Of a stretch of 64,000 nucleotides of DNA, positions 1 to 64,000 are shown piece by piece; the first letter of the stretch is position 1, and each line of letters begins with the position of its first letter. The DNA is from Aliigemmobacter aestuarii. GTDB taxonomy: Bacteria; Pseudomonadota; Alphaproteobacteria; Rhodobacterales; Rhodobacteraceae. The stretch covers positions 1,116,001-1,180,000 of the forward strand of contig NZ_SSND01000001.1 of NCBI RefSeq assembly GCF_004799285.1. Reading direction: 5' to 3'. The translations under genes and the position numbers were made by a program. The notes under the pieces were generated by a model. It was not told where the DNA came from. It saw only the letters and a program-made list of their open reading frames with translations, and searched no databases.

Positions 1-2036
1 GCCGCCAGCGCCAGTGCCGCAGACAGCAGAAGCCACGCCCAGGGCGGCAGGATCGCGGCGATGCGGATGTCTTCGGTCACATAGGCCCCGCGCGGGGTGA
101 TCCCGATCCAGCCGCGCCCGGCGGCCGTCCGGCCCTCGCCCACGCGGCGCAGGTCGGGTGTGCCATCCTCGATCCGCAGGATGCCACCGTTCGTGGCGTC
201 GACCAGATCGGCCAGCTTGTCGCCCGTCGCGATGGTTTCCTCGAATTCACGCGGGGCCGAGGGGCCGACGGCCACCACCGTTTCCAGATCGTCCTGGATC
301 ACGCGATAAAGCCCGAGCATTGGCGCGGGCCATTCCGCGGCAAAGCGGCCGGGAACGGTTTCGGTCAGGTCAACCTGCGCTTCGGACCCGTCGGGCGCGG
401 TCAGGGTCACGGGGCCGGGCGGGGTTTCGGCGATGGACCGGCGGGTAATGGTGATCGTCTGGCCATCGGCAAGGGCGGTCAGCGCCTCTTCCTCAAGCTC
501 GGGTTCCTTCATCATCCAGTGCGCAAGCCGCCGCAGGAGTTCAAGCTGCGGCCCGCCTCCCTCGAACCCGCGTCCCCAGAGCCAGGCGTGATCCGATGCC
601 ATCACCGCGATGCGCCCTTCGCCTTCGCGCGCCAGAACCAGAAGCGGCCTGCCATCTGCGCCTTCCATCACGACCTGGCCGCCATCCCGCGCGGTGATCT
701 CGATCTGGCGGAACCAGCGGCCCCAGCCCTCGTCCGGCTGCGCCGCGTCAAGCCCCTGCGTCACCGGGTGGCGCTTGCCCAGTTCCGAAAGGACGGGACG
801 AAAGCCGCCTTCGATCACTCGGCTGGTGGCATCCACCGGCAGGATTTCTGCCAGGGGGGACCGCCAGAGGCTGTCGGCGGTGCCGAACTCGGGCCCGGCA
901 GCCACCAGGACCGTGCCGCCGTTGGTGACATAGTCGCGCACGTTTTCCAGGTAGTTCAGCGGCAGGATGCCGCGCAGCCGGTAACGGTCGAAGATGATCA
1001 GGTCGAATTCCTCGATCTTCTCGACGAACAATTCGCGCGTGGGAAAGGCGATCAGCGACAGTTCCGATACCGGGATGCCATCCTGCTTTTCCGGCGGGCG
1101 CAGGATGGTGAAATGGACCAGATCGACCGAAGGATCGGATTTCAGCAGGTTGCGCCAGACCCGTTCGCCGGCATGCGGCTCGCCCGACACCAGAAGCACG
1201 CGCAGGCGATCGCGCACGCCGTTGATCGACACGATGGCCGCATTGTTGCGGTCGGTCAGTTCCCCCGCCTCGGTATTCGTGGCGAATTGCAGCACGTTCA
1301 TCCCGCCATGCGGCAGCGTGACGGGCAGTTCCATGTCCTGCCCGACGGGCACGCGGAAGGTTTGCGGCGGCTCGCCATCAATGGCGATCGACAGGTCGGC
1401 CGATCCCTGAAGGGCCTCGGGCACCGCGCCCTGATCCTCGATCCGCAGGGTCAGCGTGACCGGCTCGCCGATGATCGCGAAGGCGGGGGCGTTGCGCACG
1501 ATCAGGCGGCGGTCCCAGTCGCTTTCGCTGCCGGTCAGCAGCACATGCAGGGGTGCGGGCATGTCGGGCGCCATCGGCAGGTCATGCGCCTGACCATCGG
1601 TGATCAGGACGCCCCCGGCGACACGGGCGCGCGGTTCCTCGGCCAGCGCCTCGGCCAGCGCGGTCATCAGTTCCGTGCCGCCATCGCCGGGCGCGTCGGG
1701 CAGGCGAAGCTCGCGCAATTCCGTGTTCGGAAGGGCGGCGACCTCGGCGCGCAGGGCGACCAGCGCCTCCTCGGCCTGCGCCGGACGGGCGCCGATCTGC
1801 TGGCTGGCGCTTTCGTCGATCACGGCGATGACGATGTCGGTCAGCGGTGCGCGGTCCTCTTCCTGCAGGGCGGGATTGGCCAGCGCGGCAAGCAGCGCCG
1901 CCGCGGTCAGCCCGCGCAACCACCAGCCCTGCAGCCCCCGCCACAGCGCCACCCCCACCAGCGCCAGTGCGGCCGCGGCAAGAACCGCGATCACGGGCCA
2001 GGGCAGAAGCGGATCGAACACGATGCTGCCGGTCAT
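1..2036 (-). CDS. Amidotransferase-like membrane protein of MoxR cluster (3' end off window)
   Basis: Partial gene; about 678 residues are visible and the C-terminus lies beyond base 1. Two hydrophobic helices near residues 12-30 and 38-52 are followed by a VWA-like stretch (IVIAVIDESAS). Later, LLVSGEPHAGERVWRNLL and the following region resemble the class I glutamine amidotransferase-like fold of proteins encoded beside MoxR/DUF58 genes; I see no catalytic Cys-His pair, so enzymatic amidotransfer is not implied. Another hydrophobic helix begins at the window edge (around base 50). The ATG overlaps the stop of the upstream DUF4159 gene by 4 bp (ATGA), so translation is probably coupled. Role inferred only: part of a membrane-anchored MoxR AAA+/VWA assembly. 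The family assignment is moderate, the coding call is strong. Confidence 0.8.
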   Translation of the reverse strand, partial: MTGSIVFDPLLPWPVIAVLAAAALALVGVALWRGLQGWWLRGLTAAALLAALANPALQEEDRAPLTDIVIAVIDESASQQIGARPAQAEEALVALRAEVAALPNTELRELRLPDAPGDGGTELMTALAEALAEEPRARVAGGVLITDGQAHDLPMAPDMPAPLHVLLTGSESDWDRRLIVRNAPAFAIIGEPVTLTLRIEDQGAVPEALQGSADLSIAIDGEPPQTFRVPVGQDMELPVTLPHGGMNVLQFATNTEAGELTDRNNAAIVSINGVRDRLRVLLVSGEPHAGERVWRNLLKSDPSVDLVHFTILRPPEKQDGIPVSELSLIAFPTRELFVEKIEEFDLIIFDRYRLRGILPLNYLENVRDYVTNGGTVLVAAGPEFGTADSLWRSPLAEILPVDATSRVIEGGFRPVLSELGKRHPVTQGLDAAQPDEGWGRWFRQIEITARDGGQVVMEGADGRPLLVLAREGEGRIAVMASDHAWLWGRGFEGGGPQLELLRRLAHWMMKEPELEEEALTALADGQTITITRRSIAETPPGPVTLTAPDGSEAQVDLTETVPGRFAAEWPAPMLGLYRVIQDDLETVVAVGPSAPREFEETIATGDKLADLVDATNGGILRIEDGTPDLRRVGEGRTAAGRGWIGITPRGAYVTEDIRIAAILPPWAWLLLSAALALA

Positions 2037-4819
2037 TGGCCCAGCCTTTCCAGCAGCGCGGGCACATGGACCTGATCGGATTTGTAGTTGCCGGTCAGCA
2101 CATGCATGATCAGGTTGATCCCGAAGCGATAGGCGATCTCGCGCTGGCGTTCCCCGGCATAGCCGCGCCCGACGGGAAACATCGGCACGCCCCGCGCATC
2201 CACCGCCCATGAGGACGCCCAGTCATTGCCGCCGATCACGACCGGCGTGACCCCGTCATTGAGGTTGCGGAAGGGCATGCCTTCGGCCTGTTCGGCATCG
2301 GGCGGCGCAGCCTCGACCCAGAGCCCGCCATTGGCGTGGCGGCCGGGGAAATCCTGCAACAGATAGAAGGTGCGCGTCAGCACATGATCGGCGGGGATGG
2401 GTTCCAAGGGCGGAATGTCCAGGGGCGCCGCGATCAGTTGCAGGCGGCGGCCTTCCGGCGTGGTGCCGCCGCCGCGCACCAGATCCGCATCGCGCGTGTC
2501 GAACAGGATCATGCCCCCGGTGCGCAGATACTTGTTCAACTTCGCATAGGCCGCAGCCGACGGCAGCGGCTGATCCGCGGTGACAGGCCAGTAGAGGAAC
2601 GGAAAGAAGGCAAGCTCGTCGGTTTCGATGTTCACCGCCATCGCATCGCCCGGTTCGATCGTCGTCCTCTCGAACAGCCTGAGGCCAAGCCCGCGCATCC
2701 CCGCCGCGGCGATGTCATCCACCCGGCTGTCGCCTGTCAGGACATGGGCCAGGCGCACCTCGGTCGTGGCCTCGATGGCGAAGGCGTCATTCGTCTGCGC
2801 CGATGGGTCCGACTGCGCCAGAGCCGGAACCGGTGCCATCTGGACCGCGATTGCCAGCGCCAGAACGGCCGCCGGTGCGTTCCGCAGCCCCCGCGACAGC
2901 CGGCCCGACAGCCACAGAGCGGCCAGGATGTCGATCAGCAGCAGCCCGAGAGCCGCCGCCAGGAACAGCCCGGTCAACACCTGTTCGACCCGCGTTTCCA
3001 TGCCTTCCACCGGAACGGTCGCGGGCCAGTCCATCGGGCTCAGTTCGGTTTCGGCACCGATCACGTTGATTGCCAGCCGCCGGTCATCGCCCGCGTAAAG
3101 CCCCGGCAGAAGCGCAGGCCCCGGCCCGGTCGCCCGCGCCAGATCCGCGCCGTCAACACCGGGCAGGCCCTCGGCCTCCTCGACCTGTCCGAAGGCGTCC
3201 AGCACCGCCTGGGGCACCCAGATACGGCCTTCCAGGCTTGCGGCATCCAGCGCCGAGGGGCGGGTGGAAACGGCCAGCCGTTCCAGCATCTGCACGAAAA
3301 GGCCCGAAAGCGGCAGGCTGGACCATTCGGCATTCGCGGTGACATGGAACAGGACGACCTGCCCCTGCCCCACCTCGCGGCGCGTCACAAGGGGCGTGCC
3401 GTCGGCCAGCGTGGCGATCGACCGCTGCGCCAGTTCCGGGCCGGGCTGCGCCAGAACCTGCGCGGTGACGGCGACCTCTTCGGGCACTGCAAGACCGTTG
3501 AACGGGCTGTCCGCCGGGAAGGGGGCCAGCGCCTTGGGTTCGCCCCAGCTCATCGCGCCGCCCACCGTCCGCCCGCCTTCGCGCAGCCGCACGGGCATCA
3601 AGGGATCATCCTCGGTCCGGGCCACGTCGCTGGCCGCCAGACGCGGGCCGGCAAAGCGCAGAAGCAGCCCGCCCCGGTCCAGCCAGTCGAGCATCGCATC
3701 CTGTTCCTGCGGGGCCAGGCGGGCGACATCGGCAAGGATCACGACGTCGGGGCTGGCCAGCAGCACATCCTGCAGGCTGCCCTCCAGCAGATCGGCCACG
3801 GGCGCCAGCGCCTGTTCAAGGTAATGGGTGGCCGACAGAAGCAGCAGCCCCTCGCGCCCGGCCTGTCCGTCGATGATGGCGATCTTGCGCCGCTTTAGGC
3901 TGTCGTCGGTCAGGCTGACGGCCCCGGCAGACCGGACGCCCGCGATCTCGAACCGGGTGATGCGGTTGCGCAGTTCGGGCGGCAGCGAAAGCGCGCCGGT
4001 CGCTTCGGTCGCATCCGGCGCGAAGGTCAGCGGCAGGCGGGCAAGCTCGCGTTCCACCCCCGCAGGGTCAAGGCCGCGGGCGGAAACCTCCACCTGCTGT
4101 TCGGCCCCGGAGGCCAGCCGGATGGCCGAAAGCTGCACCGCGCCGTCCTCGAACCCGGCCGGGCGCAGGGCAAGCAGGCTGCGCGGGCTTTCGAAGGCCC
4201 GGACCGGGCCGCGCTGTTCCAGCGCAGCCAGAAGGGCCGCGCGATCGGGATGGTCCAGCCCGTCGGACAGCCAGAAGGTTTCGAACCCGCCCTCGGGAAG
4301 GGCCGTGGCCCATCCGGCCAGGTCGACCGGCGCATAGGGACGCGGCGAGAACCCGACAAGCCGCTGCGCCCAGGCGTTCGCCGCCTGAAAGACCGGGGTT
4401 TCCGGCTGATCGGTCAGGCGCACCACGGCGACCGACCGGCCCGCGCGGCCCGCCTCGGCGATCAGCGCCTCGGCCCGGTCGATGCGGCGGGGCCAGTCGC
4501 GCGCATCCGCCCATCCGCCATCGAACAGGACCAGAAGAGGCCCCTGCCCCGGTTCGCGCACATCGGGATTGAGAACCGGCCCGGCAAAGCCCACGATGGC
4601 CGCACCGACCGCCAGCGCGCGCAGCAGCAGCAGCCACCACGGCGTCTTGTCGGTTTCCGTCTCGTCATCGGTCAGCCCAAGCAGCAGCGCCACACCCGGA
4701 AAGCGGCGCCGGATTGGCGCGGGCGGCACCGCCCGCAGGATCAGCCACAGCACGGGCAGCAGAATCAGCCCCAGCAACAGCCACGGCGTGGCAAAGCCTA
4801 TCGGACCGATGACCCACAT
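2033..4819 (-). CDS. BatA/DUF4159 domain membrane protein
   Basis: 928 residues. The N-terminus starts MWVIGPIGFATPWLLLGLI, followed by IRRRFPG and a second helix near residues 55-75, the double-transmembrane BatA-type N-terminal domain. A VWA-like region follows (LLVLFDGGWADARDW). A helix near residue 630 and another near 655 lead into the C-terminal DUF4159 domain (about residues 700-925), with LAHVLTGDSRVDD and MILFDTRDADLVRGGG. A longer open frame starts at 4891, but the ATG at 4819 sits in a TGATG overlap with the DUF58 stop, which fixes the start. It lies third in the MoxR-DUF58-DUF4159-amidotransferase chain. The function of such clusters is not established; chaperoning of metal-cofactor or envelope complexes is the usual suggestion. 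Confidence 0.88.
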   Translation of the reverse strand: MWVIGPIGFATPWLLLGLILLPVLWLILRAVPPAPIRRRFPGVALLLGLTDDETETDKTPWWLLLLRALAVGAAIVGFAGPVLNPDVREPGQGPLLVLFDGGWADARDWPRRIDRAEALIAEAGRAGRSVAVVRLTDQPETPVFQAANAWAQRLVGFSPRPYAPVDLAGWATALPEGGFETFWLSDGLDHPDRAALLAALEQRGPVRAFESPRSLLALRPAGFEDGAVQLSAIRLASGAEQQVEVSARGLDPAGVERELARLPLTFAPDATEATGALSLPPELRNRITRFEIAGVRSAGAVSLTDDSLKRRKIAIIDGQAGREGLLLLSATHYLEQALAPVADLLEGSLQDVLLASPDVVILADVARLAPQEQDAMLDWLDRGGLLLRFAGPRLAASDVARTEDDPLMPVRLREGGRTVGGAMSWGEPKALAPFPADSPFNGLAVPEEVAVTAQVLAQPGPELAQRSIATLADGTPLVTRREVGQGQVVLFHVTANAEWSSLPLSGLFVQMLERLAVSTRPSALDAASLEGRIWVPQAVLDAFGQVEEAEGLPGVDGADLARATGPGPALLPGLYAGDDRRLAINVIGAETELSPMDWPATVPVEGMETRVEQVLTGLFLAAALGLLLIDILAALWLSGRLSRGLRNAPAAVLALAIAVQMAPVPALAQSDPSAQTNDAFAIEATTEVRLAHVLTGDSRVDDIAAAGMRGLGLRLFERTTIEPGDAMAVNIETDELAFFPFLYWPVTADQPLPSAAAYAKLNKYLRTGGMILFDTRDADLVRGGGTTPEGRRLQLIAAPLDIPPLEPIPADHVLTRTFYLLQDFPGRHANGGLWVEAAPPDAEQAEGMPFRNLNDGVTPVVIGGNDWASSWAVDARGVPMFPVGRGYAGERQREIAYRFGINLIMHVLTGNYKSDQVHVPALLERLGQ

Positions 4820-5694
4820 CAGCCGCCCGCCTCCATCGCGCGGAAAAGCCACAGAAGGGCCGATTGCGCGCTTTCGCCGGTATGGTGGCAATGGAAATGC
4901 CAGCCGGACGCGCGGGCCAGATCCGCGAGGCGCGCCTTGCGATCGGCCAGACGCGACAGATAGCGCGTGCGCAACTCGCCCGCGCGCAGGGTTTCATGGG
5001 TCAGCGTGCCGCCCATCGATTCAAAGATCGTGCGCCCGTCGAAGGGAAATTCCTCTTCCGCCGGATCAAGGATCTGCAACAGCGCGCCGCGAACCCCGCG
5101 ATCCGCCGCCCGCGCCAAAGCCGCCTCGACGCCCTGCAGGTCGCCCAGGAAATCCGATACGAACACCGCCCGCCCGTGTGCCACGATCCCGGTCATGTCG
5201 GGGGCGCCGTAATCGGCCTCGGCCTCGGCACCCGCCAGCGCCAGCGTCAGCCGGTCAAGCTGCGCGCGGCCCGACCGGGGCGGGGCGTCTTCGCCGGCAA
5301 GGCCCACCCGTTCCCCGCCACGGATCAGAAGCACGGCCAGTGCCAGCGACAGCAACGCCGCGCGGTCGCGCTTGGCCGGGCGCGCGCGGTCGCCGGTGAA
5401 GGACATCGATCGCGCCCCGTCGCACCAGATCGTTACCGATTGCGCCGCCTGCCATTCGCGTTCGCGCACGAAATGCGCGTCCGACCTGCCCGAACGGCGC
5501 CAGTCGATCATCCGGGCGCTGTCGCCCGCATGGGCGGGGCGGTATTGCCAGAATTCGTCCCCCATCCCCGCCCGGCGGCGCCCATGTTCGCCAAGGATCA
5601 CCGTCGCGGCCAGATGTTCGGCCTGCGCCAGAAGGGGCGGCAGGCTTTGCCCCAGACCTTCGGCCCGGGCGCGGAGGGTCGGCGAAAGGCTCAC
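4819..5694 (-). CDS. DUF58 domain protein
   Basis: 291 residues, soluble. The DUF58 hallmark is clear around residues 43-80: GMGDEFWQYRPAHAGDSARMIDWRR, with the two Arg/Asp-rich blocks broken here only by numbering. It is followed by a VWA-like strand (IWCDGARSMSF, near residue 90) in which the DxSxS metal site is altered to DGARS, so metal binding is uncertain. GTG start; it overlaps the MoxR stop by 4 bp (GTGA), and its stop overlaps the DUF4159 start. DUF58 proteins pair with MoxR ATPases; the partner is encoded directly upstream. Confidence 0.88.
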   Translation of the reverse strand: MSLSPTLRARAEGLGQSLPPLLAQAEHLAATVILGEHGRRRAGMGDEFWQYRPAHAGDSARMIDWRRSGRSDAHFVREREWQAAQSVTIWCDGARSMSFTGDRARPAKRDRAALLSLALAVLLIRGGERVGLAGEDAPPRSGRAQLDRLTLALAGAEAEADYGAPDMTGIVAHGRAVFVSDFLGDLQGVEAALARAADRGVRGALLQILDPAEEEFPFDGRTIFESMGGTLTHETLRAGELRTRYLSRLADRKARLADLARASGWHFHCHHTGESAQSALLWLFRAMEAGG

Positions 5695-6689
5695 GCCGCG
5701 GCCTCAAGCCCGAGCGCGGCCGTGGCGGTGCGGTCGATGATCCCGGCAAGGCTTTCGCCGCGCGCACGGGCGGCGAAGGACAGCGCCATCCGGTGTGTCA
5801 GCACAGGCCGCGCCAGCGCCGCGACATCGGCCGCCGACGGCACAAGCCGGCCGTCCAGAAGCGCGCGCGCCCGAACCGTCAGCATCAGCGCCTGCGCCGC
5901 GCGTGGGCCGGGCCCCCACGAAAGGCTGTCGGCCAGCGCCGCGCCTTCGGGTTCGCCCGGACGGCAGGCGCGGACCAGGTCGAGGATCGCCTCGACCACC
6001 TGTTCGCCCACCGGCATCCGGCGGATCACCGATTGCGCGGCGATCAGTTCCTGGGCGGTGAAGACCTGATGCACGCTGGCCTCTTCGGCGCCGGTGGTGG
6101 CGATCAGGATATCGCGTTCGGTCTTGCGGTCGGGATAGTCTACATCGACCTGCACGAGAAAGCGGTCAAGCTGCGCCTCGGGCAGCGGATAGGTGCCTTC
6201 CTGTTCGATCGGGTTCTGGGTGGCCAGAACGTGGAACGGCTTTCCCAGCGGGCGGTGCTGCCCCGCGATCGTCACCTCGCGTTCCTGCATCGCCTGAAGC
6301 AGCGCGGACTGGGTGCGCGGGCTGGCGCGGTTGATCTCGTCGGCCATCAGAAGCTGGCAGAAGATCGGCCCTTCGATGAAGCGGAAGGCACGGCTGCCGT
6401 CGGCGGCGGTTTCCAGCACCTCGGAACCCAGGATGTCGGCCGGCATCAGATCGGGGGTGAACTGGATGCGGCTGCCCTTCAGCCCCATGACCGTGGACAG
6501 CGTATCGACAAGCCGCGTCTTGCCCAGACCGGGCAGGCCAACCAGAAGCGCGTGCCCCCCGCACAGCATCGAGGCCAACACCAGATCCACCACCCGTTCC
6601 TGCCCGATGAAGCGGCGGTTGATCGAGGCTTTCGCCTCGGCCAGCTTGGCGCCGAGGGCTTCGATTTCGGCAATCAGGGCGTCGGCCAT
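5691..6689 (-). CDS. MoxR family AAA+ ATPase
   Basis: 332 residues. Walker A GLPGLGKT at 51-58, Walker B LLMADE at 113-118, sensor-1 ATQNP at 156-160 and the arginine-finger region EAQLDRF at 171-177 are all intact, so this should be an active ATPase. MoxR proteins act as AAA+ chaperones for VWA-domain partners; the partners here are the DUF58 and BatA-like genes that follow with 4-bp and 1-bp overlaps. The frame stays open to 7898, but the ATG at 6689 is preceded by GGAG at good spacing; an ATG at 6722 is the alternative. First gene of the operon, divergent from the DUF1285 gene. Confidence 0.93.
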   Translation of the reverse strand: MADALIAEIEALGAKLAEAKASINRRFIGQERVVDLVLASMLCGGHALLVGLPGLGKTRLVDTLSTVMGLKGSRIQFTPDLMPADILGSEVLETAADGSRAFRFIEGPIFCQLLMADEINRASPRTQSALLQAMQEREVTIAGQHRPLGKPFHVLATQNPIEQEGTYPLPEAQLDRFLVQVDVDYPDRKTERDILIATTGAEEASVHQVFTAQELIAAQSVIRRMPVGEQVVEAILDLVRACRPGEPEGAALADSLSWGPGPRAAQALMLTVRARALLDGRLVPSAADVAALARPVLTHRMALSFAARARGESLAGIIDRTATAALGLEAAA

Positions 6690-6704
6690 GACAAGTCGCT
6701 CCGC

Positions 6705-6756
6705 TTGGATATATGCTGTCATTAGACCTAAGTATCGCGCCCGGCACAAATGGCAA
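6705..6756. promoter_or_regulatory. Possible overlapping divergent promoters (moxR / DUF1285)
   Basis: In the gap between the divergent genes, a plus-strand TTGGAT (6705-6710) lies 18 bp before TAAGTA (6729-6734). The same hexamer read on the minus strand is TACTTA, 16 bp after TTGCCA (complement of 6751-6756). If both are used, the two promoters share one -10 region and would interfere with each other. Consensus matches are only moderate. Confidence 0.3.
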
Positions 6757-7349
6757 AAAGCATGAGCGGACAAAAGATCGTGACCCCCACTGCGGAGGGC
6801 CTGGCCGCTTCGGCCAGCGCCGCCACGCGAAAGGGCCCGCCCCCTGTGCATCTGTGGAACCCGCCTTTCTGCGGCGATCTCGACATGCGGATCGCGCGCG
6901 ACGGCACGTGGTTCTACCTTGGCACGCCGATTGGCAGGCCCGCGCTGGTGAGGCTGTTCTCGTCGATCCTGAAGCTTGAGGATGGCCGCTATTTCCTTGT
7001 CACCCCGGTCGAAAAGGTGGGGATCACCGTCGATGACGCGCCCTTCGTGGCGGTGGATTTCACCGTGGACGGGACGGGCCGCGACCAGAGCGTGACCTTC
7101 ACCACCCATGTGGGCGACGTCGTGACGGCGGGGCCGGATCATCCGATCCGCGTGGTGCGCGACCCCGCCACCGGCGAGCCTTCGCCCTATGTCATGGTCC
7201 GGCGCGGGCTTGAGGCGCTGATCGACCGCAAGTCGTTCTATCGGCTGGTCGATCTGTGCGTGCATGAGGATCACGATGGCGCCCGCTGGTTCGGGCTGTG
7301 GTCGGGGTCCACGTTCTTTCCAGTCATCCCGTCCGCCGACCTGCCCTGA
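6750..7349 (+). CDS. DUF1285 domain protein
   Basis: 199 residues, no signal or membrane segment. Typical DUF1285 blocks are present: PPVHLWNPPFCGDLDMRI near residues 31-48, then GTWFYLGTPIGRPALVRLF, followed by FSSILKLEDG and YFLVTPVEK. Function is unknown; the family is a two-domain beta-rich fold common in alphaproteobacteria and often encoded beside MoxR, as here. An alternative start four codons in (MSGQ, 6762) is equally plausible because neither ATG has a strong Shine-Dalgarno sequence. Confidence 0.85.
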   Translation: MAKSMSGQKIVTPTAEGLAASASAATRKGPPPVHLWNPPFCGDLDMRIARDGTWFYLGTPIGRPALVRLFSSILKLEDGRYFLVTPVEKVGITVDDAPFVAVDFTVDGTGRDQSVTFTTHVGDVVTAGPDHPIRVVRDPATGEPSPYVMVRRGLEALIDRKSFYRLVDLCVHEDHDGARWFGLWSGSTFFPVIPSADLP

Positions 7350-7484
7350 GCGGAGCCGGGCCGTTTTCCCTGCGCGCCCGTCATCCCGTCGCATCCCGCG
7401 CCGAACACGAAGCCGCGCGCGGGCTTGCCGGCCACGGGGCATTGCGGCAAGAGGGCCGCATCGTCCATCACGTCGAGGCCCGCC

Positions 7485-7706
7485 ATGATCCCTGCCCGCT
7501 TTGCCCCCGTCCTGTTCGGCCTGATCCTTTCGGGGCTGATGTCGGCCATCGTCTCGGGCATCTCGACCGTGCGGGCGATCGGGCCGGGCGGCGACTTCCT
7601 CGGGGTCTGGGCGCTGTCCTGGGTCTATGCCTGGGCCGTGGCCTTTCCGGTGGTCCTGGTCGTGGCCCCCGTCACCCGGCGGATCGTGGCGCGGCTGACG
7701 CGATGA
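7485..7706 (+). CDS. DUF2798 small membrane protein
   Basis: 73 residues with two transmembrane helices (about residues 7-27 and 40-62). The first helix, [18 protein letters not shown], and the second ending [13 protein letters not shown] match DUF2798 proteins. The frame is open from 7425, but the preceding 20 residues are hydrophilic and unlike the family, so the ATG at 7485 is chosen. Function unknown. Confidence 0.75.
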
Positions 7707-7785
7707 ACAGCCCGACCGGCCCTTGCCCGGCAGGCGCGGGGCCGCTAAAGACAGGGTCAGCATGCACGGCCCGAGGACCAATCCG

Positions 7786-7971
7786 ATGACCATCGAAGCC
7801 CCCGAAACCATCGTCGTCACCACCTGGAAGGTCGCCTGCGACGGCGGCCAGGGCGCGCTTGGCCATCCCCGCGTCTGGCTGACGATCCCGCAGGACACGG
7901 GCTTTGTCGAATGCGGCTACTGCGACCGGAAATACGTGATCGACCGCGACCACGCGCACGACGATCACTGA
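7786..7971 (+). CDS. CHCC-type zinc-finger domain protein
   Basis: 61 residues. The C-terminal half has [12 protein letters not shown] followed by [12 protein letters not shown], the Cys-His-Cys-Cys zinc site of the zf-CHCC family, which is related to the complex I accessory subunit NDUFS6. An upstream Cys (CDGGQG) supplies the first ligand. In alphaproteobacteria this protein is usually small and free-standing; a role in complex I assembly is possible but not shown by context here. The start at 7786 (MTIEAPE) is chosen by family length; the longer frame from 7723 adds a non-conserved leader. Confidence 0.8.
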
Positions 7972-8022
7972 TCCCCTCCGCCCGGCCGCGGGGTTGGCAA
8001 GCCGGGGCCATGCCCCCGGTTG

Positions 8023-8493
8023 TCAGGCCGGTTCGACGATAAAGCGCGCCTCGGCGACCCTGGCCATGCCCATTTCGCGACAGACCGTGGCCGCCGGGCC
8101 ATTGCCCTCGACCGCACCGACCGTCAGGCTCGCCCCGCCTTCGGTATCCACAAGCCCCCCTGCCGCCACGACCAGCGCGCGCGCGTATCCCTGGCGCCGG
8201 AACGGCGCCTGCACGAACAGATTGGCAATCTCGTGCGTGATCCGGCCCGTTGCCGGGTCCTGCCACCCGAGGATCAACGCATAGGCCACCGGATGCGGCA
8301 CCGGGCTTCCCGCCGGACGCGCGACCAGAAGCCGCGCAGCCGGGTTGTCCAGCGTCAGCGTGCGAAACCCCGCCGGGGTGATCGTGGCCTGATCGCCATG
8401 ATGGGCGGCCAGCGCGATCATCATCCGATGCACCTCGGGCAGGTCCGCGGCCGTGGCCGTGCGAATGTCGATCTGTTGTCGTTCTGTGGTCAT
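8023..8493 (-). CDS. GNAT family N-acetyltransferase
   Basis: 156 residues forming one GNAT domain. The acetyl-CoA loop is FRRQGYARALV (near residues 97-107), following the beta-4 strand HEIANLFVQ. The C-terminal CREMGM motif is also typical. The substrate cannot be inferred; it stands alone between the zinc-finger gene (convergent) and polA (divergent). Confidence 0.8.
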   Translation of the reverse strand: MTTERQQIDIRTATAADLPEVHRMMIALAAHHGDQATITPAGFRTLTLDNPAARLLVARPAGSPVPHPVAYALILGWQDPATGRITHEIANLFVQAPFRRQGYARALVVAAGGLVDTEGGASLTVGAVEGNGPAATVCREMGMARVAEARFIVEPA

Positions 8494-8807
8494 CTTCGGG
8501 GTCCTTTGCGGTCCGGCCCGCGTGGGAACCCGTCATGAAAGGCCGACCCGCGCGGGCGGCTTTCTGGTCATCTGTTCAAAGGAATGCTGACCGGCCGCCT
8601 TATGAAGCGTCGGGCCAATAAAATCGGGCGTGGGCGATCGGGGTCAGCATGGCGCCGACCATGCCGCGCGGCGCGGTCCCGGTCAAGCCCCTGCGGAGGC
8701 AAATCTGGCGGGCATACCTGGCGGGCAAATCGACCAGGCCAGTGAAGGGTGGAAGCGCCCGGCGGATCGTGGCAAGAACGCAGGAACGGCGACGGGGAGA
8801 GAAGACC
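8494..8807. other. Intergenic region GNAT / polA
   Basis: 314 bp between divergent genes. I see no good sigma-70 promoter pair. A CCCGCGCGGG palindrome lies near 8545-8560. A 13-bp-period direct repeat of CTGGCGGGCA occupies 8705-8714 and 8718-8727. The polA ribosome site is GGGGAGAG just before 8808. An open frame continues upstream of polA but shows no polymerase homology. Confidence 0.5.
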
Positions 8808-11624
8808 ATGACCTTCGGCAAGGGCTGCCACCTGCATCTGATCGACGGCTCGGCCTATATCTTCCGCGCCTATCACGCGCTGCCGCCCCTCACCCGGAAA
8901 TCCGACGGGCTGCCGGTGGGCGCGGTCGCGGGGTTCTGCAACATCCTGTGGAACGAACTCAGCCGCAACGGCGGCAAGGACGCCCCGACCCATATCGCGG
9001 TGGTCTTCGATTATTCCTCGAAAACCTTCCGCAACGAAATCTACCCCGCCTACAAGGCGCAGCGCCCCGAACCGCCCGAAGACCTGCGGCCCCAGTTCTC
9101 CCTGACGCGCGAGGCGACGCGCGCCTTCAACGTGGCCTGCCTTGAAGCCGACGGATTTGAGGCCGACGACATCATCGCGACGCTGGCGCAGCAGGCGGTC
9201 GATGCCGGCGGGGCCTGCACGATCATCTCCTCAGACAAGGACCTGATGCAGCTTGTCGGCAATGGCATCCTGATGCGCGACCCGATGAAGGACCGCCTGA
9301 TCGACCGCGCCGAAGTCGAAGAGAAATTCGGCGTCCCCCCGGAAAAGGTGGTGGATGTCCAGTCGCTGTCGGGCGACAGCGTCGACAACGTGCCCGGCGC
9401 GCCGGGGATCGGGATCAAGACCGCGGCCCTTCTGATCAACGAATACGGCGACCTCGACAGCCTTCTGGCCCGCGCGGACGAGATCAAGCAGCCCAAGCGG
9501 CGCGAGGCGCTGATCCAGAATGCCGACCTGATCCGCATTTCCCGCCAACTCGTGACGTTGAAACGCGACACGCCGCTGGATGTCACGCTGGACGATCTGG
9601 AGGTGCGCGCGCCCGATCCCGAACGGCTGATGGCCTTCCTGACGGACATGGAGTTCCGGTCGATCACCCGCCGGGTGGCCGAAAAGCTGAAGATCGCCCC
9701 GCCCGCGATCACCGAAACCCCGCCCGCCACGCCCGAAGACGCGCCGCGGCCCGAGGCCCCGCCGATCGACCCCGGGACATACGAGGCAATCCGCGACATG
9801 GCCGCGCTTCAGGCCTGGATCGACCGCATCCGTGCGGCGGGCCACGTGGCTGTCGATACCGAAACCACCTCGCTTGACGAGATGCGCGCCGAACTGGTGG
9901 GCATCTCGCTGTGCATCGAGGCCGGACAGGCCGCCTATGTCCCGCTGGGACACCGGCAGGGCGGCGGCGACCTGTTCGGGTCCTCCGACCTGGTCGCGGG
10001 GCAGATCCCGATGGAAGAGGCGCTTGCCGCCCTTAAACCGGTGCTGGAGGATCCGGCCATCCTCAAGATCGGCCAGAACATGAAATACGACTGGAAGATC
10101 CTCGCCCGCCACGGCATCCGCATCGCGCCCTTCGACGACACGATGCTGATGTCCTATGCGATGCATGGCGGGTTGCACGGGCATGGCATGGACTTCCTAT
10201 CGGAAAACTACCTGTCGCACATCCCGATCCCGATCAAGTCTCTGCTCGGGTCGGGCAAGTCGGCCATCACCTTCGACCGGGTGGGGATCGAAGACGCGGT
10301 GAAATACGCCGCCGAGGATGCCGACATCACCCTGCGGCTCTGGGAAAGGTTCCGGCCCGACCTCCACCGCGCCCGCGTGACCACCGTCTATGAAACGCTG
10401 GAACGCCCGCTGGTGCCGGTGCTGGCCGAGATGGAGATGGCCGGCGTCAAGGTCGACCGCGACACGCTATCGCGCATGTCCAATGCCTTCGCGCAGAAGA
10501 TGGCCGCGCTGGAAGACGAGATCCGCACACTTGCGGGCGCGGATTTCAACGTGGGCTCGCCCAAGCAACTGGGCGAGATCCTGTTCGACCGGCTGGGCCT
10601 TCCGGGCGGCGAAAAGGGCAAGACCGGTGCCTATGCCACCGGGGCCGAGGTTCTGGAAGACCTCACCACGATGGAAGACAGCCACCCGACCGGCGCCAGA
10701 CTCGCCGCGCGGGTGCTGGACTGGCGGCAGCTGTCCAAGCTGAAATCGACCTACACCGACGCGTTGCAGGATCACATCCACCCCGAGACGGGCCGCGTCC
10801 ACACCTCCTATGTGATCGCGGGAGCGAACACCGGGCGGCTCGCCTCGACCGATCCGAACCTGCAGAACATCCCCGTCCGCACCGAGGAAGGCCGCCGCAT
10901 CCGCGAGGCCTTCGTGGCCCCCGCGGGCCGGCGCATCGTCAGCCTCGACTACAGCCAGATCGAATTGCGCATCCTCGCCCATATCGCCGACATCCCGGCG
11001 CTGAAACAGGCGTTCAAAGAGGGCCATGACATCCATGCCATGACCGCGTCGGAAATGTTCAACGTGCCGCTCGACCAGATGACGCCCGACATCCGCCGCC
11101 AGGCCAAGGCGATCAACTTCGGCGTGATCTACGGGATCTCGGGCTTCGGCCTTGCGCGGAACCTGCGCATCCCGCGGGCCGAGGCGCAGGGCTTCATCGA
11201 CCGCTATTTCGAACGCTTCCCCGGCATCAAGACCTACATGGACGACACCATCGCCTTCGCCAAGGCCCATGGCTTTGTCCAGACACTGTTCGGGCGCAAG
11301 ATCCACACGCCCGACATCAACGCCAAGGGCCCGGGCGCCGGGTTCGCCCGGCGCGGTGCGATCAACGCACCGATCCAGGGCACCGCCGCCGACGTGATCC
11401 GCCGCGCCATGATCCGCATGCCCGCCGCGATCGCGGGGCTGGACGCGCGGATGCTGCTCCAGGTGCATGACGAACTTCTGTTCGAGGCCGCCGAGGACGC
11501 GGTCGAACCGCTCATCGCCCGCGCCCGCGAGGTGATGGAAGGCGCGGCCCATCCCGCCGTGCACCTGTCGGTTCCGCTGATCGTCGATGCGGGTCAGGGC
11601 GCGAACTGGGCCGAGGCGCATTGA
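8808..11624 (+). CDS. polA: DNA polymerase I
   Basis: 938 residues, the full three-domain form. The 5' nuclease domain spans about 1-300 (LIDGSAYIFRAYHAL; LSGDSVDNVPG). The 3'-5' exonuclease is intact: DTET with D350 and E352, NMKYDW (Exo II) and YAAEDAD (Exo III). The polymerase domain has motif A SLDYSQIELR (D714), motif B RRQAKAINFGVIYG and motif C QVHDELLF (D888, E889). It fills gaps in excision repair and removes Okazaki primers. Proofreading is retained, unlike in some thermophile homologues. The start at 8808 follows GGGGAGAG; 53 extra in-frame codons upstream (from 8649) are rejected. Monocistronic, convergent with the HIT gene. Confidence 0.97.
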   Translation: MTFGKGCHLHLIDGSAYIFRAYHALPPLTRKSDGLPVGAVAGFCNILWNELSRNGGKDAPTHIAVVFDYSSKTFRNEIYPAYKAQRPEPPEDLRPQFSLTREATRAFNVACLEADGFEADDIIATLAQQAVDAGGACTIISSDKDLMQLVGNGILMRDPMKDRLIDRAEVEEKFGVPPEKVVDVQSLSGDSVDNVPGAPGIGIKTAALLINEYGDLDSLLARADEIKQPKRREALIQNADLIRISRQLVTLKRDTPLDVTLDDLEVRAPDPERLMAFLTDMEFRSITRRVAEKLKIAPPAITETPPATPEDAPRPEAPPIDPGTYEAIRDMAALQAWIDRIRAAGHVAVDTETTSLDEMRAELVGISLCIEAGQAAYVPLGHRQGGGDLFGSSDLVAGQIPMEEALAALKPVLEDPAILKIGQNMKYDWKILARHGIRIAPFDDTMLMSYAMHGGLHGHGMDFLSENYLSHIPIPIKSLLGSGKSAITFDRVGIEDAVKYAAEDADITLRLWERFRPDLHRARVTTVYETLERPLVPVLAEMEMAGVKVDRDTLSRMSNAFAQKMAALEDEIRTLAGADFNVGSPKQLGEILFDRLGLPGGEKGKTGAYATGAEVLEDLTTMEDSHPTGARLAARVLDWRQLSKLKSTYTDALQDHIHPETGRVHTSYVIAGANTGRLASTDPNLQNIPVRTEEGRRIREAFVAPAGRRIVSLDYSQIELRILAHIADIPALKQAFKEGHDIHAMTASEMFNVPLDQMTPDIRRQAKAINFGVIYGISGFGLARNLRIPRAEAQGFIDRYFERFPGIKTYMDDTIAFAKAHGFVQTLFGRKIHTPDINAKGPGAGFARRGAINAPIQGTAADVIRRAMIRMPAAIAGLDARMLLQVHDELLFEAAEDAVEPLIARAREVMEGAAHPAVHLSVPLIVDAGQGANWAEAH

Positions 11625-11628
11625 ACCC

Positions 11629-11652
11629 CTTCAACCTGACCAGAATACCCCC
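11629..11652 (-). repeat. Intergenic repeat element, copy 1
   Basis: Read on the minus strand this is GGGGGTATTCTGG followed by TCAGGTTGAAG. It is nearly identical to the element at 57657-57681 and related to the one at 54201-54229. It starts five bases after the polA stop, in the convergent polA/HIT gap. Confidence 0.6.
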
Positions 11653-11698
11653 GCCGGAGGCCCCTGAGCCCGCGCCGCGCAAGCGGGGCGGGCGAGGC

Positions 11699-11727
11699 AA
11701 AGAAAATGCGCGCGGCACGCGCGCGCA
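11699..11727 (-). terminator. Intrinsic terminator of the GT14-HIT transcript
   Basis: An 8-bp stem, TGCGCGCG (11707-11714) with CGCGCGCA (11720-11727), is followed on the minus strand by TTTTCTTT. It lies about 125 bp past the HIT gene stop. Confidence 0.55.
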
Positions 11728-11851
11728 ACCGGATCAGGCCCGCCGTCAGGCGCGGTCGATCCGGCATCAATGACTGTTGTTCCGGTCGGACCGGACATGC
11801 GGATCGGCCTCATGCGGCGCCGAAAGGGCCGTTTCGCCGCCGGTTTATGCC

Positions 11852-12238
11852 TCAGCCTTCGGCCTTCTGCAGCATCCGCCCCAGCATCCGGCCACCAAGG
11901 ATGTGCAAGTGGTAATGCGGCACTTCCTGCACCCCGTTCATGCCCGCGTTCGAGATCGTCCGGTAGCCGTGGCCATCGGCGCCGGGGCTGACGCCCGTCT
12001 CGGCGCAGACCCGCGCCGCGACCCGGTGGAAATCGGCGATCTCGGCATCGCTTGCCTCGGCCGCGAAATGGTCAAAGCACACATAGGGCCCTTTCGGGAT
12101 CACCAGCACATGCACCGGGGCCTGCGGATAGATGTCATGGAAGGCCAGAGTGTGTTCGGTCTCCACCACCGTCTTGTTCGGGATCTCGCCGCGCAGGATG
12201 CGGGCAAAGATGTTGGTCGGGTCATAGGTCCAGGCCAT
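11852..12238 (-). CDS. HIT family protein (Hint-type nucleotide hydrolase)
   Basis: 128 residues. The histidine triad is H108-Y-H110-L-H112 (HYHLHILGG), with upstream IFARILRGEIP and HVLVIPKGP as in HinT-like purine nucleoside phosphoramidases. It lies 4 bp after the glycosyltransferase stop, so the two probably share a message. The long frame upstream (from 12403) overlaps the glycosyltransferase gene and is not used; the start at 12238 gives MAWTYDPTNIF, the usual N-terminus. Confidence 0.92.
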   Translation of the reverse strand: MAWTYDPTNIFARILRGEIPNKTVVETEHTLAFHDIYPQAPVHVLVIPKGPYVCFDHFAAEASDAEIADFHRVAARVCAETGVSPGADGHGYRTISNAGMNGVQEVPHYHLHILGGRMLGRMLQKAEG

Positions 12239-12242
12239 GGCG

Positions 12243-13820
12243 TCAGTCCACAAACAGATAGTCGGTTTCCGCGATCTCGCGCGCCTTGTCTTCGGCAATC
12301 CCGAGGAAGAGTGCAAGGGTCTGCGTGTTTTCCGCGACCGTCGCGCTTTGCCGCATCCGGTGGAAATCGGCGAAATCGGCGTCGCGGATGCGGTCGCTTT
12401 CAAACTTCACGTCATAGCGGATCGTCGGCAGAAGCTTGTCGATGGTTTCCGATGGCGTGCGGTCGCCGGCCAGACCCACGCGGCGGGCATGGCCGATCAG
12501 GTAGTCGTCGGTGAAATCGCATTCGACCTCAAGCAGGCGCGTGGTCGCCTTGTCGGAATAGAAATCCTGCATCAGGTCCACGTTGGCCGGATCGATGCAG
12601 ATCACCAGCGTATCCGAATTCCAGTAGTCGAACAGCATCCGCACCAGCGCGCGGCGATGGCGGGTGCGCTTTTCCAGCGTCGTCTGGATGCCGCCAAGGT
12701 CGGGCAGGATGGTCGCGGCCTCGTTGAACAGGTATTCCACCCCCGGCAGCCCGGTGACGTTGCGGATCCGGTCGACCAGCCGCTTGGCCACATGCCATTT
12801 CTTGCAGGTGACGATCAGAAGCGTGCGTTCGCGGCCAAGGCTTGCCTCGTTTTCCCAGAACCGCGGGGCGAAGCGCCGACCGATCCGCCCGCGCCCGGTC
12901 AGGAACTTGAACAGGCTGCGGCCCTCGTTCGAGATGGGAAAGCTGACCCCCGTCGTGGTGTAAAGCTTGCCCAGCCGGTCCTTCAGCTGCCTTGCATCCG
13001 GGCTGATCTTGCGCGCGAACAGGTAATCCTGGCTTATCAGCAGGTCATACTGATCGTTGTAGAAGACAACCGGCATCCCGTAGTCGGTGAACATCAGGAA
13101 GGTCAGCGTGCGGCTGCGGATCTCGGCCTCGGGCACCAGATGGCGCACAAGCGTCTGAAAGAATGTCTCGTCCGGGATCCATGTGGTGCGGAAGAAACGC
13201 ATCACATCCTTGCGGCGGCGGGTGAAGTCGAGGATCCATTCGATCGTGCGGCGGCGCAGGCACCACCACTGGCTGCCGATCTGTATGGCGAGGTCCGCGG
13301 GGATCTTTCGTTCCAGCCGCAGTTTCTGCTGCAAGCCCATCGAAGTGTAGAACCACCACTTGTGCGTCCGTTCGTTGAACCAGTGGCGATAGATCAGCCG
13401 TTCGGCCTTGATCCCGGTCTTGATCCATTCCGAGGTGAAGAAATCGAAGCTTTCGACATAATCGACATCGTCCCGATCAAGGAACTCATGGGCATATTCC
13501 GCCGACTTGATCGGCATGCAATCGCCCGACAGCATGTAGAAATGGGTGGCGCGCGGAAACGCCTCGACCGCCGCCTCGACCGCCAGAAGCGATGCCTCGA
13601 CCAGGCTCCATTCGCCCCAGCCGCATTTGACGCGGCGCCGGGCAAAGACGACCGACGGATTCTGTCCAAGCGCGGCCTGAAGTTTCTGGTAATCCGCCCG
13701 GCTTGCCCTGGCATCATAGTGAATCGCCACGAAATCGCCTGCCGCTGTCAGCCGTTCAGCCTGCGCGATCAATCCCTCGGGGTCCTTGTGGGTGAGAAGG
13801 ATGTAGGCGATTTTTGCCAT
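12243..13820 (-). CDS. GT14-like glycosyltransferase with DUF5928 C-terminus
   Basis: 525 residues, no signal peptide. The first 280 or so residues match the beta-1,6-N-acetylglucosaminyltransferase/xylosyltransferase fold (GT14): IAYILLTHKDPEGL at the start, the HYDARAS nucleotide-sugar region, HFYMLSGDCMPIKS near residue 95 and the acceptor-binding IPDETFFQTL near residue 220. The rest (about 330-525; LLIVTCKKWHVAKRL onward) is the DUF5928-type domain seen in Rhodobacterales homologues. The predicted role is glycan branching or extension at the cytoplasmic face. It is divergent from a sulfotransferase gene across an AT-rich 146-bp gap and probably cotranscribed with the HIT gene. Substrate unknown. 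Confidence 0.85.
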   Translation of the reverse strand: MAKIAYILLTHKDPEGLIAQAERLTAAGDFVAIHYDARASRADYQKLQAALGQNPSVVFARRRVKCGWGEWSLVEASLLAVEAAVEAFPRATHFYMLSGDCMPIKSAEYAHEFLDRDDVDYVESFDFFTSEWIKTGIKAERLIYRHWFNERTHKWWFYTSMGLQQKLRLERKIPADLAIQIGSQWWCLRRRTIEWILDFTRRRKDVMRFFRTTWIPDETFFQTLVRHLVPEAEIRSRTLTFLMFTDYGMPVVFYNDQYDLLISQDYLFARKISPDARQLKDRLGKLYTTTGVSFPISNEGRSLFKFLTGRGRIGRRFAPRFWENEASLGRERTLLIVTCKKWHVAKRLVDRIRNVTGLPGVEYLFNEAATILPDLGGIQTTLEKRTRHRRALVRMLFDYWNSDTLVICIDPANVDLMQDFYSDKATTRLLEVECDFTDDYLIGHARRVGLAGDRTPSETIDKLLPTIRYDVKFESDRIRDADFADFHRMRQSATVAENTQTLALFLGIAEDKAREIAETDYLFVD

Positions 13821-13966
13821 TCAGGAAACTTTACAGCCTGTACCGATTCATTGTTTCCCTAGATACCTTTATCGGTCATTGAAAAGACAGAGTTTGTTTG
13901 CTTTTTTGTGCGCCAAGGGTCGGGCGCGCCAAAGTGCGCGTCACGACGTAACGGAGGCAGAGTTTC

Positions 13967-14785
13967 ATGGGTTTTCCAGGCACCTGGATGACGGAAAGCG
14001 AAAGCGTCGTCTATCGCGTCGTCCCCAAATGCGCGTGCTCGACCATCGGCCAGATCATGTATTTTTCCGATCATGGCCAGTTCTTTGACGGCGATATTCA
14101 CGATTCCACCACGGGCCTGCACAAGTGGTCGCAAGAGGCCAGCCAGCCGCTGATCGAGAAGAACGTCAAGAAGCATAAATCCTATGCCTTCACCTGTGTG
14201 CGCAATCCCTACACGCGGATCCTGTCGTCCTTCTTCGACAAGATCTGCGGCATCCAGCGCAATGGCAAGCGGTACCGGGGCAATCTTGTTCCGCTTCTGG
14301 TGCAGAAATATGGCATCGAGGTCGGCGGCGACGACGGCAAGCAGGACTTTGACCAGATCAAGAGCTTTCGCCGCTTCCTGCTGTTCGCGCGCGACACCAT
14401 CCGCTGGAAAAAGCCGATGGAACCCGACATCCACTGGTCGGCCATGTCCGGGCATGTGTCCACCTTCATCGTGAACGGCGGCCGGTACGACCACATCTTT
14501 TTCACCGAGCATTTCAACGAAGGGATGCAGGTGGTGCTTGACCACATCAAGACCCCGCACAAGGTGAACCTGAAGAAGATCCCCAAGTTCAACGAAAGCG
14601 AAGGTCACGGGCCGAAACGGCTGCACCCGGTCGAGGATTACTTCGACGACCTGTCGCGCCATCTTGTCTGGGAAATCTACAAACGCGATTTCCAGCTTTT
14701 CAAATACGATTTCGACAATCCCGGCAACAAGTTCCCTCTGGGCGAGATCGACCTGGACGAGGTTCACGCCAAGCTTGGCGAATAG
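13967..14785 (+). CDS. Sulfotransferase family 2 protein
   Basis: 272 residues. The 5'-phosphosulfate loop is VPKCACST (residues 19-26) and the 3'-phosphate site is CVRNPYTRILSSF (77-89), matching the carbohydrate sulfotransferase family (HNK-1/chondroitin type) that uses PAPS. GGAGG precedes the ATG at suitable spacing. It is divergent from the GT14-like gene and 128 bp upstream of the mannose-1-phosphate guanylyltransferase gene on the same strand, which suggests sulfation of a surface glycan (inference). A perfect 14-bp palindrome, CGCCAAGCTTGGCG (14767-14780), lies at its 3' end. Confidence 0.88.
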   Translation: MGFPGTWMTESESVVYRVVPKCACSTIGQIMYFSDHGQFFDGDIHDSTTGLHKWSQEASQPLIEKNVKKHKSYAFTCVRNPYTRILSSFFDKICGIQRNGKRYRGNLVPLLVQKYGIEVGGDDGKQDFDQIKSFRRFLLFARDTIRWKKPMEPDIHWSAMSGHVSTFIVNGGRYDHIFFTEHFNEGMQVVLDHIKTPHKVNLKKIPKFNESEGHGPKRLHPVEDYFDDLSRHLVWEIYKRDFQLFKYDFDNPGNKFPLGEIDLDEVHAKLGE

Positions 14786-14913
14786 GGCCGAACGCCCTGC
14801 CACAGGATTGCCGCAAGACTGCCCTTTCGCTGACTGCGAGTGGTGCGAATGAATGGCCGGAGCGCGTGAAGCCCGCACCGGCGGGTTACTGATGTTGGCG
14901 GAATGGGGCCGCG

Positions 14914-16353
14914 ATGACAAAAGCGATTACACCTGTCTTGCTTTGCGGCGGTTCGGGCACGCGCCTGTGGCCCTTGTCGCGCAAGAGCTATCCCAAGCAG
15001 TTCGTGCCGCTGGTCGGGGACAACACTCTGTTCCAGCAGGCGGCGCGGCGGTTGTCGGGCAAGGGATTCGCGGCGCCGGTGGTCATCACGGCCAGCGATT
15101 TCCGCTTCATCGTGACCGAACAACTTGCGGCGGCGGGCGTGGACCCCGGCGCGGTGCTGATCGAACCCCAACCGCGCAACACCGCGCCCGCGATCCTGGC
15201 GGCGGCCCTGCATCTGGCCGCACATGACGATGCGGCGATGATGCTGGTCGCGCCCTCCGATCATGTCGTGCCCGATGCGGCGGCCTTCCGGGCGGCGGTT
15301 CTGGCCGCACGCCCGGCGGCCGAGGCGGGGCAGATCGTGACCTTCGGCATCCTGCCGACCCGGCCGGAAACCGGTTACGGCTGGCTTGAACTGGGTGGCG
15401 AACCGGCGGCCGACCGCCCGGCCCCGCTGCGCCGCTTTGTCGAAAAGCCCGATGCGCCGACGGCGGCGCGGATGCTGTCCTCGGGCAATTTCCTTTGGAA
15501 CGCGGGCATCTTCCTGATGTCAGCGCGCACGGTCATCGCCGCCTTCGAGGCACATGCCCCCGATCTGATCGACCCGGTGGCCGGCGCCGTCGAAAAGGCC
15601 CGCGCCGATCTGGGCTTTCTTCGGCTTGATCCGGTGGCCTGGTCCGGCGCCCGCGACGTTTCCGTCGATTACGCGATCATGGAAAAGGCGGCCAACCTGG
15701 CGGTCATGCCCTATGCCGACGGCTGGTCAGACCTGGGCGACTGGGACGCGGTCTGGCGCGAGACCGGGCAGGACGACAAGGGCAATGCAACCCATGGCGC
15801 CGTCACGCTGATCGACTGTGCGGGAAGCCTTCTGCGGTCCGAGGCGGAGGGGGTCGAACTGGTGGGGATCGGGGTGGAAAACCTGATCGCCGTGGCCATG
15901 CCCGACGCGGTTCTGGTGGCCGACCGGTCCCGCGCGCAGGACGTGAAACAGGCCGTGGCCGCCCTGAAGGCACGGGGCGCGGCGCAAGCCGAAACCCTGC
16001 CGCGCGATCACCGGCCCTGGGGCTGGTTCGAGACGCTGGTTCTTGGCGACCGCTTTCAGGTCAAGCGCATCCACGTCCACCCCGGCGGGATCCTGTCGCT
16101 GCAAAGCCATGTCCACCGGGCCGAACACTGGATCGTCGTGGCAGGCACCGCAAAGGTCACGATCGGCGACGAGGTGCGTCTGGTGACGGAAAACCAGTCG
16201 GTCTATATCCCGCTGGGGGCCAGGCACCGGATGGAAAACCCCGGCCGCGTGCCGATGATCCTGATCGAGGTGCAGACCGGCAGCTATCTGGGCGAGGATG
16301 ACATCACCCGGTACGAAGATGCCTATTCCCGTGGCCAGGGCGCGAAGGGCTGA
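14914..16353 (+). CDS. manC: Mannose-1-phosphate guanylyltransferase / mannose-6-phosphate isomerase
   Basis: 479 residues, the usual bifunctional type II length. The nucleotidyltransferase domain has LCGGSGTRLWPLSRKSYPK (10-28) and FVEKPD (near 172). The C-terminal cupin isomerase domain has RPWGWFETL and HVHPGGILSLQSHVHRAEHW (near 385-405) with its metal ligands. It makes GDP-mannose for exopolysaccharide or lipopolysaccharide. Synonyms include cpsB, xanB and algA. It ends 3 bp before the convergent adenosine kinase-like gene with no room for a terminator. Confidence 0.94.
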   Translation: MTKAITPVLLCGGSGTRLWPLSRKSYPKQFVPLVGDNTLFQQAARRLSGKGFAAPVVITASDFRFIVTEQLAAAGVDPGAVLIEPQPRNTAPAILAAALHLAAHDDAAMMLVAPSDHVVPDAAAFRAAVLAARPAAEAGQIVTFGILPTRPETGYGWLELGGEPAADRPAPLRRFVEKPDAPTAARMLSSGNFLWNAGIFLMSARTVIAAFEAHAPDLIDPVAGAVEKARADLGFLRLDPVAWSGARDVSVDYAIMEKAANLAVMPYADGWSDLGDWDAVWRETGQDDKGNATHGAVTLIDCAGSLLRSEAEGVELVGIGVENLIAVAMPDAVLVADRSRAQDVKQAVAALKARGAAQAETLPRDHRPWGWFETLVLGDRFQVKRIHVHPGGILSLQSHVHRAEHWIVVAGTAKVTIGDEVRLVTENQSVYIPLGARHRMENPGRVPMILIEVQTGSYLGEDDITRYEDAYSRGQGAKG

Positions 16354-16356
16354 CCG

Positions 16357-17349
16357 TTACAGCAACCCGTGCTGGCCAAACAGCGCCTTCAGGTCGGATT
16401 CAGGCCGGGCGCCGATGTGGCTGATCACCTCGGACGCCGCGACACAGCCCATCCGTCCGCAGGTCGGCAGATCATGGCAGTTCGTCAGCGCCCAGAGGAA
16501 CGCCCCAGCGAACAGGTCGCCCGCGCCCGTCGCATCCACGATCTTCGTGGGCACCGCAGGCGCATGCCAGCGCCGGCCTTCTGAAAGGATATGTGCGCCG
16601 TTCTCGCTGTCGGTGCAGGCGACGATGGCGACTTCGGCGGCGGCGGCAGCAAGGGCCGCCTCGAAATCGTCGGTCTGGTACATCGACAGGATTTCAGCGC
16701 GGTTGCAGAACAGCAGGTCGACGTCGTCCTGTATCATCTTGCGGAACGCATAGCGGTGACGTTCCACGCAGAACGGGTCCGACAGGGTGATCGACACACG
16801 GCCGCCCTGCGCCTTGCAGGCGGAAATCGCCTTGGCAAAGGCGGCGTGGCTGTCAGGCCCGTCGAACCGGTAGCCTTCAAGATAGATCCATTCCGCATCG
16901 GCCATCATCGCCTCGTCGATGTCAGAGGGATGCAGGAACTCGGTCACGCCCAGATAGGTGTTCATCGACCGCTCGCCATCCGGTGTCACGATGACGATGC
17001 AGCGGCCGGTCTCTTGCGCCTCGGTCCGGGGCGCCATCGCGGTTTCATAGACCGCGCCCTGCGCCCGCAGGTCATGGGCAAAGATCGCGCCAAGCTGGTC
17101 ATCCTTGACCTTGCCGACATAGGCGGTGCGCCCGCCCAGATGCGCGACGCCCGCGATCGTGTTCGCCGCCGACCCGCCCGAGATTTCGCGCGCCGGACCG
17201 ATGCGGGAATAAAGATCGACGGCCCGCGGCATGTCGATCAGCTGCATGATCCCCTTGTGGATGCCGGCCTCGGCCAGAAAGGCCTCGTCGCCGCGCGCCA
17301 GAACATCCACCATGGCATTGCCGATGCCGACTACCTGAAAACGCTTCAT
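16357..17349 (-). CDS. PfkB family sugar/nucleoside kinase (adenosine kinase-like)
   Basis: 330 residues. The PfkB signature DATGAGDLFAGAF carries the catalytic base D278; the N-terminal GIGNAMVDVLA and SGGSAANT blocks match the alphaproteobacterial group annotated as adenosine kinase. It would phosphorylate adenosine or a related sugar; exact substrate unproven. Its ATG overlaps the nth stop by 4 bp, so it is the second gene of an nth operon. Confidence 0.88.
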   Translation of the reverse strand: MKRFQVVGIGNAMVDVLARGDEAFLAEAGIHKGIMQLIDMPRAVDLYSRIGPAREISGGSAANTIAGVAHLGGRTAYVGKVKDDQLGAIFAHDLRAQGAVYETAMAPRTEAQETGRCIVIVTPDGERSMNTYLGVTEFLHPSDIDEAMMADAEWIYLEGYRFDGPDSHAAFAKAISACKAQGGRVSITLSDPFCVERHRYAFRKMIQDDVDLLFCNRAEILSMYQTDDFEAALAAAAAEVAIVACTDSENGAHILSEGRRWHAPAVPTKIVDATGAGDLFAGAFLWALTNCHDLPTCGRMGCVAASEVISHIGARPESDLKALFGQHGLL

Positions 17350-17990
17350 TCGGACTTATCCTCGTATGGGCAAAGATCGCGGATCGGGCAGATACCGCAT
17401 TTCGGTTTGCGGGCAACACAGATGTAGCGTCCGTGCAGGATCAGCCAGTGATGCGCGTGCTGCTGAAATTCGGCGGGGATATTGTCTTCGATCGCGCGTT
17501 CCACGGCGTCCACATCGCGGCCGGGCGCGATGCCGGTGCGGTTTCCCACCCGGAAGATATGGGTGTCCACCGCCTGCGCGGGCTGGTGGAACCACATGTT
17601 CAGCACCACGTTCGCGGTCTTGCGCCCGACCCCCGGCAGGGATTGCAACGCCGCGCGGGATGAGGGCACCTCGCCGCCGTAGTCATCCACCAGGATGCGG
17701 CTCAGCTTCATCACGTTTTTCGCCTTCTGGCGGAAAAGCCCGATGGTCTTGATCGCCTCGACCAGCTCTGCCTCGCCCAGATCCAGCATCTGCTGCGGGG
17801 TCTGGACACGTTCGAACAGGGGGCGCGTGGCCTTGTTCACGCCCGCGTCCGTCGCCTGCGCCGACAGCGCCACCGCAACGAGCAGGGTGAAGGCATTCAC
17901 ATGGTGCAATTCGCCTTTCGGCTCCGGCTCGATTGCGCGGAAGCGGGAAAAGATCGCGTGGATCGTGTGATAGGGAAGCTGCTTTGCCAT
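17346..17990 (-). CDS. nth: Endonuclease III
   Basis: 214 residues. The helix-hairpin-helix is LPGVGRKTANVV with catalytic K124; D142 is in VDTHIFRVGNR; the iron-sulfur ligands are C191-x6-C198-x2-C201-x5-C207. All are intact, so this is an active glycosylase/AP-lyase for oxidised pyrimidines. The start at 17990 (MAKQLPYHTI) is preferred over 18026 by family length. It is divergent from the alkyltransferase gene with 112 bp between, and overlaps the downstream kinase. Confidence 0.95.
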   Translation of the reverse strand: MAKQLPYHTIHAIFSRFRAIEPEPKGELHHVNAFTLLVAVALSAQATDAGVNKATRPLFERVQTPQQMLDLGEAELVEAIKTIGLFRQKAKNVMKLSRILVDDYGGEVPSSRAALQSLPGVGRKTANVVLNMWFHQPAQAVDTHIFRVGNRTGIAPGRDVDAVERAIEDNIPAEFQQHAHHWLILHGRYICVARKPKCGICPIRDLCPYEDKSE

Positions 17991-18102
17991 CGCGCCTTCT
18001 GTGCCAAAGCCCTGCGGGATGCGCAAGCGAAGGCGCAGGAAGCGGGTCGCGGTGGCGGCCCCTTGCGCCTATTCTGCAACCCGAAGCCGGCGGAGACAGA
18101 AG

Positions 18103-18981
18103 ATGCAGGATGAAACCCCAAGCTATCACCACGCGGTCATCGCGCGCGCCCTGAAAGAGATCGACGCCGCGGGGCCGGGGCTGACGCTGGAGGCGCTTTC
18201 CGCCCGGATGGGGATGAGCCCGGCCCATTTCCAGCGGGTCTTTTCCCAGTGGGTCGGCGTCAGCCCGAAGAAGTATCAGCAATACCTGACGCTGGACCAC
18301 GCCCGGCGGCTTCTGGAACGCCGGTTCACCACGCTCGATGCGGCGCTGGCCACGGGCCTTTCGGGCGGCGGGCGGCTTCACGACCTGTTCCTGACCTGGG
18401 AGGCGATGACGCCCGGCGAATACGCGCGCGGCGGCGCGGGCCTGACCATCCGCTGGGGCTGGTTTTCCAGCCCCTTCGGCCCGGCGATCGTGATGGGCAC
18501 GGATCGCGGCATCTGCGGCATGGGCTTCGCCGAGGACATGGGCGAGGACGCCGCCTTCGAAGACTTGCGGCGGCGCTGGCCGGAGGCCGCTTTCACGGAA
18601 GATCCCGCGGCGCTGGCCCCTTGGGTTCAGGCGGCCTTTGGCGCCCGCTCGGGGGACGCGCCCGTGCCGCTGCACATGATCGGCGCGCCGTTCCAGATCA
18701 AGGTCTGGGAGGCGCTTCTGCGCATCCCCTCGGGCCATGTGACCACCTATTCGGAGATCGCCGGGGCCGTCGGGCACCCCAAGGCGGTGCGCGCCGTCGG
18801 CACTGCGGTCGGGCGCAACCCGATCAGCTTCCTGATCCCCTGCCACCGTGCGCTGCGCAAGTCGGGCGGGCCGCATGGCCATCTCGGCGGCTATCACTGG
18901 GGGCTTCCCGTCAAGCGCGCCATCCTGGCCTGGGAGGCCGCCCGCGCCGATGCCGAGGACAGGCAGGGCGCGCAATCGTGA
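18103..18981 (+). CDS. AraC-HTH / methylated-DNA-cysteine methyltransferase fusion (Ada-like)
   Basis: 292 residues. An AraC-type double HTH occupies about residues 8-105 (LTLEALSARMGMSPAHFQRV). A linker follows, then the alkyltransferase domain with the acceptor Cys247 in IPCHRALR and the conserved SGHVTTYSEIA region. It repairs O6-alkylguanine and probably regulates transcription. Unlike E. coli Ada, it lacks the N-terminal zinc/methylphosphotriester domain, so that mode of activation is absent. GGAG precedes the ATG at 18103; the longer frame from 18001 runs into the nth promoter region. Confidence 0.9.
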   Translation: MQDETPSYHHAVIARALKEIDAAGPGLTLEALSARMGMSPAHFQRVFSQWVGVSPKKYQQYLTLDHARRLLERRFTTLDAALATGLSGGGRLHDLFLTWEAMTPGEYARGGAGLTIRWGWFSSPFGPAIVMGTDRGICGMGFAEDMGEDAAFEDLRRRWPEAAFTEDPAALAPWVQAAFGARSGDAPVPLHMIGAPFQIKVWEALLRIPSGHVTTYSEIAGAVGHPKAVRAVGTAVGRNPISFLIPCHRALRKSGGPHGHLGGYHWGLPVKRAILAWEAARADAEDRQGAQS

Positions 18982-19088
18982 TGGGCGGAAAGCTGCGCAA
19001 GGCCCGCCCGCCCTATCCGATCTGCGCATCAGGTGGTATAAACTCGCCAGAGCCCGGCAATGGGCCGGTAACAGCTTGAGGCGCAGAC

Positions 19089-19745
19089 ATGATTTTCAAG
19101 ACCCCGCTGATCCTTGGTTCGGCCGCCCTTCTGGGGCTGACGGCCTGTGTGGACCCGAACGCCTATCCCAACGATCCGAACGCCCGCGCGCGTGGCGGCG
19201 CGATCACCGGCGCGATCATCGGCGGCGCAATCGGCGCGACCCGCGACGGTGACGACCGGCTGGCCAAGACGGTGGCCGGGGCGGCCGTGGGTGCGGCCGT
19301 CGGCGGCCTGATCGGCAACTCGCTTGACCGTCAGGCGGCCGACCTGCGCGCCCAGCTTTCGCCCGCGACCAATGTCGTGAACGAAGGCGATTACCTGCGC
19401 GTGACCATGCCGCAGGACATTCTTTTCGCCACCGACAGCGCCGCCCTGCGTCCGGACCTGACGCGCGACCTTCAGGCCGTCGCCTCGAACCTGATCAAGT
19501 ATCCCGCCTCGACGATCGAGGTGGTGGGCCACACCGACAATACCGGCAGCGCGTCCTACAATCAGGACCTGTCGCAGCGCCGCGCGAATTCCGTCGCTTC
19601 GGTCCTGATCGCGAACGGCGTTCCCGCGGGCCGCATCGCCGCCTATGGCCGTGGCCTGACCGCGCCGATCGCCAGCAACGCCACGCCCGAGGGCCGCGCG
19701 CAGAACCGGCGCGTCGATATCCTGATCCGCCCCACCCGGGGCTGA
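19089..19745 (+). CDS. OmpA-family outer membrane lipoprotein
   Basis: 218 residues. A lipoprotein signal ends LTAC with Cys20 as the lipidation site. A glycine-zipper region follows (about 38-80; GAIIGGAIGA, GAAVGAAVGG). The C-terminal OmpA/MotB domain (about 105-215) has the peptidoglycan-binding blocks VVGHTDNTGSASYNQDLSQR and GRGLTAPI. It probably tethers the outer membrane to peptidoglycan. TATAAA at 19037-19042 could be its -10 box, but no convincing -35 is seen. A strong terminator follows. Confidence 0.93.
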   Translation: MIFKTPLILGSAALLGLTACVDPNAYPNDPNARARGGAITGAIIGGAIGATRDGDDRLAKTVAGAAVGAAVGGLIGNSLDRQAADLRAQLSPATNVVNEGDYLRVTMPQDILFATDSAALRPDLTRDLQAVASNLIKYPASTIEVVGHTDNTGSASYNQDLSQRRANSVASVLIANGVPAGRIAAYGRGLTAPIASNATPEGRAQNRRVDILIRPTRG

Positions 19746-19764
19746 TCCGGGCGGAACCGGCTTG

Positions 19765-19791
19765 AAGGGGCAGCCAAGCGCTGCCCTTTTT
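19765..19791 (+). terminator. Intrinsic terminator after ompA-like gene
   Basis: Stem AAGGGGCAGC (19765-19774) pairs with GCTGCCCTTT (19780-19789), with one G-U pair, and runs into TTTTT. Confidence 0.75.
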
Positions 19792-19793
19792 CC

Positions 19794-19822
19794 TTGCGGA
19801 CGGGCGGATGTGGTCATAGATT
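19794..19822 (+). promoter_or_regulatory. Promoter of the FadR-type regulator gene
   Basis: TTGCGG (19794-19799), 17-bp spacer, TAGATT (19817-19822). The -10 box lies inside the inverted repeat described next. The predicted start of transcription falls near 19829. Confidence 0.45.
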
Positions 19823-19829
19823 TTGACCA
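19811..19829. promoter_or_regulatory. Putative autoregulatory operator
   Basis: A perfect inverted repeat: TGGTCA (19811-19816), 7-nt spacer, TGACCA (19824-19829). It flanks the -10 box and resembles GT/AC-containing FadR-subfamily operators. It lies just before the regulator gene. Confidence 0.5.
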
Positions 19830-19844
19830 ATGTCAGGACCCGCC

Positions 19845-20615
19845 ATGCCGTTTACCAAGATACACTCAGAAAAACTGTCCCAGTCCGTGGTCCGCCAGAT
19901 CGAGCTTCTGATCCTGCGGGGGGTTCTGCGGCCCGGTGAACGGCTGCCTTCGGAACGGGAACTGTCCGACAGGTTGGGCGTCTCTCGCCCCTCGCTGCGC
20001 GAGGCGGTCGAGGATCTTGAGGCGCGCGGGCTTCTGGTCAGCAAGGCCGGCTCGGGGATTTTCGTGGCCGAGGTTCTGGGTTCAGCCTTTTCGCCGGCCC
20101 TTGTCGATCTCTTCGCCACCCATGACGACGCGGTGTTCGACTACCTCGACTTCCGCCGCGATCTTGAGGGGCTGGCCGCCGAACGCGCGGCGCGGCTCGG
20201 TTCGGATACGGACCTGAAGGTGGTGAGCGCGATCTTCCAGAAGATGGAAGCCGCCCATGCCAAACGCGACCCCTCGGACGAGGCGGAACTTGACGCCCAG
20301 TTCCACATGGCGATCATCGAGGCCAGCCACAACGTCGTCATGCTGCACATGATGCGGTCGATGTTCGATCTGTTGCGGCAGGGGGTGTTCTACAACCGTC
20401 AGATGATGTTCCGGAACCGGATGACGCGCGACATGCTGCTGGACCAGCACCGCGCCATAAACGAGGGGGTTCAGGCCCGTGACCCGGTTGCGGCACGCGC
20501 GGCGGTAAACCGGCATCTGGATTATGTCGCCGAGGCGCTGCACGAACAGGTCCGTGCGGAACGGAACGAGGAAGTGGCGCAACAGCGCCTGACCCATGTC
20601 AGGGAAGTGCGCTGA
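19845..20615 (+). CDS. FadR/GntR-family transcriptional regulator (FCD domain)
   Basis: 256 residues. The winged helix occupies about 10-75 (LRPGERLPSERELSDRLGVS). The FCD effector domain follows (about 90-225), with Asp and His metal-ligand candidates including DAQFHMAI and LDQHRAI. Related regulators control pyruvate, lactate or fatty-acid metabolism; the effector cannot be told here. I prefer ATG 19845 (MPFTKIHSEK) because AGGA precedes it; the first in-frame ATG (19830) abuts the operator and has no ribosome site. Confidence 0.88.
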   Translation: MPFTKIHSEKLSQSVVRQIELLILRGVLRPGERLPSERELSDRLGVSRPSLREAVEDLEARGLLVSKAGSGIFVAEVLGSAFSPALVDLFATHDDAVFDYLDFRRDLEGLAAERAARLGSDTDLKVVSAIFQKMEAAHAKRDPSDEAELDAQFHMAIIEASHNVVMLHMMRSMFDLLRQGVFYNRQMMFRNRMTRDMLLDQHRAINEGVQARDPVAARAAVNRHLDYVAEALHEQVRAERNEEVAQQRLTHVREVR

Positions 20616-20669
20616 GGGCGGTTCTGCCCCGACAGCCTGCGCCCCCCGACACCTTGCACCGAATGAAAA

Positions 20670-20693
20670 AAACCCGGCCCTGCGGCCGGGTTT
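20670..20693. terminator. Bidirectional terminator, gntR / atpF
   Basis: A perfect 10-bp stem, AAACCCGGCC (20670-20679) with GGCCGGGTTT (20684-20693) and a CTGC loop. It has an A-run on the left and Ts on the right, so it can end both convergent transcripts. Confidence 0.8.
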
Positions 20694-20717
20694 GATGTTT
20701 TCGGGCCTGCGGCCGCG

Positions 20718-21272
20718 TCAGTGCAGCTTGGCCTCGACCTGTGCGATCGCATCGTCGATCGACGCCGCGGCGGCATCGGCCGTCATCTGCTTGGCCAGGA
20801 TCTCGCCCGCGGCCGCAACCGCGACGGTCACGGCCTTTTCGCGCACCTCACGGATGGCCGTGGCTTCGGCCGATGCGATGCGGTCCTCGGCAGCGGCCAG
20901 CCGGCGCGCGATCGAGGTTTTCAGGTCGGCCTTGGCCTGCTTTGCGGCTTCCATCGCCTCTTCCTTCGCGGAAGCAACAATGCGGTCGGCCTGATCCTGC
21001 ACTTCCTTCTGCTTGCGCTCGTAGGAGGCGAGGATCGTCTTGGCCTCTTCGCGCAGGGCGCGCGCTTCGTCCAGATCCTTCTTGATCTGCACGGACCGCG
21101 CGTCCAGCATCCCTGCAAGCTTCCCCGGCACCTTCGCATAAAGCAGGATACCGACGAACAGCAGGAACGACAGGGTCACGATGAAATCCGTGTTCCCCAG
21201 CGAAAAGAACGGGCCCGAGGCCGCGAAGGCCGGAGTCGCGACAAGGGCGGAAAGAACCGTCAGTTTCTTCAT
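20718..21272 (-). CDS. atpF: ATP synthase F0 subunit b
   Basis: 184 residues. One N-terminal transmembrane helix (about 28-48, [19 protein letters not shown]) precedes a long Ala/Lys/Glu-rich coiled coil forming the peripheral stalk. The first 18 residues ([17 protein letters not shown]) look like a cleavable signal. The ATG at 21272 has AAGGGA at ideal spacing; the upstream ATG (21281) overlaps that site and is not used. Last gene of atpI-B-E-X-F, 5 bp after atpX. Confidence 0.93.
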
Positions 21273-21277
21273 CGCCC

Positions 21278-21832
21278 TCATCCCTTCAACAGCGCGTTCA
21301 CGGCGGCGGTGACGGACTTGGCGTCGGCCTTGCCACCCAGCACCGCGACCAGTTCCTTGGCCGTGTCCTTGGCAACCTCGGTCACGCTTTCCATCGCACC
21401 GGCGCGGATCTCCGCGATCTTCTTTTCCGATTCCGCGGTCTTGGCCGCGATTTCGGCATCCGCCTTGGCGGTGGCCTTGTCCAGATCCTTCTGGATGTCG
21501 GCCCTGGCCTGGGCAACGATCTTGGCCGCCTCGGCGCGGGCAGTGGCCAGCGCTTCGTTATAGGCCTTTTCGGCTTCCAGGGCCTTCTGCTTCAGTTCCT
21601 CGGCCGCCGCGAGATCGTTGGTGATGGTCCCGTTCCGCTCGGCCAGAACCGAGGCGATCCGCGGCATCACCACGCGCGACAGCACGAAGTAGATCACGAC
21701 CAGCGTGACCAGAAGCCAGAAAATCTGGTTTCCCCAGGTGGAGAAATCGAGCTGCGGCATCCCCGAGGATTGCCCGGCTGCCCCGTGGGCCGCCGCACCC
21801 GCCGCAGCGTCCTGTGCTGCTTCAGTCGCCAT
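21278..21832 (-). CDS. atpX: ATP synthase F0 subunit b'
   Basis: 184 residues. An Ala/Gly-rich leader is followed by a single helix (about 36-56, [19 protein letters not shown]) and a coiled coil. It pairs with subunit b in the asymmetric stalk typical of photosynthetic bacteria and alphaproteobacteria. It lies 80 bp downstream of atpE, with a strong hairpin in the gap. The gene is also called atpF2 or atpG in some genomes. Confidence 0.92.
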
Positions 21833-21863
21833 TGTCTTGTTCCTTCGCGTCCCTCAAAGACTT

Positions 21864-21891
21864 GGCCGGACGGGCTGTTGCCCCTCCGGCC
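21864..21891 (-). promoter_or_regulatory. Intercistronic hairpin between atpE and atpX
   Basis: GGCCGGACGGGC (21864-21875) pairs with GCCCCTCCGGCC (21880-21891) with a single mismatch and a TGTT loop. It starts about 21 nt past the atpE stop and has no strong U-tract. It probably protects or partly ends the atpIBE message, giving extra c-subunit. Confidence 0.55.
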
Positions 21892-21912
21892 GAAAGCATC
21901 GGACCGCTTGGA

Positions 21913-22149
21913 TCAGACGGCGAACATCAGCAGCAGGGCGATCAGGAACGAGAAGATGCCCAGAGCTTCGGCGAACGCGATGCCGACGAAGAGGTTGGCC
22001 ATCTGGCCCGGCGCGGCCGACGGGTTGCGCAGGGCGCCCGCCAAGAAGTTGCCGGCGATGTGACCCACGCCGATACCAGCACCGCCGAGGCCCATGGTGG
22101 CCAGGCCAGCGCCGATGAATTTGCCCATTTCTGCGATATCGCCTTCCAT
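21913..22149 (-). CDS. atpE: ATP synthase F0 subunit c
   Basis: 78 residues forming two helices joined by the polar loop RNPS (41-44). The proton-binding carboxylate is E61 in FAEALGIF. Gly-rich helix 1 ([18 protein letters not shown]) matches c-rings. It forms the rotor ring in the cytoplasmic membrane. AGGAGCAAG before the ATG is the strongest ribosome site of the operon, consistent with high c stoichiometry. The start at 22149 is fixed by family length. Confidence 0.96.
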
Positions 22150-22198
22150 AGCACTTGCTCCTTTGGAATTTGGATTGGTTAGGTTGGTTGTCCGGACC

Positions 22199-22957
22199 TC
22201 AGTGATGCGCGCCGCCGACGGCGTCCCGCAGATACACACAGGTCAGAATGGTGAAAACGTAGGCCTGAACGACCGCCACAAGCAGTTCCAGACCATAGAT
22301 CGCGGTGACGGCACCGACCACGACCGGCGAGACGACGGCCATCGAGGCAAAGCCCGCGATCACCTTGATAACCGCGTGGCCCGCCATGAGGTTGCCCGCA
22401 AGACGGATGGAGTGGCTGACCGGCCGCACGAAGTACGAGATGACCTCGATCACGGCCAGGATCGGACGGATCGCCAGCGGCGCCGATGTGACCCAGAACA
22501 TGCCGAGAAAGCCGATGCCCTGCTTGTAAAGCCCCAGAAGCGTGACACCCAGGAACACCATCAGCGCCAGCGTCACCGTCACGGCGACATGACTTGTCGT
22601 GGTGAAGGACTTGGGCAAGAGGCCCAGCAGGTTCGAGAACAGGATGAACAGGAACAGCGTCAGCACGTAGGGGAAGTATTTCACCCCGTCATGGCCCGCT
22701 ACGTCCTCGACCATCTTGTAGATGAAGCCGTAGATCAGTTCGGCGATCGACTGCGTGCGCGACGGGATGATCGCCCGGCGGCTGGTGCCCAGAACCATCA
22801 GCGCGATGATGGCCAGAACGGCGATGCCCATCCACATGGTCACGTTGGTGATCGTGTACCATTCGATCGTGTCGCCACCGAACAGCGGCTTGACCACGAA
22901 CTGGTCCATCGGGTGGATGTTGAAACCGGTGCTTTCGCCTTCCGCAGCCACGTTCAT
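22199..22957 (-). CDS. atpB: ATP synthase F0 subunit a
   Basis: 252 residues with 5-6 transmembrane helices. The essential arginine is in [12 protein letters not shown] (near residue 185), and the C-terminal [16 protein letters not shown] is the conserved final helix. It forms the proton half-channels against the c-ring. The atpI stop and atpB ATG overlap by 4 bp. Confidence 0.96.
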
Positions 22958-23301
22958 TTCCCTTCGGTTCGGGCGGGATCAGCCGCCTGTGTCGTCGCCT
23001 TTTGGTTCGCCGTCATCTGCCGGGCGGTGCCCAGCATGGTCCTTACCCCGGCGGCGAACCCGAGCAGCGCGAAGATCACCAGAAAGACGGGGCGGGTCCC
23101 GAACACATGGTCCAGCCCGTAACCGATCGCCAGCCCCAGGAGCATCCCCGATACCAGCTCGATCACCATCCTCCAGGCCATCTCGCCCTGCGAGAATGCC
23201 TTGCCCGTCTCGCCGCGCGGCTTCCGGTCCTTCTGCCCGTTCACCCTGGCCAGCCACTCTTCAAGCGCGCGCAGCCGTTCGGGATCGGGTTCCGTGCCCA
23301 T
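22954..23301 (-). CDS. atpI: ATP synthase accessory protein AtpI
   Basis: 115 residues. A hydrophilic N-terminal half is followed by two helices (about 48-68 and 73-92; [35 protein letters not shown]). AtpI assists c-ring assembly and magnesium supply. First gene of the F0 operon; ATG 23301 lies about 22 nt after the predicted transcription start, which rules out the longer frame beginning at 23358 inside the promoter. Confidence 0.9.
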
Positions 23302-23329
23302 GAAAAAGCGCCCTTCGACAGTCGGGCGC

Positions 23330-23358
23330 AACCTACGCAGGAGGGCCGAACGAGTCAA
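23330..23358 (-). promoter_or_regulatory. Promoter of the atpIBEXF operon
   Basis: On the minus strand TTGACT (23353-23358) is followed by a 17-bp spacer and TAGGTT (23330-23335), a good housekeeping-sigma match. Confidence 0.65.
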
Positions 23359-23481
23359 GGCAAGAGACGGCAGGGGGTGAGGTCATCAATGCATTGAAAA
23401 TATTATGTTTTTGCAAATTCATCGGGGCTGGTGCGCCGGTGCGTGGCCGCGTTAGCGCCGAAACCCGCCCGCATCCGATAT

Positions 23482-23497
23482 TCAACCTGTCGGTTGA
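23482..23497. promoter_or_regulatory. Putative ArsR operator
   Basis: Perfect inverted repeat TCAACC-TGTC-GGTTGA, 33 bp before the ArsR-family start codon. It resembles the TTCAACC/GGTTGAA palindromes upstream of ArsR-SRPBCC gene pairs and is probably its own binding site. Confidence 0.55.
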
Positions 23498-23529
23498 CGA
23501 TCGCGCGGCGCTCGGCCAAGCATGGCGCC

Positions 23530-23946
23530 ATGTCCGACCCTCTCAGCCTGACCTTCGCCGCCCTTGCCGACCCGACCCGACGGGCGATCCTCGCGATGCT
23601 GCTGGAGGACGACATGGCCGTGACCGACGTGGCCGAACCGTTCCAGATGTCGCTTGCCGCGATCTCGAAACACCTTTCCGTGCTGGCCGAGGCCGGGCTG
23701 ATCAGCCGCGAAAGGCGGGGCCGCGTGATCTGGTGCAAGCTCGAACCCGATGCGATGCGCGCGGCCTCGGTCTGGATGCAGGGGTTCGGGCAGTTCGAAC
23801 CCGTGGACCTTGATGCGCTGGAACGTTTCCTGGAACGCGAACTGGCCGATCCCGCAGATGAAGACCCCGCAGACGAAGCCCCCTCTGGCGACGACGTGCC
23901 GGCTGCTGGACCGACCGGCGAAGATCCCGCGCCCGCACCCGGCTGA
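23530..23946 (+). CDS. ArsR-family transcriptional regulator with acidic tail
   Basis: 138 residues. A winged HTH spans about 5-90: LADPTRRAILAMLLED, then VAEPFQMSLAAISKHLSVL as recognition helix and the wing RRGRVIWCKL. There is no CVC metal site, so it is not a classic arsenic sensor; it fits the group usually paired with an SRPBCC (AHSA1) gene, which is missing here. The last 32 or so residues are an Asp/Glu/Pro/Ala tail containing an in-frame duplication (DPADE twice). The ATG at 23530 follows the operator; the frame from 23431 is rejected. Confidence 0.85.
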   Translation: MSDPLSLTFAALADPTRRAILAMLLEDDMAVTDVAEPFQMSLAAISKHLSVLAEAGLISRERRGRVIWCKLEPDAMRAASVWMQGFGQFEPVDLDALERFLERELADPADEDPADEAPSGDDVPAAGPTGEDPAPAPG

Positions 23947-23970
23947 TCCCGGTTTCCGTCCCCGATATCC

Positions 23971-23988
23971 TGTGGGGCAGAGCCCACA
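23971..23988. terminator. Hairpin between convergent arsR and matB
   Basis: TGTGGG (23971-23976) pairs with CCCACA (23983-23988) around a 6-nt loop. There is no T-tract, so termination strength is uncertain. Confidence 0.35.
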
Positions 23989-24000
23989 CCCGAACCTGTC

Positions 24001-25509
24001 TCAGCCCTTGAACCATCCGGCGTGCATGTCGCGCAGGACGTTCTTCTGCACCTTGCCCATGGTGTTGCGCGGCAGTTCCTGCATCACGATCGCCGCCTTG
24101 GGCTGCTTGAACCGGGCCAGCCGGTCACGGATGGTTTCAAGCGCGGCCGCCGGATCAAGCGTCGCGCCCTTCTGCGGGACCAGCACGGCAAAGACCGCCT
24201 CGCCGAAATCCGGATGCGGCAGGCCGATCACCGCGCTTTCCAGAACGCCGGGCACCTCGTCCAGCAGCAGTTCGACTTCCTTGGGATAGACGTTGTAACC
24301 GCCCGAGATGATCAGGTCCTTGGCGCGGCCCACGATGGTCACGTAACCTTCGGCATCGATGAACCCCAGATCGCCGGTGATGAACCAGCCGTCCTCGCGC
24401 AGTTCCTCGCGGGTCTTCTCGGGCATCTGCCAGTAGCCCTGAAACACGTTCGGGCCGCGCACCTCGATCACGCCGACCTCGCCCTGCGCCACTTCGCGGC
24501 CCTCGGCCATGATGCGCAATTCGACCCCCGGCAGCGGCAAGCCCACCGTGCCCGCGCGGCGGTCGCCGTCATAGGGGTTCGAGGTGTTCATGTTCGTTTC
24601 CGTCATCCCGTAGCGTTCCAGGATGCGGTGGCCGGTGCGTTCCTCGAAGGCACGGTGGGTTTCGGCCAGAAGCGGGGCCGAGCCCGATACGAAAAGGCGC
24701 ATGCCCCTTGTCAGGTCGCGCGTGAACCGGGGATCGTCCAGCAGGCGGGTGTAGAACGTGGGAACCCCCATCATCGCCGTCGCCTTCGGCATCAGGCGCA
24801 ACACCGTCTCAAGATCGAAGCCGGGCAGGAAGATCATCGCACCACCGGTCAGCAGGCTGACATTCGAGGCCACGAAAAGCCCGTGGGTGTGAAAGATCGG
24901 CAAGGCGTGCAGCAGAACGTCCTCAGGGGTGAAGCGCCACAGGTCGGCCAGCACCTCGGCGTTGGACAACAGGTTCCGGTGCGACAGCATCGCGCCCTTC
25001 GACCGGCCCGTTGTGCCCGAGGTGTAAAGGAAGGCCGCCAGGTCTTCCGGTCCACGGTCCGCCGCGGTGATGGTCGCCGGCTGCCCCGCGGCGCGGTCGG
25101 TCAGGCTTCCGGAGCCGTCCGCATTCATTGTCAGCGTCACCGCGCCATGCCGCGCGGCGATCGGGGCAAGCGCTTCGGCCTTGCGCGAATCGCACAGAAA
25201 GACGCGCGGCGTCGCGTTCGACAGGAAGTATTCCACCTCGTCCGGGGTGTAGGCGATGTTGAGCGGCAGGAAGATCGCCCCAAGCGCCACCGCCGCGCCA
25301 TAGACCGCGAGCGCCTCGGGTGTCTTGGCCACCTGCACGGCGATGCGGTCGCCGGCTTGCAGCCCCGCATCGCGCAGCGCATTGGCCTGCCGGGCGATCA
25401 GGGAAAGGAAGTCATCCCCGGAAACGGTCCGCCCGTCGGACAGGATCAGAAGCGGCGAGGCGCGACCGCGCAAAGGCGCGAAAAGCGCATCGAACAGGAC
25501 ATTGGCCAT
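24001..25509 (-). CDS. matB: Malonyl-CoA synthetase (acyl-AMP-forming)
   Basis: 502 residues, the MatB length. The AMP-binding P-loop is YTSGTTGRSKGAMLSH (near 160-175). Later come ERYGMTETNMNTSNPYDGD, the hinge WFITGDLGFID and GRAKDLIISGGYNVYPKEVE, and catalytic lysine in PRNTMGKVQK near the C-terminus. It activates malonate (or methylmalonate) to the CoA thioester. No malonyl-CoA decarboxylase gene is adjacent, so the pathway is not confirmed by context; a general short dicarboxylate acyl-CoA ligase is the alternative. AGGAAAG precedes the ATG at 25509. Confidence 0.88.
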   Translation of the reverse strand: MANVLFDALFAPLRGRASPLLILSDGRTVSGDDFLSLIARQANALRDAGLQAGDRIAVQVAKTPEALAVYGAAVALGAIFLPLNIAYTPDEVEYFLSNATPRVFLCDSRKAEALAPIAARHGAVTLTMNADGSGSLTDRAAGQPATITAADRGPEDLAAFLYTSGTTGRSKGAMLSHRNLLSNAEVLADLWRFTPEDVLLHALPIFHTHGLFVASNVSLLTGGAMIFLPGFDLETVLRLMPKATAMMGVPTFYTRLLDDPRFTRDLTRGMRLFVSGSAPLLAETHRAFEERTGHRILERYGMTETNMNTSNPYDGDRRAGTVGLPLPGVELRIMAEGREVAQGEVGVIEVRGPNVFQGYWQMPEKTREELREDGWFITGDLGFIDAEGYVTIVGRAKDLIISGGYNVYPKEVELLLDEVPGVLESAVIGLPHPDFGEAVFAVLVPQKGATLDPAAALETIRDRLARFKQPKAAIVMQELPRNTMGKVQKNVLRDMHAGWFKG

Positions 25510-25774
25510 GATCTTCCTTTCCTGAAACCGCGGAAGTGCCGCCGCTTCCCGTTCTTGCCGCAAGGCGCGGGCAGGCTCAAGCCGCCACTGCCCGCCGTTG
25601 GACCGGTCGCAATCACCACGGTCGAAATCGGCCCGCTGCTGGCGCCGCCGCCGCGGAAACGTATTGTTCACCAAGTTTGCCGCATCGTCAGGTTGTGCCC
25701 ACGTCCTTGCCACAGTCCCGCCCGAGTTCGGGGCGATCACGTCAGGCAGGGGGCCAACCAGACAGGAGGATCAC

Positions 25775-25936
25775 ATGAACACGATCCGTTTCATCATCGC
25801 GCGTGTCACCGGCTCGGCCGAGGTTGCCGAGGACGACACTTTCGTCAACGGGCTGAAGCGGCTGGAACGCCGCGAACCGCGCAAGAACCTGGCCTGCACG
25901 CCGTTCAGAAATCAACCGAAACACCAGGCAGCCTGA
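25775..25936 (+). CDS. Small conserved-looking protein of unknown function
   Basis: 53 residues starting MNTIRFIIARVTG, basic in its second half (LKRLERREPRKNL), with one Cys. It has a near-perfect Shine-Dalgarno sequence (AGGAGG, 5 nt before ATG), which is why I call it. The last 32 bp overlap the 3' end of the convergent mipZ gene. I do not recognise a family. The first 13 residues are hydrophobic but too short for a signal peptide. Confidence 0.5.
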   Translation: MNTIRFIIARVTGSAEVAEDDTFVNGLKRLERREPRKNLACTPFRNQPKHQAA

Positions 25937-26714
25937 GTTCGGCGATCAGGTCGCGCACTTCCTGCCGGGCGGCGATGTTCGACAGGTTGAGCTGATCGAC
26001 GCCGGTATCCTTCAGGTCCAGCAGCGTGATCCCGCGCGGGAACAGCTCGCGGAAGATCACGCGCTCGGAAAAGCCCGGCGCCACGCGGAACCCGATCCGG
26101 CGCGACAGATCCTCAAGCGCGGCGCCCACCTTCTTCTTGTTGTGCATCTGCTGGGCGCCCAGGCGGTTGCGCAACACGATCCAGTCGATCGGCTTCAACC
26201 CGGCCTGCGCCCGCAACTGCCGCGCGTTCCACACCATTTCGGAATAGATCGACGGCCCCTTCACCTTGTTCGTCTCGGGGTCGATCCGCGCCAGAAGGTC
26301 GAAATCGATGAAACTGTCGTTCAACGGCGTGATCAGCGTGTCGGCCAGCGAATGGGCCACCTGCGAAAGCCGCGTGTGGCTGCCGGGGCAGTCGATGACG
26401 ATGAAATCGCTGACCGGTTCAAGCGCCGCGACGGCGGCGGCCAGCCGGTGATCATAGGGGTTTTCGCCGGGCTGCAACTGGGCCGGGTCGATCTCGGGCA
26501 GTTCGCGGTAATCCGGCGTGGCCAGCGAAAGCCCCTCGCGGTCCATGTAGGCAAGACGGTTCTCGATATAGCGGCCGAAGCTGCGTTGCCGCAGGTCAAG
26601 GTCAAGCGCGCCGACGCGATGGCCCATCCGGGCAAGGGCCGTCGCCACATGCATGCATGTGGTCGATTTCCCCGAACCGCCCTTTTCGTTGCCGACGACG
26701 ATGATATGCGCCAC
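25905..26714 (-). CDS. mipZ: MipZ-type ParA-like division-plane ATPase
   Basis: 269 residues. The deviant Walker A box is NEKGGSGKSTTCMH (near 9-22); DLDLRQRSFGRY follows, and the switch region is IDCPGSHTR. These match MipZ rather than chromosome ParA. In Caulobacter, MipZ forms a gradient with ParB that blocks FtsZ except at midcell. The start codon is GTG at 26714 with AGGGG at good spacing; the frame open from 26879 has no homology. TATAGT at 26739-26744 may be its -10 box. Monocistronic. Confidence 0.92.
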   Translation of the reverse strand: MAHIIVVGNEKGGSGKSTTCMHVATALARMGHRVGALDLDLRQRSFGRYIENRLAYMDREGLSLATPDYRELPEIDPAQLQPGENPYDHRLAAAVAALEPVSDFIVIDCPGSHTRLSQVAHSLADTLITPLNDSFIDFDLLARIDPETNKVKGPSIYSEMVWNARQLRAQAGLKPIDWIVLRNRLGAQQMHNKKKVGAALEDLSRRIGFRVAPGFSERVIFRELFPRGITLLDLKDTGVDQLNLSNIAARQEVRDLIAELRLPGVSVDF

Positions 26715-26851
26715 GACGCGTCCCCTTGACTGTTTCGGACTATAGGCCGCGTGGGCTATCCAAGGAAGCCCGGTTCGGCAAGTGAAAATGCCACATCGGC
26801 ACGGATGCCCCGGACGGGGGTAAGGGCCTTTACGGAACGCCGCGGGCACCG

Positions 26852-26887
26852 GGCCAAGCAAAAAGGCGCGGCCAAGCAAAAAGGCGC
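26852..26887. repeat. 18-bp tandem duplication at a terminator tail
   Basis: GGCCAAGCAAAAAGGCGC occurs twice, exactly, at 26852-26869 and 26870-26887. The second copy supplies part of the rpmE terminator stem, so the U-tract is duplicated. Confidence 0.85.
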
Positions 26888-26906
26888 GCCGGTGGGGCGC
26901 GCCTTT
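26878..26906 (-). terminator. Terminator of the rplS-rpmE operon
   Basis: Stem AAAGGCGCGCC (26880-26890) with GGCGCGCCTTT (26896-26906), loop GGTGG, followed on the minus strand by TTTTT. Strong intrinsic terminator. Confidence 0.85.
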
Positions 26907-26928
26907 CCATCTGCCGCTCGGGTCAGGC

Positions 26929-27150
26929 TCAGAAGCCCAGACCGGCGTACTTGTTCTTGAACTTCGACACGCGGCCGCCGGTGTCCATCAGCTTGGCCGA
27001 CTGGCCGGTCCAGGCCGGATGCGCCAGCGGGTCGATATCCAGCGCCATCGTGTCGCCCTCGCCGCCCCAGGTCGAACGGGTGCGGAAGGTGGTGCCGTCG
27101 GTCATCTTCACTTCGATGAAGTGATAGTTCGGGTGGATGCCCTCTTTCAT
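26929..27150 (-). CDS. rpmE: 50S ribosomal protein L31
   Basis: 73 residues. It has [10 protein letters not shown] at the start, then [28 protein letters not shown] with the C-terminal [14 protein letters not shown]. There are no cysteines, so it is the zinc-free form. It sits 11 bp after rplS in the same transcript, preceded by AAGGAG. Confidence 0.96.
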
Positions 27151-27161
27151 CGGTCCGCTCC

Positions 27162-27536
27162 TTATTCGTCTTTGGCTTTGTAGTTGGTGACTTCGGCGAT
27201 CCGGGCCGACTTGCCGCGACGCGACCGCAGGTAATAGAGCTTGGCGCGACGCACGCGGCCACGGCGGACCACCTCGATCGAGTCGATGTTCGTCGAATAG
27301 AGCGGGAACACGCGTTCCACGCCTTCGCCGAACGAGATCTTGCGGACGGTGAAGGAGGCCGCGATCGTGTTGCCGCCCTTGCGGCCGATGCAGACGCCTT
27401 CGTAGTTCTGCACGCGGCTGCGCGACCCTTCGGTCACCTTGTAGCCGACGCGGACGGTATCACCGGCCTTGAAGTCCGGGATGGTCTTGCCGAGGGCAGC
27501 GATCTGCTCGGCTTCCAGCTGCGCGATCAGGTTCAT
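27162..27536 (-). CDS. rplS: 50S ribosomal protein L19
   Basis: 124 residues. Typical blocks are [13 protein letters not shown], then [28 protein letters not shown]-like [16 protein letters not shown] and RRAKLYYLR. It binds 23S rRNA at the 30S interface. ATG 27536 is 9 nt after AGGA; the ATG six bases upstream is too close to it. It is separated from trmD by 311 bp with its own promoter, so regulation is at least partly independent of the ffh-trmD operon. Confidence 0.96.
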
Positions 27537-27847
27537 GCGCATGTTCCTTTTTCCAGCTCGCGGTTGTTCCGCGAAGGTGATGCCGCCCCAGAGCTCCTGG
27601 TCTTCGATCGGGTCCCTGCCCTTTCGGGCAAGCCCGCCGGAGTTGGTCCGACGCTTTGCTGTGCCGCCTCCCCGACGACGGCCCGCCGAAGCAGACAGGC
27701 CCATGTCAATGGAATCGGGTCCGAAAGGCATTCCGCCCCGGACCGGGCGCGTATAGGGGGGATGCGGGCGCCGGTCAAGCACCCTTGACCGAAAGGCGGG
27801 ACCGGCGCGTCTTCCCTGCGGCGGGTCGGGGGGATTGCCCGCCCGTC
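27537..27847 (-). other. trmD-rplS intergenic region and rplS leader
   Basis: 311 bp. It carries the rplS promoter (27750-27778) and a predicted leader of about 205 nt before the L19 start. No open frame in it looks like a gene. I see no clear intrinsic terminator after trmD. Confidence 0.6.
27750..27778 (-). promoter_or_regulatory. Promoter of rplS-rpmE
   Basis: Minus strand TTGACC (27773-27778), 17-bp spacer, TATACG (27750-27755). One of the best sigma-70-type matches in the window. Confidence 0.7.
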
Positions 27848-28660
27848 TCAGCCTTTCCGTGCCTGATGCGCCGCCCACAGGTCCGGCCTGCGTTCGCGGG
27901 TCAGCCGTTCGGCCTCGGCGCGGCGCCAGCGGTCAACCTCGGCATGGTTTCCCGACATCAGGACCGGCGGGATCTCGCGCCCTTCCCAGACGGCGGGCCG
28001 GGTGTATTGCGGATGTTCCAGAAGCCCGTGCGAATGGCTTTCCTCTTCGGTCGAGGCCGCGTTGCCCAGAACACCGGGGATCAGCCGCACGGCGGCGTCG
28101 ATCATCGCCTGCGCCGCGATCTCGCCCCCGGTCAGGACGAAGTCGCCCAGGCTGACCTCTTCGACGCCATAGGCATCCAGCACCCGCTGGTCGACGCCCT
28201 CGAACCGGCCGCAGATCATGGTGATGCCCTCGGCTCCGGCCCATTCCCGTGCCTTGGCCTGGGTGAAGGGCACCCCGCGCGGCGACAGGTAGACAACGGG
28301 CCAGCGCGCCCGATCCGGCGGCGTGCCGACCGAGGCCGCATCCAGCGCGCGGGCCATCACATCGGCGCGGATCACCATGCCCGCCCCGCCGCCCGCCGGC
28401 GTGTCGTCAACATTGCGGTGCCGCCCTTCGCCGAAGGGACGCAGCGGGATGGTTTCCAGCCGCCACAGCCCCTGATCCAGCGCCTTGCCCGTCAGCGACA
28501 GGCCGAGGGTGCCGGGAAAGGCATCGGGGAAAAGGGTGATGATGCGCGCGCACCACGCGCCCTTGACCATGCGCGCTTCGGCCATCAGGTCGCGCGGCTT
28601 CAGCGAGGCGGAAATCGACAGCCTGCCGTGGGATCTGGATTTGTCGGGCGTCTCGGACAT
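27848..28660 (-). CDS. trmD: tRNA (guanine-37-N1)-methyltransferase
   Basis: 270 residues. The SPOUT trefoil knot regions are [29 protein letters not shown] and [11 protein letters not shown]. Upstream, [14 protein letters not shown] and [14 protein letters not shown] are diagnostic. It methylates G37 next to the anticodon, preventing frameshifts. About 30 N-terminal residues precede the usual core, as in Rhodobacterales homologues. It lies 10 bp after the sulfotransferase-like gene. Confidence 0.95.
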
Positions 28661-28670
28661 GGCCGCGCTT

Positions 28671-29531
28671 CTAGCGGGTTTCGCCCGCAGCGGAAACGGG
28701 AAACTGGGGGGCCGTGGCGGCAGGAGAATTTTGCAAAAGGGCGTCCTTGCGGGCGCGCAGGATATCCCGTGGCAGGCCTGCGCGGTTCAGCGCCACGAAG
28801 GCCGCGACCAGATCGGGGGAAAGCGCCGGATTGGTCCGGACAGGCGGCTGAAGGCGGTCGAGGTCCGCCGCAGCACAACCGCACAGGGCCAGCAGCGCCC
28901 CGGCCGGGCCCAGCCGATGCGCCGCGGCATCCTCCAGCGCGATGCGGTGGACCGGGGCCGGGGCCACGGCCGTCGCGATCCGGGCCACGACGCCCCCAAG
29001 ATCAGCCGCCGGGCGAAAGGCATTGGCAAAGTCGTCGCGGTCGAGCGTCAGATGCGCGTGTCGCGCCTGCTGGGCATGAAGCGATGCGAGCCAGGGATCG
29101 GCGGCACGGGTCGTGTAGACGAAGGTGCAGGCCGTTCCTTTCCCGAAGGCGTCACCGACCGCCGCATGGAACGCCTGCGCAAGGGGGATCGCCGCACCAT
29201 AGTCGCGCAGGCCCCGCATTCCCGGCATGTGTCCCGCGAAATCCTCGGACGAGATCAGGATCGACTGCCCCCGTGTGATCGGCAGGCTGGCCAGCCAGCC
29301 CGTCGCCATCGCCCGGAAGACCGCAAGATCCAGCGCGTCGCCCGTTTCCGAATGGCGGCGGGCGGCCTCTGTCACCTGCCGCAGGTCGGGGTCGGTCCGC
29401 AGTGTGGCAAGGTGGAACCGGGCGGACAGCGCGGCGCGGTTTTCCTCAAGGCGGGATTGCAGCGCCGTCGTGCCGGTCTTGTGGAAACCGGCATGCAACC
29501 AGACCTGCGCGGGGCGAGGACGCTCAGGCAT
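28671..29531 (-). CDS. Sulfotransferase-like P-loop protein of unknown function
   Basis: 286 residues. HAGFHKTGTTALQ (near residues 12-24) resembles the PAPS-binding loop of sulfotransferases. The downstream 3'-phosphate arginine/serine motif is not obvious, although YTTRAADPWLASL near residue 142 is a candidate. The rest is Ala/Arg-rich without a recognised domain. The ATG at 29531 overlaps the stop of the upstream membrane-protein gene by 8 bp, and trmD follows in 10 bp. Its position inside a translation operon is unexpected for a sulfotransferase; activity is unproven. Confidence 0.7.
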   Translation of the reverse strand: MPERPRPAQVWLHAGFHKTGTTALQSRLEENRAALSARFHLATLRTDPDLRQVTEAARRHSETGDALDLAVFRAMATGWLASLPITRGQSILISSEDFAGHMPGMRGLRDYGAAIPLAQAFHAAVGDAFGKGTACTFVYTTRAADPWLASLHAQQARHAHLTLDRDDFANAFRPAADLGGVVARIATAVAPAPVHRIALEDAAAHRLGPAGALLALCGCAAADLDRLQPPVRTNPALSPDLVAAFVALNRAGLPRDILRARKDALLQNSPAATAPQFPVSAAGETR

Positions 29532-30135
29532 CCGCCGGGGCGGGCCGCCCGCCCGACCCCACAAGCGCCAGCGCCCGCGACACCGTGCGCCGGGCATCCT
29601 CGCGCGCGGCAAAGCGGATCAGGGCGGCGTGAAGTTCGTCAAGGCAGACGTGCTGACGGATCGCCACGACATGGGCGAGGATTTCGGCATCGTCGCTGTT
29701 TTCCGGAAGGGTGTTCAGCTTTTCCACCATGCGTTCGGCGACATGGCGTTCGGCCGCCTGTTCCGGGCGCCAGACAAGGCGCGTCAGCGGCAGGGCAAAG
29801 AAGGACAGGGCCATCACCTGCACAAGCGGCAGATCCAGCCCGATGCCGACAACGCCGACAATGCCGCGACCGATGCCGAACAGGATCGCCACCAGAAGAA
29901 CCTGGCTCAGGATGCGGCCGGTCGCCTGCACCGCGGCGCGCCCGTTGATCCAGTCGCGCCGGGCATGGCGCCAGCCGCGCGGGTCCAGAAGCACGAGCCA
30001 GAAGATCAGGATCGCCGCGAAGGCGGGAACCGCCGCCCAGCCGAACCCTGCCATCCCGGCCAGCAACGGGCCAAGATAGACCAGCGCATTCGCACCCATC
30101 AGAAGCCGCAACCTGTTCTTCACGCCCACGATCAT
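29524..30135 (-). CDS. Hypothetical membrane protein between rimM and trmD
   Basis: 203 residues. About four hydrophobic segments lie in the first half (near 14-32, 35-50, 75-93 and 98-116), with a soluble, mixed-charge C-terminal domain of about 80 residues (AERHVAERMVEKLN onward). I do not recognise the family. GGAAAGGG precedes the ATG. It begins 30 bp after rimM and overlaps the next gene, so it belongs to the rpsP-rimM-trmD operon. Confidence 0.75.
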   Translation of the reverse strand: MIVGVKNRLRLLMGANALVYLGPLLAGMAGFGWAAVPAFAAILIFWLVLLDPRGWRHARRDWINGRAAVQATGRILSQVLLVAILFGIGRGIVGVVGIGLDLPLVQVMALSFFALPLTRLVWRPEQAAERHVAERMVEKLNTLPENSDDAEILAHVVAIRQHVCLDELHAALIRFAAREDARRTVSRALALVGSGGRPAPADA

Positions 30136-30165
30136 GCCCTTTCCAGTCCGGGCACCGCGATCGCC

Positions 30166-30675
30166 TCAGTCCAGCCCTTCCGGGATGTCGGCAACGATGC
30201 GGCCCGCCTTCAGATCCACGGTGGGCACGTTGGCCAGCGTGAAGGGCAGAAGTATGGCGGATTTTCGACCGGGGGCGAAAATTTCAAGGATGTCGCCCGC
30301 CCCGTGGTTGTAGACGGCGCGGACGGTGCCGATGGCCGCCCCTCCGGTATCCTGCACCGGAAGGCCGATCAGGTCGGCATGGTAGAATTCGTCATCGGGC
30401 AGCGACGGCAGGCGGTCGCGATCTGCGAAAAGCTGAACCCCGCGCAGCGCATCGGCGGCCTCTTTCGTGGTCACGCCCGAAAGCATGGCGCCGAACCCGC
30501 CGGAAACCGGACGCGTCAGGCGCACGTCAAAAGACCGGCTGCCATCCTCGGTCCAGAGCGGGCCGTAGGCGGCGATCGACTCGGGGTCGGCGCAGAAGGA
30601 TTTCAGGCGCACTTCGCCACGCACGCCGAACGCTCCGGCGATGGCCCCCACACAGACGCGGTCGGCTTTCGGCAT
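30166..30675 (-). CDS. rimM: Ribosome maturation factor RimM
   Basis: 169 residues. The N-terminal domain has [19 protein letters not shown], and the PRC-barrel half has [13 protein letters not shown] and GAGDILEI. It assists 16S rRNA 3'-domain processing with S19. It sits 68 bp after rpsP in the operon. Confidence 0.94.
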
Positions 30676-30743
30676 GGCTTACCCCCGAAGATGGGCGGCG
30701 GGACCCGCAACGGGGCCCCGCGCGCCGGTTGGCAGGGCCGGGA

Positions 30744-31097
30744 TTATTCCTCGGCCGGGGCGGCGGCGCGGGCCGCCTTCTTGGCCGCGCGTTCGGCCAT
30801 CTGCTTGCCCGGAACGGCCTTCTTCGGGTTCGCACGGGTCTTCTTGGCCAGGACGCCCGCGGCTTCGAGGAAGCGCGCGACGCGGTCGGTCGGCTGGGCG
30901 CCGGTGGCCAGCAGTTCCTTGATGCGGTCAAGGTTCATCTTGACGCGGTTCTCGTCGTCCTTGGCCAGCATCGGGTCATAGGTGCCCAGCTTTTCCAGGA
31001 AGCGGCCATCGCGCGGCATGCGGCTGTCGGACAGCACGATGGCGTAATGCGGACGCTTTTTCGAGCCACCACGGGCCAGACGGATCTTCGTTGCCAT
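30744..31097 (-). CDS. rpsP: 30S ribosomal protein S16
   Basis: 117 residues. [20 protein letters not shown] and the [14 protein letters not shown] block are diagnostic. An Ala/Lys-rich extension of about 35 residues follows the 80-residue core, as is usual in alphaproteobacteria. AAAGGAG precedes the ATG. The upstream frame (to 31622) is a shadow of the chorismate mutase and GNAT genes. Confidence 0.96.
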
Positions 31098-31141
31098 TTC
31101 AGTTCTCCTTTTTCGATGGCGTGTAACGGGCCAAGGCCCTG

Positions 31142-31435
31142 TTATTTTTGCAGTTTCTCGTGATGCCTGATGACTTCGGAAATGATGAAGTTCAGGAATT
31201 TCCTGGCGAATTCCGGGTCGAGGTCGGCCTCTCGTGACAGCCGTTCCAGCCGTTCGATCTGCCGCGCCTCGCGCGCCGGGTCGCTGGGGGGCAGGTCGTG
31301 TTCGGCCTTGAGCTTCCCCACCGCCTGCGTGTGCTTGAACCGTTCGGCCAGCGTGTAGACAAGGATCGCGTCCAGCCGGTCGATCGACTCGCGGTGTTCC
31401 TTCAGCAGCGCGGCAGCCTTGGCAACGGCGTCCAT
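31142..31435 (-). CDS. Chorismate mutase (AroQ type)
   Basis: 97 residues, one all-helical AroQ domain. Key positions match: [20 protein letters not shown] with the first catalytic Arg, then [12 protein letters not shown] with Lys, and Glu in REARQIERL. It converts chorismate to prephenate for Phe/Tyr synthesis. ATG 31435 has AAAGGGGA before it; the earlier ATG at 31465 is not needed. It lies between the GNAT gene and rpsP in the ffh operon. Confidence 0.88.
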
Positions 31436-31461
31436 CGCATCCCCTTTCGTGTCTTTTGCGG

Positions 31462-31968
31462 TCATGCCGCCACCCCGCGCAGATCATGGACGATGACCAC
31501 ATCACCGGGGTCGATGCCTGCGCGGGCGGGATCGATCCGCCCGCCCAGACGCAGGCCGAGCGCGATGGAGCGCACGTTGGCCGGGTCGATGATGTTGATG
31601 ATCTCGTCCCAGCCAAGGGCACGGCGCACCCAGCCCATCACGGCGCGCGCGGCTTCCAGCGCGATGCCGCGGCCTTCGGCTGCGGGGGTCACGAACCAGC
31701 CCAGTTCCGGCGCGGGGAAGTCGGCGGCGTGATAGATACCGACCTCGCCGACATAATCCCCACCCATGTCCACCGCGAAGGGGCCGTATCCCATCAACGG
31801 CCATTGCCCGACGTCCGACGCCCATTCGCGCCAAACAGAGGCGCGCGCCTTGGGTCCGCCTTCCCAAACGGAACGGTCCGACGCATAGAACGCGACGCGC
31901 GGTTCGAAATCCGCAAGCCGGGGCATCCGCAGCGTCAACCGTTCGGTATGGAGCGTGGGGGCGATCAT
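31462..31968 (-). CDS. GNAT N-acetyltransferase (RimJ/RimL-like)
   Basis: 168 residues. [17 protein letters not shown] is the characteristic N-terminus of the RimJ/RimL group, and the acetyl-CoA site is [14 protein letters not shown] near residue 97. The stop of ffh overlaps its ATG by 4 bp, so it is translationally coupled to ffh. The acetyl acceptor is unknown. Confidence 0.85.
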
Positions 31969-33473
31969 TTCTTTTTCATCAGCCCCGAAAGGCCCGCAGG
32001 CAGGGTCAGGCCGCCGCGCCCCATGCCGCCCATTCCAGGCATCGGCGGCAGGCCGGCGCCGGCACCGCGCATCGCCTTGGCGGCTTCTTCCAGTTCGGCG
32101 GGCGACATCTTGGACGGGTCCGGCATGCCGCCCTTGCCCATCATCTGCTTGATGGCCTGTTTCATCATGCCACCCTTGCCCATCTTCTTCATCATCTCGG
32201 CCATCTGCTTGTGCTGCTTCAAGAGACGGTTGAGTTCGGCCACATCCAGCCCGGCACCCGCGGCGATGCGTTTCTTCCGGCTGGCGGCCAGCAGATCGGG
32301 GTTCGCGCGTTCCTTCTTGGTCATCGAATTGATCAGCGCGATCTGGCGGCGCAGCATGCGGTCGTCAAAACCGGCCTCTTCGGCCTGCTTTGCCATCTTG
32401 CCCATGCCCGGCAGCATGCCCATCAGGCCCTGCATGCCGCCCATCTTCAGCATCTGTTCCAGCTGCGCCTTCAGGTCGTTCATGTTGAACAGACCCTTCT
32501 GGAAGCGCTTCATCATCCGTTCGGCCTGTTCGGCCTCAAACGTCTCGCGCGCCTTTTCCACCAGGGCCACGATGTCGCCCATGCCCAGGATGCGGCCCGC
32601 GACGCGTTCGGGCTCGAAGGTCTCGATCGCGTCCATCTTCTCGCCCAGGCCGACGAAGCGGATGGGCTTGCCGGTGACGGCGCGCATCGACAGGGCCGCA
32701 CCGCCGCGCCCGTCGCCATCCATCCGCGTCAGCACCACGCCGGAGATGCCGACCTTGCCGTCGAATTCGGTCGCGACGTTCACCGCGTCCTGACCGGTGA
32801 GGCCGTCGACCACCAGAAGCGTTTCACGCGGGCTGGCGATGTCGCGCACCGCCTGAACCTCGTCCATCAACACTTCGTCGATGTGCAGGCGGCCCGCCGT
32901 GTCGAGGAACAGCACGTCATAGCCGCCCATCGCCGCCTGCGTCTTGGCGCGCTTGGCGATCTGGGGGGCCTTTTCGCCCTTCACGATCGGCAGCGTATCC
33001 ACACCGATCTGGGTGCCGAGGATGGCAAGCTGTTCCATCGCGGCGGGGCGGTTGGTGTCGAGGCTGGCCATCAGCACCCGCTTGCCGTTCTTTTCCTTGA
33101 GACGCTTTGCAAGCTTTGCCGTTGTCGTCGTCTTGCCCGAACCCTGCAGGCCCACCATCAGGATCGTCGCGGGCGGGTTGTCGATCTTCAGCGCATCGGC
33201 CGGGCCGTCGCCCGACAGCACATGCACCAGTTCGTCATGCACGATCTTGACGACCTGCTGGCCCGGCGTGACCGACTTGGTCACCGCCTGCCCGGTCGCC
33301 TTCTTCTTCACCGCATTGACGAAATCGCGCGCCACGGGCAGCGAAACGTCGGCCTCAAGCAGCGCCACGCGGACCTCGCGCAGGGCGGTTTCGACATCGG
33401 CCTCGGACAACGCGCCCTGCTTGGTCAGGCGGTCGAAGACTCCACCCAGCCGTTCTGACAGGTTCTCGAACAT
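31965..33473 (-). CDS. ffh: Signal recognition particle protein Ffh
   Basis: 502 residues. The N domain comes first; the G domain has G1 GLQGSGKTT (108-116), DTAGRLHID (D191 onward) and TRMDGDGRGG near 250. The Met-rich M domain (about 305-502) binds 4.5S RNA and signal sequences, and ends in a Gly/Met-rich tail. It targets membrane proteins cotranslationally to FtsY. It leads the ffh-GNAT-chorismate mutase-rpsP-rimM-trmD operon. The 4.5S RNA gene is not in the window. Confidence 0.97.
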   Translation of the reverse strand: MFENLSERLGGVFDRLTKQGALSEADVETALREVRVALLEADVSLPVARDFVNAVKKKATGQAVTKSVTPGQQVVKIVHDELVHVLSGDGPADALKIDNPPATILMVGLQGSGKTTTTAKLAKRLKEKNGKRVLMASLDTNRPAAMEQLAILGTQIGVDTLPIVKGEKAPQIAKRAKTQAAMGGYDVLFLDTAGRLHIDEVLMDEVQAVRDIASPRETLLVVDGLTGQDAVNVATEFDGKVGISGVVLTRMDGDGRGGAALSMRAVTGKPIRFVGLGEKMDAIETFEPERVAGRILGMGDIVALVEKARETFEAEQAERMMKRFQKGLFNMNDLKAQLEQMLKMGGMQGLMGMLPGMGKMAKQAEEAGFDDRMLRRQIALINSMTKKERANPDLLAASRKKRIAAGAGLDVAELNRLLKQHKQMAEMMKKMGKGGMMKQAIKQMMGKGGMPDPSKMSPAELEEAAKAMRGAGAGLPPMPGMGGMGRGGLTLPAGLSGLMKKK

Positions 33474-33633
33474 GTGGCGCCCTTTCGTTGCCGTTGCGGT
33501 TCTGCCGGATATGGGACCGGCGGCGGATCATTGCAAAGGCCAAGGGCACCCGTGGGCGCAACGCGCTGACGGATGGCGATCCCGGCCAATGCCAAGGGAC
33601 CGGAAGCACGGGCCTCCGGGGAATTCAGCGCCG

Positions 33634-33662
33634 CGGATACGCCGACAGGAGGCCGGAGTCAA
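33634..33662 (-). promoter_or_regulatory. Likely promoter of the ffh operon
   Basis: Minus strand TTGACT (33657-33662), 17-bp spacer, TATCCG (33634-33639). It would give a leader of about 150 nt before ffh. Confidence 0.45.
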
Positions 33663-33717
33663 GCGCGGCGGGGCAGGCCCGGAACGCAGGGGCCGGGGAC
33701 GCAGGGGCCGGGTTCGC

Positions 33718-34227
33718 TCAGGCCGTTTCGCCCGTCCGGCCTGCTGCGCCGTCGGTTGCCCCGGCCGGCGCAAGCCATTCGTTCACCCGGACGGCCACAT
33801 CATGCGCGCCCCGCCCCGAGATGTAGACAGTCCGCAGGGGCAGCGTCGATCCGTCCGCCATCTCGAGCGCGGGGCGATGCGTGGACCCGCCCTTGGAGGA
33901 CCGCGAGGTTTCCACCGTCGCGCGGCGCACGGATGATAAAGGATAGCGGCTTTCGGTCTGGCCAAACAACGATGCCTCGCGGATCAGCACGACCCGCGCC
34001 GCCCGGTCCAGAAAGACGATGGTGCGACGCACGAAGGCCCAGAAGGCCAGAAAGCCCAAGCCCCCGCCGACGCCCCCCATCAGCAGGCCGCCTGTCAGGT
34101 CGCCCTGCAGGATGAGTCCAAGGCCAAGCCCCACAAAGATCAGCGTGAACCCCCCGATCATGATCCCCGTGATCCAGGGGCGATCCTCCAGCGTCAGCCT
34201 TTCTGGCGTTGCCTCGCGCAGTTTCAT
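33718..34227 (-). CDS. Hypothetical membrane protein, two helices
   Basis: 169 residues. Two adjacent transmembrane helices (about 21-40 and 44-62; MIGGFTLIFVGLGLGLIL, GLLMGGVGGGLGFLAFWAF) precede a beta-rich cytoplasmic domain with TIVFLDRAARVVLI. The architecture resembles a PH-like membrane domain, but I cannot name it. The ATG at 34227 (MKLREATPERL) is chosen because the longer frame (34374) runs into the LysR gene. Confidence 0.7.
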   Translation of the reverse strand: MKLREATPERLTLEDRPWITGIMIGGFTLIFVGLGLGLILQGDLTGGLLMGGVGGGLGFLAFWAFVRRTIVFLDRAARVVLIREASLFGQTESRYPLSSVRRATVETSRSSKGGSTHRPALEMADGSTLPLRTVYISGRGAHDVAVRVNEWLAPAGATDGAAGRTGETA

Positions 34228-34340
34228 CGGCGTTTCTCCGGTCCGTCCCCGGGGAAGGGTAAACCGGACCGGCCAATCACCCAAGCCCGAACCGCAGATG
34301 CCCCGCAGGGCCTTGCGTCGCCGATGGTTTCGGGGCTGAA

Positions 34341-34356
34341 TGTGCGTTGACGCACA
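34341..34356. promoter_or_regulatory. Inverted repeat at the LysR-gene ribosome site
   Basis: TGTGCG-TTGA-CGCACA, perfect 6-bp arms, directly before and touching the CAGGAGG Shine-Dalgarno sequence of the LysR gene. It could be an operator or an RNA hairpin limiting translation. Confidence 0.4.
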
Positions 34357-34366
34357 GGAGGCATGG

Positions 34367-35281
34367 ATGGACAACTGGGACGAGATCCGAACCGCGTTTC
34401 AGGTTGCCCGGATCGGCACGGTTTCCGGCGCGGCCGAGGTTCTGGGCGTGCATCACGCCACCGTCATCCGCCATATCGACGCGCTGGAAAAGCGGCTTGG
34501 CGCGCGTCTGTTCCAGCGCCATCCCCGGGGCTATACCCCGACCGAGGCGGGGCGCGACCTGCTGGCGGTGGCCCAGGCGACCGAGGAACAGTTCGGCCAG
34601 CTGGCCAGCCGGATCAAGGGTCAGGGCGAAACCGTGACCGGCGAACTGGTCGTCACCGCGATCGAGGGCATCGCCGATCTTCTGGTGCCGATCATGTCCA
34701 GCTTCCAGGCGGCCCATCCCGGCCTGATCCTGCGCTTCCTGACCGACATGCGGCTGTTCCGGCTCGACTATGGCGAGGCGCATGTGGCGATCCGCGCGGG
34801 CCAGGTGCCGGAAGAGCCTGACAATGTGGTGCAGCCGCTGATGGTTCTGGAAATGGCACCCTATGCCGCACGCAGCTATGCGGCGGCCCACGGCCTGCCT
34901 GAAACCGAGGCCGAATTCGCGCGGCACAGCTTCATTTCCGCCGAAGGCGCCGAAATGCGCGCACCCTATTCCCGCTGGCTGGCCGAGACGGTTCCCGCGG
35001 ACCGGATCATCTTCCGCTCAACCGAACGGGCGGCGATCGAACAGGCGCTGCACGACGGGCTGGGGATCGGGTTCCTGCCGGTCTACCGCGGGCGCCGGTC
35101 GCCCGACCTGATCCAGGTTCTGCCGCCGCGGACCGAATGGACACCGCCCCTGTGGCTGGTCACGCATGTCGACCTGCACCGCACGCTGAAGGTGCGCAGC
35201 TTCGTGGCGCATCTGAAGGCTGCGGTGAAGAAGGGCTGGATGGACGCGGACACGGACGCCGGAACCGCATCGGACAGCTGA
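34367..35281 (+). CDS. LysR-family transcriptional regulator
   Basis: 304 residues. The N-terminal winged HTH (5-64) has VSGAAEVLGVHHATVIRHIDAL and LFQRHPRGYTPTEAG; the substrate-binding domain follows (about 92-295). It starts at 34367 (MDNWDEI) after AGGAGG. Its stop overlaps the start of the EamA transporter by 1 bp (TGATG), so regulator and exporter are coupled; the transporter is a likely target. Confidence 0.9.
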   Translation: MDNWDEIRTAFQVARIGTVSGAAEVLGVHHATVIRHIDALEKRLGARLFQRHPRGYTPTEAGRDLLAVAQATEEQFGQLASRIKGQGETVTGELVVTAIEGIADLLVPIMSSFQAAHPGLILRFLTDMRLFRLDYGEAHVAIRAGQVPEEPDNVVQPLMVLEMAPYAARSYAAAHGLPETEAEFARHSFISAEGAEMRAPYSRWLAETVPADRIIFRSTERAAIEQALHDGLGIGFLPVYRGRRSPDLIQVLPPRTEWTPPLWLVTHVDLHRTLKVRSFVAHLKAAVKKGWMDADTDAGTASDS

Positions 35282-36192
35282 TGAACCTGCCCGCGGGATT
35301 GACCGAGCCCTTGAAGGGCCATCTGGCGATGCTGGCCTTTTCGGCGCTGGTGGCGGGGTCGTTCTCGCTTGGCACGATGGCGGCCCCGCATATCGACCCC
35401 GGCGCGCTGACGGTCGTGCGGTTCCTTGTGGCGGGGCTGATCGTGGGGGCGGTGGCCTTGGCCACCACGGGCCTGCCGCGCAGCGCCGCGCGCGCGCCCT
35501 GGCGCTATTTCGTCCTCGGCGGGCTTCTGGCCAGCTATTTCGTCCTGATGTTCGAAGGGCTGAAGACCGCGCCCGCGATTTCCGCCTCGGCCGTCTTCAC
35601 GCTGACCCCGATGATGGCGGCGGGCTTCGGCTGGCTGGTGCTGCGGCAGGTCACGACGCCGCGCATGGCACTGGCACTGGCGATCGGCGCGGGGGGCGCG
35701 ATCTGGGTGATCTTCCGCGCCGACTGGGCAGCCGTTCTCAGGATGGAGATCGGCCGTGGCGAGGTGACCTATTTCTGGGGCTGCGTGGCCCATGCGCTTT
35801 ATGCGCCGATGGTGCGCAGGCTGAACCGGGGGGAACCGGCGGTGGTCTTCACCTTCGGGATGATGGTGGCGGGGTTCCTGCTGCTCTGCCTGTGGTCGGG
35901 GCGGGCCGTGCTGGAGACCGACTGGGGCGCCCTGCCCGGCATTGTCTGGATCACGCTGGCCTATGTGGCCATCGCGGCCAGCGCGGCGACCTTCGTCCTT
36001 CTGCAATACGCCACGCTGCGGCTGCCGTCGGCCAAGGTCATGGCCTATACCTATCTTACGCCAAGCTGGGTGATCCTGTGGGAAATCGCCCTTGGCCACG
36101 GCGCCCCGCCCGCGCTGGTCGTCGTGGGGGTGATGATGACGGCCGCGGCGCTGGTCCTCTTGTTGAAGGACGAGACGCCCGCCCGGGCCTGA
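35281..36192 (+). CDS. EamA/DMT-family transporter
   Basis: 303 residues with about ten transmembrane helices in two EamA repeats (about 15-145 and 165-298). Such carriers export metabolites or amino acids; the substrate is not deducible. Coupled to the LysR gene by TGATG. It is convergent with the LuxR-type gene, with about 100 bp between. Confidence 0.88.
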   Translation: MNLPAGLTEPLKGHLAMLAFSALVAGSFSLGTMAAPHIDPGALTVVRFLVAGLIVGAVALATTGLPRSAARAPWRYFVLGGLLASYFVLMFEGLKTAPAISASAVFTLTPMMAAGFGWLVLRQVTTPRMALALAIGAGGAIWVIFRADWAAVLRMEIGRGEVTYFWGCVAHALYAPMVRRLNRGEPAVVFTFGMMVAGFLLLCLWSGRAVLETDWGALPGIVWITLAYVAIAASAATFVLLQYATLRLPSAKVMAYTYLTPSWVILWEIALGHGAPPALVVVGVMMTAAALVLLLKDETPARA

Positions 36193-36294
36193 CCGGATCC
36201 GCGCAAGGGGCCGGCCTCCCGGCTGCGGGCTTCCCCGCGCCACGGGCGGCGCGAGGCATCAGGCACAGGCGCGGCTGACGGGCTGACGCGGCCT

Positions 36295-37086
36295 TCAGAT
36301 CCGCCCGAGGGTCTGGATGAATTTCGAGAACAGCTCGCCCTGCGAACTGATCCGCAGTTTCGCATAGATGTTGCGCCGGTGAATCCGCACGGTTCCGGGC
36401 GATATGCCGAGGATCCGGCCCACCGCCTCGGCGGAATGGCCTTTCAGCGTATGTTCCACGATCTCGCGTTCGCGCGGGGTCAGAAGGCCTTCGCCGAAGG
36501 TGTGGAAGGACTGTTCGATCTCGGTTTCCATCGCATGGCCAGCCCGGCCGCCCGACGGTGACAGGAACCGGTCCGACAGGTCGGCCCAATGGCGCCGCAC
36601 ACAGGCCTCGACCACCGGCCTGATCTGCGTCAGCGCCCGCATGTCGCGGTTTGAAAAGGGTTTTTCGTCGCGCATCAGGGACCAGACCACCGTCGCATCG
36701 CCCGGCATGTCGATGAAATACCCGATCTCTTCGGCCAGCCCCGTCTGGATATAGTAATTGCGGAAGTATTCGCCCTGATAGAACCGGTCCGGCGCCAGTT
36801 CGCGGATCCGGTAAAGCCCGACCGGCACCGGGCGCGTCGCCGCCAGATAGAACGGGTCCAGAAGGTAAGGGCCTTCCTGATAGTCGGTCACGAAGATGCG
36901 GCGTTTCGAGGCCGGGAAATCATCGTAAAGGTCGAATGGCCGCGCCGCGCCGCGATAGCCGAAGACCACCGTGTAGGTGTAGGGCGCCACCGCCCGCAGC
37001 AGGCCGGCCAGCGCGGCCGGAAAGCGTTCGTCGCCGATCGCGGCGATGGCCGCGCCGATCAAGGGAAACAGGTCCGCCCCGCTCAT
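36295..37086 (-). CDS. LuxR-type HTH transcriptional regulator
   Basis: 263 residues. The C-terminal LuxR HTH (about 198-255) has LTPREREIVEHTLKGHS, then AEAVGRILGISPGTVRIHRRNIYAKL. The N-terminal 190 residues (VVFGYRGAARPFDLYDD onward) do not show the acyl-homoserine-lactone residues, so the signal is unknown. The frame is open far upstream to 38385, but the ATG at 37086 is the sensible start (37107 is the alternative). It is divergent from the ABC importer operon, which it probably regulates (inference). Confidence 0.85.
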   Translation of the reverse strand: MSGADLFPLIGAAIAAIGDERFPAALAGLLRAVAPYTYTVVFGYRGAARPFDLYDDFPASKRRIFVTDYQEGPYLLDPFYLAATRPVPVGLYRIRELAPDRFYQGEYFRNYYIQTGLAEEIGYFIDMPGDATVVWSLMRDEKPFSNRDMRALTQIRPVVEACVRRHWADLSDRFLSPSGGRAGHAMETEIEQSFHTFGEGLLTPREREIVEHTLKGHSAEAVGRILGISPGTVRIHRRNIYAKLRISSQGELFSKFIQTLGRI

Positions 37087-37107
37087 GCCCGCCCTATCCT
37101 TCCGCAT

Positions 37108-37129
37108 GATATGCAATTTGTGGTATATA
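37108..37129. promoter_or_regulatory. AT-rich imperfect palindrome, luxR-type gene / ABC operon
   Basis: ATATGC and GTATAT near 37110-37129 form an imperfect inverted repeat in the only AT-rich part of the 99-bp divergent gap. There is no good -35 box on either strand, so an activator site is plausible. A short GCAT/ATGC repeat also occurs just before the ABC gene start. Confidence 0.3.
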
Positions 37130-37185
37130 CAGCGAACCGCGCCCTTTTTACGCTGATGGTCGAAATCAAGCATATAAGATGCGAG

Positions 37186-38313
37186 ATGAAAAGCGACCAG
37201 ACCAACACCGAGACAGCACCGGACACGCCGATCGCCGAGTTCCGCAATGCGACCAAGACATTTGGCGACGTGGTGGCGGCGAACGACCTGAACCTGTCGA
37301 TCCGGCGGGGTGAATTCCTGTCCTTCCTCGGCCCGTCTGGGTGCGGCAAGACCACCGCGTTGCGCATGCTGGCAGGGTTCGAGGCCCCCACGCGGGGCGA
37401 CATCCTGCTGGACGGCCAGCGGGTGAACGACCTGCCGCCGCACCGCAGGCCGGTGAACATGGTGTTCCAGCACTATGCGCTGTTCCCGCATCTGACGGTG
37501 GCCGAAAACATCTCGTACGGGTTGCGGCAGCAACGCCCGCGCCCGTCCGCGCCCGAGATCGCGAAGGCGGTGGACCGCGCGCTTGAGACCGTACGCCTGC
37601 CCGGCTTCGGCCCGCGCCGGATCTGGGAAATGTCGGGCGGCCAGCAGCAACGCGTGGCGCTGGCGCGCGCGATCATCAACCAGCCGAAGCTTCTGCTTCT
37701 GGACGAACCGATGGCTGCGCTGGACAAGAAGCTGCGCCGCGACATGCAGATCGAATTGCAGACCCTTCAGCGCAGCCTGGGGATCACCTTCGTCCTGGTC
37801 ACGCACGATCAGGAAGAAGCCCTGTCGATGTCCGACCGCATCTGCATCATGCGGGGCGGACGGATCGTGCAGGTGGGGCGTCCACGCGACCTGTATGACC
37901 GGCCGATCAATCGCTATGTCGCCGATTTCGTGGGGAAATCGAACTTTTTCGCCGGTCGGGTCACGGAACGGTCGGGCGGCGCCGCGGCCCTGACCACCGC
38001 ATCGGGCCGCCTGATCGCCGGCAGCGCGACATCCGACATCGCGACCGGGCAGGCCGCCACCGCCAGCCTGCGCCCCGAACAGATCGCCCTGCGCCGGACC
38101 TCGACAGGGGACACGGGCGAGGTGCGGGTGACGGTCGTCAACCGCATCTTCCTTGGCGAACACACCGAATATCTGGTGACGAGTGACGACCTTGGCGAAT
38201 TCCTCGTGCTGGTGTCGCGCCAGGCCGAGGCGACCGAGGGCGGGTTTGAACCGGGCGATACGGCGCATGCCTCGTGGCAGGCGGGAACCGCGCTGATCCT
38301 TGGTGAGGATTGA
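37186..38313 (+). CDS. Spermidine/putrescine-type ABC transporter ATP-binding protein
   Basis: 375 residues. Walker A GPSGCGKTT (49-57), the Q-loop FQHYALFPHLTV, signature MSGGQQQRVA, Walker B LLLLDEP and switch VTHDQEEAL are all intact. The C-terminal TOBE domain (about 275-370) is like PotA. It starts at 37186 (MKSDQTNTE); the ribosome site is weak, and 37156 is an alternative. It leads a five-gene operon: ATPase, binding protein, two permeases, SDR. Confidence 0.92.
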   Translation: MKSDQTNTETAPDTPIAEFRNATKTFGDVVAANDLNLSIRRGEFLSFLGPSGCGKTTALRMLAGFEAPTRGDILLDGQRVNDLPPHRRPVNMVFQHYALFPHLTVAENISYGLRQQRPRPSAPEIAKAVDRALETVRLPGFGPRRIWEMSGGQQQRVALARAIINQPKLLLLDEPMAALDKKLRRDMQIELQTLQRSLGITFVLVTHDQEEALSMSDRICIMRGGRIVQVGRPRDLYDRPINRYVADFVGKSNFFAGRVTERSGGAAALTTASGRLIAGSATSDIATGQAATASLRPEQIALRRTSTGDTGEVRVTVVNRIFLGEHTEYLVTSDDLGEFLVLVSRQAEATEGGFEPGDTAHASWQAGTALILGED

Positions 38314-38344
38314 ACGGCAACAAGAACCAACTGGGAGACTGAAC

Positions 38345-39505
38345 ATGACGGACCGGAATGACTTCATCTCGCGCGAAAAATTCATGGCCGAACTCTGGCG
38401 CTACAAGAAGGGGTCGGTGACGCGCCGGCATTTCCTGGGCGTGACCGGTCTTGGCCTGGCGACCACGGTTCTGGGCGCGGCGATGCCGGGATTGCGCGGC
38501 GCGGCGCGGGCACAGGGCAGCATCGGCGACCGCGTGGTAGTGGCCAGCTGGCCGAACTATCACGATCCGGCGAATTTCGAGGCCTTCACCGCCGAAACCG
38601 GCGCTGCGGTCGATCTGAACGTCTTCGGATCGAACGAGGAAATGCTGGCCAAGCTGCAGGCCGGCGGTTCGGGCTGGGACGTGTTCGTGCCGACGAACTA
38701 CACGATCACCACCTATGTGGAAGAAGACCTGATCGAACCGCTCGACCTGACCAAGCTGCCGAACTACGACCCGGCCAGCTTCGACGCGCGCTTCGCCGAT
38801 GCGGGCACGGTCAACGGCACCGTCTATGCCGTGCCGCGCAACTACGGCACGACCGGCTTTGTGGTGAACACGAACAACCTGGGCGGCCTGCCGAAACCCA
38901 CCACCTGGAAGGAATTCTGGGACATGACCAAGGCCGAGTTCTCGGGCCGGACCATGGTGCATGACTATCAGCTGACGACGATCGGCAACGCGCTGAAATA
39001 CTACGGCTATTCGTTCAATTCGATCGACCCGGCCGAACTGGCCGAGGCCGAGAAGCTGCTGCTTGAAGCCAAGCCGCATCTTTTCGCCATCACCTCGGAC
39101 TATCAGCCCTCGATGCGGTCGGGCGATGCCTGGATGTCGATCGCCTGGACGGGCGACGGCCTCCAACTGCACCGCGACATGCCGGAAATCGACTATGTGC
39201 TGGGCAAGGAAGGTGGCGAATTGTGGAGCGACTTCTTCGCCATTCCGAAGGGCGCCCCGCACCGCGACGCGGCCTATGCGCTGATCAACTATCTGCTGGC
39301 GCCCGAAGTGAACGCCAAGGAGGTCATGTTCCACGGCTATCCCGTGGCGGATGCGCGGGTGAACGCGATCCTGCCGGCCGAGATGCTGAACGATCCGATC
39401 ATGTATCCGGCGGCAGACCTGCTGAACGCGCTGGAATTCGGCGCGGCGGTGACGCTGACCGATCCGAACCGGGCCGAGCTGATGGCCCGCTTCAAGTCGG
39501 CGTAA
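38345..39505 (+). CDS. Periplasmic binding protein of spermidine/putrescine-type importer
   Basis: 386 residues. A twin-arginine signal is visible: R27-R28 in VTRRHFLGVTGLG, followed by a hydrophobic stretch and an AARAQ cleavage site near residue 57, so it is probably exported folded by Tat. The rest is a PotD/PotF-like fold (VVVASWPNYHDPANFEAF; DVFVPTNYTI). Polyamines are the family substrate, but aromatic and other cations are known for relatives. Its ATG is 31 bp after the ATPase gene. Confidence 0.9.
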   Translation: MTDRNDFISREKFMAELWRYKKGSVTRRHFLGVTGLGLATTVLGAAMPGLRGAARAQGSIGDRVVVASWPNYHDPANFEAFTAETGAAVDLNVFGSNEEMLAKLQAGGSGWDVFVPTNYTITTYVEEDLIEPLDLTKLPNYDPASFDARFADAGTVNGTVYAVPRNYGTTGFVVNTNNLGGLPKPTTWKEFWDMTKAEFSGRTMVHDYQLTTIGNALKYYGYSFNSIDPAELAEAEKLLLEAKPHLFAITSDYQPSMRSGDAWMSIAWTGDGLQLHRDMPEIDYVLGKEGGELWSDFFAIPKGAPHRDAAYALINYLLAPEVNAKEVMFHGYPVADARVNAILPAEMLNDPIMYPAADLLNALEFGAAVTLTDPNRAELMARFKSA

Positions 39506-39509
39506 GGCG

Positions 39510-40364
39510 ATGAAGCGGCGGGACCTGCGGACATGGCTGTTCCTCGCGCCGGCAGGCGCGTGGTTCCTGTGCATGCTGGTCCTGCCGCTGATCGTGGTCT
39601 TCGTCTTTTCCTTCGGTGAACGCGGGTCTGCGGGCGGCTATGTGCCCGCCTTCACCTTCGACAATTTCCTGAACCTCGGGGCACGGTGGGCGGCGTTCAA
39701 GAACACGCTGATCCTTGCGCCCATCGGCACCTTCGTGTGCCTGCTGATCGCCTATCCCCTGGCCTATTTCCTGGCGCTTCGGACGTCCGAGAAGTGGCGG
39801 ACGTTGCTGCTGATCCTGGTGATCGTGCCATTCTGGACCTCGATCCTGATCCGCAGCTATGCCTGGATCTACCTGCTGGGCGGCCAGGGCATCCCGTCGC
39901 TGCTGAACGCCCTTGGCCTGGGCAACCCGCGCCTGATCAACACCCCCTTCGCGGTGCTGGTAGGCATCGTCTATGGCTATCTGCCGCTGATGGTCTTTCC
40001 GATCTATGTGGCGCTTGAACGGCTCGACAAGCGCCTGCTGGAGGCCTCGGCCGATCTGGGCAGCCCGCCCTGGCGCAGTTTCGTGCAGGTGACATTGCCG
40101 ATGTCGATGGCCGGGGTGGCGACCGGCTGCATGCTGGTCTTCATCCTGCTGATGGGCGAATTCCTGATCCCGGCGATGCTGGGCGGGGGGAAGGTGTTCT
40201 TCATCGGCAACGCGCTGGTCGATCTGTTCCTGCAATCGCGCAACTGGGCCTTCGGGTCCGCCGTCGCGGTGGCGCTGGTGCTGATCATGCTGGTCACCGT
40301 GACCGCCTACATGCGGGCCGTGCGCCGCTGGTCCGGCGGGCGCGACGATGTTTCGCTGATGTGA
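39510..40364 (+). CDS. ABC permease, PotB-like
   Basis: 284 residues with six helices. The EAA loop that docks on the ATPase is LLEASADLGSPPWRSF (near residues 178-193). Four bases separate it from the binding-protein stop. Confidence 0.92.
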   Translation: MKRRDLRTWLFLAPAGAWFLCMLVLPLIVVFVFSFGERGSAGGYVPAFTFDNFLNLGARWAAFKNTLILAPIGTFVCLLIAYPLAYFLALRTSEKWRTLLLILVIVPFWTSILIRSYAWIYLLGGQGIPSLLNALGLGNPRLINTPFAVLVGIVYGYLPLMVFPIYVALERLDKRLLEASADLGSPPWRSFVQVTLPMSMAGVATGCMLVFILLMGEFLIPAMLGGGKVFFIGNALVDLFLQSRNWAFGSAVAVALVLIMLVTVTAYMRAVRRWSGGRDDVSLM

Positions 40365-40371
40365 GGGCGCG

Positions 40372-41187
40372 ATGCGGATCTATGCCCTGGCCGTCTACCT
40401 GTTCCTCTACATCCCGATCGGGATCATCGCGCTGTTCAGCTTCAACGCGGGGCGCCATGCCTCGCAGTTCCAGGGCTTTTCGACCCAGTGGTACGGCAAG
40501 GCGCTGGCCAATCCGTTCGTGATGGACGCGTTGCAGACAAGCCTGATCGTGGCGTTGTCCTCGGCCGTGCTGGCCACCACCTTCGGCACAATGGCCGCGC
40601 TGTCGCTGCAATCGGTGAAGGGGCGGCTGCGCGTGGTGTTCGACGCGCTGATCTACATCGCGGTGATGGTGCCCGGCATCGTGATCGGCATCGCCACGCT
40701 GATCGCGCTCGTCACCGTGTTCGACTGGCTCAACCCCGTTCTTGCCGCGCTCTGGCCGGTGGCCGAGGCCGCGCCGAAACTGTCCCTGGGCTACGGGTCT
40801 CTGATCGCCGCGCACGGGCTGTTTTCGATGGCGCTGGTCATCATCATCGTCCGGGCGCGGATCGCGGGCATGGATCGCAGCCTGATCGAGGCCTCGGCCG
40901 ATCTGGGCGCGACTCCCTTGGGAACCTTCCGGCAGGTGACGCTGCCGCAGATCTTCCCCGGCATCCTGGCGGGGTTCCTGTTGTCCTTCACCTTCAGCTT
41001 CGACGACTTCATCATCGCCTTCTTCGTGGCCGGATCGCAGACAACCCTGCCGATCTATGTCTTTTCCTCCATCCGCCGGGGCGTCACCCCCGAGATCAAC
41101 GCCATCGGCACGATGGTGCTGGGGGTGTCCCTTGTCCTGCTCATCGCGGCGCAGGCCATCCTGCAACGCGGGCGCAGGCGCGGCTGA
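40372..41187 (+). CDS. ABC permease, PotC-like
   Basis: 271 residues with six helices. EAA loop LIEASADLGATPLGTF (near 172-187) and the downstream FTFSFDDFIIAFFVAG segment are typical of PotC. It pairs with the preceding permease to form the channel. Seven bases separate the two genes. Confidence 0.92.
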   Translation: MRIYALAVYLFLYIPIGIIALFSFNAGRHASQFQGFSTQWYGKALANPFVMDALQTSLIVALSSAVLATTFGTMAALSLQSVKGRLRVVFDALIYIAVMVPGIVIGIATLIALVTVFDWLNPVLAALWPVAEAAPKLSLGYGSLIAAHGLFSMALVIIIVRARIAGMDRSLIEASADLGATPLGTFRQVTLPQIFPGILAGFLLSFTFSFDDFIIAFFVAGSQTTLPIYVFSSIRRGVTPEINAIGTMVLGVSLVLLIAAQAILQRGRRRG

Positions 41188-41204
41188 CCGTCAGGGAGAA
41201 TACC

Positions 41205-41963
41205 ATGCTCTTGCAAGACCGTGTGGCCTTCGTGACCGGAGCCGGCTCGGGCATCGGCCGCGCCGGGGCGCTGGCGCTGGCCGCGGAAGGCGCGCTGGTC
41301 ATCGTCACCGATCTTGACGAAACCCGCGCCGCCGCCGTCGCAGGCGATATCGCGGCACAGGGCGGGCAGGCCGAAGCGTCCGGCCTTGATGTCACCGACG
41401 ATGCGGCGCTGTCAGAGGCGATCACAGGTGCGGCGGCACGGCACGGGCGGCTGGATATCCTGCATTCGCACGCGGGCATCCAGATTCCCGGACCGCTGGA
41501 AGGGGTGACGCCGGAACAGATGGATGCGTCCTGGCGGCTGAATGTGCGGTCGCATTTCGTGGCCGCGCGGGCGGCCATGCCCCTGATGAAGGCGCAGGGG
41601 CGCGGGTCGATCATCATCACCTCGTCGAATTCCGGCGTGCAGTACGACCGCGAGATGATCGCCTATGCCACGACAAAGCACGCGGTCATCGCGATGACCC
41701 GTCAGATCGCGGTGGACTATGCCCGATTCAACGTGCGCTGCAACGCGCTGTGCCCCGGCTTCATCGACACGCCCTTCAACGACGGGTTCGAACGCCAGAT
41801 GGGTGGGCGAAAGGCGCTGGAACGCTATGTCGCGCAATCCATCCCGATGGGCCGCTGGGGCACACCCGAGGAAATCGCGCATGGCATCGTCTTTCTTGCG
41901 TCCGACCAGTCGGCCTTCATGACCGGGCACGCGCTGGTGATCGACGGGGCGGAATGTCTGTGA
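41205..41963 (+). CDS. Short-chain dehydrogenase/reductase attached to the importer
   Basis: 252 residues. The nucleotide-binding TGAGSGIG motif is at 11-18, and the catalytic Ser-Tyr-Lys is in SSNSG and YATTK. The structural NNAG motif is replaced by SHAG (HSHAGIQIPG), which is unusual and may affect activity. AGGGAG precedes the ATG, 17 bp after the permease stop, so it is in the importer operon and may act on the imported compound (inference). Confidence 0.88.
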   Translation: MLLQDRVAFVTGAGSGIGRAGALALAAEGALVIVTDLDETRAAAVAGDIAAQGGQAEASGLDVTDDAALSEAITGAAARHGRLDILHSHAGIQIPGPLEGVTPEQMDASWRLNVRSHFVAARAAMPLMKAQGRGSIIITSSNSGVQYDREMIAYATTKHAVIAMTRQIAVDYARFNVRCNALCPGFIDTPFNDGFERQMGGRKALERYVAQSIPMGRWGTPEEIAHGIVFLASDQSAFMTGHALVIDGAECL

Positions 41964-42002
41964 CCGGGAGGCGTGCCTGCGCGCGGGCCGGGGCGCGCGC
42001 GG

Positions 42003-44021
42003 TCACAACACCAGATCGCCCGCCGCGATGGCGCTGATCCCGGTCAGGAGGATCTCGAAATCCGCCCGCGTGTCGCCGGTGACATCGCCGCGCAGGACGA
42101 TCCCCGTGCCGCTGGTCACATACCAGACGGATTGGGCGGTGGCGGTCGTGCCCTTGAAGGCAAAGGCCTGATCGCCGCCGATGGCGGTCCTTGCGTCGAT
42201 CGCGCGCAGGTCGATGTCGTCCTGTCCGCGGACAAAGCCGGATATGACATCCCGGCCAAGGCCGACCACGCTTTCGGAAATGCTGCGGAAGACGAAGACA
42301 TCGCGGTTGGCATCGACGCCGCCATTCATCGTGTCGCGGCCCGCACCGCCGATCAGCGTGTCGAACCCGGCCCCGCCCGCCAGGTTGTCGTTCCCTGCCC
42401 CGCCGTCCAGCAGGTCAGACCCGGCGGCCCCGTCCAGCAGGTCACGGCCATTGCCACCGAACAGGCGGTCATCGTCATTGCCGCCATAAAGCTGGTCGTT
42501 CCCGTCCAGCCCAATAAGAGTATCCCGCCCGTTCTGGCCTTGCAGGATGTTGCCAAGGCCGTTGCCCGTCAGGGTATTGCCCAGGGCGTTGCCGCCCAGA
42601 AACAGCGCAGCCCCCACCAAAAGCCCGTTTTCCACGTTGGCCGCAAGGTTCAGACCGACGGATGTTTCGACCAGATCGGTTCCGCCGTTCAGGGCCTCGA
42701 TCACCAGATCGCCCGCATCGTCCACCGAATAGGTATCGGACCCGGCGCCGCCGTCCATCCGGTCGGTTCCCGTGCCGCCCAGCAGGCGGTCGTTGCCGTT
42801 TCCGCCCGCCAGGGTATCGTTCCCGGCCCCGCCCGAAAGCGTGTCGGCCCCCGCGTTTCCGGTCAGGACGTTGTTCAGGGTGTTGCCGGTCAGGCTGCGC
42901 GCGGCGGCCACGGTGATCGTGGCATTCTCGACATTCGCGACCAGCGACAGCGACAGCGCGGTTTCGATCAGGTCGGTGCCCTGCCCGGCCTGTTCGACGA
43001 TCGTGTCGCCTGCCGTTGCCAGGACATAGACATCGTTGCCGAAGCCGCCGATCAGCACATCAGACCCGGTGCCCCCGTCCAGCCGGTCGTCGCCGTCCAG
43101 CCCCAGCAACGTGTCGTCGCCTGCAAAGCCGGACAGGAAATCGCGCGCCTGCCGGCTGCCGATCTGGGTATCGTCGAAATCACTGCCCACGACCTCGTTC
43201 ACATGCCCTTCCCAGAAGGTCATCGTCGCCAGCGACACGACATAGCCCGCATCCTGAAGGACGCGCAGGCGGCCTTCGTAGACGGAATCCACGTTGGTCG
43301 GTTCGAAGTAGACGCTCGGCAGGACACCCGCCTCGCCGAATTGCAGCCAGCGCAGCTGGACCGTCACCTGGCCGCTGAGCCGGAAGGTTTCGATGCTGCG
43401 CACCTCGGACTGGGACAGATCCATCGTGACGCGGTGCGGCAGGTCCTGGAAGATGGCGATCGTGTCAAATCCCGCGCCGCCGTTGATCGTCGCTGGCACA
43501 TCCGTCGTCACCGTGGGCGCATCGTAGCTGCGCAGAAGGATGATCTGGTCATCCCCGTCGGCACCGTTGATGCTGTCCTGGCCGAAGCCGGGATAGATCG
43601 TATCGGCCTCACCTCCGCCAGTCAGTTCATCGGCCGCCGAGGAACCATAGATGAAATGCGCTTCGGAGGCGTAGATTTCGGCAAAACCGGAAAGTGCCGC
43701 CGCGAAATCCCAGGCAATACCGTAAAACAGCAGGGCAACCTCGCCGCCGATACGCAGCTCGATCTGATTCACCGCCCCCGACACCGGAAGACCGCCCGCG
43801 ATGTCCAGATCGGTGCCGGTGTAGGTGATCGTGATCGGAACGAAGTTGAGGCCCGCGTTCGTGGTGATCGTGTAGACAGCGGTGGTTCCCCCGCCTGTCA
43901 GTTCCGCGCTCTGGATGATCCCCAGCGTGGCAAGGATTTCGGGGAAGGCCAGGTAGACCGGAGGCGCGAATACCGGTCCCAGAAAGCCGTCGTCAACGTC
44001 GTAATGTTCCACGGTAGCCAT
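42003..44021 (-). CDS. RTX calcium-binding repeat protein (type I secretion substrate)
   Basis: 672 residues, no Sec signal. Residues 1-270 are a beta-rich region without a named domain. From about 285 on come at least 15 GGxGxDxLx-type nonapeptides in three blocks, for example GFAGDDTLLG, GGAGNDTLAG and GGNGRDLLDG, with serralysin-type FVFRSISES near 575 and an uncharged C-terminal export signal. No protease zinc motif (HExxH) is seen, so it is likely structural or adhesive. ATG 44021 follows AGGAG; the frame from 44117 is rejected. No HlyB/HlyD/TolC-type genes are nearby. Confidence 0.9.
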   Translation of the reverse strand: MATVEHYDVDDGFLGPVFAPPVYLAFPEILATLGIIQSAELTGGGTTAVYTITTNAGLNFVPITITYTGTDLDIAGGLPVSGAVNQIELRIGGEVALLFYGIAWDFAAALSGFAEIYASEAHFIYGSSAADELTGGGEADTIYPGFGQDSINGADGDDQIILLRSYDAPTVTTDVPATINGGAGFDTIAIFQDLPHRVTMDLSQSEVRSIETFRLSGQVTVQLRWLQFGEAGVLPSVYFEPTNVDSVYEGRLRVLQDAGYVVSLATMTFWEGHVNEVVGSDFDDTQIGSRQARDFLSGFAGDDTLLGLDGDDRLDGGTGSDVLIGGFGNDVYVLATAGDTIVEQAGQGTDLIETALSLSLVANVENATITVAAARSLTGNTLNNVLTGNAGADTLSGGAGNDTLAGGNGNDRLLGGTGTDRMDGGAGSDTYSVDDAGDLVIEALNGGTDLVETSVGLNLAANVENGLLVGAALFLGGNALGNTLTGNGLGNILQGQNGRDTLIGLDGNDQLYGGNDDDRLFGGNGRDLLDGAAGSDLLDGGAGNDNLAGGAGFDTLIGGAGRDTMNGGVDANRDVFVFRSISESVVGLGRDVISGFVRGQDDIDLRAIDARTAIGGDQAFAFKGTTATAQSVWYVTSGTGIVLRGDVTGDTRADFEILLTGISAIAAGDLVL

Positions 44022-44362
44022 GTGGTGCTCCTGTTCGGAAATATCTTCCGGGACCGTGAAATCCGGACCGTCCCGACCGTCCGGCGACTCACACCACAAT
44101 ACCGGCGAGCGTAGCACGGCCTTGGCATCCGGCGATGGAGGATTTCAGCCGCCCGGCGGGTCGGCAGTGTCGCCGGCGATGGGGCGGCATCCCCGGCCAT
44201 GTCGCAAATTTGTACCGATCAGTTCACTTTTTGCTGAGCCCAAGTCAGGCAGAGCCCTGCGACAGATTGACCTTCCGGTCCGCAAGGCCCACAGAAGCAC
44301 AATCCATTCCTTCCAGAAGACGGCGGGCGACCCGTCCGGTCGCCCCGTCACGAGAGTTGACC
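44022..44362. other. Intergenic region RTX / RND adaptor
   Basis: 341 bp between divergent genes. It holds a TetR-type operator candidate (44211-44226). No convincing sigma-70 pair is visible; TTGACC near 44269 lacks a -10 box. No open frame in it resembles a gene. Confidence 0.5.
44211..44226. promoter_or_regulatory. Putative TetR-type operator of the RND genes
   Basis: TGTACCGATCAGTTCA is an imperfect palindrome (12 of 16 symmetric positions) built on TGnACnGATCnGTnCA. It resembles operators of TetR repressors that control RND pumps. It lies about 140 bp before the adaptor gene, and no tetR-like gene is adjacent. Confidence 0.45.
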
Positions 44363-45460
44363 ATGTTCAAACGCCTTTTCATCGCCATTCTCCTTCTCGG
44401 CCTGATCGGGGGCGGGATCGTCTGGTTCAAGTATTTCCGCGACGGGATGATCGCGCAGTTCATGGCCGGGCGGGTGCCGCCGCCGGTTCCTGTGACGGCG
44501 ATGACGATCGAACCCGCGACCTGGGAGCCGGGGATCGACGCGATCGGCACGGCGATTTCGGCCCAGGGGGTCGATTTGGCCATCGAATCCGGTGGGCTGG
44601 TGCGCAGCATCGGCTTTGTTGCCAATGACCGCGTGACGGGCGGGCAGACGCTTCTTCAGATCGACGACGACAGCGAAAGGGCCTCGTTGGCCGCAGCCGA
44701 AGCGGCGCTTGCGGTTGCCGTGGCTGATGCCGGCCGTGCCCAGACCCTGACAGAGCGCGGCGTAGGTGCCGCGAACGCACTGGAAAGCGCCGAGGCGCAG
44801 GTCGCCAGCGCCCGCGCGCAGGTCGCGCAGGTGCAGACGGCGCTGGATTCCAAACGGCTTACCGCCCCTTTCGACGGGGTGATCGGAATTCCGCGCGTCG
44901 AGGTCGGGCAATATGTAGTGCCGGGAACCGTCTATGCCACGTTGCAGGACCTGGACCAGATGTATGTGGATTTTTCGGTTCCCGAACAGCAGCTTGGCCT
45001 TCTTGAACTGGGCCGGGCGGTCAGTGTCAGCACCGAGGTGGGCAGCTTCGGCACCGAAGGGCGGATCACCGGGATCGAACCCCAGGTCGACCCGAATTCG
45101 CGCCTCGCGCGGGTCCGCGCCGAAGTGGGCAACCCCGCCGGGCGGCTTCTGCCCGGTCAGTTCCTGCGTGTGCGCGTGGCGCTGCCAAGCGAGGATGGCG
45201 TGATCGCCGTGCCGCAGACCGCCATCGTATCGAGCCTTTATGGCAACTACACCTATGTCCTGCGTCAGGGTGAAGGCGATGCGCTGACTGTCGAACAGGT
45301 GTTCGTCACCCCCGGTCGTCGCAGCGGCGCGATGATCGAGGTGACGGCGGGTCTGGCCGCGGGCGACCGGATCGTGACCTCGGGGCAGAACCGGCTTTCG
45401 AACGGGGCGGCCGTGACGGTCGATACCTCGGTCGATCTGGCCGCACCGGCGGGCGAATAG
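44363..45460 (+). CDS. RND efflux periplasmic adaptor (membrane fusion protein)
   Basis: 365 residues. An N-terminal helix (about 4-22) anchors it. The lipoyl/hairpin region follows: QGVDLAIESGGLVRSIGFV, then a coiled coil (about 100-160; AAEAALAVAVADAGRAQ) and KRLTAPFDGVIGIPRVEVGQYV. It links the inner-membrane pump to an outer-membrane channel, which is not encoded here. It starts at 44363 (MFKRLF). The pump gene begins 9 bp after its stop. Confidence 0.92.
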   Translation: MFKRLFIAILLLGLIGGGIVWFKYFRDGMIAQFMAGRVPPPVPVTAMTIEPATWEPGIDAIGTAISAQGVDLAIESGGLVRSIGFVANDRVTGGQTLLQIDDDSERASLAAAEAALAVAVADAGRAQTLTERGVGAANALESAEAQVASARAQVAQVQTALDSKRLTAPFDGVIGIPRVEVGQYVVPGTVYATLQDLDQMYVDFSVPEQQLGLLELGRAVSVSTEVGSFGTEGRITGIEPQVDPNSRLARVRAEVGNPAGRLLPGQFLRVRVALPSEDGVIAVPQTAIVSSLYGNYTYVLRQGEGDALTVEQVFVTPGRRSGAMIEVTAGLAAGDRIVTSGQNRLSNGAAVTVDTSVDLAAPAGE

Positions 45461-45469
45461 GGGCGCGTC

Positions 45470-48400
45470 ATGCATTTTTCGGAACTCTTCATCCGGCGCC
45501 CGGTCCTGTCCACGGTCCTTGCGGCGCTGATCCTGTTCCTGGGTCTGGCGGCGGTGACGAACCTGCCGGTGCGCCAGTATCCCGAAGTGTCGGAAAGCGT
45601 GATCACCGTCACGACGGTTTATCCCGGTGCCGCGCCCGACCTGATCCAGGGCTTTGTCACCTCGCCCATCGCGGCTGCCGTCTCGACGACCGAGAACATG
45701 GATTACATCACCACCCAGTCACGCCCCTCTGCTTCGGTCGTGACGGTGCAGATGCAACTGGGTGCCGATCCCGACATCGCCCTGACCGAGGTCATGTCGA
45801 AGATCCAGCAGGTCCGCGGGCAACTGCCGCAGGACAGCGAGGACCCCGTCATCGTCAAGGGCACGGGCATGACCTTTGCGCTGATGTATCTGGCGGTCCA
45901 GAACCCCAACATGACGCCCGAGGAACTGAACGAATACCTTGAACGCGTGGTCCGCCCGCGGGTGACCAACATCGACGGCGTTGCCCAGATGGAAATCCTC
46001 GGCGCGCAGAAATACGCGATGCGGATCTGGCTTGATCCGCTGCAACTGTCGGCGCGTGGCGTTACCGCGCCCGAGGTACTGGGCGCGATCCGGTCGTCGA
46101 ACTTCCTGTCGGCGCCGGGCAAGACGGAAAACGAATACTTCAGCTATGCGCTGACGCTGGATTCCACGATCCAGACGCCCGAAGCCTTTGGTGCGCTGCC
46201 GCTTGTGCAGGGGCCGGAGGGCGTGGTGCGCCTGCGCGACGTGGCGCGGGTGGAACTGGCCTCGGGGACGAACGACGCGATCGTGACCTTCGGCGGCCAG
46301 CCCGGCACCTTCATCGGGATCATCCCCGCGCCGGGCGAGAACCAGCTTGATGTGGCCACGAACGTGCGCGATGCGCTGCCGGGCCTGTCGGCCACGCTGC
46401 CACAGGGCATGACGATCGACCTTGTCTACGATTCCACCGAAACCATCGCCGCCTCGATCACCGAAGTGTTCAAGACCATCGCCGAGGCGGTGGTGATCGT
46501 CGTCGTCGTGATCCTGCTGTTCCTCGGATCGGTCCGGTCGGTGTTGATGCCCATCGTCACGATCCCTCTGTCGCTGATCGGCGTCTGCGCCGTGATGCTG
46601 GCGCTTGGCTATTCGATCAACCTGCTGACGCTTCTGGCGATGGTGCTGGCCATCGGGCTTGTGGTCGATGACGCGATCGTGGTGGTCGAGAACATCCACC
46701 GCCACATCGACGAAGGCATGACCCCCACCAAGGCCGCGATCCGCGGCATGAAGGAAATCACCGGGCCGGTCGTCGCGATGACGATCACACTGGCGGCGGT
46801 GCTTTCGCCGCTGGCCTTCACCGGCGGGCTGACGGGCGCGCTGTTCACCGAATTCGCGCTGACGCTGGCGGGGTCGGTCATCATCTCGGGGATCGTCGCG
46901 CTGACGATCACGCCCGCGATGTCGGCGCGCATCTTGCACGAGGGCGAACCGGGGCGGTTCCAGCGGATCGTCGACCGGTCGCTGAACTGGTTCGCCGGGT
47001 GGTATGAACGGCGCGTGTCCTCGTCGCTGGATTACCGGCCGGTCACGATGCTGATGGTGGTGACGCTTCTGGGGGTGACAGGGTTCATGTTCATCAACAC
47101 CTCGTCCGAACTTGCCCCGGAAGAAGACAACGGCGCGCTTTTCGCCATCATGAACGGCCCTCGCTATGCCACGCTGGATTATACCGACGCCTTCACGCAG
47201 GAGGTGGGCCGCCGGACCGCCGGCATCGAAGAGGTCAAGACCGCGTTCTCGGTCGCGGGCATGGGCGGGGCGGGCAACACCGGCTTTTACATCTGGTCGC
47301 TGAAGGACTGGGCCGACCGCGACCGCAGCCAGGCCGAGATCCAGCAGCAGATCCAGGGCATCCTTGACGGCACGCCGGGGCTGCAAAGCTATGTCTTCGC
47401 GCCGCCCTCGCTGCCGGGGGCCGGGGGCGGGTTGCCGATTTCCATGGTGATCCAGTCGATTCACGCGCCCGAACGCGTGGTCGAGATCGCCGAGGAAATC
47501 CGCATGAAGGCGATGCAGTCGGGGATGTTCATCGTGGTGCAGAACAGCCTTTCCTTCGATGCGCCCCAGGTCCGCGTGACGATTGACCGCGACCGCGCGG
47601 CGCAACTGGGAGTGGCCGTCAGCGACATCGGCGCGACGCTTGGCATCCTTGTGGGCGGCGGCGCCGTGGCGCAGTTCGACCGGGATTCGAACAGCTATGA
47701 CGTGATCACCCAGGTGCCGCGCGAATGGCGCGACAATCCCGAACGGCTGGGCGAATTCTTCGTCCGGGCGCGTTCTGGGGCGATGGTGCCGCTGTCCTCG
47801 GTCGTCACGATCAATCCCACGGTCACGGCCGCAGCGATCGAACAGTTCAATCAGCTGAATTCCGCGACGCTGTCGGCCATGCCCATGATCGGCCTGTCCA
47901 CGGGCGTCGCCCTTGCCGAACTGGAACGCATCGCCGACGAGGTGCTGCCGGATGGCTTCTTCGTGGACTATTCGGGCCAGTCAAGGCTGGAAAAGACCGA
48001 GGGCAACACGATCCTTCTGGCCTTCGCGGCGGCGCTGATCGTGATCTACCTTGTCCTTGCGGCGCAGTTCGAAAGCTTCCGCGATCCGTTCATCATCCTG
48101 ATGTCGGTGCCCCTATCGATCTTTGGCGCGATGCTGCCGCTCTACTTCGGGCTGAGCACGCTGAACATCTACACGCAGGTCGGGCTGATCACGCTGATCG
48201 GGCTGATCACCAAGCACGGGATCCTGATGGTGGAGTTCGCCAACCAGCAGCGCGAAGAGCGCGGCGCCTCGAAGCGGCAGGCCATCGTGGCCGCGGCCAG
48301 AACGCGCCTGCGGCCGATCCTGATGACGACGGCGGCAATGGCGCTGGCAGTGGTTCCGCTGATCATCGCCGATGGCGCAGGGGCGGCGGCGCGGCAGGCG

Positions 48401-48547
48401 ATGGGGCTTGTGATCTTTACCGGCCTTCTGATCGGGACGGTCTTCACCCTGTTCGTGGTGCCGATGTTCTACACGCTGATCTCGCGCAGCGATGCGGCCT
48501 ACCTGCTGCACAAGCAGGCCACGGCCCGCCAGTTCGGCACCGGCTGA
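45470..48547 (+). CDS. RND efflux pump permease (HAE1 family)
   Basis: 1025 residues, twelve helices and two large periplasmic loops, as in AcrB/MexB. The proton-relay motif is GLVVDDAIVVVENIH (helix 4, near 400-414). It starts FIRRPVLSTVLAALILFLG. It exports hydrophobic compounds such as antibiotics, detergents or solvents; specificity is not predictable. Cotranscribed with the adaptor and ended by a strong terminator. Confidence 0.95.
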   Translation: MHFSELFIRRPVLSTVLAALILFLGLAAVTNLPVRQYPEVSESVITVTTVYPGAAPDLIQGFVTSPIAAAVSTTENMDYITTQSRPSASVVTVQMQLGADPDIALTEVMSKIQQVRGQLPQDSEDPVIVKGTGMTFALMYLAVQNPNMTPEELNEYLERVVRPRVTNIDGVAQMEILGAQKYAMRIWLDPLQLSARGVTAPEVLGAIRSSNFLSAPGKTENEYFSYALTLDSTIQTPEAFGALPLVQGPEGVVRLRDVARVELASGTNDAIVTFGGQPGTFIGIIPAPGENQLDVATNVRDALPGLSATLPQGMTIDLVYDSTETIAASITEVFKTIAEAVVIVVVVILLFLGSVRSVLMPIVTIPLSLIGVCAVMLALGYSINLLTLLAMVLAIGLVVDDAIVVVENIHRHIDEGMTPTKAAIRGMKEITGPVVAMTITLAAVLSPLAFTGGLTGALFTEFALTLAGSVIISGIVALTITPAMSARILHEGEPGRFQRIVDRSLNWFAGWYERRVSSSLDYRPVTMLMVVTLLGVTGFMFINTSSELAPEEDNGALFAIMNGPRYATLDYTDAFTQEVGRRTAGIEEVKTAFSVAGMGGAGNTGFYIWSLKDWADRDRSQAEIQQQIQGILDGTPGLQSYVFAPPSLPGAGGGLPISMVIQSIHAPERVVEIAEEIRMKAMQSGMFIVVQNSLSFDAPQVRVTIDRDRAAQLGVAVSDIGATLGILVGGGAVAQFDRDSNSYDVITQVPREWRDNPERLGEFFVRARSGAMVPLSSVVTINPTVTAAAIEQFNQLNSATLSAMPMIGLSTGVALAELERIADEVLPDGFFVDYSGQSRLEKTEGNTILLAFAAALIVIYLVLAAQFESFRDPFIILMSVPLSIFGAMLPLYFGLSTLNIYTQVGLITLIGLITKHGILMVEFANQQREERGASKRQAIVAAARTRLRPILMTTAAMALAVVPLIIADGAGAAARQAMGLVIFTGLLIGTVFTLFVVPMFYTLISRSDAAYLLHKQATARQFGTG

Positions 48548-48558
48548 CGGCAGCAAAC

Positions 48559-48597
48559 GGAAAGGGCCGCGGGCGAACCTTGCCCGCGGCCCTTTCC
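48559..48597. terminator. Bidirectional terminator, RND pump / acetamidase
   Basis: A perfect 16-bp stem, GGAAAGGGCCGCGGGC (48559-48574) with GCCCGCGGCCCTTTCC (48582-48597), 7-nt loop. It lies between convergent genes. Confidence 0.8.
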
Positions 48598-48615
48598 CTT
48601 TACGGATGTCCCGCG

Positions 48616-49932
48616 TCAGAGCCCGTACTGTTCGCGCGCGTAATCACCCAGCCCCACGGCATCGAGACGCGCCAGAGGCGCTAGGAAAGTGACCTGGATC
48701 ACGCCGGGGGCGCGCCCGATCTCGATCGCGCCGTTCACCGTCGCGCGGTTGCGCACCTCGGCCACGGTCATGCCCAGAAGTTTCGCCGCACGCGCGAGGC
48801 CGTTGTCGATCGCCGCGTTCAGGTTCGCGGCCGTCCCGATCACGGAAATCGGCGCCAGCGGTTCGATCTCGTCCACGCCCCAGCGGGCGGCCAGCCGCCG
48901 GCCCTTGGCCATCTCGGCCTCGGAGAAGGGACGCGCCAGCGGCGGCAGGTCTTCGGCCAGCGGGAACAGGACCGGGCCGTCCAGCGGGTAGTTCTTCACC
49001 ACCTCGACCTGAAGCGTGACGCTGCCCGCGACATCCATCGTATGCCCCGCGATTTCGCCGTCGCCCTGACCTGCGTGCATGTCGCCCATGTAGACGCCCG
49101 CCCCCGGAACCTTCACCGGCGCGACAAGGATCGCGCCCGCGCGCACCGCGTCGATATCCATGTGGCCGTCGGTCTTGTGTTCGGCCAGTTGTTCGGCGGT
49201 GATCGCATAGGCATGCGGCGCGCCAACGAGGAAGGCGCCGAAATCGCCCGCGTTGTGGCTGTCTGGCATGGCCATCGACGGGCAGGTGCCAAGCTGGCCG
49301 AGGAAAGGCCGCATCCGGACAAGCGTGCCCGGCATGTCCGACGGCGCGAAGGTCAGGATCGAATGCTGGCGGCTCTTGTCGGGCAGGGCCGAATAATGAT
49401 CGGCCTCGTGCGCGATGGTTTCGGCGGCGGCCTTGGGCAGGGTCAGACCCACCGCGCGGGTGTCGTCGAAGGTCACGGTATAGCCGTGGACGATCTCGAA
49501 GGGTTTCACCGGATTGCCGCACTTGTCGCATTTCACGGCGTCCTGTCCGATCCCATCGACATGGGTTTCGGGCCAGACCGTATCGCAGACCGGGCAGCGC
49601 GCGGCGACATAGGGATCGCCAAGACAGAAGCCCGCGGGCGAACTGTCATGCCCCGAGGCGGTCGCGATCGAGGTCACGGTGATGTCGCGGATGCGGATCG
49701 CCACGCCATCGCCCACCTCGGCGCCCTCGACGAAGACGGGCGTTGTCACTTCATGCCCGCCGCGAAGACGCGGCGTGATCATCGGCCCCCAGCATCCGGG
49801 CGCGGTGTTCGCGATGATGGTCCCGCCGTTTTCGACAGGGCCCAACATGGGTGCTGCAGGGTCCAGAACACTGTTGGTGAACTCGGAAACGACGACGCTG
49901 CGGCGCGCCGTCTTGTGGCTGCCATCCGGCAT
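48616..49932 (-). CDS. Acetamidase/formamidase-family protein with zinc-ribbon insertion
   Basis: 438 residues. The FmdA/AmdA fold is recognised by CWGPMITPRLRGG, then GDMHAGQGDGEIAGH (metal-site region) and VSVIGTAANLN-like ISVIGTAANLN. It should hydrolyse short amides to ammonia and acid. Two CxxC pairs (C113-C116 CPVC; C135-C138 CDKC) form an apparent zinc ribbon not present in the classic enzyme. The start at 49932 (MPDGSHKTARR) is preferred to 49995. It stands alone, without amide-transport genes. Confidence 0.85.
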   Translation of the reverse strand: MPDGSHKTARRSVVVSEFTNSVLDPAAPMLGPVENGGTIIANTAPGCWGPMITPRLRGGHEVTTPVFVEGAEVGDGVAIRIRDITVTSIATASGHDSSPAGFCLGDPYVAARCPVCDTVWPETHVDGIGQDAVKCDKCGNPVKPFEIVHGYTVTFDDTRAVGLTLPKAAAETIAHEADHYSALPDKSRQHSILTFAPSDMPGTLVRMRPFLGQLGTCPSMAMPDSHNAGDFGAFLVGAPHAYAITAEQLAEHKTDGHMDIDAVRAGAILVAPVKVPGAGVYMGDMHAGQGDGEIAGHTMDVAGSVTLQVEVVKNYPLDGPVLFPLAEDLPPLARPFSEAEMAKGRRLAARWGVDEIEPLAPISVIGTAANLNAAIDNGLARAAKLLGMTVAEVRNRATVNGAIEIGRAPGVIQVTFLAPLARLDAVGLGDYAREQYGL

Positions 49933-50138
49933 GATGTCCTCCCTTGATGCGCGGTGCTGATCGGGCAAGAGTATGCCGAACGGGGCGATCTGCAAGCGCC
50001 AAGGCCGGCGCGCCCGATGGGCCTGCGCCGAATTGTCCGGACGACCGGGGGACCAAGGGGCCTTGGACCTGTGTTAACCTTCAAAGGGCGCGCCCGGACA
50101 CCTGTGCCTGCGGCGCAACCGATAGAGGGAGGCCGACG

Positions 50139-50537
50139 ATGCCGAGACAGATGTCAAGACACGGGACGGCGCGCAAGGCTGCGGGGGCTGTGGCGGTGGC
50201 CTTCGGCCTGTTGACGGTCCTGTCGGGCGGTTCGACCCTGATGGGGGCCGTGGACATGGGCGCGGTCGTCCCCTTCGTGCTGTGGTTCAACTTTCTTGCC
50301 GGTTTCGCCTATGTTGCCGGGGGCATCCTTTTGTGGCGCGGCAGTCGCATGGCCCTGCCGGTGGCCCTGGGCATCCTTTTCGCGACGGCCGCAGTCTTTG
50401 CCGCCTTCGCCCTGCACGCCGTCGCGGGTGGCGCGTTCGAGTGGCGCACCGTCGGCGCGATGACCCTGCGCACCGCGTTCTGGGCCCTGATGGCCGGGAT
50501 CGCCCGGACGGGGCGGAGAGACGGGCGGACCGCCTGA
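50139..50537 (+). CDS. Hypothetical four-helix membrane protein
   Basis: 132 residues with four predicted helices (about 14-33, 42-62, 68-88 and 102-120). Family not recognised. GAGGGAGG precedes ATG 50139; the frame from 49944 overlaps the acetamidase leader and is not used. A CCAAGG-GG-CCTTGG palindrome (50053-50066) lies upstream. It is followed 85 bp later by the SLC13 transporter gene. Confidence 0.7.
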   Translation: MPRQMSRHGTARKAAGAVAVAFGLLTVLSGGSTLMGAVDMGAVVPFVLWFNFLAGFAYVAGGILLWRGSRMALPVALGILFATAAVFAAFALHAVAGGAFEWRTVGAMTLRTAFWALMAGIARTGRRDGRTA

Positions 50538-50622
50538 ACAGGAATTGATCACGGCATGCACGAACCCGCTGACGGGATCGTGCGGAACCTGCCATGATCC
50601 CCGGAAAGACACAAAGGCCGGA

Positions 50623-52533
50623 ATGACCATGACCCTGCCCCAGATCCTGATCCTTGCCATCCTGGCCGGTGCGATGGCGCTGTTCCTCTGGGGGCGGCTC
50701 AGGCATGACATGGTGGCGCTTGCGGCGCTGATGGCTTGCGTCCTGGCCGGGATCGTCCCGGCGGCCGATGCCTTTGCCGGGTTCGGCCATCCGGCGGTGA
50801 TCACGGTGGCCTGCGTTCTGGTCCTCAGCCAGGGGCTGCAGAATACAGGCGCCGTCGACTGGCTGGCACGGACGCTGCTGCCGCGCCGCGCGGGCAGGCT
50901 TTCCAGCATGACCGCGCTGATCGGGCTTGCCGCTGCCCTGTCCGGGTTCATGAACAACGTGGGGGCGCTTGCGCTTTTGATGCCGGTCGCGGTGCGTCTG
51001 GCGGGGCGGCTGGACCTGACACAGGGCCAGATGCTGATGCCGCTGGCCTTCGGCACCATTCTGGGCGGGATGACAACGCTGGTGGGCACGCCGCCGAACC
51101 TGATCGTGTCGGGCTTTCGTGCGGAAAGCGGGGCGGGCGCCTTCGGGATGTTCGATTTCGCACCGGTCGGCGTCGCCGTCGCCCTTGCGGGCATCGGCTT
51201 CATCGTGTTTGCCGGATGGCGGCTGGTTCCGGCGCGGCAGGCCACCGGCGCCGAAGGTTTCGACACGGGCACCTACCTGACAGAGGTTCGTGTGCCAGAG
51301 AAAAGCAAGGCCGTCGGCCTGACCCTGCGCCGTTTCGAACGCGAGATCGAATCGAGCGGCGCACAGATCATCGCGCTGGTCCGCAACGAGGTGAAGATGA
51401 TCGCGCCGCATGGCGGGAGGCTGATCCGGGCGGGCGACATCCTTGTGCTGGAGGCGGATGTGGATGCGCTTGCCGAGGCGCTGGCGACCTTCGGCATCGC
51501 GCTGGAGGAACAGGTCAAGGCCCCCGCCCGGTCCGCCAGCGCGGAAGGCGAGCCGAAAAAGGCAGGGGGCGAAAAGGCAGGGGGCGGGCAAGCGGGCGCC
51601 GAACCGGACGCCGAACTGGACGCCGGAACCGCCAATCCGGACCCGAGAGGGGACCGGAACGGCAGCGAAAGGGACGAGGATATCGTCCTGCGCGAACTGG
51701 TCGTTCTGCCGGGTGCGACGATCGTGGGACAGTCGGCGACCGACCTGCGGCTGCGCACACGCTATGGCCTGAATTTGCTGGCCGTGTCGCGCGAGGGGCA
51801 TACGCCCCACTCCCGCCTCAGGACGCTGCGGCTTAGGTCCGGGGATCTGCTGTTGATGCAGGGCCCGGCCGAGGTGATGGCCGATTTCGTGAACGACACG
51901 GGATGCGTGCCGCTTGGCGAACGCGAACTGCGCCTGCCCGACACGCGCATGGCCATCATCGCGGGGGCCATCATGCTGGGCGCCATCGCCATCGTGACGA
52001 CGGACCTGCTGCCGGCGGCCGTGGCCTTTGCCCTTGGCGTCCTTGCCTCGATGCTGTTCCGGACCGTTCCGCCGCGTCAGGTCTATACCGCGATCGACTG
52101 GCCGGTGATCGTGCTGCTGGCGGCGCTGATCCCGGTCGCCGATGCGATGCAGACGACGGGGGCTGCGGATGTTCTGGCGAGGTTCCTCGTCGACACTGTC
52201 GCGCAGGGCAACCCCGTTGCCGCGCTGGCCGTGGTTCTGGTCACCACCATGTTCCTGTCCGATGTGATGAACAACGCGGCAACGGCGGCGGTGCTGTGCC
52301 CGATCGCCCTTGGCATCGCCGCCTCGCTGAATGTCGATCCCGACAGTTTCCTGATGGCCGTGGCGATCGGCGCCTCCTGCGCCTTCCTGACGCCCATCGG
52401 GCACCAGAACAACACGCTGATCCTTGGCCCCGGAGGGTTCCGGTTCGGCGATTACTGGCGGCTTGGGCTGCCGCTGGAATTCATTGTCGTGGCTGTCAGC
52501 CTGCCGCTGCTCTTGATCGTCTGGCCGCTCTAG
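50623..52533 (+). CDS. SLC13/DASS-family transporter with RCK_C domains
   Basis: 636 residues. Two transporter halves (about 5-205 and 440-635) carry GTPPNLIVSGF and TPIGHQNNTLILGPGG, with the SGFMNNVGALALLMPV and SDVMNNAATAAVL Asn motifs. Between them lie two TrkA-C (RCK_C) domains (about 225-300 and 355-430). A 50-residue charged linker with in-frame KAGGE/KAGGG duplication separates them. It probably carries dicarboxylates, sulfate or another anion with sodium. ATG 50623 follows AAAGG; 50629 is an alternative. Confidence 0.9.
   Translation: MTMTLPQILILAILAGAMALFLWGRLRHDMVALAALMACVLAGIVPAADAFAGFGHPAVITVACVLVLSQGLQNTGAVDWLARTLLPRRAGRLSSMTALIGLAAALSGFMNNVGALALLMPVAVRLAGRLDLTQGQMLMPLAFGTILGGMTTLVGTPPNLIVSGFRAESGAGAFGMFDFAPVGVAVALAGIGFIVFAGWRLVPARQATGAEGFDTGTYLTEVRVPEKSKAVGLTLRRFEREIESSGAQIIALVRNEVKMIAPHGGRLIRAGDILVLEADVDALAEALATFGIALEEQVKAPARSASAEGEPKKAGGEKAGGGQAGAEPDAELDAGTANPDPRGDRNGSERDEDIVLRELVVLPGATIVGQSATDLRLRTRYGLNLLAVSREGHTPHSRLRTLRLRSGDLLLMQGPAEVMADFVNDTGCVPLGERELRLPDTRMAIIAGAIMLGAIAIVTTDLLPAAVAFALGVLASMLFRTVPPRQVYTAIDWPVIVLLAALIPVADAMQTTGAADVLARFLVDTVAQGNPVAALAVVLVTTMFLSDVMNNAATAAVLCPIALGIAASLNVDPDSFLMAVAIGASCAFLTPIGHQNNTLILGPGGFRFGDYWRLGLPLEFIVVAVSLPLLLIVWPL
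51557..51586 (+). repeat. 15-bp in-frame tandem repeat in SLC13 gene
   Basis: AAAAGGCAGGGGGCG occurs twice in a row (51557-51571, 51572-51586), adding five residues to the linker between the RCK_C domains. Confidence 0.9.
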
Positions 52534-52645
52534 GCGGTGGCCGGGCCGCACCGCCGCAACCGTTGGCGCCAAGGGCCCCTGAAAGCCGGCCCCCCAGGCC
52601 CTGCACGGGCGAAACCCGATGCAGTGCGGCAATGATCTGGAAAAG

Positions 52646-52722
52646 TGGCGGACCCGGAGCGATTCGAACGCCCGACCCCCAGATTCGTAGTCTGGTGCTC
52701 TATCCAGCTGAGCTACGGGTCC
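52646..52722 (-). tRNA. tRNA-Arg (anticodon ACG)
   Basis: 77 nt including an encoded CCA. The acceptor stem is GGACCCG/CGGGTCC, the D-arm region is GCTCAGCTGGATAGAGC, and the anticodon stem CCAGA/TCTGG closes the loop CTACGAA, giving ACG (read as ICG after A34 deamination). The T-arm holds TTCGAAT. It reads CGN arginine codons, the commonest in this GC-rich genome. No integrase or att duplication is seen around it. Confidence 0.95.
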
Positions 52723-52735
52723 GTCGTGGGAGTGG

Positions 52736-52764
52736 GATTTAGCCCCCCGCGCCGGGCATTGCAA
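52736..52764 (-). promoter_or_regulatory. Promoter of tRNA-Arg
   Basis: Minus strand TTGCAA (52759-52764), 17-bp spacer, TAAATC (52736-52741). The predicted start is about 7 nt before the tRNA 5' end. Confidence 0.6.
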
Positions 52765-52780
52765 GGGCGAAAGTTCACTT

Positions 52781-54193
52781 TCACATCTGCCCGGCAGGAA
52801 GGCTTTCCTTCGGCAGCCGGATCAGGAATTCCGATCCCTCCTCGTCGGACCTTTCAAGGGTGATCGTGCCGCCATGGCCGCGCACCAATTCGGCCGCGAT
52901 CGCAAGGCCAAGGCCCGTGCCGCCCTTCCGCGCGCCGCCCTGAAAGGCGGTGAACAGATGTTCGCGCGCCTTCGCAGGCAGGCCGGGGCCGGTATCGCCG
53001 ACACGAATCCACCAGTCATGGTCGTCTTCGCCTGCGGAAATCTCGATCGTGCCGGCACGGCCCGTCGCCTCGATCGCCTGCCGGGCGTTGCGGACAAGGT
53101 TGGTCAGCACCCGGTGGATCTGCTCGCCATCGGCGCGGATCATCATGCCCGCCGGAACATCGACAAGGCAGGCGGGTTCGGTCGCGGGGGAAAGCCCTTC
53201 GCCCTCGGCCACATCGTCGGCAAGCCGCCGCAGCGACAGCCGTTCCAGCCGGGGGGGGTGTTCCTCGGCCTTGCCGAAGGCCAGGGTCGATTCGCAGAGG
53301 CCAACCGCCCGGCTGATCGAATTGACCAGCTTGGGCGCCGTCCGCGCCACTGCCGGATCGGCGCTGCTTTCCAGCCTGTCGGCGAAAAGCTGGGCCGTGG
53401 TCAGGATGTTGCGCAGGTCGTGGCTGATCTTGGCCACGGCGCCGCCAAGTTGGGCCAGGCGTTCCTTCTGCCGCAGGGCCCCCGTCAGCTGCGTCTGAAG
53501 GGATTGCAGCGATTCCTCGGCATCGCGCAGTTCGGTGACCTGCGCCGATGGCTGGATCACGCGCCGCGCGTCTTCCGGCGCCTCGGCATAGGATCGCATG
53601 TGGCTCACGACGCGACGGATCGGCAAGACCATCAATCGGCGGACGGCAAGGAACAGCAGCACCGCCGTCACCATCGAGATCAGCGCCGACAAGATCAGGA
53701 TGCGCAGGCCATAGGCCAGCATCTCGTCGCGCAGTGGCACGGAATTCAGCGTGATCTCGATCAGAAGGCCCGCGTCCTTCACCGGGTTGCCGATCACCCG
53801 GATCACCCGTTCGGTCGGATCGACAAGACAGGCCAGCGCATCGCGGATCAACTCGTAAGGACCGGCCAGACGCAAGTCATAGGTGGCATGGACAGGTGCG
53901 GGGATCGGCGAGGACAGCGCCAGTTGCCGCACCTCGTCGCGCCGCAGCACGACGTTGTAGACCCCGGCATTCTCAAGCAACTCGGCCTCAAGTTCGGGGG
54001 TCAGCATGTTTTCCGCCAGAAGCGCAAGCGAGGCGATTTGCGCCTTTTCCAGCCGGAGCAGCAGGAAATCCTCGCGGAAACGCGCGATTGAGGGCACGAA
54101 GATCAGGACTTCGGCCAGCATCACGAAGGCCACGGTCAGCAGAAGGAACCGGCCCGAAAGCGTCTTGAAAAAACCGCCCTGCCCTAGTGCCAA
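52781..54193 (-). CDS. Membrane sensor histidine kinase (HAMP)
   Basis: 470 residues. Helix 1 is near 16-36, a periplasmic sensor of about 130 residues follows, then helix 2 (near 165-190) and a HAMP segment. The phosphoacceptor His is in KISHDLRNI (near 270); N-box LVRNARQAI, G1 GDTGPGLP and G2 GTGLGLAI are intact. No response regulator is adjacent, so it is an orphan kinase. The only good start is TTG at 54193 after AAGGA; the first ATG (54319) would overlap the upstream gene. The sensed signal is unknown. Confidence 0.88.
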   Translation of the reverse strand: MALGQGGFFKTLSGRFLLLTVAFVMLAEVLIFVPSIARFREDFLLLRLEKAQIASLALLAENMLTPELEAELLENAGVYNVVLRRDEVRQLALSSPIPAPVHATYDLRLAGPYELIRDALACLVDPTERVIRVIGNPVKDAGLLIEITLNSVPLRDEMLAYGLRILILSALISMVTAVLLFLAVRRLMVLPIRRVVSHMRSYAEAPEDARRVIQPSAQVTELRDAEESLQSLQTQLTGALRQKERLAQLGGAVAKISHDLRNILTTAQLFADRLESSADPAVARTAPKLVNSISRAVGLCESTLAFGKAEEHPPRLERLSLRRLADDVAEGEGLSPATEPACLVDVPAGMMIRADGEQIHRVLTNLVRNARQAIEATGRAGTIEISAGEDDHDWWIRVGDTGPGLPAKAREHLFTAFQGGARKGGTGLGLAIAAELVRGHGGTITLERSDEEGSEFLIRLPKESLPAGQM

Positions 54194-54200
54194 GACCCGT

Positions 54201-54229
54201 CCTTCTTTCCGTCCCCAATATCCCCCGGG
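54201..54229 (-). repeat. Intergenic repeat element, copy 3 (diverged)
   Basis: Minus strand CCCGGGGGATATTGGGG followed by ACGGAAAGAAGG. It aligns with the GGGGGTATTT-type elements at 11629 and 57657, and its tail supplies the ribosome site of the histidine kinase gene. Confidence 0.5.
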
Positions 54230-54233
54230 CGTC

Positions 54234-54251
54234 CGGGGGGCGCGCCCCCCG
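54234..54251 (-). terminator. Palindrome after the FAD oxidoreductase gene
   Basis: CGGGGGGCGCGCCCCCCG, a perfect 18-bp palindrome 12 bp past the oxidoreductase stop. It has no U-tract; it is a possible terminator or 3'-end stabiliser between this gene and the kinase. Confidence 0.45.
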
Positions 54252-54263
54252 CATGATACGCTG

Positions 54264-55688
54264 TCAGGGCAGCCAGCGCTGCACCAGACCCACGACCCGC
54301 CTGACCACAGGACTATCAAATAGCTTTGGGGAAAAATAGGCGCTGGCTGCGCGTTTTGAAACCTCGGACAAGGTCGGATAGGGCAGGACCATGCCCGCGA
54401 TCGCCGACATCTTCAGCCCGTTGGCAAGCGCCAGTGCCCAAAGCCCGATCAGTTCGCCCGCCTGCGGCCCGACGATGGACGCGCCGACCGGGCGCCCCTT
54501 GACGACCATCACCTTGATCAGCCCCTCGGTCAGCGCCTCGGCGCGGGCGCGGTCGTTGTCGGCGAAGGCCGCGCGCAGGACGGTGACGCGTTCCGCCCCG
54601 TATTCCGCCACGGCCTGCGCCTCGGTCAGGCCGACCTGCGCCATTTCCGGGTCGGTGTATGTGGCCCAGGGAATGTGTCGGGTCGTGGCCCTGGCACGGA
54701 GGCCGAACAGCATCTGCCGCACCACGACGCCGGCGTGATAGCCCGCGACATGGGTGAACTGCAGCCCGCCCGCCGCATCGCCGATGGCATGGACGCGCCG
54801 GTTGGTGGTGGATCGCAGGTCAGCGCCGACCGTCACGCCCTTGCGGTCATGGGCGACATTGGCCGCCGCAAGATCCAGTCGGTCCAGCGACACGCTGCGC
54901 CCCACCGCGATCAGGATGTGCGACCCGTGGATGACAGAGCCGTCGCCTGTCACCACCTCGATCCGGCCCGCCTCGCCGCGGACACGGACGACGGGGGCCT
55001 CTTCCATGATCGTGACGCCTTCGGCCCGCAGGCGTGCCAGCACGACGGCGGCCAATTCGGGATCGTCACGACCCAGGGCGCGGGCACCCTCGATCACCGT
55101 CACGCGGCAGCCCAACCGCCGGTGCGCCTGCGCCATTTCAAGCCCGATCGGCCCGCCGCCGACGACGATCAGGTGTTCGGGCCGGTCGCGAAGTGCGAAG
55201 ATGGTTTCGTTGGTCAGATAGGGCACGGACTCAAGGCCGGGGATCGGCGGCACGAAGGCGGTTGATCCGGTCGCGATCACAAAGCGGCGGGCGCGGATGC
55301 GCTGACCGCCCGCCTCGACCTCGCGCGGCGAGACGAAGCGCGCCCAGTCACGGATCACGGTGCAGCCGAGGGTCTCGAACCTTTCCTGGCTGTCATGGGG
55401 GGCGATGGAGGCGATGGTGGCCGCCACATGATCCTTGACGGCAGCGAAATCCACCTGCGGCGGCGATGGCGCCACGCCAAAGCCCGCACCGCTGGTCATC
55501 CAGTGGGCATGCTTGGCCGCGGCGATCAGCGCCTTTGACGGAACGCAGCCCGTGTTCAGGCAGTCGCCGCCCATCTCGGCCCCTTCGATCAGCACCACCC
55601 GCGCGCCCATCTGCACGGCCCCGGCCGCCACCGAAAGGCCACCCGACCCGGCACCGATCACGCAAACATCCGTTCTGATGGTGTCCAT
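54264..55688 (-). CDS. FAD-dependent pyridine nucleotide-disulfide oxidoreductase
   Basis: 474 residues. FAD site CVIGAGSGGLSVA (near 9-21), redox pair C43/C48 in GGDCLNTGCVPSK, and NAD site VVGGGPIGLEMAQ are intact; the second FAD motif is VHAIGDAAGG. The C-terminal dimer segment has LPYPTLSE with Leu435 where dihydrolipoamide dehydrogenases have the catalytic His. It is therefore more like the mercuric reductase-like enzymes found with TVP38 genes. The substrate is not lipoamide for sure. It starts 2 bp after the TVP38 stop. Confidence 0.88.
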   Translation of the reverse strand: MDTIRTDVCVIGAGSGGLSVAAGAVQMGARVVLIEGAEMGGDCLNTGCVPSKALIAAAKHAHWMTSGAGFGVAPSPPQVDFAAVKDHVAATIASIAPHDSQERFETLGCTVIRDWARFVSPREVEAGGQRIRARRFVIATGSTAFVPPIPGLESVPYLTNETIFALRDRPEHLIVVGGGPIGLEMAQAHRRLGCRVTVIEGARALGRDDPELAAVVLARLRAEGVTIMEEAPVVRVRGEAGRIEVVTGDGSVIHGSHILIAVGRSVSLDRLDLAAANVAHDRKGVTVGADLRSTTNRRVHAIGDAAGGLQFTHVAGYHAGVVVRQMLFGLRARATTRHIPWATYTDPEMAQVGLTEAQAVAEYGAERVTVLRAAFADNDRARAEALTEGLIKVMVVKGRPVGASIVGPQAGELIGLWALALANGLKMSAIAGMVLPYPTLSEVSKRAASAYFSPKLFDSPVVRRVVGLVQRWLP

Positions 55689-55690
55689 GA

Positions 55691-56428
55691 TCAGATCTCC
55701 TTGCGGCGGATGGCCTTGATCAGCATCGGCAGGGCCGACAGGGCGGCCAGCCCCAGGATCGGGCCAAGGACATGCGGGGCGAAGATGATGCCAAGATCCG
55801 GCGTCTCGCCCCGGGCGAAGACCTCGCCCAGACCGGCGCCGACCGACGTATAGACGATGCCCCCCGGAATGATCCCGAGGAAGGTCGTGACCGCAAAGCG
55901 CCAGAGCGATACGCCAAGGACGGCCGGCACCAGGTTGGCGATGAAGAAGGGCACGACAGGCACCAGCCGCATCAGGAAGAGGACGGACCATTCGTTCTCG
56001 CGCAGGCCCGCCTGCAAGCGGGCCACGGCACCGCCCCGCGCCTGCATCCGCGCCGCGAAACGGTCGCCGAAGCCCGACCGCGCGGCAGCAAAGATCGCCA
56101 CCGCGCCGATTGTCGCCGCGGCCACGTTGAACAGCGCACCGGGAAAGATCCCGAACAGGAAGCCACCTGCAAGCGTGGCCACCGTCGCCCCCGGCAACGA
56201 AAAGGCCACGATCACGACATAGGCCAGGATGAACCCCGCAGCGGTCAGCGCATAGTTCGAATCGCGCAGGTCGATCAGGGCCTGGCGGTGTTCGGCGAGG
56301 GCCGAGAAGGTCAGGTGATCGCGCAGGGCAAGGGCCCCGATCAGTGCCACCGTCAGAATCAAGAGGATGGGCAGCCTGCGGGCCCAGTCGGGCCTCGACA
56401 TCCGGCTTTGGGTTTCGGGCGGCGTCAC
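55691..56428 (-). CDS. TVP38/TMEM64 (VTT domain) membrane protein
   Basis: 245 residues with about five to six helices. The VTT core spans about 65-190: PGATVATLAGGFLFGIFPG, then LRLVPVVPFFIANLVPAVLGV-type RLVPVVPFF, and FLGIIPGGIVYTSVGAG. The DedA/VTT superfamily includes lipid scramblases. The start codon is GTG at 56428 after GGAG. It is coupled to the FAD oxidoreductase, a common pairing of unknown purpose. Confidence 0.88.
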   Translation of the reverse strand: MTPPETQSRMSRPDWARRLPILLILTVALIGALALRDHLTFSALAEHRQALIDLRDSNYALTAAGFILAYVVIVAFSLPGATVATLAGGFLFGIFPGALFNVAAATIGAVAIFAAARSGFGDRFAARMQARGGAVARLQAGLRENEWSVLFLMRLVPVVPFFIANLVPAVLGVSLWRFAVTTFLGIIPGGIVYTSVGAGLGEVFARGETPDLGIIFAPHVLGPILGLAALSALPMLIKAIRRKEI

Positions 56429-56728
56429 GTCATTCTCCGTTTCAATGTCCCCGCAAGGATGGGGGCAAGCGACCCTTTGCCGGTAGCCCCCTCACGCGTG
56501 CTTGATCCGGGGTGAGGGAAATGCGGGCTTTGTTGCAGCCAGGGCGGGGCGACTGTAACAAACCGGGTGCGACTTGCCCCGATTCCGCGTCTGCAAGGGC
56601 AAAATGTTGCAGAAAAATCCGCCGACCCGAATTGACTTGGCCCCGTGCCGCCCGTAAAGGACGGTCTTCGAATACAGGCGGCCCTCGAATCCGTATGGTT
56701 TGGGCTGCGAGATTGATGGAGAGCCGCG
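56429..56728. other. Intergenic region TVP38 / rpmH
   Basis: 300 bp. It contains the rpmH promoter (56632-56660), a TGTTGCAG direct repeat (near 56532 and 56605) and a TTTGTT/AACAAA inverted pair. No DnaA boxes are evident, so this rpmH region is not an obvious replication origin. Confidence 0.5.
56632..56660 (+). promoter_or_regulatory. Promoter of rpmH-rnpA
   Basis: TTGACT (56632-56637), 17-bp spacer, TAAAGG (56655-56660). It gives a leader of about 60 nt. Confidence 0.6.
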
Positions 56729-56863
56729 ATGAAGCGCACGTATCAACCGTCGAACCTGGTCCGCAAGCGTCGGCACGGGTTCCGCGCCCGGATGGCCACC
56801 AAGGGCGGCCGTCTTGTGCTGGCCGCGCGCCGCGCCAAGGGCCGCAAGAAGCTGTCGGCCTGA
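56729..56863 (+). CDS. rpmH: 50S ribosomal protein L34
   Basis: 44 residues, [18 protein letters not shown] to GRKKLSA, the complete highly basic L34. GGAGAG precedes the ATG. It heads the rpmH-rnpA-yidD group. Confidence 0.98.
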
Positions 56864-56908
56864 TCCTTTCATCTGCCCCGTGCATTGCGGGGTGAAGGGT
56901 TGCAAGAC

Positions 56909-57364
56909 ATGACACCGCCGGAGGCACAGGGGGCAGGCAGACATGCCGGGGCACCCGAAGCGCCCCCGGCGGTTTCGCTTTCCCCGACGTCCGGCCCCCG
57001 GCTGACCGTGATCGCCCGGCGCGCCGATTTCCTGCGTGCCGCCCAGGCCCGCAGACAGGGTACCCCCGGCTTCCTGCTTCAGGCGCGCGAGCGCAAGGAT
57101 GACAGCCCCGCGGTGCGGGTGGGCTTTACCTGTTCCAAGAAGATCGGAAATTCTGTGGCACGCAACCGCGCCCGGCGGCGCCTGCGCGAGGTGGCGCGGG
57201 CCGTCCTGCCCGCGATGGGGCGGCCGGGGTGGGATTACGTGCTGGTCGGGCGGCCGGGCGCCACGATCGAACGCGATTTCGCCCTGCTTCTGGGCGACCT
57301 CCGGACAGCCCTCGGCCAGATCCACGCGGCCAGGTCGCCGAAGCCCTCCGAGGGGCTGGCATGA
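56909..57364 (+). CDS. rnpA: Ribonuclease P protein component
   Basis: 151 residues. The RNR motif is [14 protein letters not shown], with upstream [10 protein letters not shown]. The first 33 residues are a Pro/Ala-rich leader not seen in short homologues. It binds the RNase P RNA (not encoded here) to process tRNA 5' ends. The start at 56909 is favoured; a TTG at 56885 is possible. Its stop overlaps yidD by 4 bp. Confidence 0.93.
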
Positions 57365-57618
57365 GCCCGCTTGCCCATATCGTCGCGCTGCCGGTGCGGG
57401 CCTACCGCCTGCTGCTGTCGCCCTGGGTCGGGCATGGCTGCCGCTATCAGCCGACCTGTTCGGCCTATGCGATGGAGGCGCTGGAACGCCACGGCGGGCT
57501 GAAGGGCGGCTATCTGGCCGCGCACCGGATCTGTCGGTGCCACCCCTGGGGCGGGCACGGGTACGACCCGGTGCCGGGGGCCGACCCCGACCATGACGCC
57601 CGACAAAAGCAGGGGTAA
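57361..57618 (+). CDS. yidD: Membrane protein insertion efficiency factor YidD
   Basis: 85 residues. [20 protein letters not shown] and [20 protein letters not shown] are diagnostic, with conserved cysteines. It is an amphipathic inner-membrane-associated protein that aids YidC insertion. ATGA overlap with rnpA. Confidence 0.95.
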
Positions 57619-57650
57619 GGGGGCGCTGCCCCCTTGCCGCCGATGGCGGC
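57617..57650 (+). terminator. Tandem hairpins after yidD
   Basis: Two adjacent perfect stems: AAGGGGGC/GCCCCCTT (57617-57635) and GCCGCC/GGCGGC (57636-57650). They begin at the yidD stop codon and are followed by the repeat element at 57657. There is no long T-tract. Confidence 0.5.
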
Positions 57651-57656
57651 TTACCC

Positions 57657-57681
57657 CCGGGGTATTTGGATCAGGTTGAAG
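57657..57681 (+). repeat. Intergenic repeat element, copy 2
   Basis: CGGGGTATTTGGA followed by TCAGGTTGAAG, nearly the same as copy 1 (11629-11652, minus strand). Confidence 0.6.
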
Positions 57682-57744
57682 ATGCGATCTGTCTTTTTGC
57701 CTGCGCCTCTGGCATAGGGGCGCAGACGATCAGGAAGCCTTGCG

Positions 57745-58629
57745 ATGCTGGACGACGATACCGCAGACGATATTCACCCGCTGTTCCACGGCGCGCCGAA
57801 ATCGACCGAGTTCAAGAAGCTGCGCAAGCGCATCGTGCAGAACGTGCGCGAGGCGATCGACACCTATGGCATGATCGAGCCTGGCGCGCGCTGGCTGGTC
57901 TGCCTTTCGGGCGGCAAGGACAGCTACACGCTTCTGGCCATCCTGCACGAGTTGAAATGGCGCGGCCTCTTGCCCGTGGATCTTCTGGCCTGCAACCTGG
58001 ACCAGGGTCAGCCCGGCTTTCCGGCGACGGTCCTGCCCGAGTTCCTGACCCGGATGGGCGTTCCACACCGGATCGAATACCAGGACACCTATTCGGTCGT
58101 CGTAGACAAGATCCCGCAGGGGCGCACCTATTGCAGCCTGTGTTCGCGGCTCCGGCGCGGCAATCTTTATCGCATCGCGCGCGAGGAAGGGTGCAGCGCC
58201 GTTGTCCTGGGCCATCATCGCGACGACATCCTCGAAACCTTCTTCATGAACCTCTTTCACGGCGGGCGGCTGGCGACGATGCCGCCGAAGCTGGTGAACG
58301 AGGATGGCGACCTTTTTGTCTATCGGCCGCTGGCCTTCGTGGCCGAGGCCGATTGCGAAAGGTTCGCCCGCGCGATGAACTATCCGATCATCCCCTGCGA
58401 TCTTTGCGGCAGCCAGGACGGGCTTCAGCGCCAGCAGGTCAAGCAGATCCTCGATGGCTGGGAGGCGCGCAGCCCTGGCCGCCGTCAGGTGATGTTCCGC
58501 GCCCTGATGAACGCCCGGCCCTCGCACCTGCCCGACCCCGGCCTGTTCGACTTTGCCGGCCTTGTGCGCGGGGCTGTGCAACCCTCGGGAATTGAGGAAA
58601 ATCCTCCGCAACTTCGTGGAGCGGATTAA
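57745..58629 (+). CDS. ttcA: tRNA 2-thiocytidine biosynthesis protein TtcA
   Basis: 294 residues. The ATP-pyrophosphatase PP-loop is [11 protein letters not shown] (near 54-64). The iron-sulfur cysteine pair is CSLC (near 131-134), and a third ligand is available in CDLCG. It thiolates C32 of certain tRNAs, including tRNA-Arg species such as the ICG type encoded in this window. It lies 126 bp after yidD, beyond the hairpins, so it may have its own promoter. Confidence 0.94.
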
Positions 58630-58702
58630 GAAAGCCATCAGCGCGAGTCCCTAGTCTGGGGGCAACGGCAAGTGTCGTTGCGGTGATCGACGGGGGCGCA
58701 GG

Positions 58703-60250
58703 ATGATCTATCGGGTGAACGGGCCTTGGGCCGACCGGCTGAACTGGATGCTGAATCAGTTCCGACGACCCGAACTGATGGTTTTCCTTCCGGCGATCAC
58801 GCTGGCGGCCTTCTGGCTGGGCGGGGAGGAAAGCCTGATCCTCACCGCGCTGGCGGCCCCCCTGATCTTTGCAATGGCCGGGGCGTTCCGGTTCGAACAG
58901 GCGCTTGCGCCGCCGATGCCCGACGGGCTGGTCGGCCTGGCCCTGCGCCAGCAACTGATCCCGGCGATGGATGCGATCATGGCGGACACTGCCGCCAGCG
59001 GGCGGACGACCGGCTGTCTTGTCCTGCGGCTGGACGATCACCGCTCCCTCGCGGACCGGCACGGGCGCGCGGCCATGGCCGAGGTTCTGGCGCGCTGTTC
59101 CGAACGCATCTGTTCGGCGCTCCGCGAAGGCGATCTGGTGGCGCGGCTTGAGGATGGCGGCTTTGCCCTGGCGCTGGCGCCGCAGCGGCGAATCGACCTT
59201 GAGGCGATGGTGCAGCTGTCGGCCCGGCTTCAGGCTGCCGTTTCACCGCCGATCCATCTGGATGGCACGCGGATCTATGTGACCGCCTCGGTCGGCTTCT
59301 GTCTGGCGGCGCGGGCACCGGCCGCAACCGGCAGCGCGCTTCTGGAAGCCGCCGAAATGGCCGCCGAGAATGCGCTGCGCCACGGTCCGGGGGCGATCCG
59401 CGCCTACGCGCCCGAAATGTCGCGCCAACGCGCGGATCGCGACGGGTTCCGCCATGTCCTTGAACTTGCGCTGGACGAGGGCCAGATCCGCCCGCATTTC
59501 CAGCCGCAGATCAGCACCGACACGGGCGAGGTGACGGGGCTCGAGGCCCTGGCGCGATGGAACCATCCCGAACGCGGCTTGCTGACACCGGGCGAGTTCC
59601 TGCCCGCCCTGGAAGAGGCGGGGCTGATCGAACGACTGGGCGAGACGATGCTGCATGCCTCGTTGCAGGCGCTGAAGGAATGGGATGCGGCGGGTCTCCG
59701 CGTGCCGGTGATCGGGGTCAACTTCTCGGGCGGCGAACTGCGCAATCCGCGCCTTGCCGAAAAGCTGAAGTGGGAACTGGACCGGTTCGGCCTGATGCCC
59801 GACCGGCTGGCGGTGGAAATCCTGGAAACCGTCGTGGCCCATACCGACAATGACGTGGTGGTACAGACCATCGCCTCGCTCGCGCGGCTCGGCTGCGGGA
59901 TCGACCTTGACGATTTCGGCACCGGCCACGCCTCGATCGCCAACATCCGGCGTTTCTCGGTCCGGCGGATCAAGATCGACCGGAGCTTCGTGACCAGGAT
60001 CGACAGCGACCGCGACCAGCAGAAGATGGTGTCGGCGATCCTGTCGATGGCCGACCGGCTGTCGCTGGAAACGCTGGCCGAAGGGGTCGAAACCGCGGCC
60101 GAACATGCCATGCTGGCCCAGCTTGGCTGCCAGCAGGTGCAGGGCTTCTGGATCGGCCGGCCGATGCCATATGAGGCGGTCAGGCCCTGGATCGAGGCGC
60201 GGCGCAAGGCGCAGGCCGCCCTGCCCCGGATCGGGCGCAAGGCGGTCTGA
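58703..60250 (+). CDS. EAL-domain c-di-GMP phosphodiesterase with degenerate GGDEF
   Basis: 515 residues. Two N-terminal helices (about 25-41 and 45-62) anchor it. The GGDEF domain (about 80-235) has EDGGF at 150-154 in place of GGDEF, so cyclase activity is almost surely lost. The EAL domain (about 250-500) is intact: E281-A-L, D403-D404 in DDFGTG, K424 in KIDRSF and an EGVE motif. It should hydrolyse cyclic di-GMP, perhaps regulated by the dead GGDEF domain. It lies between ttcA and yidC. Confidence 0.92.
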   Translation: MIYRVNGPWADRLNWMLNQFRRPELMVFLPAITLAAFWLGGEESLILTALAAPLIFAMAGAFRFEQALAPPMPDGLVGLALRQQLIPAMDAIMADTAASGRTTGCLVLRLDDHRSLADRHGRAAMAEVLARCSERICSALREGDLVARLEDGGFALALAPQRRIDLEAMVQLSARLQAAVSPPIHLDGTRIYVTASVGFCLAARAPAATGSALLEAAEMAAENALRHGPGAIRAYAPEMSRQRADRDGFRHVLELALDEGQIRPHFQPQISTDTGEVTGLEALARWNHPERGLLTPGEFLPALEEAGLIERLGETMLHASLQALKEWDAAGLRVPVIGVNFSGGELRNPRLAEKLKWELDRFGLMPDRLAVEILETVVAHTDNDVVVQTIASLARLGCGIDLDDFGTGHASIANIRRFSVRRIKIDRSFVTRIDSDRDQQKMVSAILSMADRLSLETLAEGVETAAEHAMLAQLGCQQVQGFWIGRPMPYEAVRPWIEARRKAQAALPRIGRKAV

Positions 60251-60336
60251 AGACCGGTCGCACCGCCCCCGGACGCCCCATGCGCGACTTATCCGCAGAA
60301 GCGCCGCACGCGGCCCGTGGAAAAGCCCAAAACCGC

Positions 60337-60365
60337 TTGACCTTTCCTGCCCCCTTCTGTTGAAC
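60337..60365 (+). promoter_or_regulatory. Possible promoter of yidC
   Basis: TTGACC (60337-60342), 17-bp spacer, TTGAAC (60360-60365). The -35 is good, the -10 is weak. Confidence 0.4.
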
Positions 60366-60401
60366 CACCCCTGACCTGAAACAGGAACGGCGGTGGTCCC
60401 G

Positions 60402-62240
60402 ATGGACGATCAGAACAAGAACCTCATTCTGGCAACCGTGCTGAGCGCGCTTGTCATCATCGGCTGGATGGTGTTCTTCCCGCCGCCCGAACCTGTGGTG
60501 GACCCCAACGCCAACACCGCCGCGCAGGGTGTCGCGGGCGATGTCGCGACCCCGCCCGCCGCAGGCGACGCGGCCACCGCCGCAGCCCCCGCGCCCGAGG
60601 CGCAAAGCCCCGTCGCCACCGCCCCGCGCGTGACGATCGACACGCCGCGCCTTGCCGGGTCGATCTCGACCTTCGGGGGGCGCATCGACGACCTGTCGCT
60701 CAAGACCTATCGCGAAACGCTGGACGCGGGCTCCGACATTGTGCGGCTGCTTTCGCCCGTCGGCCAGGACGGCGCCTATTACGCGCTTTACGGCTGGGCC
60801 CCCGGCGGCGCGCTGTCCTTCGAGGATGTGCCGGGCGCCAACACCCGATGGACGATCGCGGGCAATGCGACGCTGACCGTGGACCAGCCGGTCAGCCTGA
60901 CCTGGTCGAACGGCAAGGGACAGACCTTCACCCGCACCATCGCGGTGGATGACCATTACATGTTCACCGTGACCGACCGCGTTGAAAACGCGGGCGCCGA
61001 ACCGGTGACTGTTGCGCCCTACGGCGTTGTGGCGCGCCACGGCCTGCCCGAGGGGCTGCAGAATTTCTTCGTGCTGCACGAAGGGGTGGTTGCCCGTGCC
61101 GATGGCACGCTGGCCGAAATCGACTATGACGAGGTCACCGACTTTCCGGTGGTCGAGCGCGAGGGCGCGCAAGCCGAGGTGGTTGAGGCCACCGCCGACG
61201 GCTGGATCGGGTTCACCGACAAATACTGGATGACGACGCTGATCCCGGAACAGGGCAAGCCCTTCACCAGCGTGACCAAGTTCGTCGCCAATGCGAACAT
61301 CTACCAGACCGAGGTGCGCCAACCCGCCGTGACCGTTGCCGCGGGCGCCACCGCCGAAACCACATCGCGCCTCTTTGCCGGGGCGAAGGAATGGGAAACC
61401 ATCCGCCGCTACGAACGCGAGGGCGGGATCGCCGGTTTCATCGATTCGATCGACTGGGGCTGGTTCTTCTTCCTGACCAAACCGATCTTTGCCGTGCTGC
61501 ACTGGCTCAACGCCATGATCGGCAACATGGGCCTCGCCATCATCGCGCTGACCTTCGTGCTGAAGCTGATCGTGCTGCCGCTGGCCTACAAGTCCTATGT
61601 CTCGATGGCGCGGATGAAGGAACTTCAGCCCGAGATGGAGGCGCTGAAGGAACGCTGCGGCGAGGACAAGCAGCGCATGCAGAAGGAGATGATGCAGCTT
61701 TACCGCGACAAGAAGGTGAACCCTGCCGCGGGCTGTCTGCCGATCCTGATCCAGATCCCGATCTTCTTCAGCCTCTACAAGGTGATCTTCGTTACCATCG
61801 AACTGCGGCATGCGCCCTTCTTCGGCTGGCTGAACGACCTTTCGGCACCCGATTCGTCGTCGATCTTCAACCTGTTCGGCCTTCTGCCCTGGGCCGCGCC
61901 GGAAGCCGGGTCGATCATGGCGCTGATCTTCATCGGTGTGCTGCCGATCCTTCTGGGGATCACGATGTGGCTTCAGCAGAAGCTGAACCCGGCGCCCACC
62001 GATCCTGTGCAGCAGCAGATCTTCGCCTGGATGCCCTGGGTGTTCATGTTCATGCTCGGCGGCTTCGCCAGCGGCCTTGTGGTGTACTGGATCACGAACA
62101 ACGTCATCACCTTCGTGCAGCAGTACCTGATCATGCGCAGCCACGGGCACACGCCCGACATCTTCGGCAACATCAAGGCCGGGATCCGCAAGAAACCCGC
62201 GACCGCAAACACGACCCCGGCCAAGAAGACCCGGAAATGA
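60402..62240 (+). CDS. yidC: Membrane protein insertase YidC
   Basis: 612 residues, the long gram-negative form. The first helix (7-24) follows MDDQNKNLI. A large periplasmic P1 domain occupies about 70-345. The five-helix insertase core spans about 350-600, with KPIFAVLHWLN, then PLAYKSYVSMARMKELQPEM and the NPAAGCLPILIQIPIFFSLY block. It inserts membrane proteins with or without SecYEG. A GTG three codons upstream (60393) has a better-spaced ribosome site and may be the real start. The MOSC gene overlaps its stop by 4 bp. Confidence 0.96.
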   Translation: MDDQNKNLILATVLSALVIIGWMVFFPPPEPVVDPNANTAAQGVAGDVATPPAAGDAATAAAPAPEAQSPVATAPRVTIDTPRLAGSISTFGGRIDDLSLKTYRETLDAGSDIVRLLSPVGQDGAYYALYGWAPGGALSFEDVPGANTRWTIAGNATLTVDQPVSLTWSNGKGQTFTRTIAVDDHYMFTVTDRVENAGAEPVTVAPYGVVARHGLPEGLQNFFVLHEGVVARADGTLAEIDYDEVTDFPVVEREGAQAEVVEATADGWIGFTDKYWMTTLIPEQGKPFTSVTKFVANANIYQTEVRQPAVTVAAGATAETTSRLFAGAKEWETIRRYEREGGIAGFIDSIDWGWFFFLTKPIFAVLHWLNAMIGNMGLAIIALTFVLKLIVLPLAYKSYVSMARMKELQPEMEALKERCGEDKQRMQKEMMQLYRDKKVNPAAGCLPILIQIPIFFSLYKVIFVTIELRHAPFFGWLNDLSAPDSSSIFNLFGLLPWAAPEAGSIMALIFIGVLPILLGITMWLQQKLNPAPTDPVQQQIFAWMPWVFMFMLGGFASGLVVYWITNNVITFVQQYLIMRSHGHTPDIFGNIKAGIRKKPATANTTPAKKTRK

Positions 62241-62983
62241 CGGCACGGCTTGCCCAGATCCGGCGCCACCCGATCAAGAGCCACGGGCGCGAGGCGCTCG
62301 CCTCCGTCCGGCTTTCGGCGGGGGCGGGCCTGCCGTGGGACCGGCACTGGGCCGTGGCGCATGATGCCGCCCGGCTGGAGCCCGGCTGGAACCCTTGCCA
62401 GATGTTCGCCCGCGGCGCCAAGGCCCCGGCGCTGATGGCCATTTCCGCAGCCCTGGACGAGGACAGCGCAGCCATCACGCTGCGCCACCCGGACCTGCCC
62501 GACCTGACCTTCCGCCCCGACGATGCGGCCGATCAGGCGCAGTTCATCGACTGGGTGATGCCGCTTGCCCCGAAGGACCGCCCGTTGCCCGCCCGCATCG
62601 TCTCGGCCGGGCGGATCATGTCGGATACCGATTTCCCCTCGGTCTCGGTCCTGAACCTGGCGTCGAACCGGGCGCTTTCCGAACGGATGGGGGTTGACCT
62701 GTCGCCCGAACGCTGGCGCGGCAACCTCTGGGTCGAGGGGCTGGCCCCCTGGGAGGAATTCGACCTGATCGGGCGCACGCTGGCCATCGGCGAAGCGCGG
62801 CTGAAGATCATGGAGCCGATCGCCCGCTGCAAGGCCACCACGGCAAATCCCGCGACGGGCCGGATCGACGCCGATACGCTGGCCGCACTCAACCGCCATT
62901 ACGACCACCAGGAATTCGGCGTTTACGCCACCGTCGAACAGGGCGGAACGATCTCGATCGAGGACGAGGTGCGCGTGCTTTGA
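62237..62983 (+). CDS. MOSC domain protein
   Basis: 248 residues. The MOSC N-terminal beta-barrel (about 1-95) begins LAQIRRHPIKSHGREAL. The MOSC domain has the conserved Cys in MEPIARCKATT (near 195). Relatives carry a molybdenum cofactor or handle sulfur; the function here is unknown. Overlaps yidC (ATGA) and engB (TTGA). Confidence 0.88.
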   Translation: MTARLAQIRRHPIKSHGREALASVRLSAGAGLPWDRHWAVAHDAARLEPGWNPCQMFARGAKAPALMAISAALDEDSAAITLRHPDLPDLTFRPDDAADQAQFIDWVMPLAPKDRPLPARIVSAGRIMSDTDFPSVSVLNLASNRALSERMGVDLSPERWRGNLWVEGLAPWEEFDLIGRTLAIGEARLKIMEPIARCKATTANPATGRIDADTLAALNRHYDHQEFGVYATVEQGGTISIEDEVRVL

Positions 62984-63633
62984 CCGGCCTGACCTTCACC
63001 CTTGCCCCCGAACCCGACGATCCGTCGCGCGAACGCGGCCGGCTTCTGTTCGCCGGGCCGGTGGATTTCGTGAAAGGCGTGGTGGCGATGTCCGGCCTGC
63101 CCCCGGCCGACCGGGTGGAGATCTGTTTCGCCGGCCGGTCGAACGTGGGAAAATCCAGCCTGATCAACGCGCTGACCGGTCGCAAGAACCTGGCGCGCGC
63201 CTCGAACACGCCGGGCCGGACGCAAGAGATCAACTTCTTCGCCCTGGGCGACAGCCGCTATCTGGTCGACCTTCCGGGTTATGGCTTTGCCGAGGCACCG
63301 GTGGCGGTGGTCGCGAAATGGCAGGCGCTGCTGAAATCGTATCTGGCGGGCCGGCAGACCCTGCGCCGCGCCTTCGTCCTGATCGACACGCGCCACGGCA
63401 TCAAGAAGGTCGATGACGAGATCCTGACGCTGCTCGACAAATCCGCCGTCACCTTCCAGGTGGTGCTGACCAAGGCCGACAAGGTGAACCGCGCCACCCG
63501 CGAGGCAACGATCGAACAGGTCAAGGCGGCGCTGGCCCGACACCCCGCAGCCTATCCCGAGATCGTGGTCACGAGTTCGGAAAAGGGCGAGGGGCTGGAA
63601 ACCCTGCGCGCCCTTATCGCCGGGCTGGAGTGA
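62980..63633 (+). CDS. engB: Ribosome biogenesis GTPase EngB (YihA/YsxC)
   Basis: 217 residues. G1 GRSNVGKSS (52-60), TPGRTQEI (G2), DLPGYG (G3) and TKAD (G4) are in place. It is needed for large-subunit assembly. The start is TTG at 62980, overlapping the MOSC stop (TTGA). Last gene of the yidC operon. Confidence 0.95.
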   Translation: MTGLTFTLAPEPDDPSRERGRLLFAGPVDFVKGVVAMSGLPPADRVEICFAGRSNVGKSSLINALTGRKNLARASNTPGRTQEINFFALGDSRYLVDLPGYGFAEAPVAVVAKWQALLKSYLAGRQTLRRAFVLIDTRHGIKKVDDEILTLLDKSAVTFQVVLTKADKVNRATREATIEQVKAALARHPAAYPEIVVTSSEKGEGLETLRALIAGLE

Positions 63634-63658
63634 ACCGGCTTCGCCTGGCGCGCGGCGA

Positions 63659-63685
63659 CGAAAATTCTTCGTCGAAGAATTTTCG
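63659..63685. terminator. AT-rich perfect hairpin between engB and SDR gene
   Basis: CGAAAATTCTTCG (63659-63671) pairs perfectly with CGAAGAATTTTCG (63673-63685) across one base. Its low GC content stands out from its surroundings. It lies between convergent genes and is probably a bidirectional terminator; the same hairpin type is frequent in Rhodobacterales. Confidence 0.6.
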
Positions 63686-63691
63686 CCCCCC

Positions 63692-64000
63692 TCAGACGTG
63701 CTGCGCGCCGTTGACCTCGATCTCGGCGCCCGAGATGTAGCTCGACTGTTCCGAGCACAGGAACCAGATCACATCGGCCACCTCGCGCGGTTGGCCAAGG
63801 CGTTGCAGGGGCAGCCGTTCGACAATCTTCTCGGTGCCGGGCGACAGGATCGAGGTTTCGATCTCGCCCGGCGCGATGGCATTCACGCGTACCCCAAGCG
63901 GGCCGAAATCATGCGCCATCTCGCGCGTGAGCGCCGCAAGCGCCGCCTTCGAGGTGGCATAGGCCGCCCCGGCGAAGGGATGCACCCTTGCCCCCGCGAT
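63692..64000 (-). CDS. Short-chain dehydrogenase/reductase (5' end off window)
   Basis: The C-terminal 102 residues are visible. Catalytic YATSK is near the window edge, followed by NAIAPGEIETSI and YISGAEIEVNGAQHV, typical of classical SDR enzymes. The cofactor-binding N-terminus lies beyond base 64000. Convergent with engB. Confidence 0.88.
   Translation of the reverse strand: MAGARVHPFAGAAYATSKAALAALTREMAHDFGPLGVRVNAIAPGEIETSILSPGTEKIVERLPLQRLGQPREVADVIWFLCSEQSSYISGAEIEVNGAQHV

Follow-up and report, generated by a model that had tools for sequence, protein, structure and literature searches.

A sulfotransferase-like gene family located between rimM and trmD in the Rhodobacter/Roseobacter family

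Analysis of a 64,000-nucleotide stretch of the Aliigemmobacter aestuarii genome (the window) revealed two genes, here called mem and stf, between rimM and trmD, and homologous frames were found in the same interval (the slot) across dozens of other genera. We consider, with a probability of about 0.7, that stf belongs to a subfamily of cytosolic PAPS-dependent sulfotransferases seen in one bacterial family only, that its gene entered the slot once and early and is expressed with the surrounding operon, and that mem occupies the slot independently of it. No description of the slot genes was found in one open-access literature library, as judged from titles and the openings of abstracts.

On the minus strand the genes are arranged in the order ffh, GNAT-like gene, chorismate-mutase-like gene, rpsP, rimM, mem, stf, trmD and rplS (Table 1). 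RimM and TrmD were identified by Pfam, and ffh, the GNAT-like and chorismate-mutase-like genes, rpsP and rplS were named by reading their translations. In the window, the GNAT-like and chorismate-mutase-like genes (31142-31968) separate ffh from rpsP, as they do in many of the loci examined in the family. Gene mem is spaced 30 bp from rimM and overlaps stf by 8 bp (29524-29531), and stf is followed by trmD after 10 bp (28661-28670); the coordinates of the open reading frames thus agree with the original prediction of two genes within rimM-trmD with this overlap and this distance to trmD. The overlap and the tight spacing suggest that the slot genes may be co-transcribed and translationally coupled; promoter and terminator scans of 27000-34000 gave nothing above chance. 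If stf is read with the rpsP-rimM-trmD-rplS operon, as appears probable, its level would be set by that operon, and a growth-linked role of the slot genes is possible from their position.

Table 1. Features of the rimM-trmD interval (window coordinates)
Feature	Residues	Position	Strand	Description
rimM		30675-30166	-	Pfam RimM and PRC_RimM; 5' border of slot
mem		30135-29524	-	Open reading frame, ATG start, 203 aa; four predicted membrane helices; homologs in same slot
stf		29531-28671	-	ATG start, 286 aa; sulfotransferase-like; Sulfotransfer_4 match below cut-off, confident model
stf P-loop HAGFHKTGTT	13-22	29466..29495	-	Predicted 5'-phosphosulfate-binding motif
stf E96	96	29244..29246	-	Candidate catalytic base (putative role); 85/85 slot copies
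stf R142-x7-S150	142-150	29082..29108	-	Predicted 3'-phosphate-binding; both residues 85/85
trmD		28660-27848	-	Pfam tRNA_m1G_MT; 3' border of slot

A first single-sequence search of 61 genomes, made before profiles were built, gave 11 genomes with stf and 7 with mem, the own genome included. Among the seven best non-self stf matches, six are beside rimM, five of these being located between rimM and trmD; the copy of G009 follows rimM with trmD not in view, and that of G002 lies elsewhere. In 296 genomes of the family, matches of at least 165 bits were defined as strong, because no profile match lies between 143 and 165 bits. All 78 strong stf loci were inspected, 71 of them fetched for classification and seven taken from the earlier loci. 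Sixty-six (61 fetched, five earlier) are between rimM and trmD, six touch the pair and six (five fetched, one earlier) lie elsewhere. The six touching loci comprise four beside just one of the two genes (three fetched, and one earlier locus beside rimM only) and two fetched loci immediately outside, one 5' of rimM and one 3' of trmD. Strong copies just 3' of trmD were seen in L056:5798-6601 and L143, which are apparently the same genome, and L182 has a strong copy between rpsP and rimM. The neighbours of five strong off-operon copies (L163, L177, L179, L195 and L201) share no pathway by eye; the sixth (G002, L007) was viewed with its nearest frames only.

Gene mem was found in 34 of the 296 genomes (38 rows), and in all 30 loci that were returned and inspected it lies 3' of rimM: it follows rimM directly in 29 and comes after stf in L219, and 28 of the 30 also show trmD. 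The conservation of position is borne out by 66 of the 78 strong stf loci, an insertion unique to one strain is ruled out by the occupied slots across the surveyed genomes of the family, and the genes rarely or never occur away from the operon (six of the 78 strong stf loci, none of the 30 inspected mem loci). From named genomes, 80 loci were collected by way of TrmD, ten of them without rimM in reach. In the remaining 70, the slot holds neither gene in 43, mem only in 15 (four of which score just 25-57 bits), both genes in 11 and stf only in one; 32 of the 43 loci with neither gene have no more than 58 bp between the stretches matched as rimM and trmD.

The core order rpsP-rimM-trmD-rplS is that known in E. 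coli. A class-wide sample of 241 genomes gave an stf match at 1e-10 in four only, all of the same family. In 55 genomes from outside the family that were searched for TrmD, 28 loci were obtained. In 23 of them rimM is found no more than 1.5 kb upstream of trmD, with a gap of less than 250 bp in 22 and of 914 bp in one; neither stf nor mem was found within reach of trmD in any of the 28. The order outside the family is different, as had been stated, and since rimM and trmD are mostly adjacent outside the family (22/28), the slot genes are to be regarded as a derived trait of the family. A plasmid collection searched at E 1e-5 had no match to stf or mem.

The stf protein of the window gave a single Pfam signal, Sulfotransfer_4 (PF17784), which at 19.4 bits does not reach the curated threshold of 22.8, and NCBIfam gave no match. 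Sulfotransfer_4 was nevertheless matched by all 21 aligned stf members (E up to 1, best E 1.2e-6) and is the only Pfam model common to them, the runner-up matching three; NCBIfam gave weak matches only, none to more than three of the 21. The P-loop with the sulfotransferase-like motif FHKTGTT, noticed in the original prediction, was located (HAGFHKTGTT), and the description of stf as a sulfotransferase-like P-loop protein is supported. Comparison of 85 distinct slot copies (87 minus two repeats of the same genome) found H13, G15, E96, R142 and S150 in all of them and K18 in 84, with R in the remaining copy, at a mean pairwise identity of 33% versus 69% for TrmD (67 single-copy loci). The K-T-G-T loop agrees with the 5' PAPS-binding element of sulfotransferases and is presumably its counterpart, and R-x7-S, with the spacing known from characterised sulfotransferases, is presumably the 3' PAPS-binding element.

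An AlphaFold2 model of stf built from 15 sequences is confident (pLDDT 92). In a VIA-align comparison of the Foldseek candidates the top match is a human heparan sulfate 3-O-sulfotransferase (Z 11.7, rmsd 3.7, 195 residues aligned), and heparan sulfate 3-O-sulfotransferases are the best structural matches (Z 11.7-11.2), with adenylate kinase tying at 11.4; in Foldseek's own ranking a GPN-loop GTPase comes top, with a sulfotransferase in sixth place. Because adenylate kinase ties in Z and Foldseek favours a GTPase, the fold alone cannot tell a sulfotransferase from a P-loop kinase, and the motifs weigh more. Searched against solved structures, the single stf sequence had no match and the stf profile matched SgdX2 only (E 0.77). 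That stf might be a nucleotide kinase-like or a non-catalytic P-loop protein, as the tie with adenylate kinases and the Pfam score under the cut-off could indicate, is unlikely in our judgement, given that Sulfotransfer_4 is the sole model shared by all 21 members and that the nearly invariant P-loop lysine together with the invariant R-x7-S forms the sulfotransferase pattern. A role in phage defence was considered and dropped: with E values up to 1 allowed, PADLOC models matched neither stf nor mem, and PHROGs gave just weak matches to one or two of the 21 stf members each.

Gene stf is under purifying selection, judging by dN/dS values of 0.17 and 0.24 in two species pairs. APS kinase, the enzyme that makes PAPS, is encoded in the own genome, so that PAPS is presumably available; since 286 of the 296 family genomes have it, its presence is uninformative on PAPS use. 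One draft genome (G027) has a slot stf with APS kinase not detected. Taken together, stf is most likely a PAPS-dependent sulfotransferase, which would act in the cytosol and move sulfate from PAPS to a small, lipid or glycan acceptor.

For the mem protein of the window, no Pfam or NCBIfam match was found at E up to 5, and 25 relatives gave Pfam matches of single members only; mem belongs to no recognised family in the libraries searched. Neither window protein has an NCBIfam match and stf stays below the Pfam cut-off, and within these libraries both genes are indeed unrecognised, as had been stated. Hydropathy peaks of mem fall within residues 24-122 with a break at 54-67, and averaging over 19 residues flags no first helix. 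A model of the Gemmobacter homolog (L027, 302 aa; pLDDT 89.5, pTM 0.73) has long helices at 2-24, 29-46, 61-92 and 101-117 plus a helical C-terminal part, and together with the hydropathy peaks it fits the earlier description as a four-helix membrane protein. Foldseek of this model found no solved structure at E < 0.001, TPR-like matches (best E 0.35) being dropped, and a sequence search against solved structures gave five unconvincing matches (best E 0.17). The window copy is without about 100 C-terminal residues present in most aligned relatives, the family being about 300 aa long; mem would then be a four-helix membrane protein usually carrying a helical C-terminal domain that is largely lost in the window copy. 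The dN/dS values of mem were 0.28, 0.42 and 0.24 in three species pairs; the values of trmD, with which those of both stf and mem were compared, were 0.08, 0.19 and 0.10.

Whether the two genes are one unit was examined through their co-occurrence. In the 296 family genomes, stf is in or beside the operon in 72, mem is present in 34 and both in 8, as chance predicts (Fisher p = 1), although divergent mem copies may escape the profile. Of ten independent pairs on the tree, an average of 1.0 had both traits changing in parallel and 3.2 had them changing in opposite directions, which is not significant. In the 70 loci of named close relatives, mem accompanies 11 of the 12 slot-stf loci (p = 3e-5, kinship uncorrected), and both orders exist, rimM-mem-stf-trmD as in the window and rimM-stf-mem-trmD in Maritimibacter and others. 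The latter two results would suit a functional unit, such as a cytosolic sulfotransferase whose sulfated product is handled by a partner in the membrane; with 8 of 72 operon-stf genomes carrying mem and no positive link on the tree, we hold such a unit to be improbable. The co-occurrence among named relatives may be explained by shared ancestry. As stf and mem are independent across the family, they form no obligate pair, and the reading as one unit is not supported.

Other genes also occupy the slot. Proteins of a third, unnamed family, about 380 aa long and made up of a hydrophobic N-terminus and a further part, are encoded between stf and trmD in L145, L153, L154, L161, L175 and L003; hhalign detected no relation of this family to mem. 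A weak relative follows trmD (L070:5838-6983). Further occupants are opposite-strand phosphotransferase-like and glycosyltransferase-like genes and VOC/glyoxalase-like genes (L055, L067 and L092; L053 and L182), all named from reading the sequences, and short membrane proteins are tenants as well. Such a mixture, and the independent presence of stf and mem in the family sample, would be expected if the rimM-trmD gap were a permissive insertion site for mildly beneficial genes under steady expression, with stf and mem unrelated to translation or to each other. A purely random site, however, would not be expected to contain the majority of the strong members of both families, which are scarce at other places. 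We give this explanation slightly less than even odds, and the idea of passenger genes remains strong; it concerns why the genes sit there and is compatible with stf being a sulfotransferase.

Weaker stf relatives (66-143 bits; 30 loci, of which 29 were fetched and G283 was left out) were first taken as a control. None of the first nine was located at rimM-trmD, and eight were in the succinate dehydrogenase operon. In all, 19 of the 29 are in this operon; stf stands between sdhA and sdhB in 18 of them and follows sdhB in L208, the sdh genes being named from reading translations. The sdhA-stf-sdhB order was seen in L207, L209-L214, L250-L254, L258, L260, L262, L264 and L268, and also in L249 (G004), where the sdh genes are more than 1.5 kb away from stf. 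Seven proteins of this group were combined into a profile, which gave 30 loci in the 296 genomes, of which 20 are beside sdhA and/or sdhB, six at rimM and four with neither operon in the short flanks; a copy in the sdh operon is thus present in at least 20 of the 296 genomes, the sdh set not being a census. Operon stf was commoner in genomes with an sdh copy (12/20 versus 60/276, p = 0.0004, kinship uncorrected). Ten weaker copies are outside both operons, and two of these (L256 and L257) are in an apparent nucleotide-sugar/polysaccharide cluster, which hints at glycan sulfation in the wider superfamily but not by the slot copies. One may speculate that two sulfotransferase lineages became fixed in rimM-trmD and sdhA-sdhB since their output must follow the rates of translation and respiration, the sulfated product or the released PAP acting on growth control or on a translation component; we rate this as quite improbable, a shade below the alternatives called unlikely and improbable above.

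On a rimM and TrmD tree of 156 loci, a set enriched for stf and mem loci and not a census, stf requires at least 19 changes and mem at least 17. Mantel correlations were 0.23 for stf-trmD, 0.34 for stf-rimM, 0.41 for trmD-rimM and 0.47 for mem-trmD, in each case with none of 2000 permutations as high. These values agree with genes that were inherited at a fixed position, often lost and perhaps at times exchanged. Because the stf-trmD correlation falls below the rimM-trmD value of 0.41, exchange between lineages is possible. Tandem stf pairs inside the slot were seen in nine loci (L144, L148, L151, L155, L158, L159, L162, L194 and L012). On an stf tree of 121 proteins (119 different rows), the rimM-trmD and sdh locations are separated by one change. 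Against all other rows, which include the five strong off-operon copies and the ten weaker copies located elsewhere, the rimM-trmD group requires four changes and the sdh group three, with at least two in each group forced by well-supported branches. A strict single origin of the slot copies without moves therefore does not follow from this tree. Most likely, stf entered the rimM-trmD interval once, early in the family; many lineages would have kept it there, some would have gained a tandem duplicate, others would have lost the gene, and some copies would have moved away.

Chemically, stf is a new branch of a known kind of enzyme, and the link to two core operons is its unusual part: an enzyme family nearly confined to one slot of a ribosome and tRNA maturation operon, with relatives in the succinate dehydrogenase operon and nameless in the libraries searched. 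The slot genes offer a clean knock-out set for asking whether a position in a core operon carries a function or just steady expression.

The arrangement can be compared with several known systems. The core gene order is the same as that of the E. coli operon, whereas part of the Rhodobacter/Roseobacter family has extra genes between rimM and trmD. Heparan sulfate 3-O-sulfotransferases and NDST1, the best structural matches, align with the stf model over residues of about 3-241 (Z 11.7 to 10.6), with an identity of 8-11% in these structural alignments. Sulfotransfer_4 proteins and the bacterial proteins generally annotated as 'sulfotransferase family' have the P-loop and the profile match in common with stf; in contrast to them, stf was seen in one bacterial family only in the samples searched, and is mostly fixed in rimM-trmD. 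Its nearest relatives outside the slot are those of the sdhA-sdhB group, which belong to the same bacterial family, are likewise inside a core operon and also have the P-loop K, the E and R-x7-S invariant (seven aligned), as in the slot copies; they differ in the operon that they occupy, one change apart on the tree.
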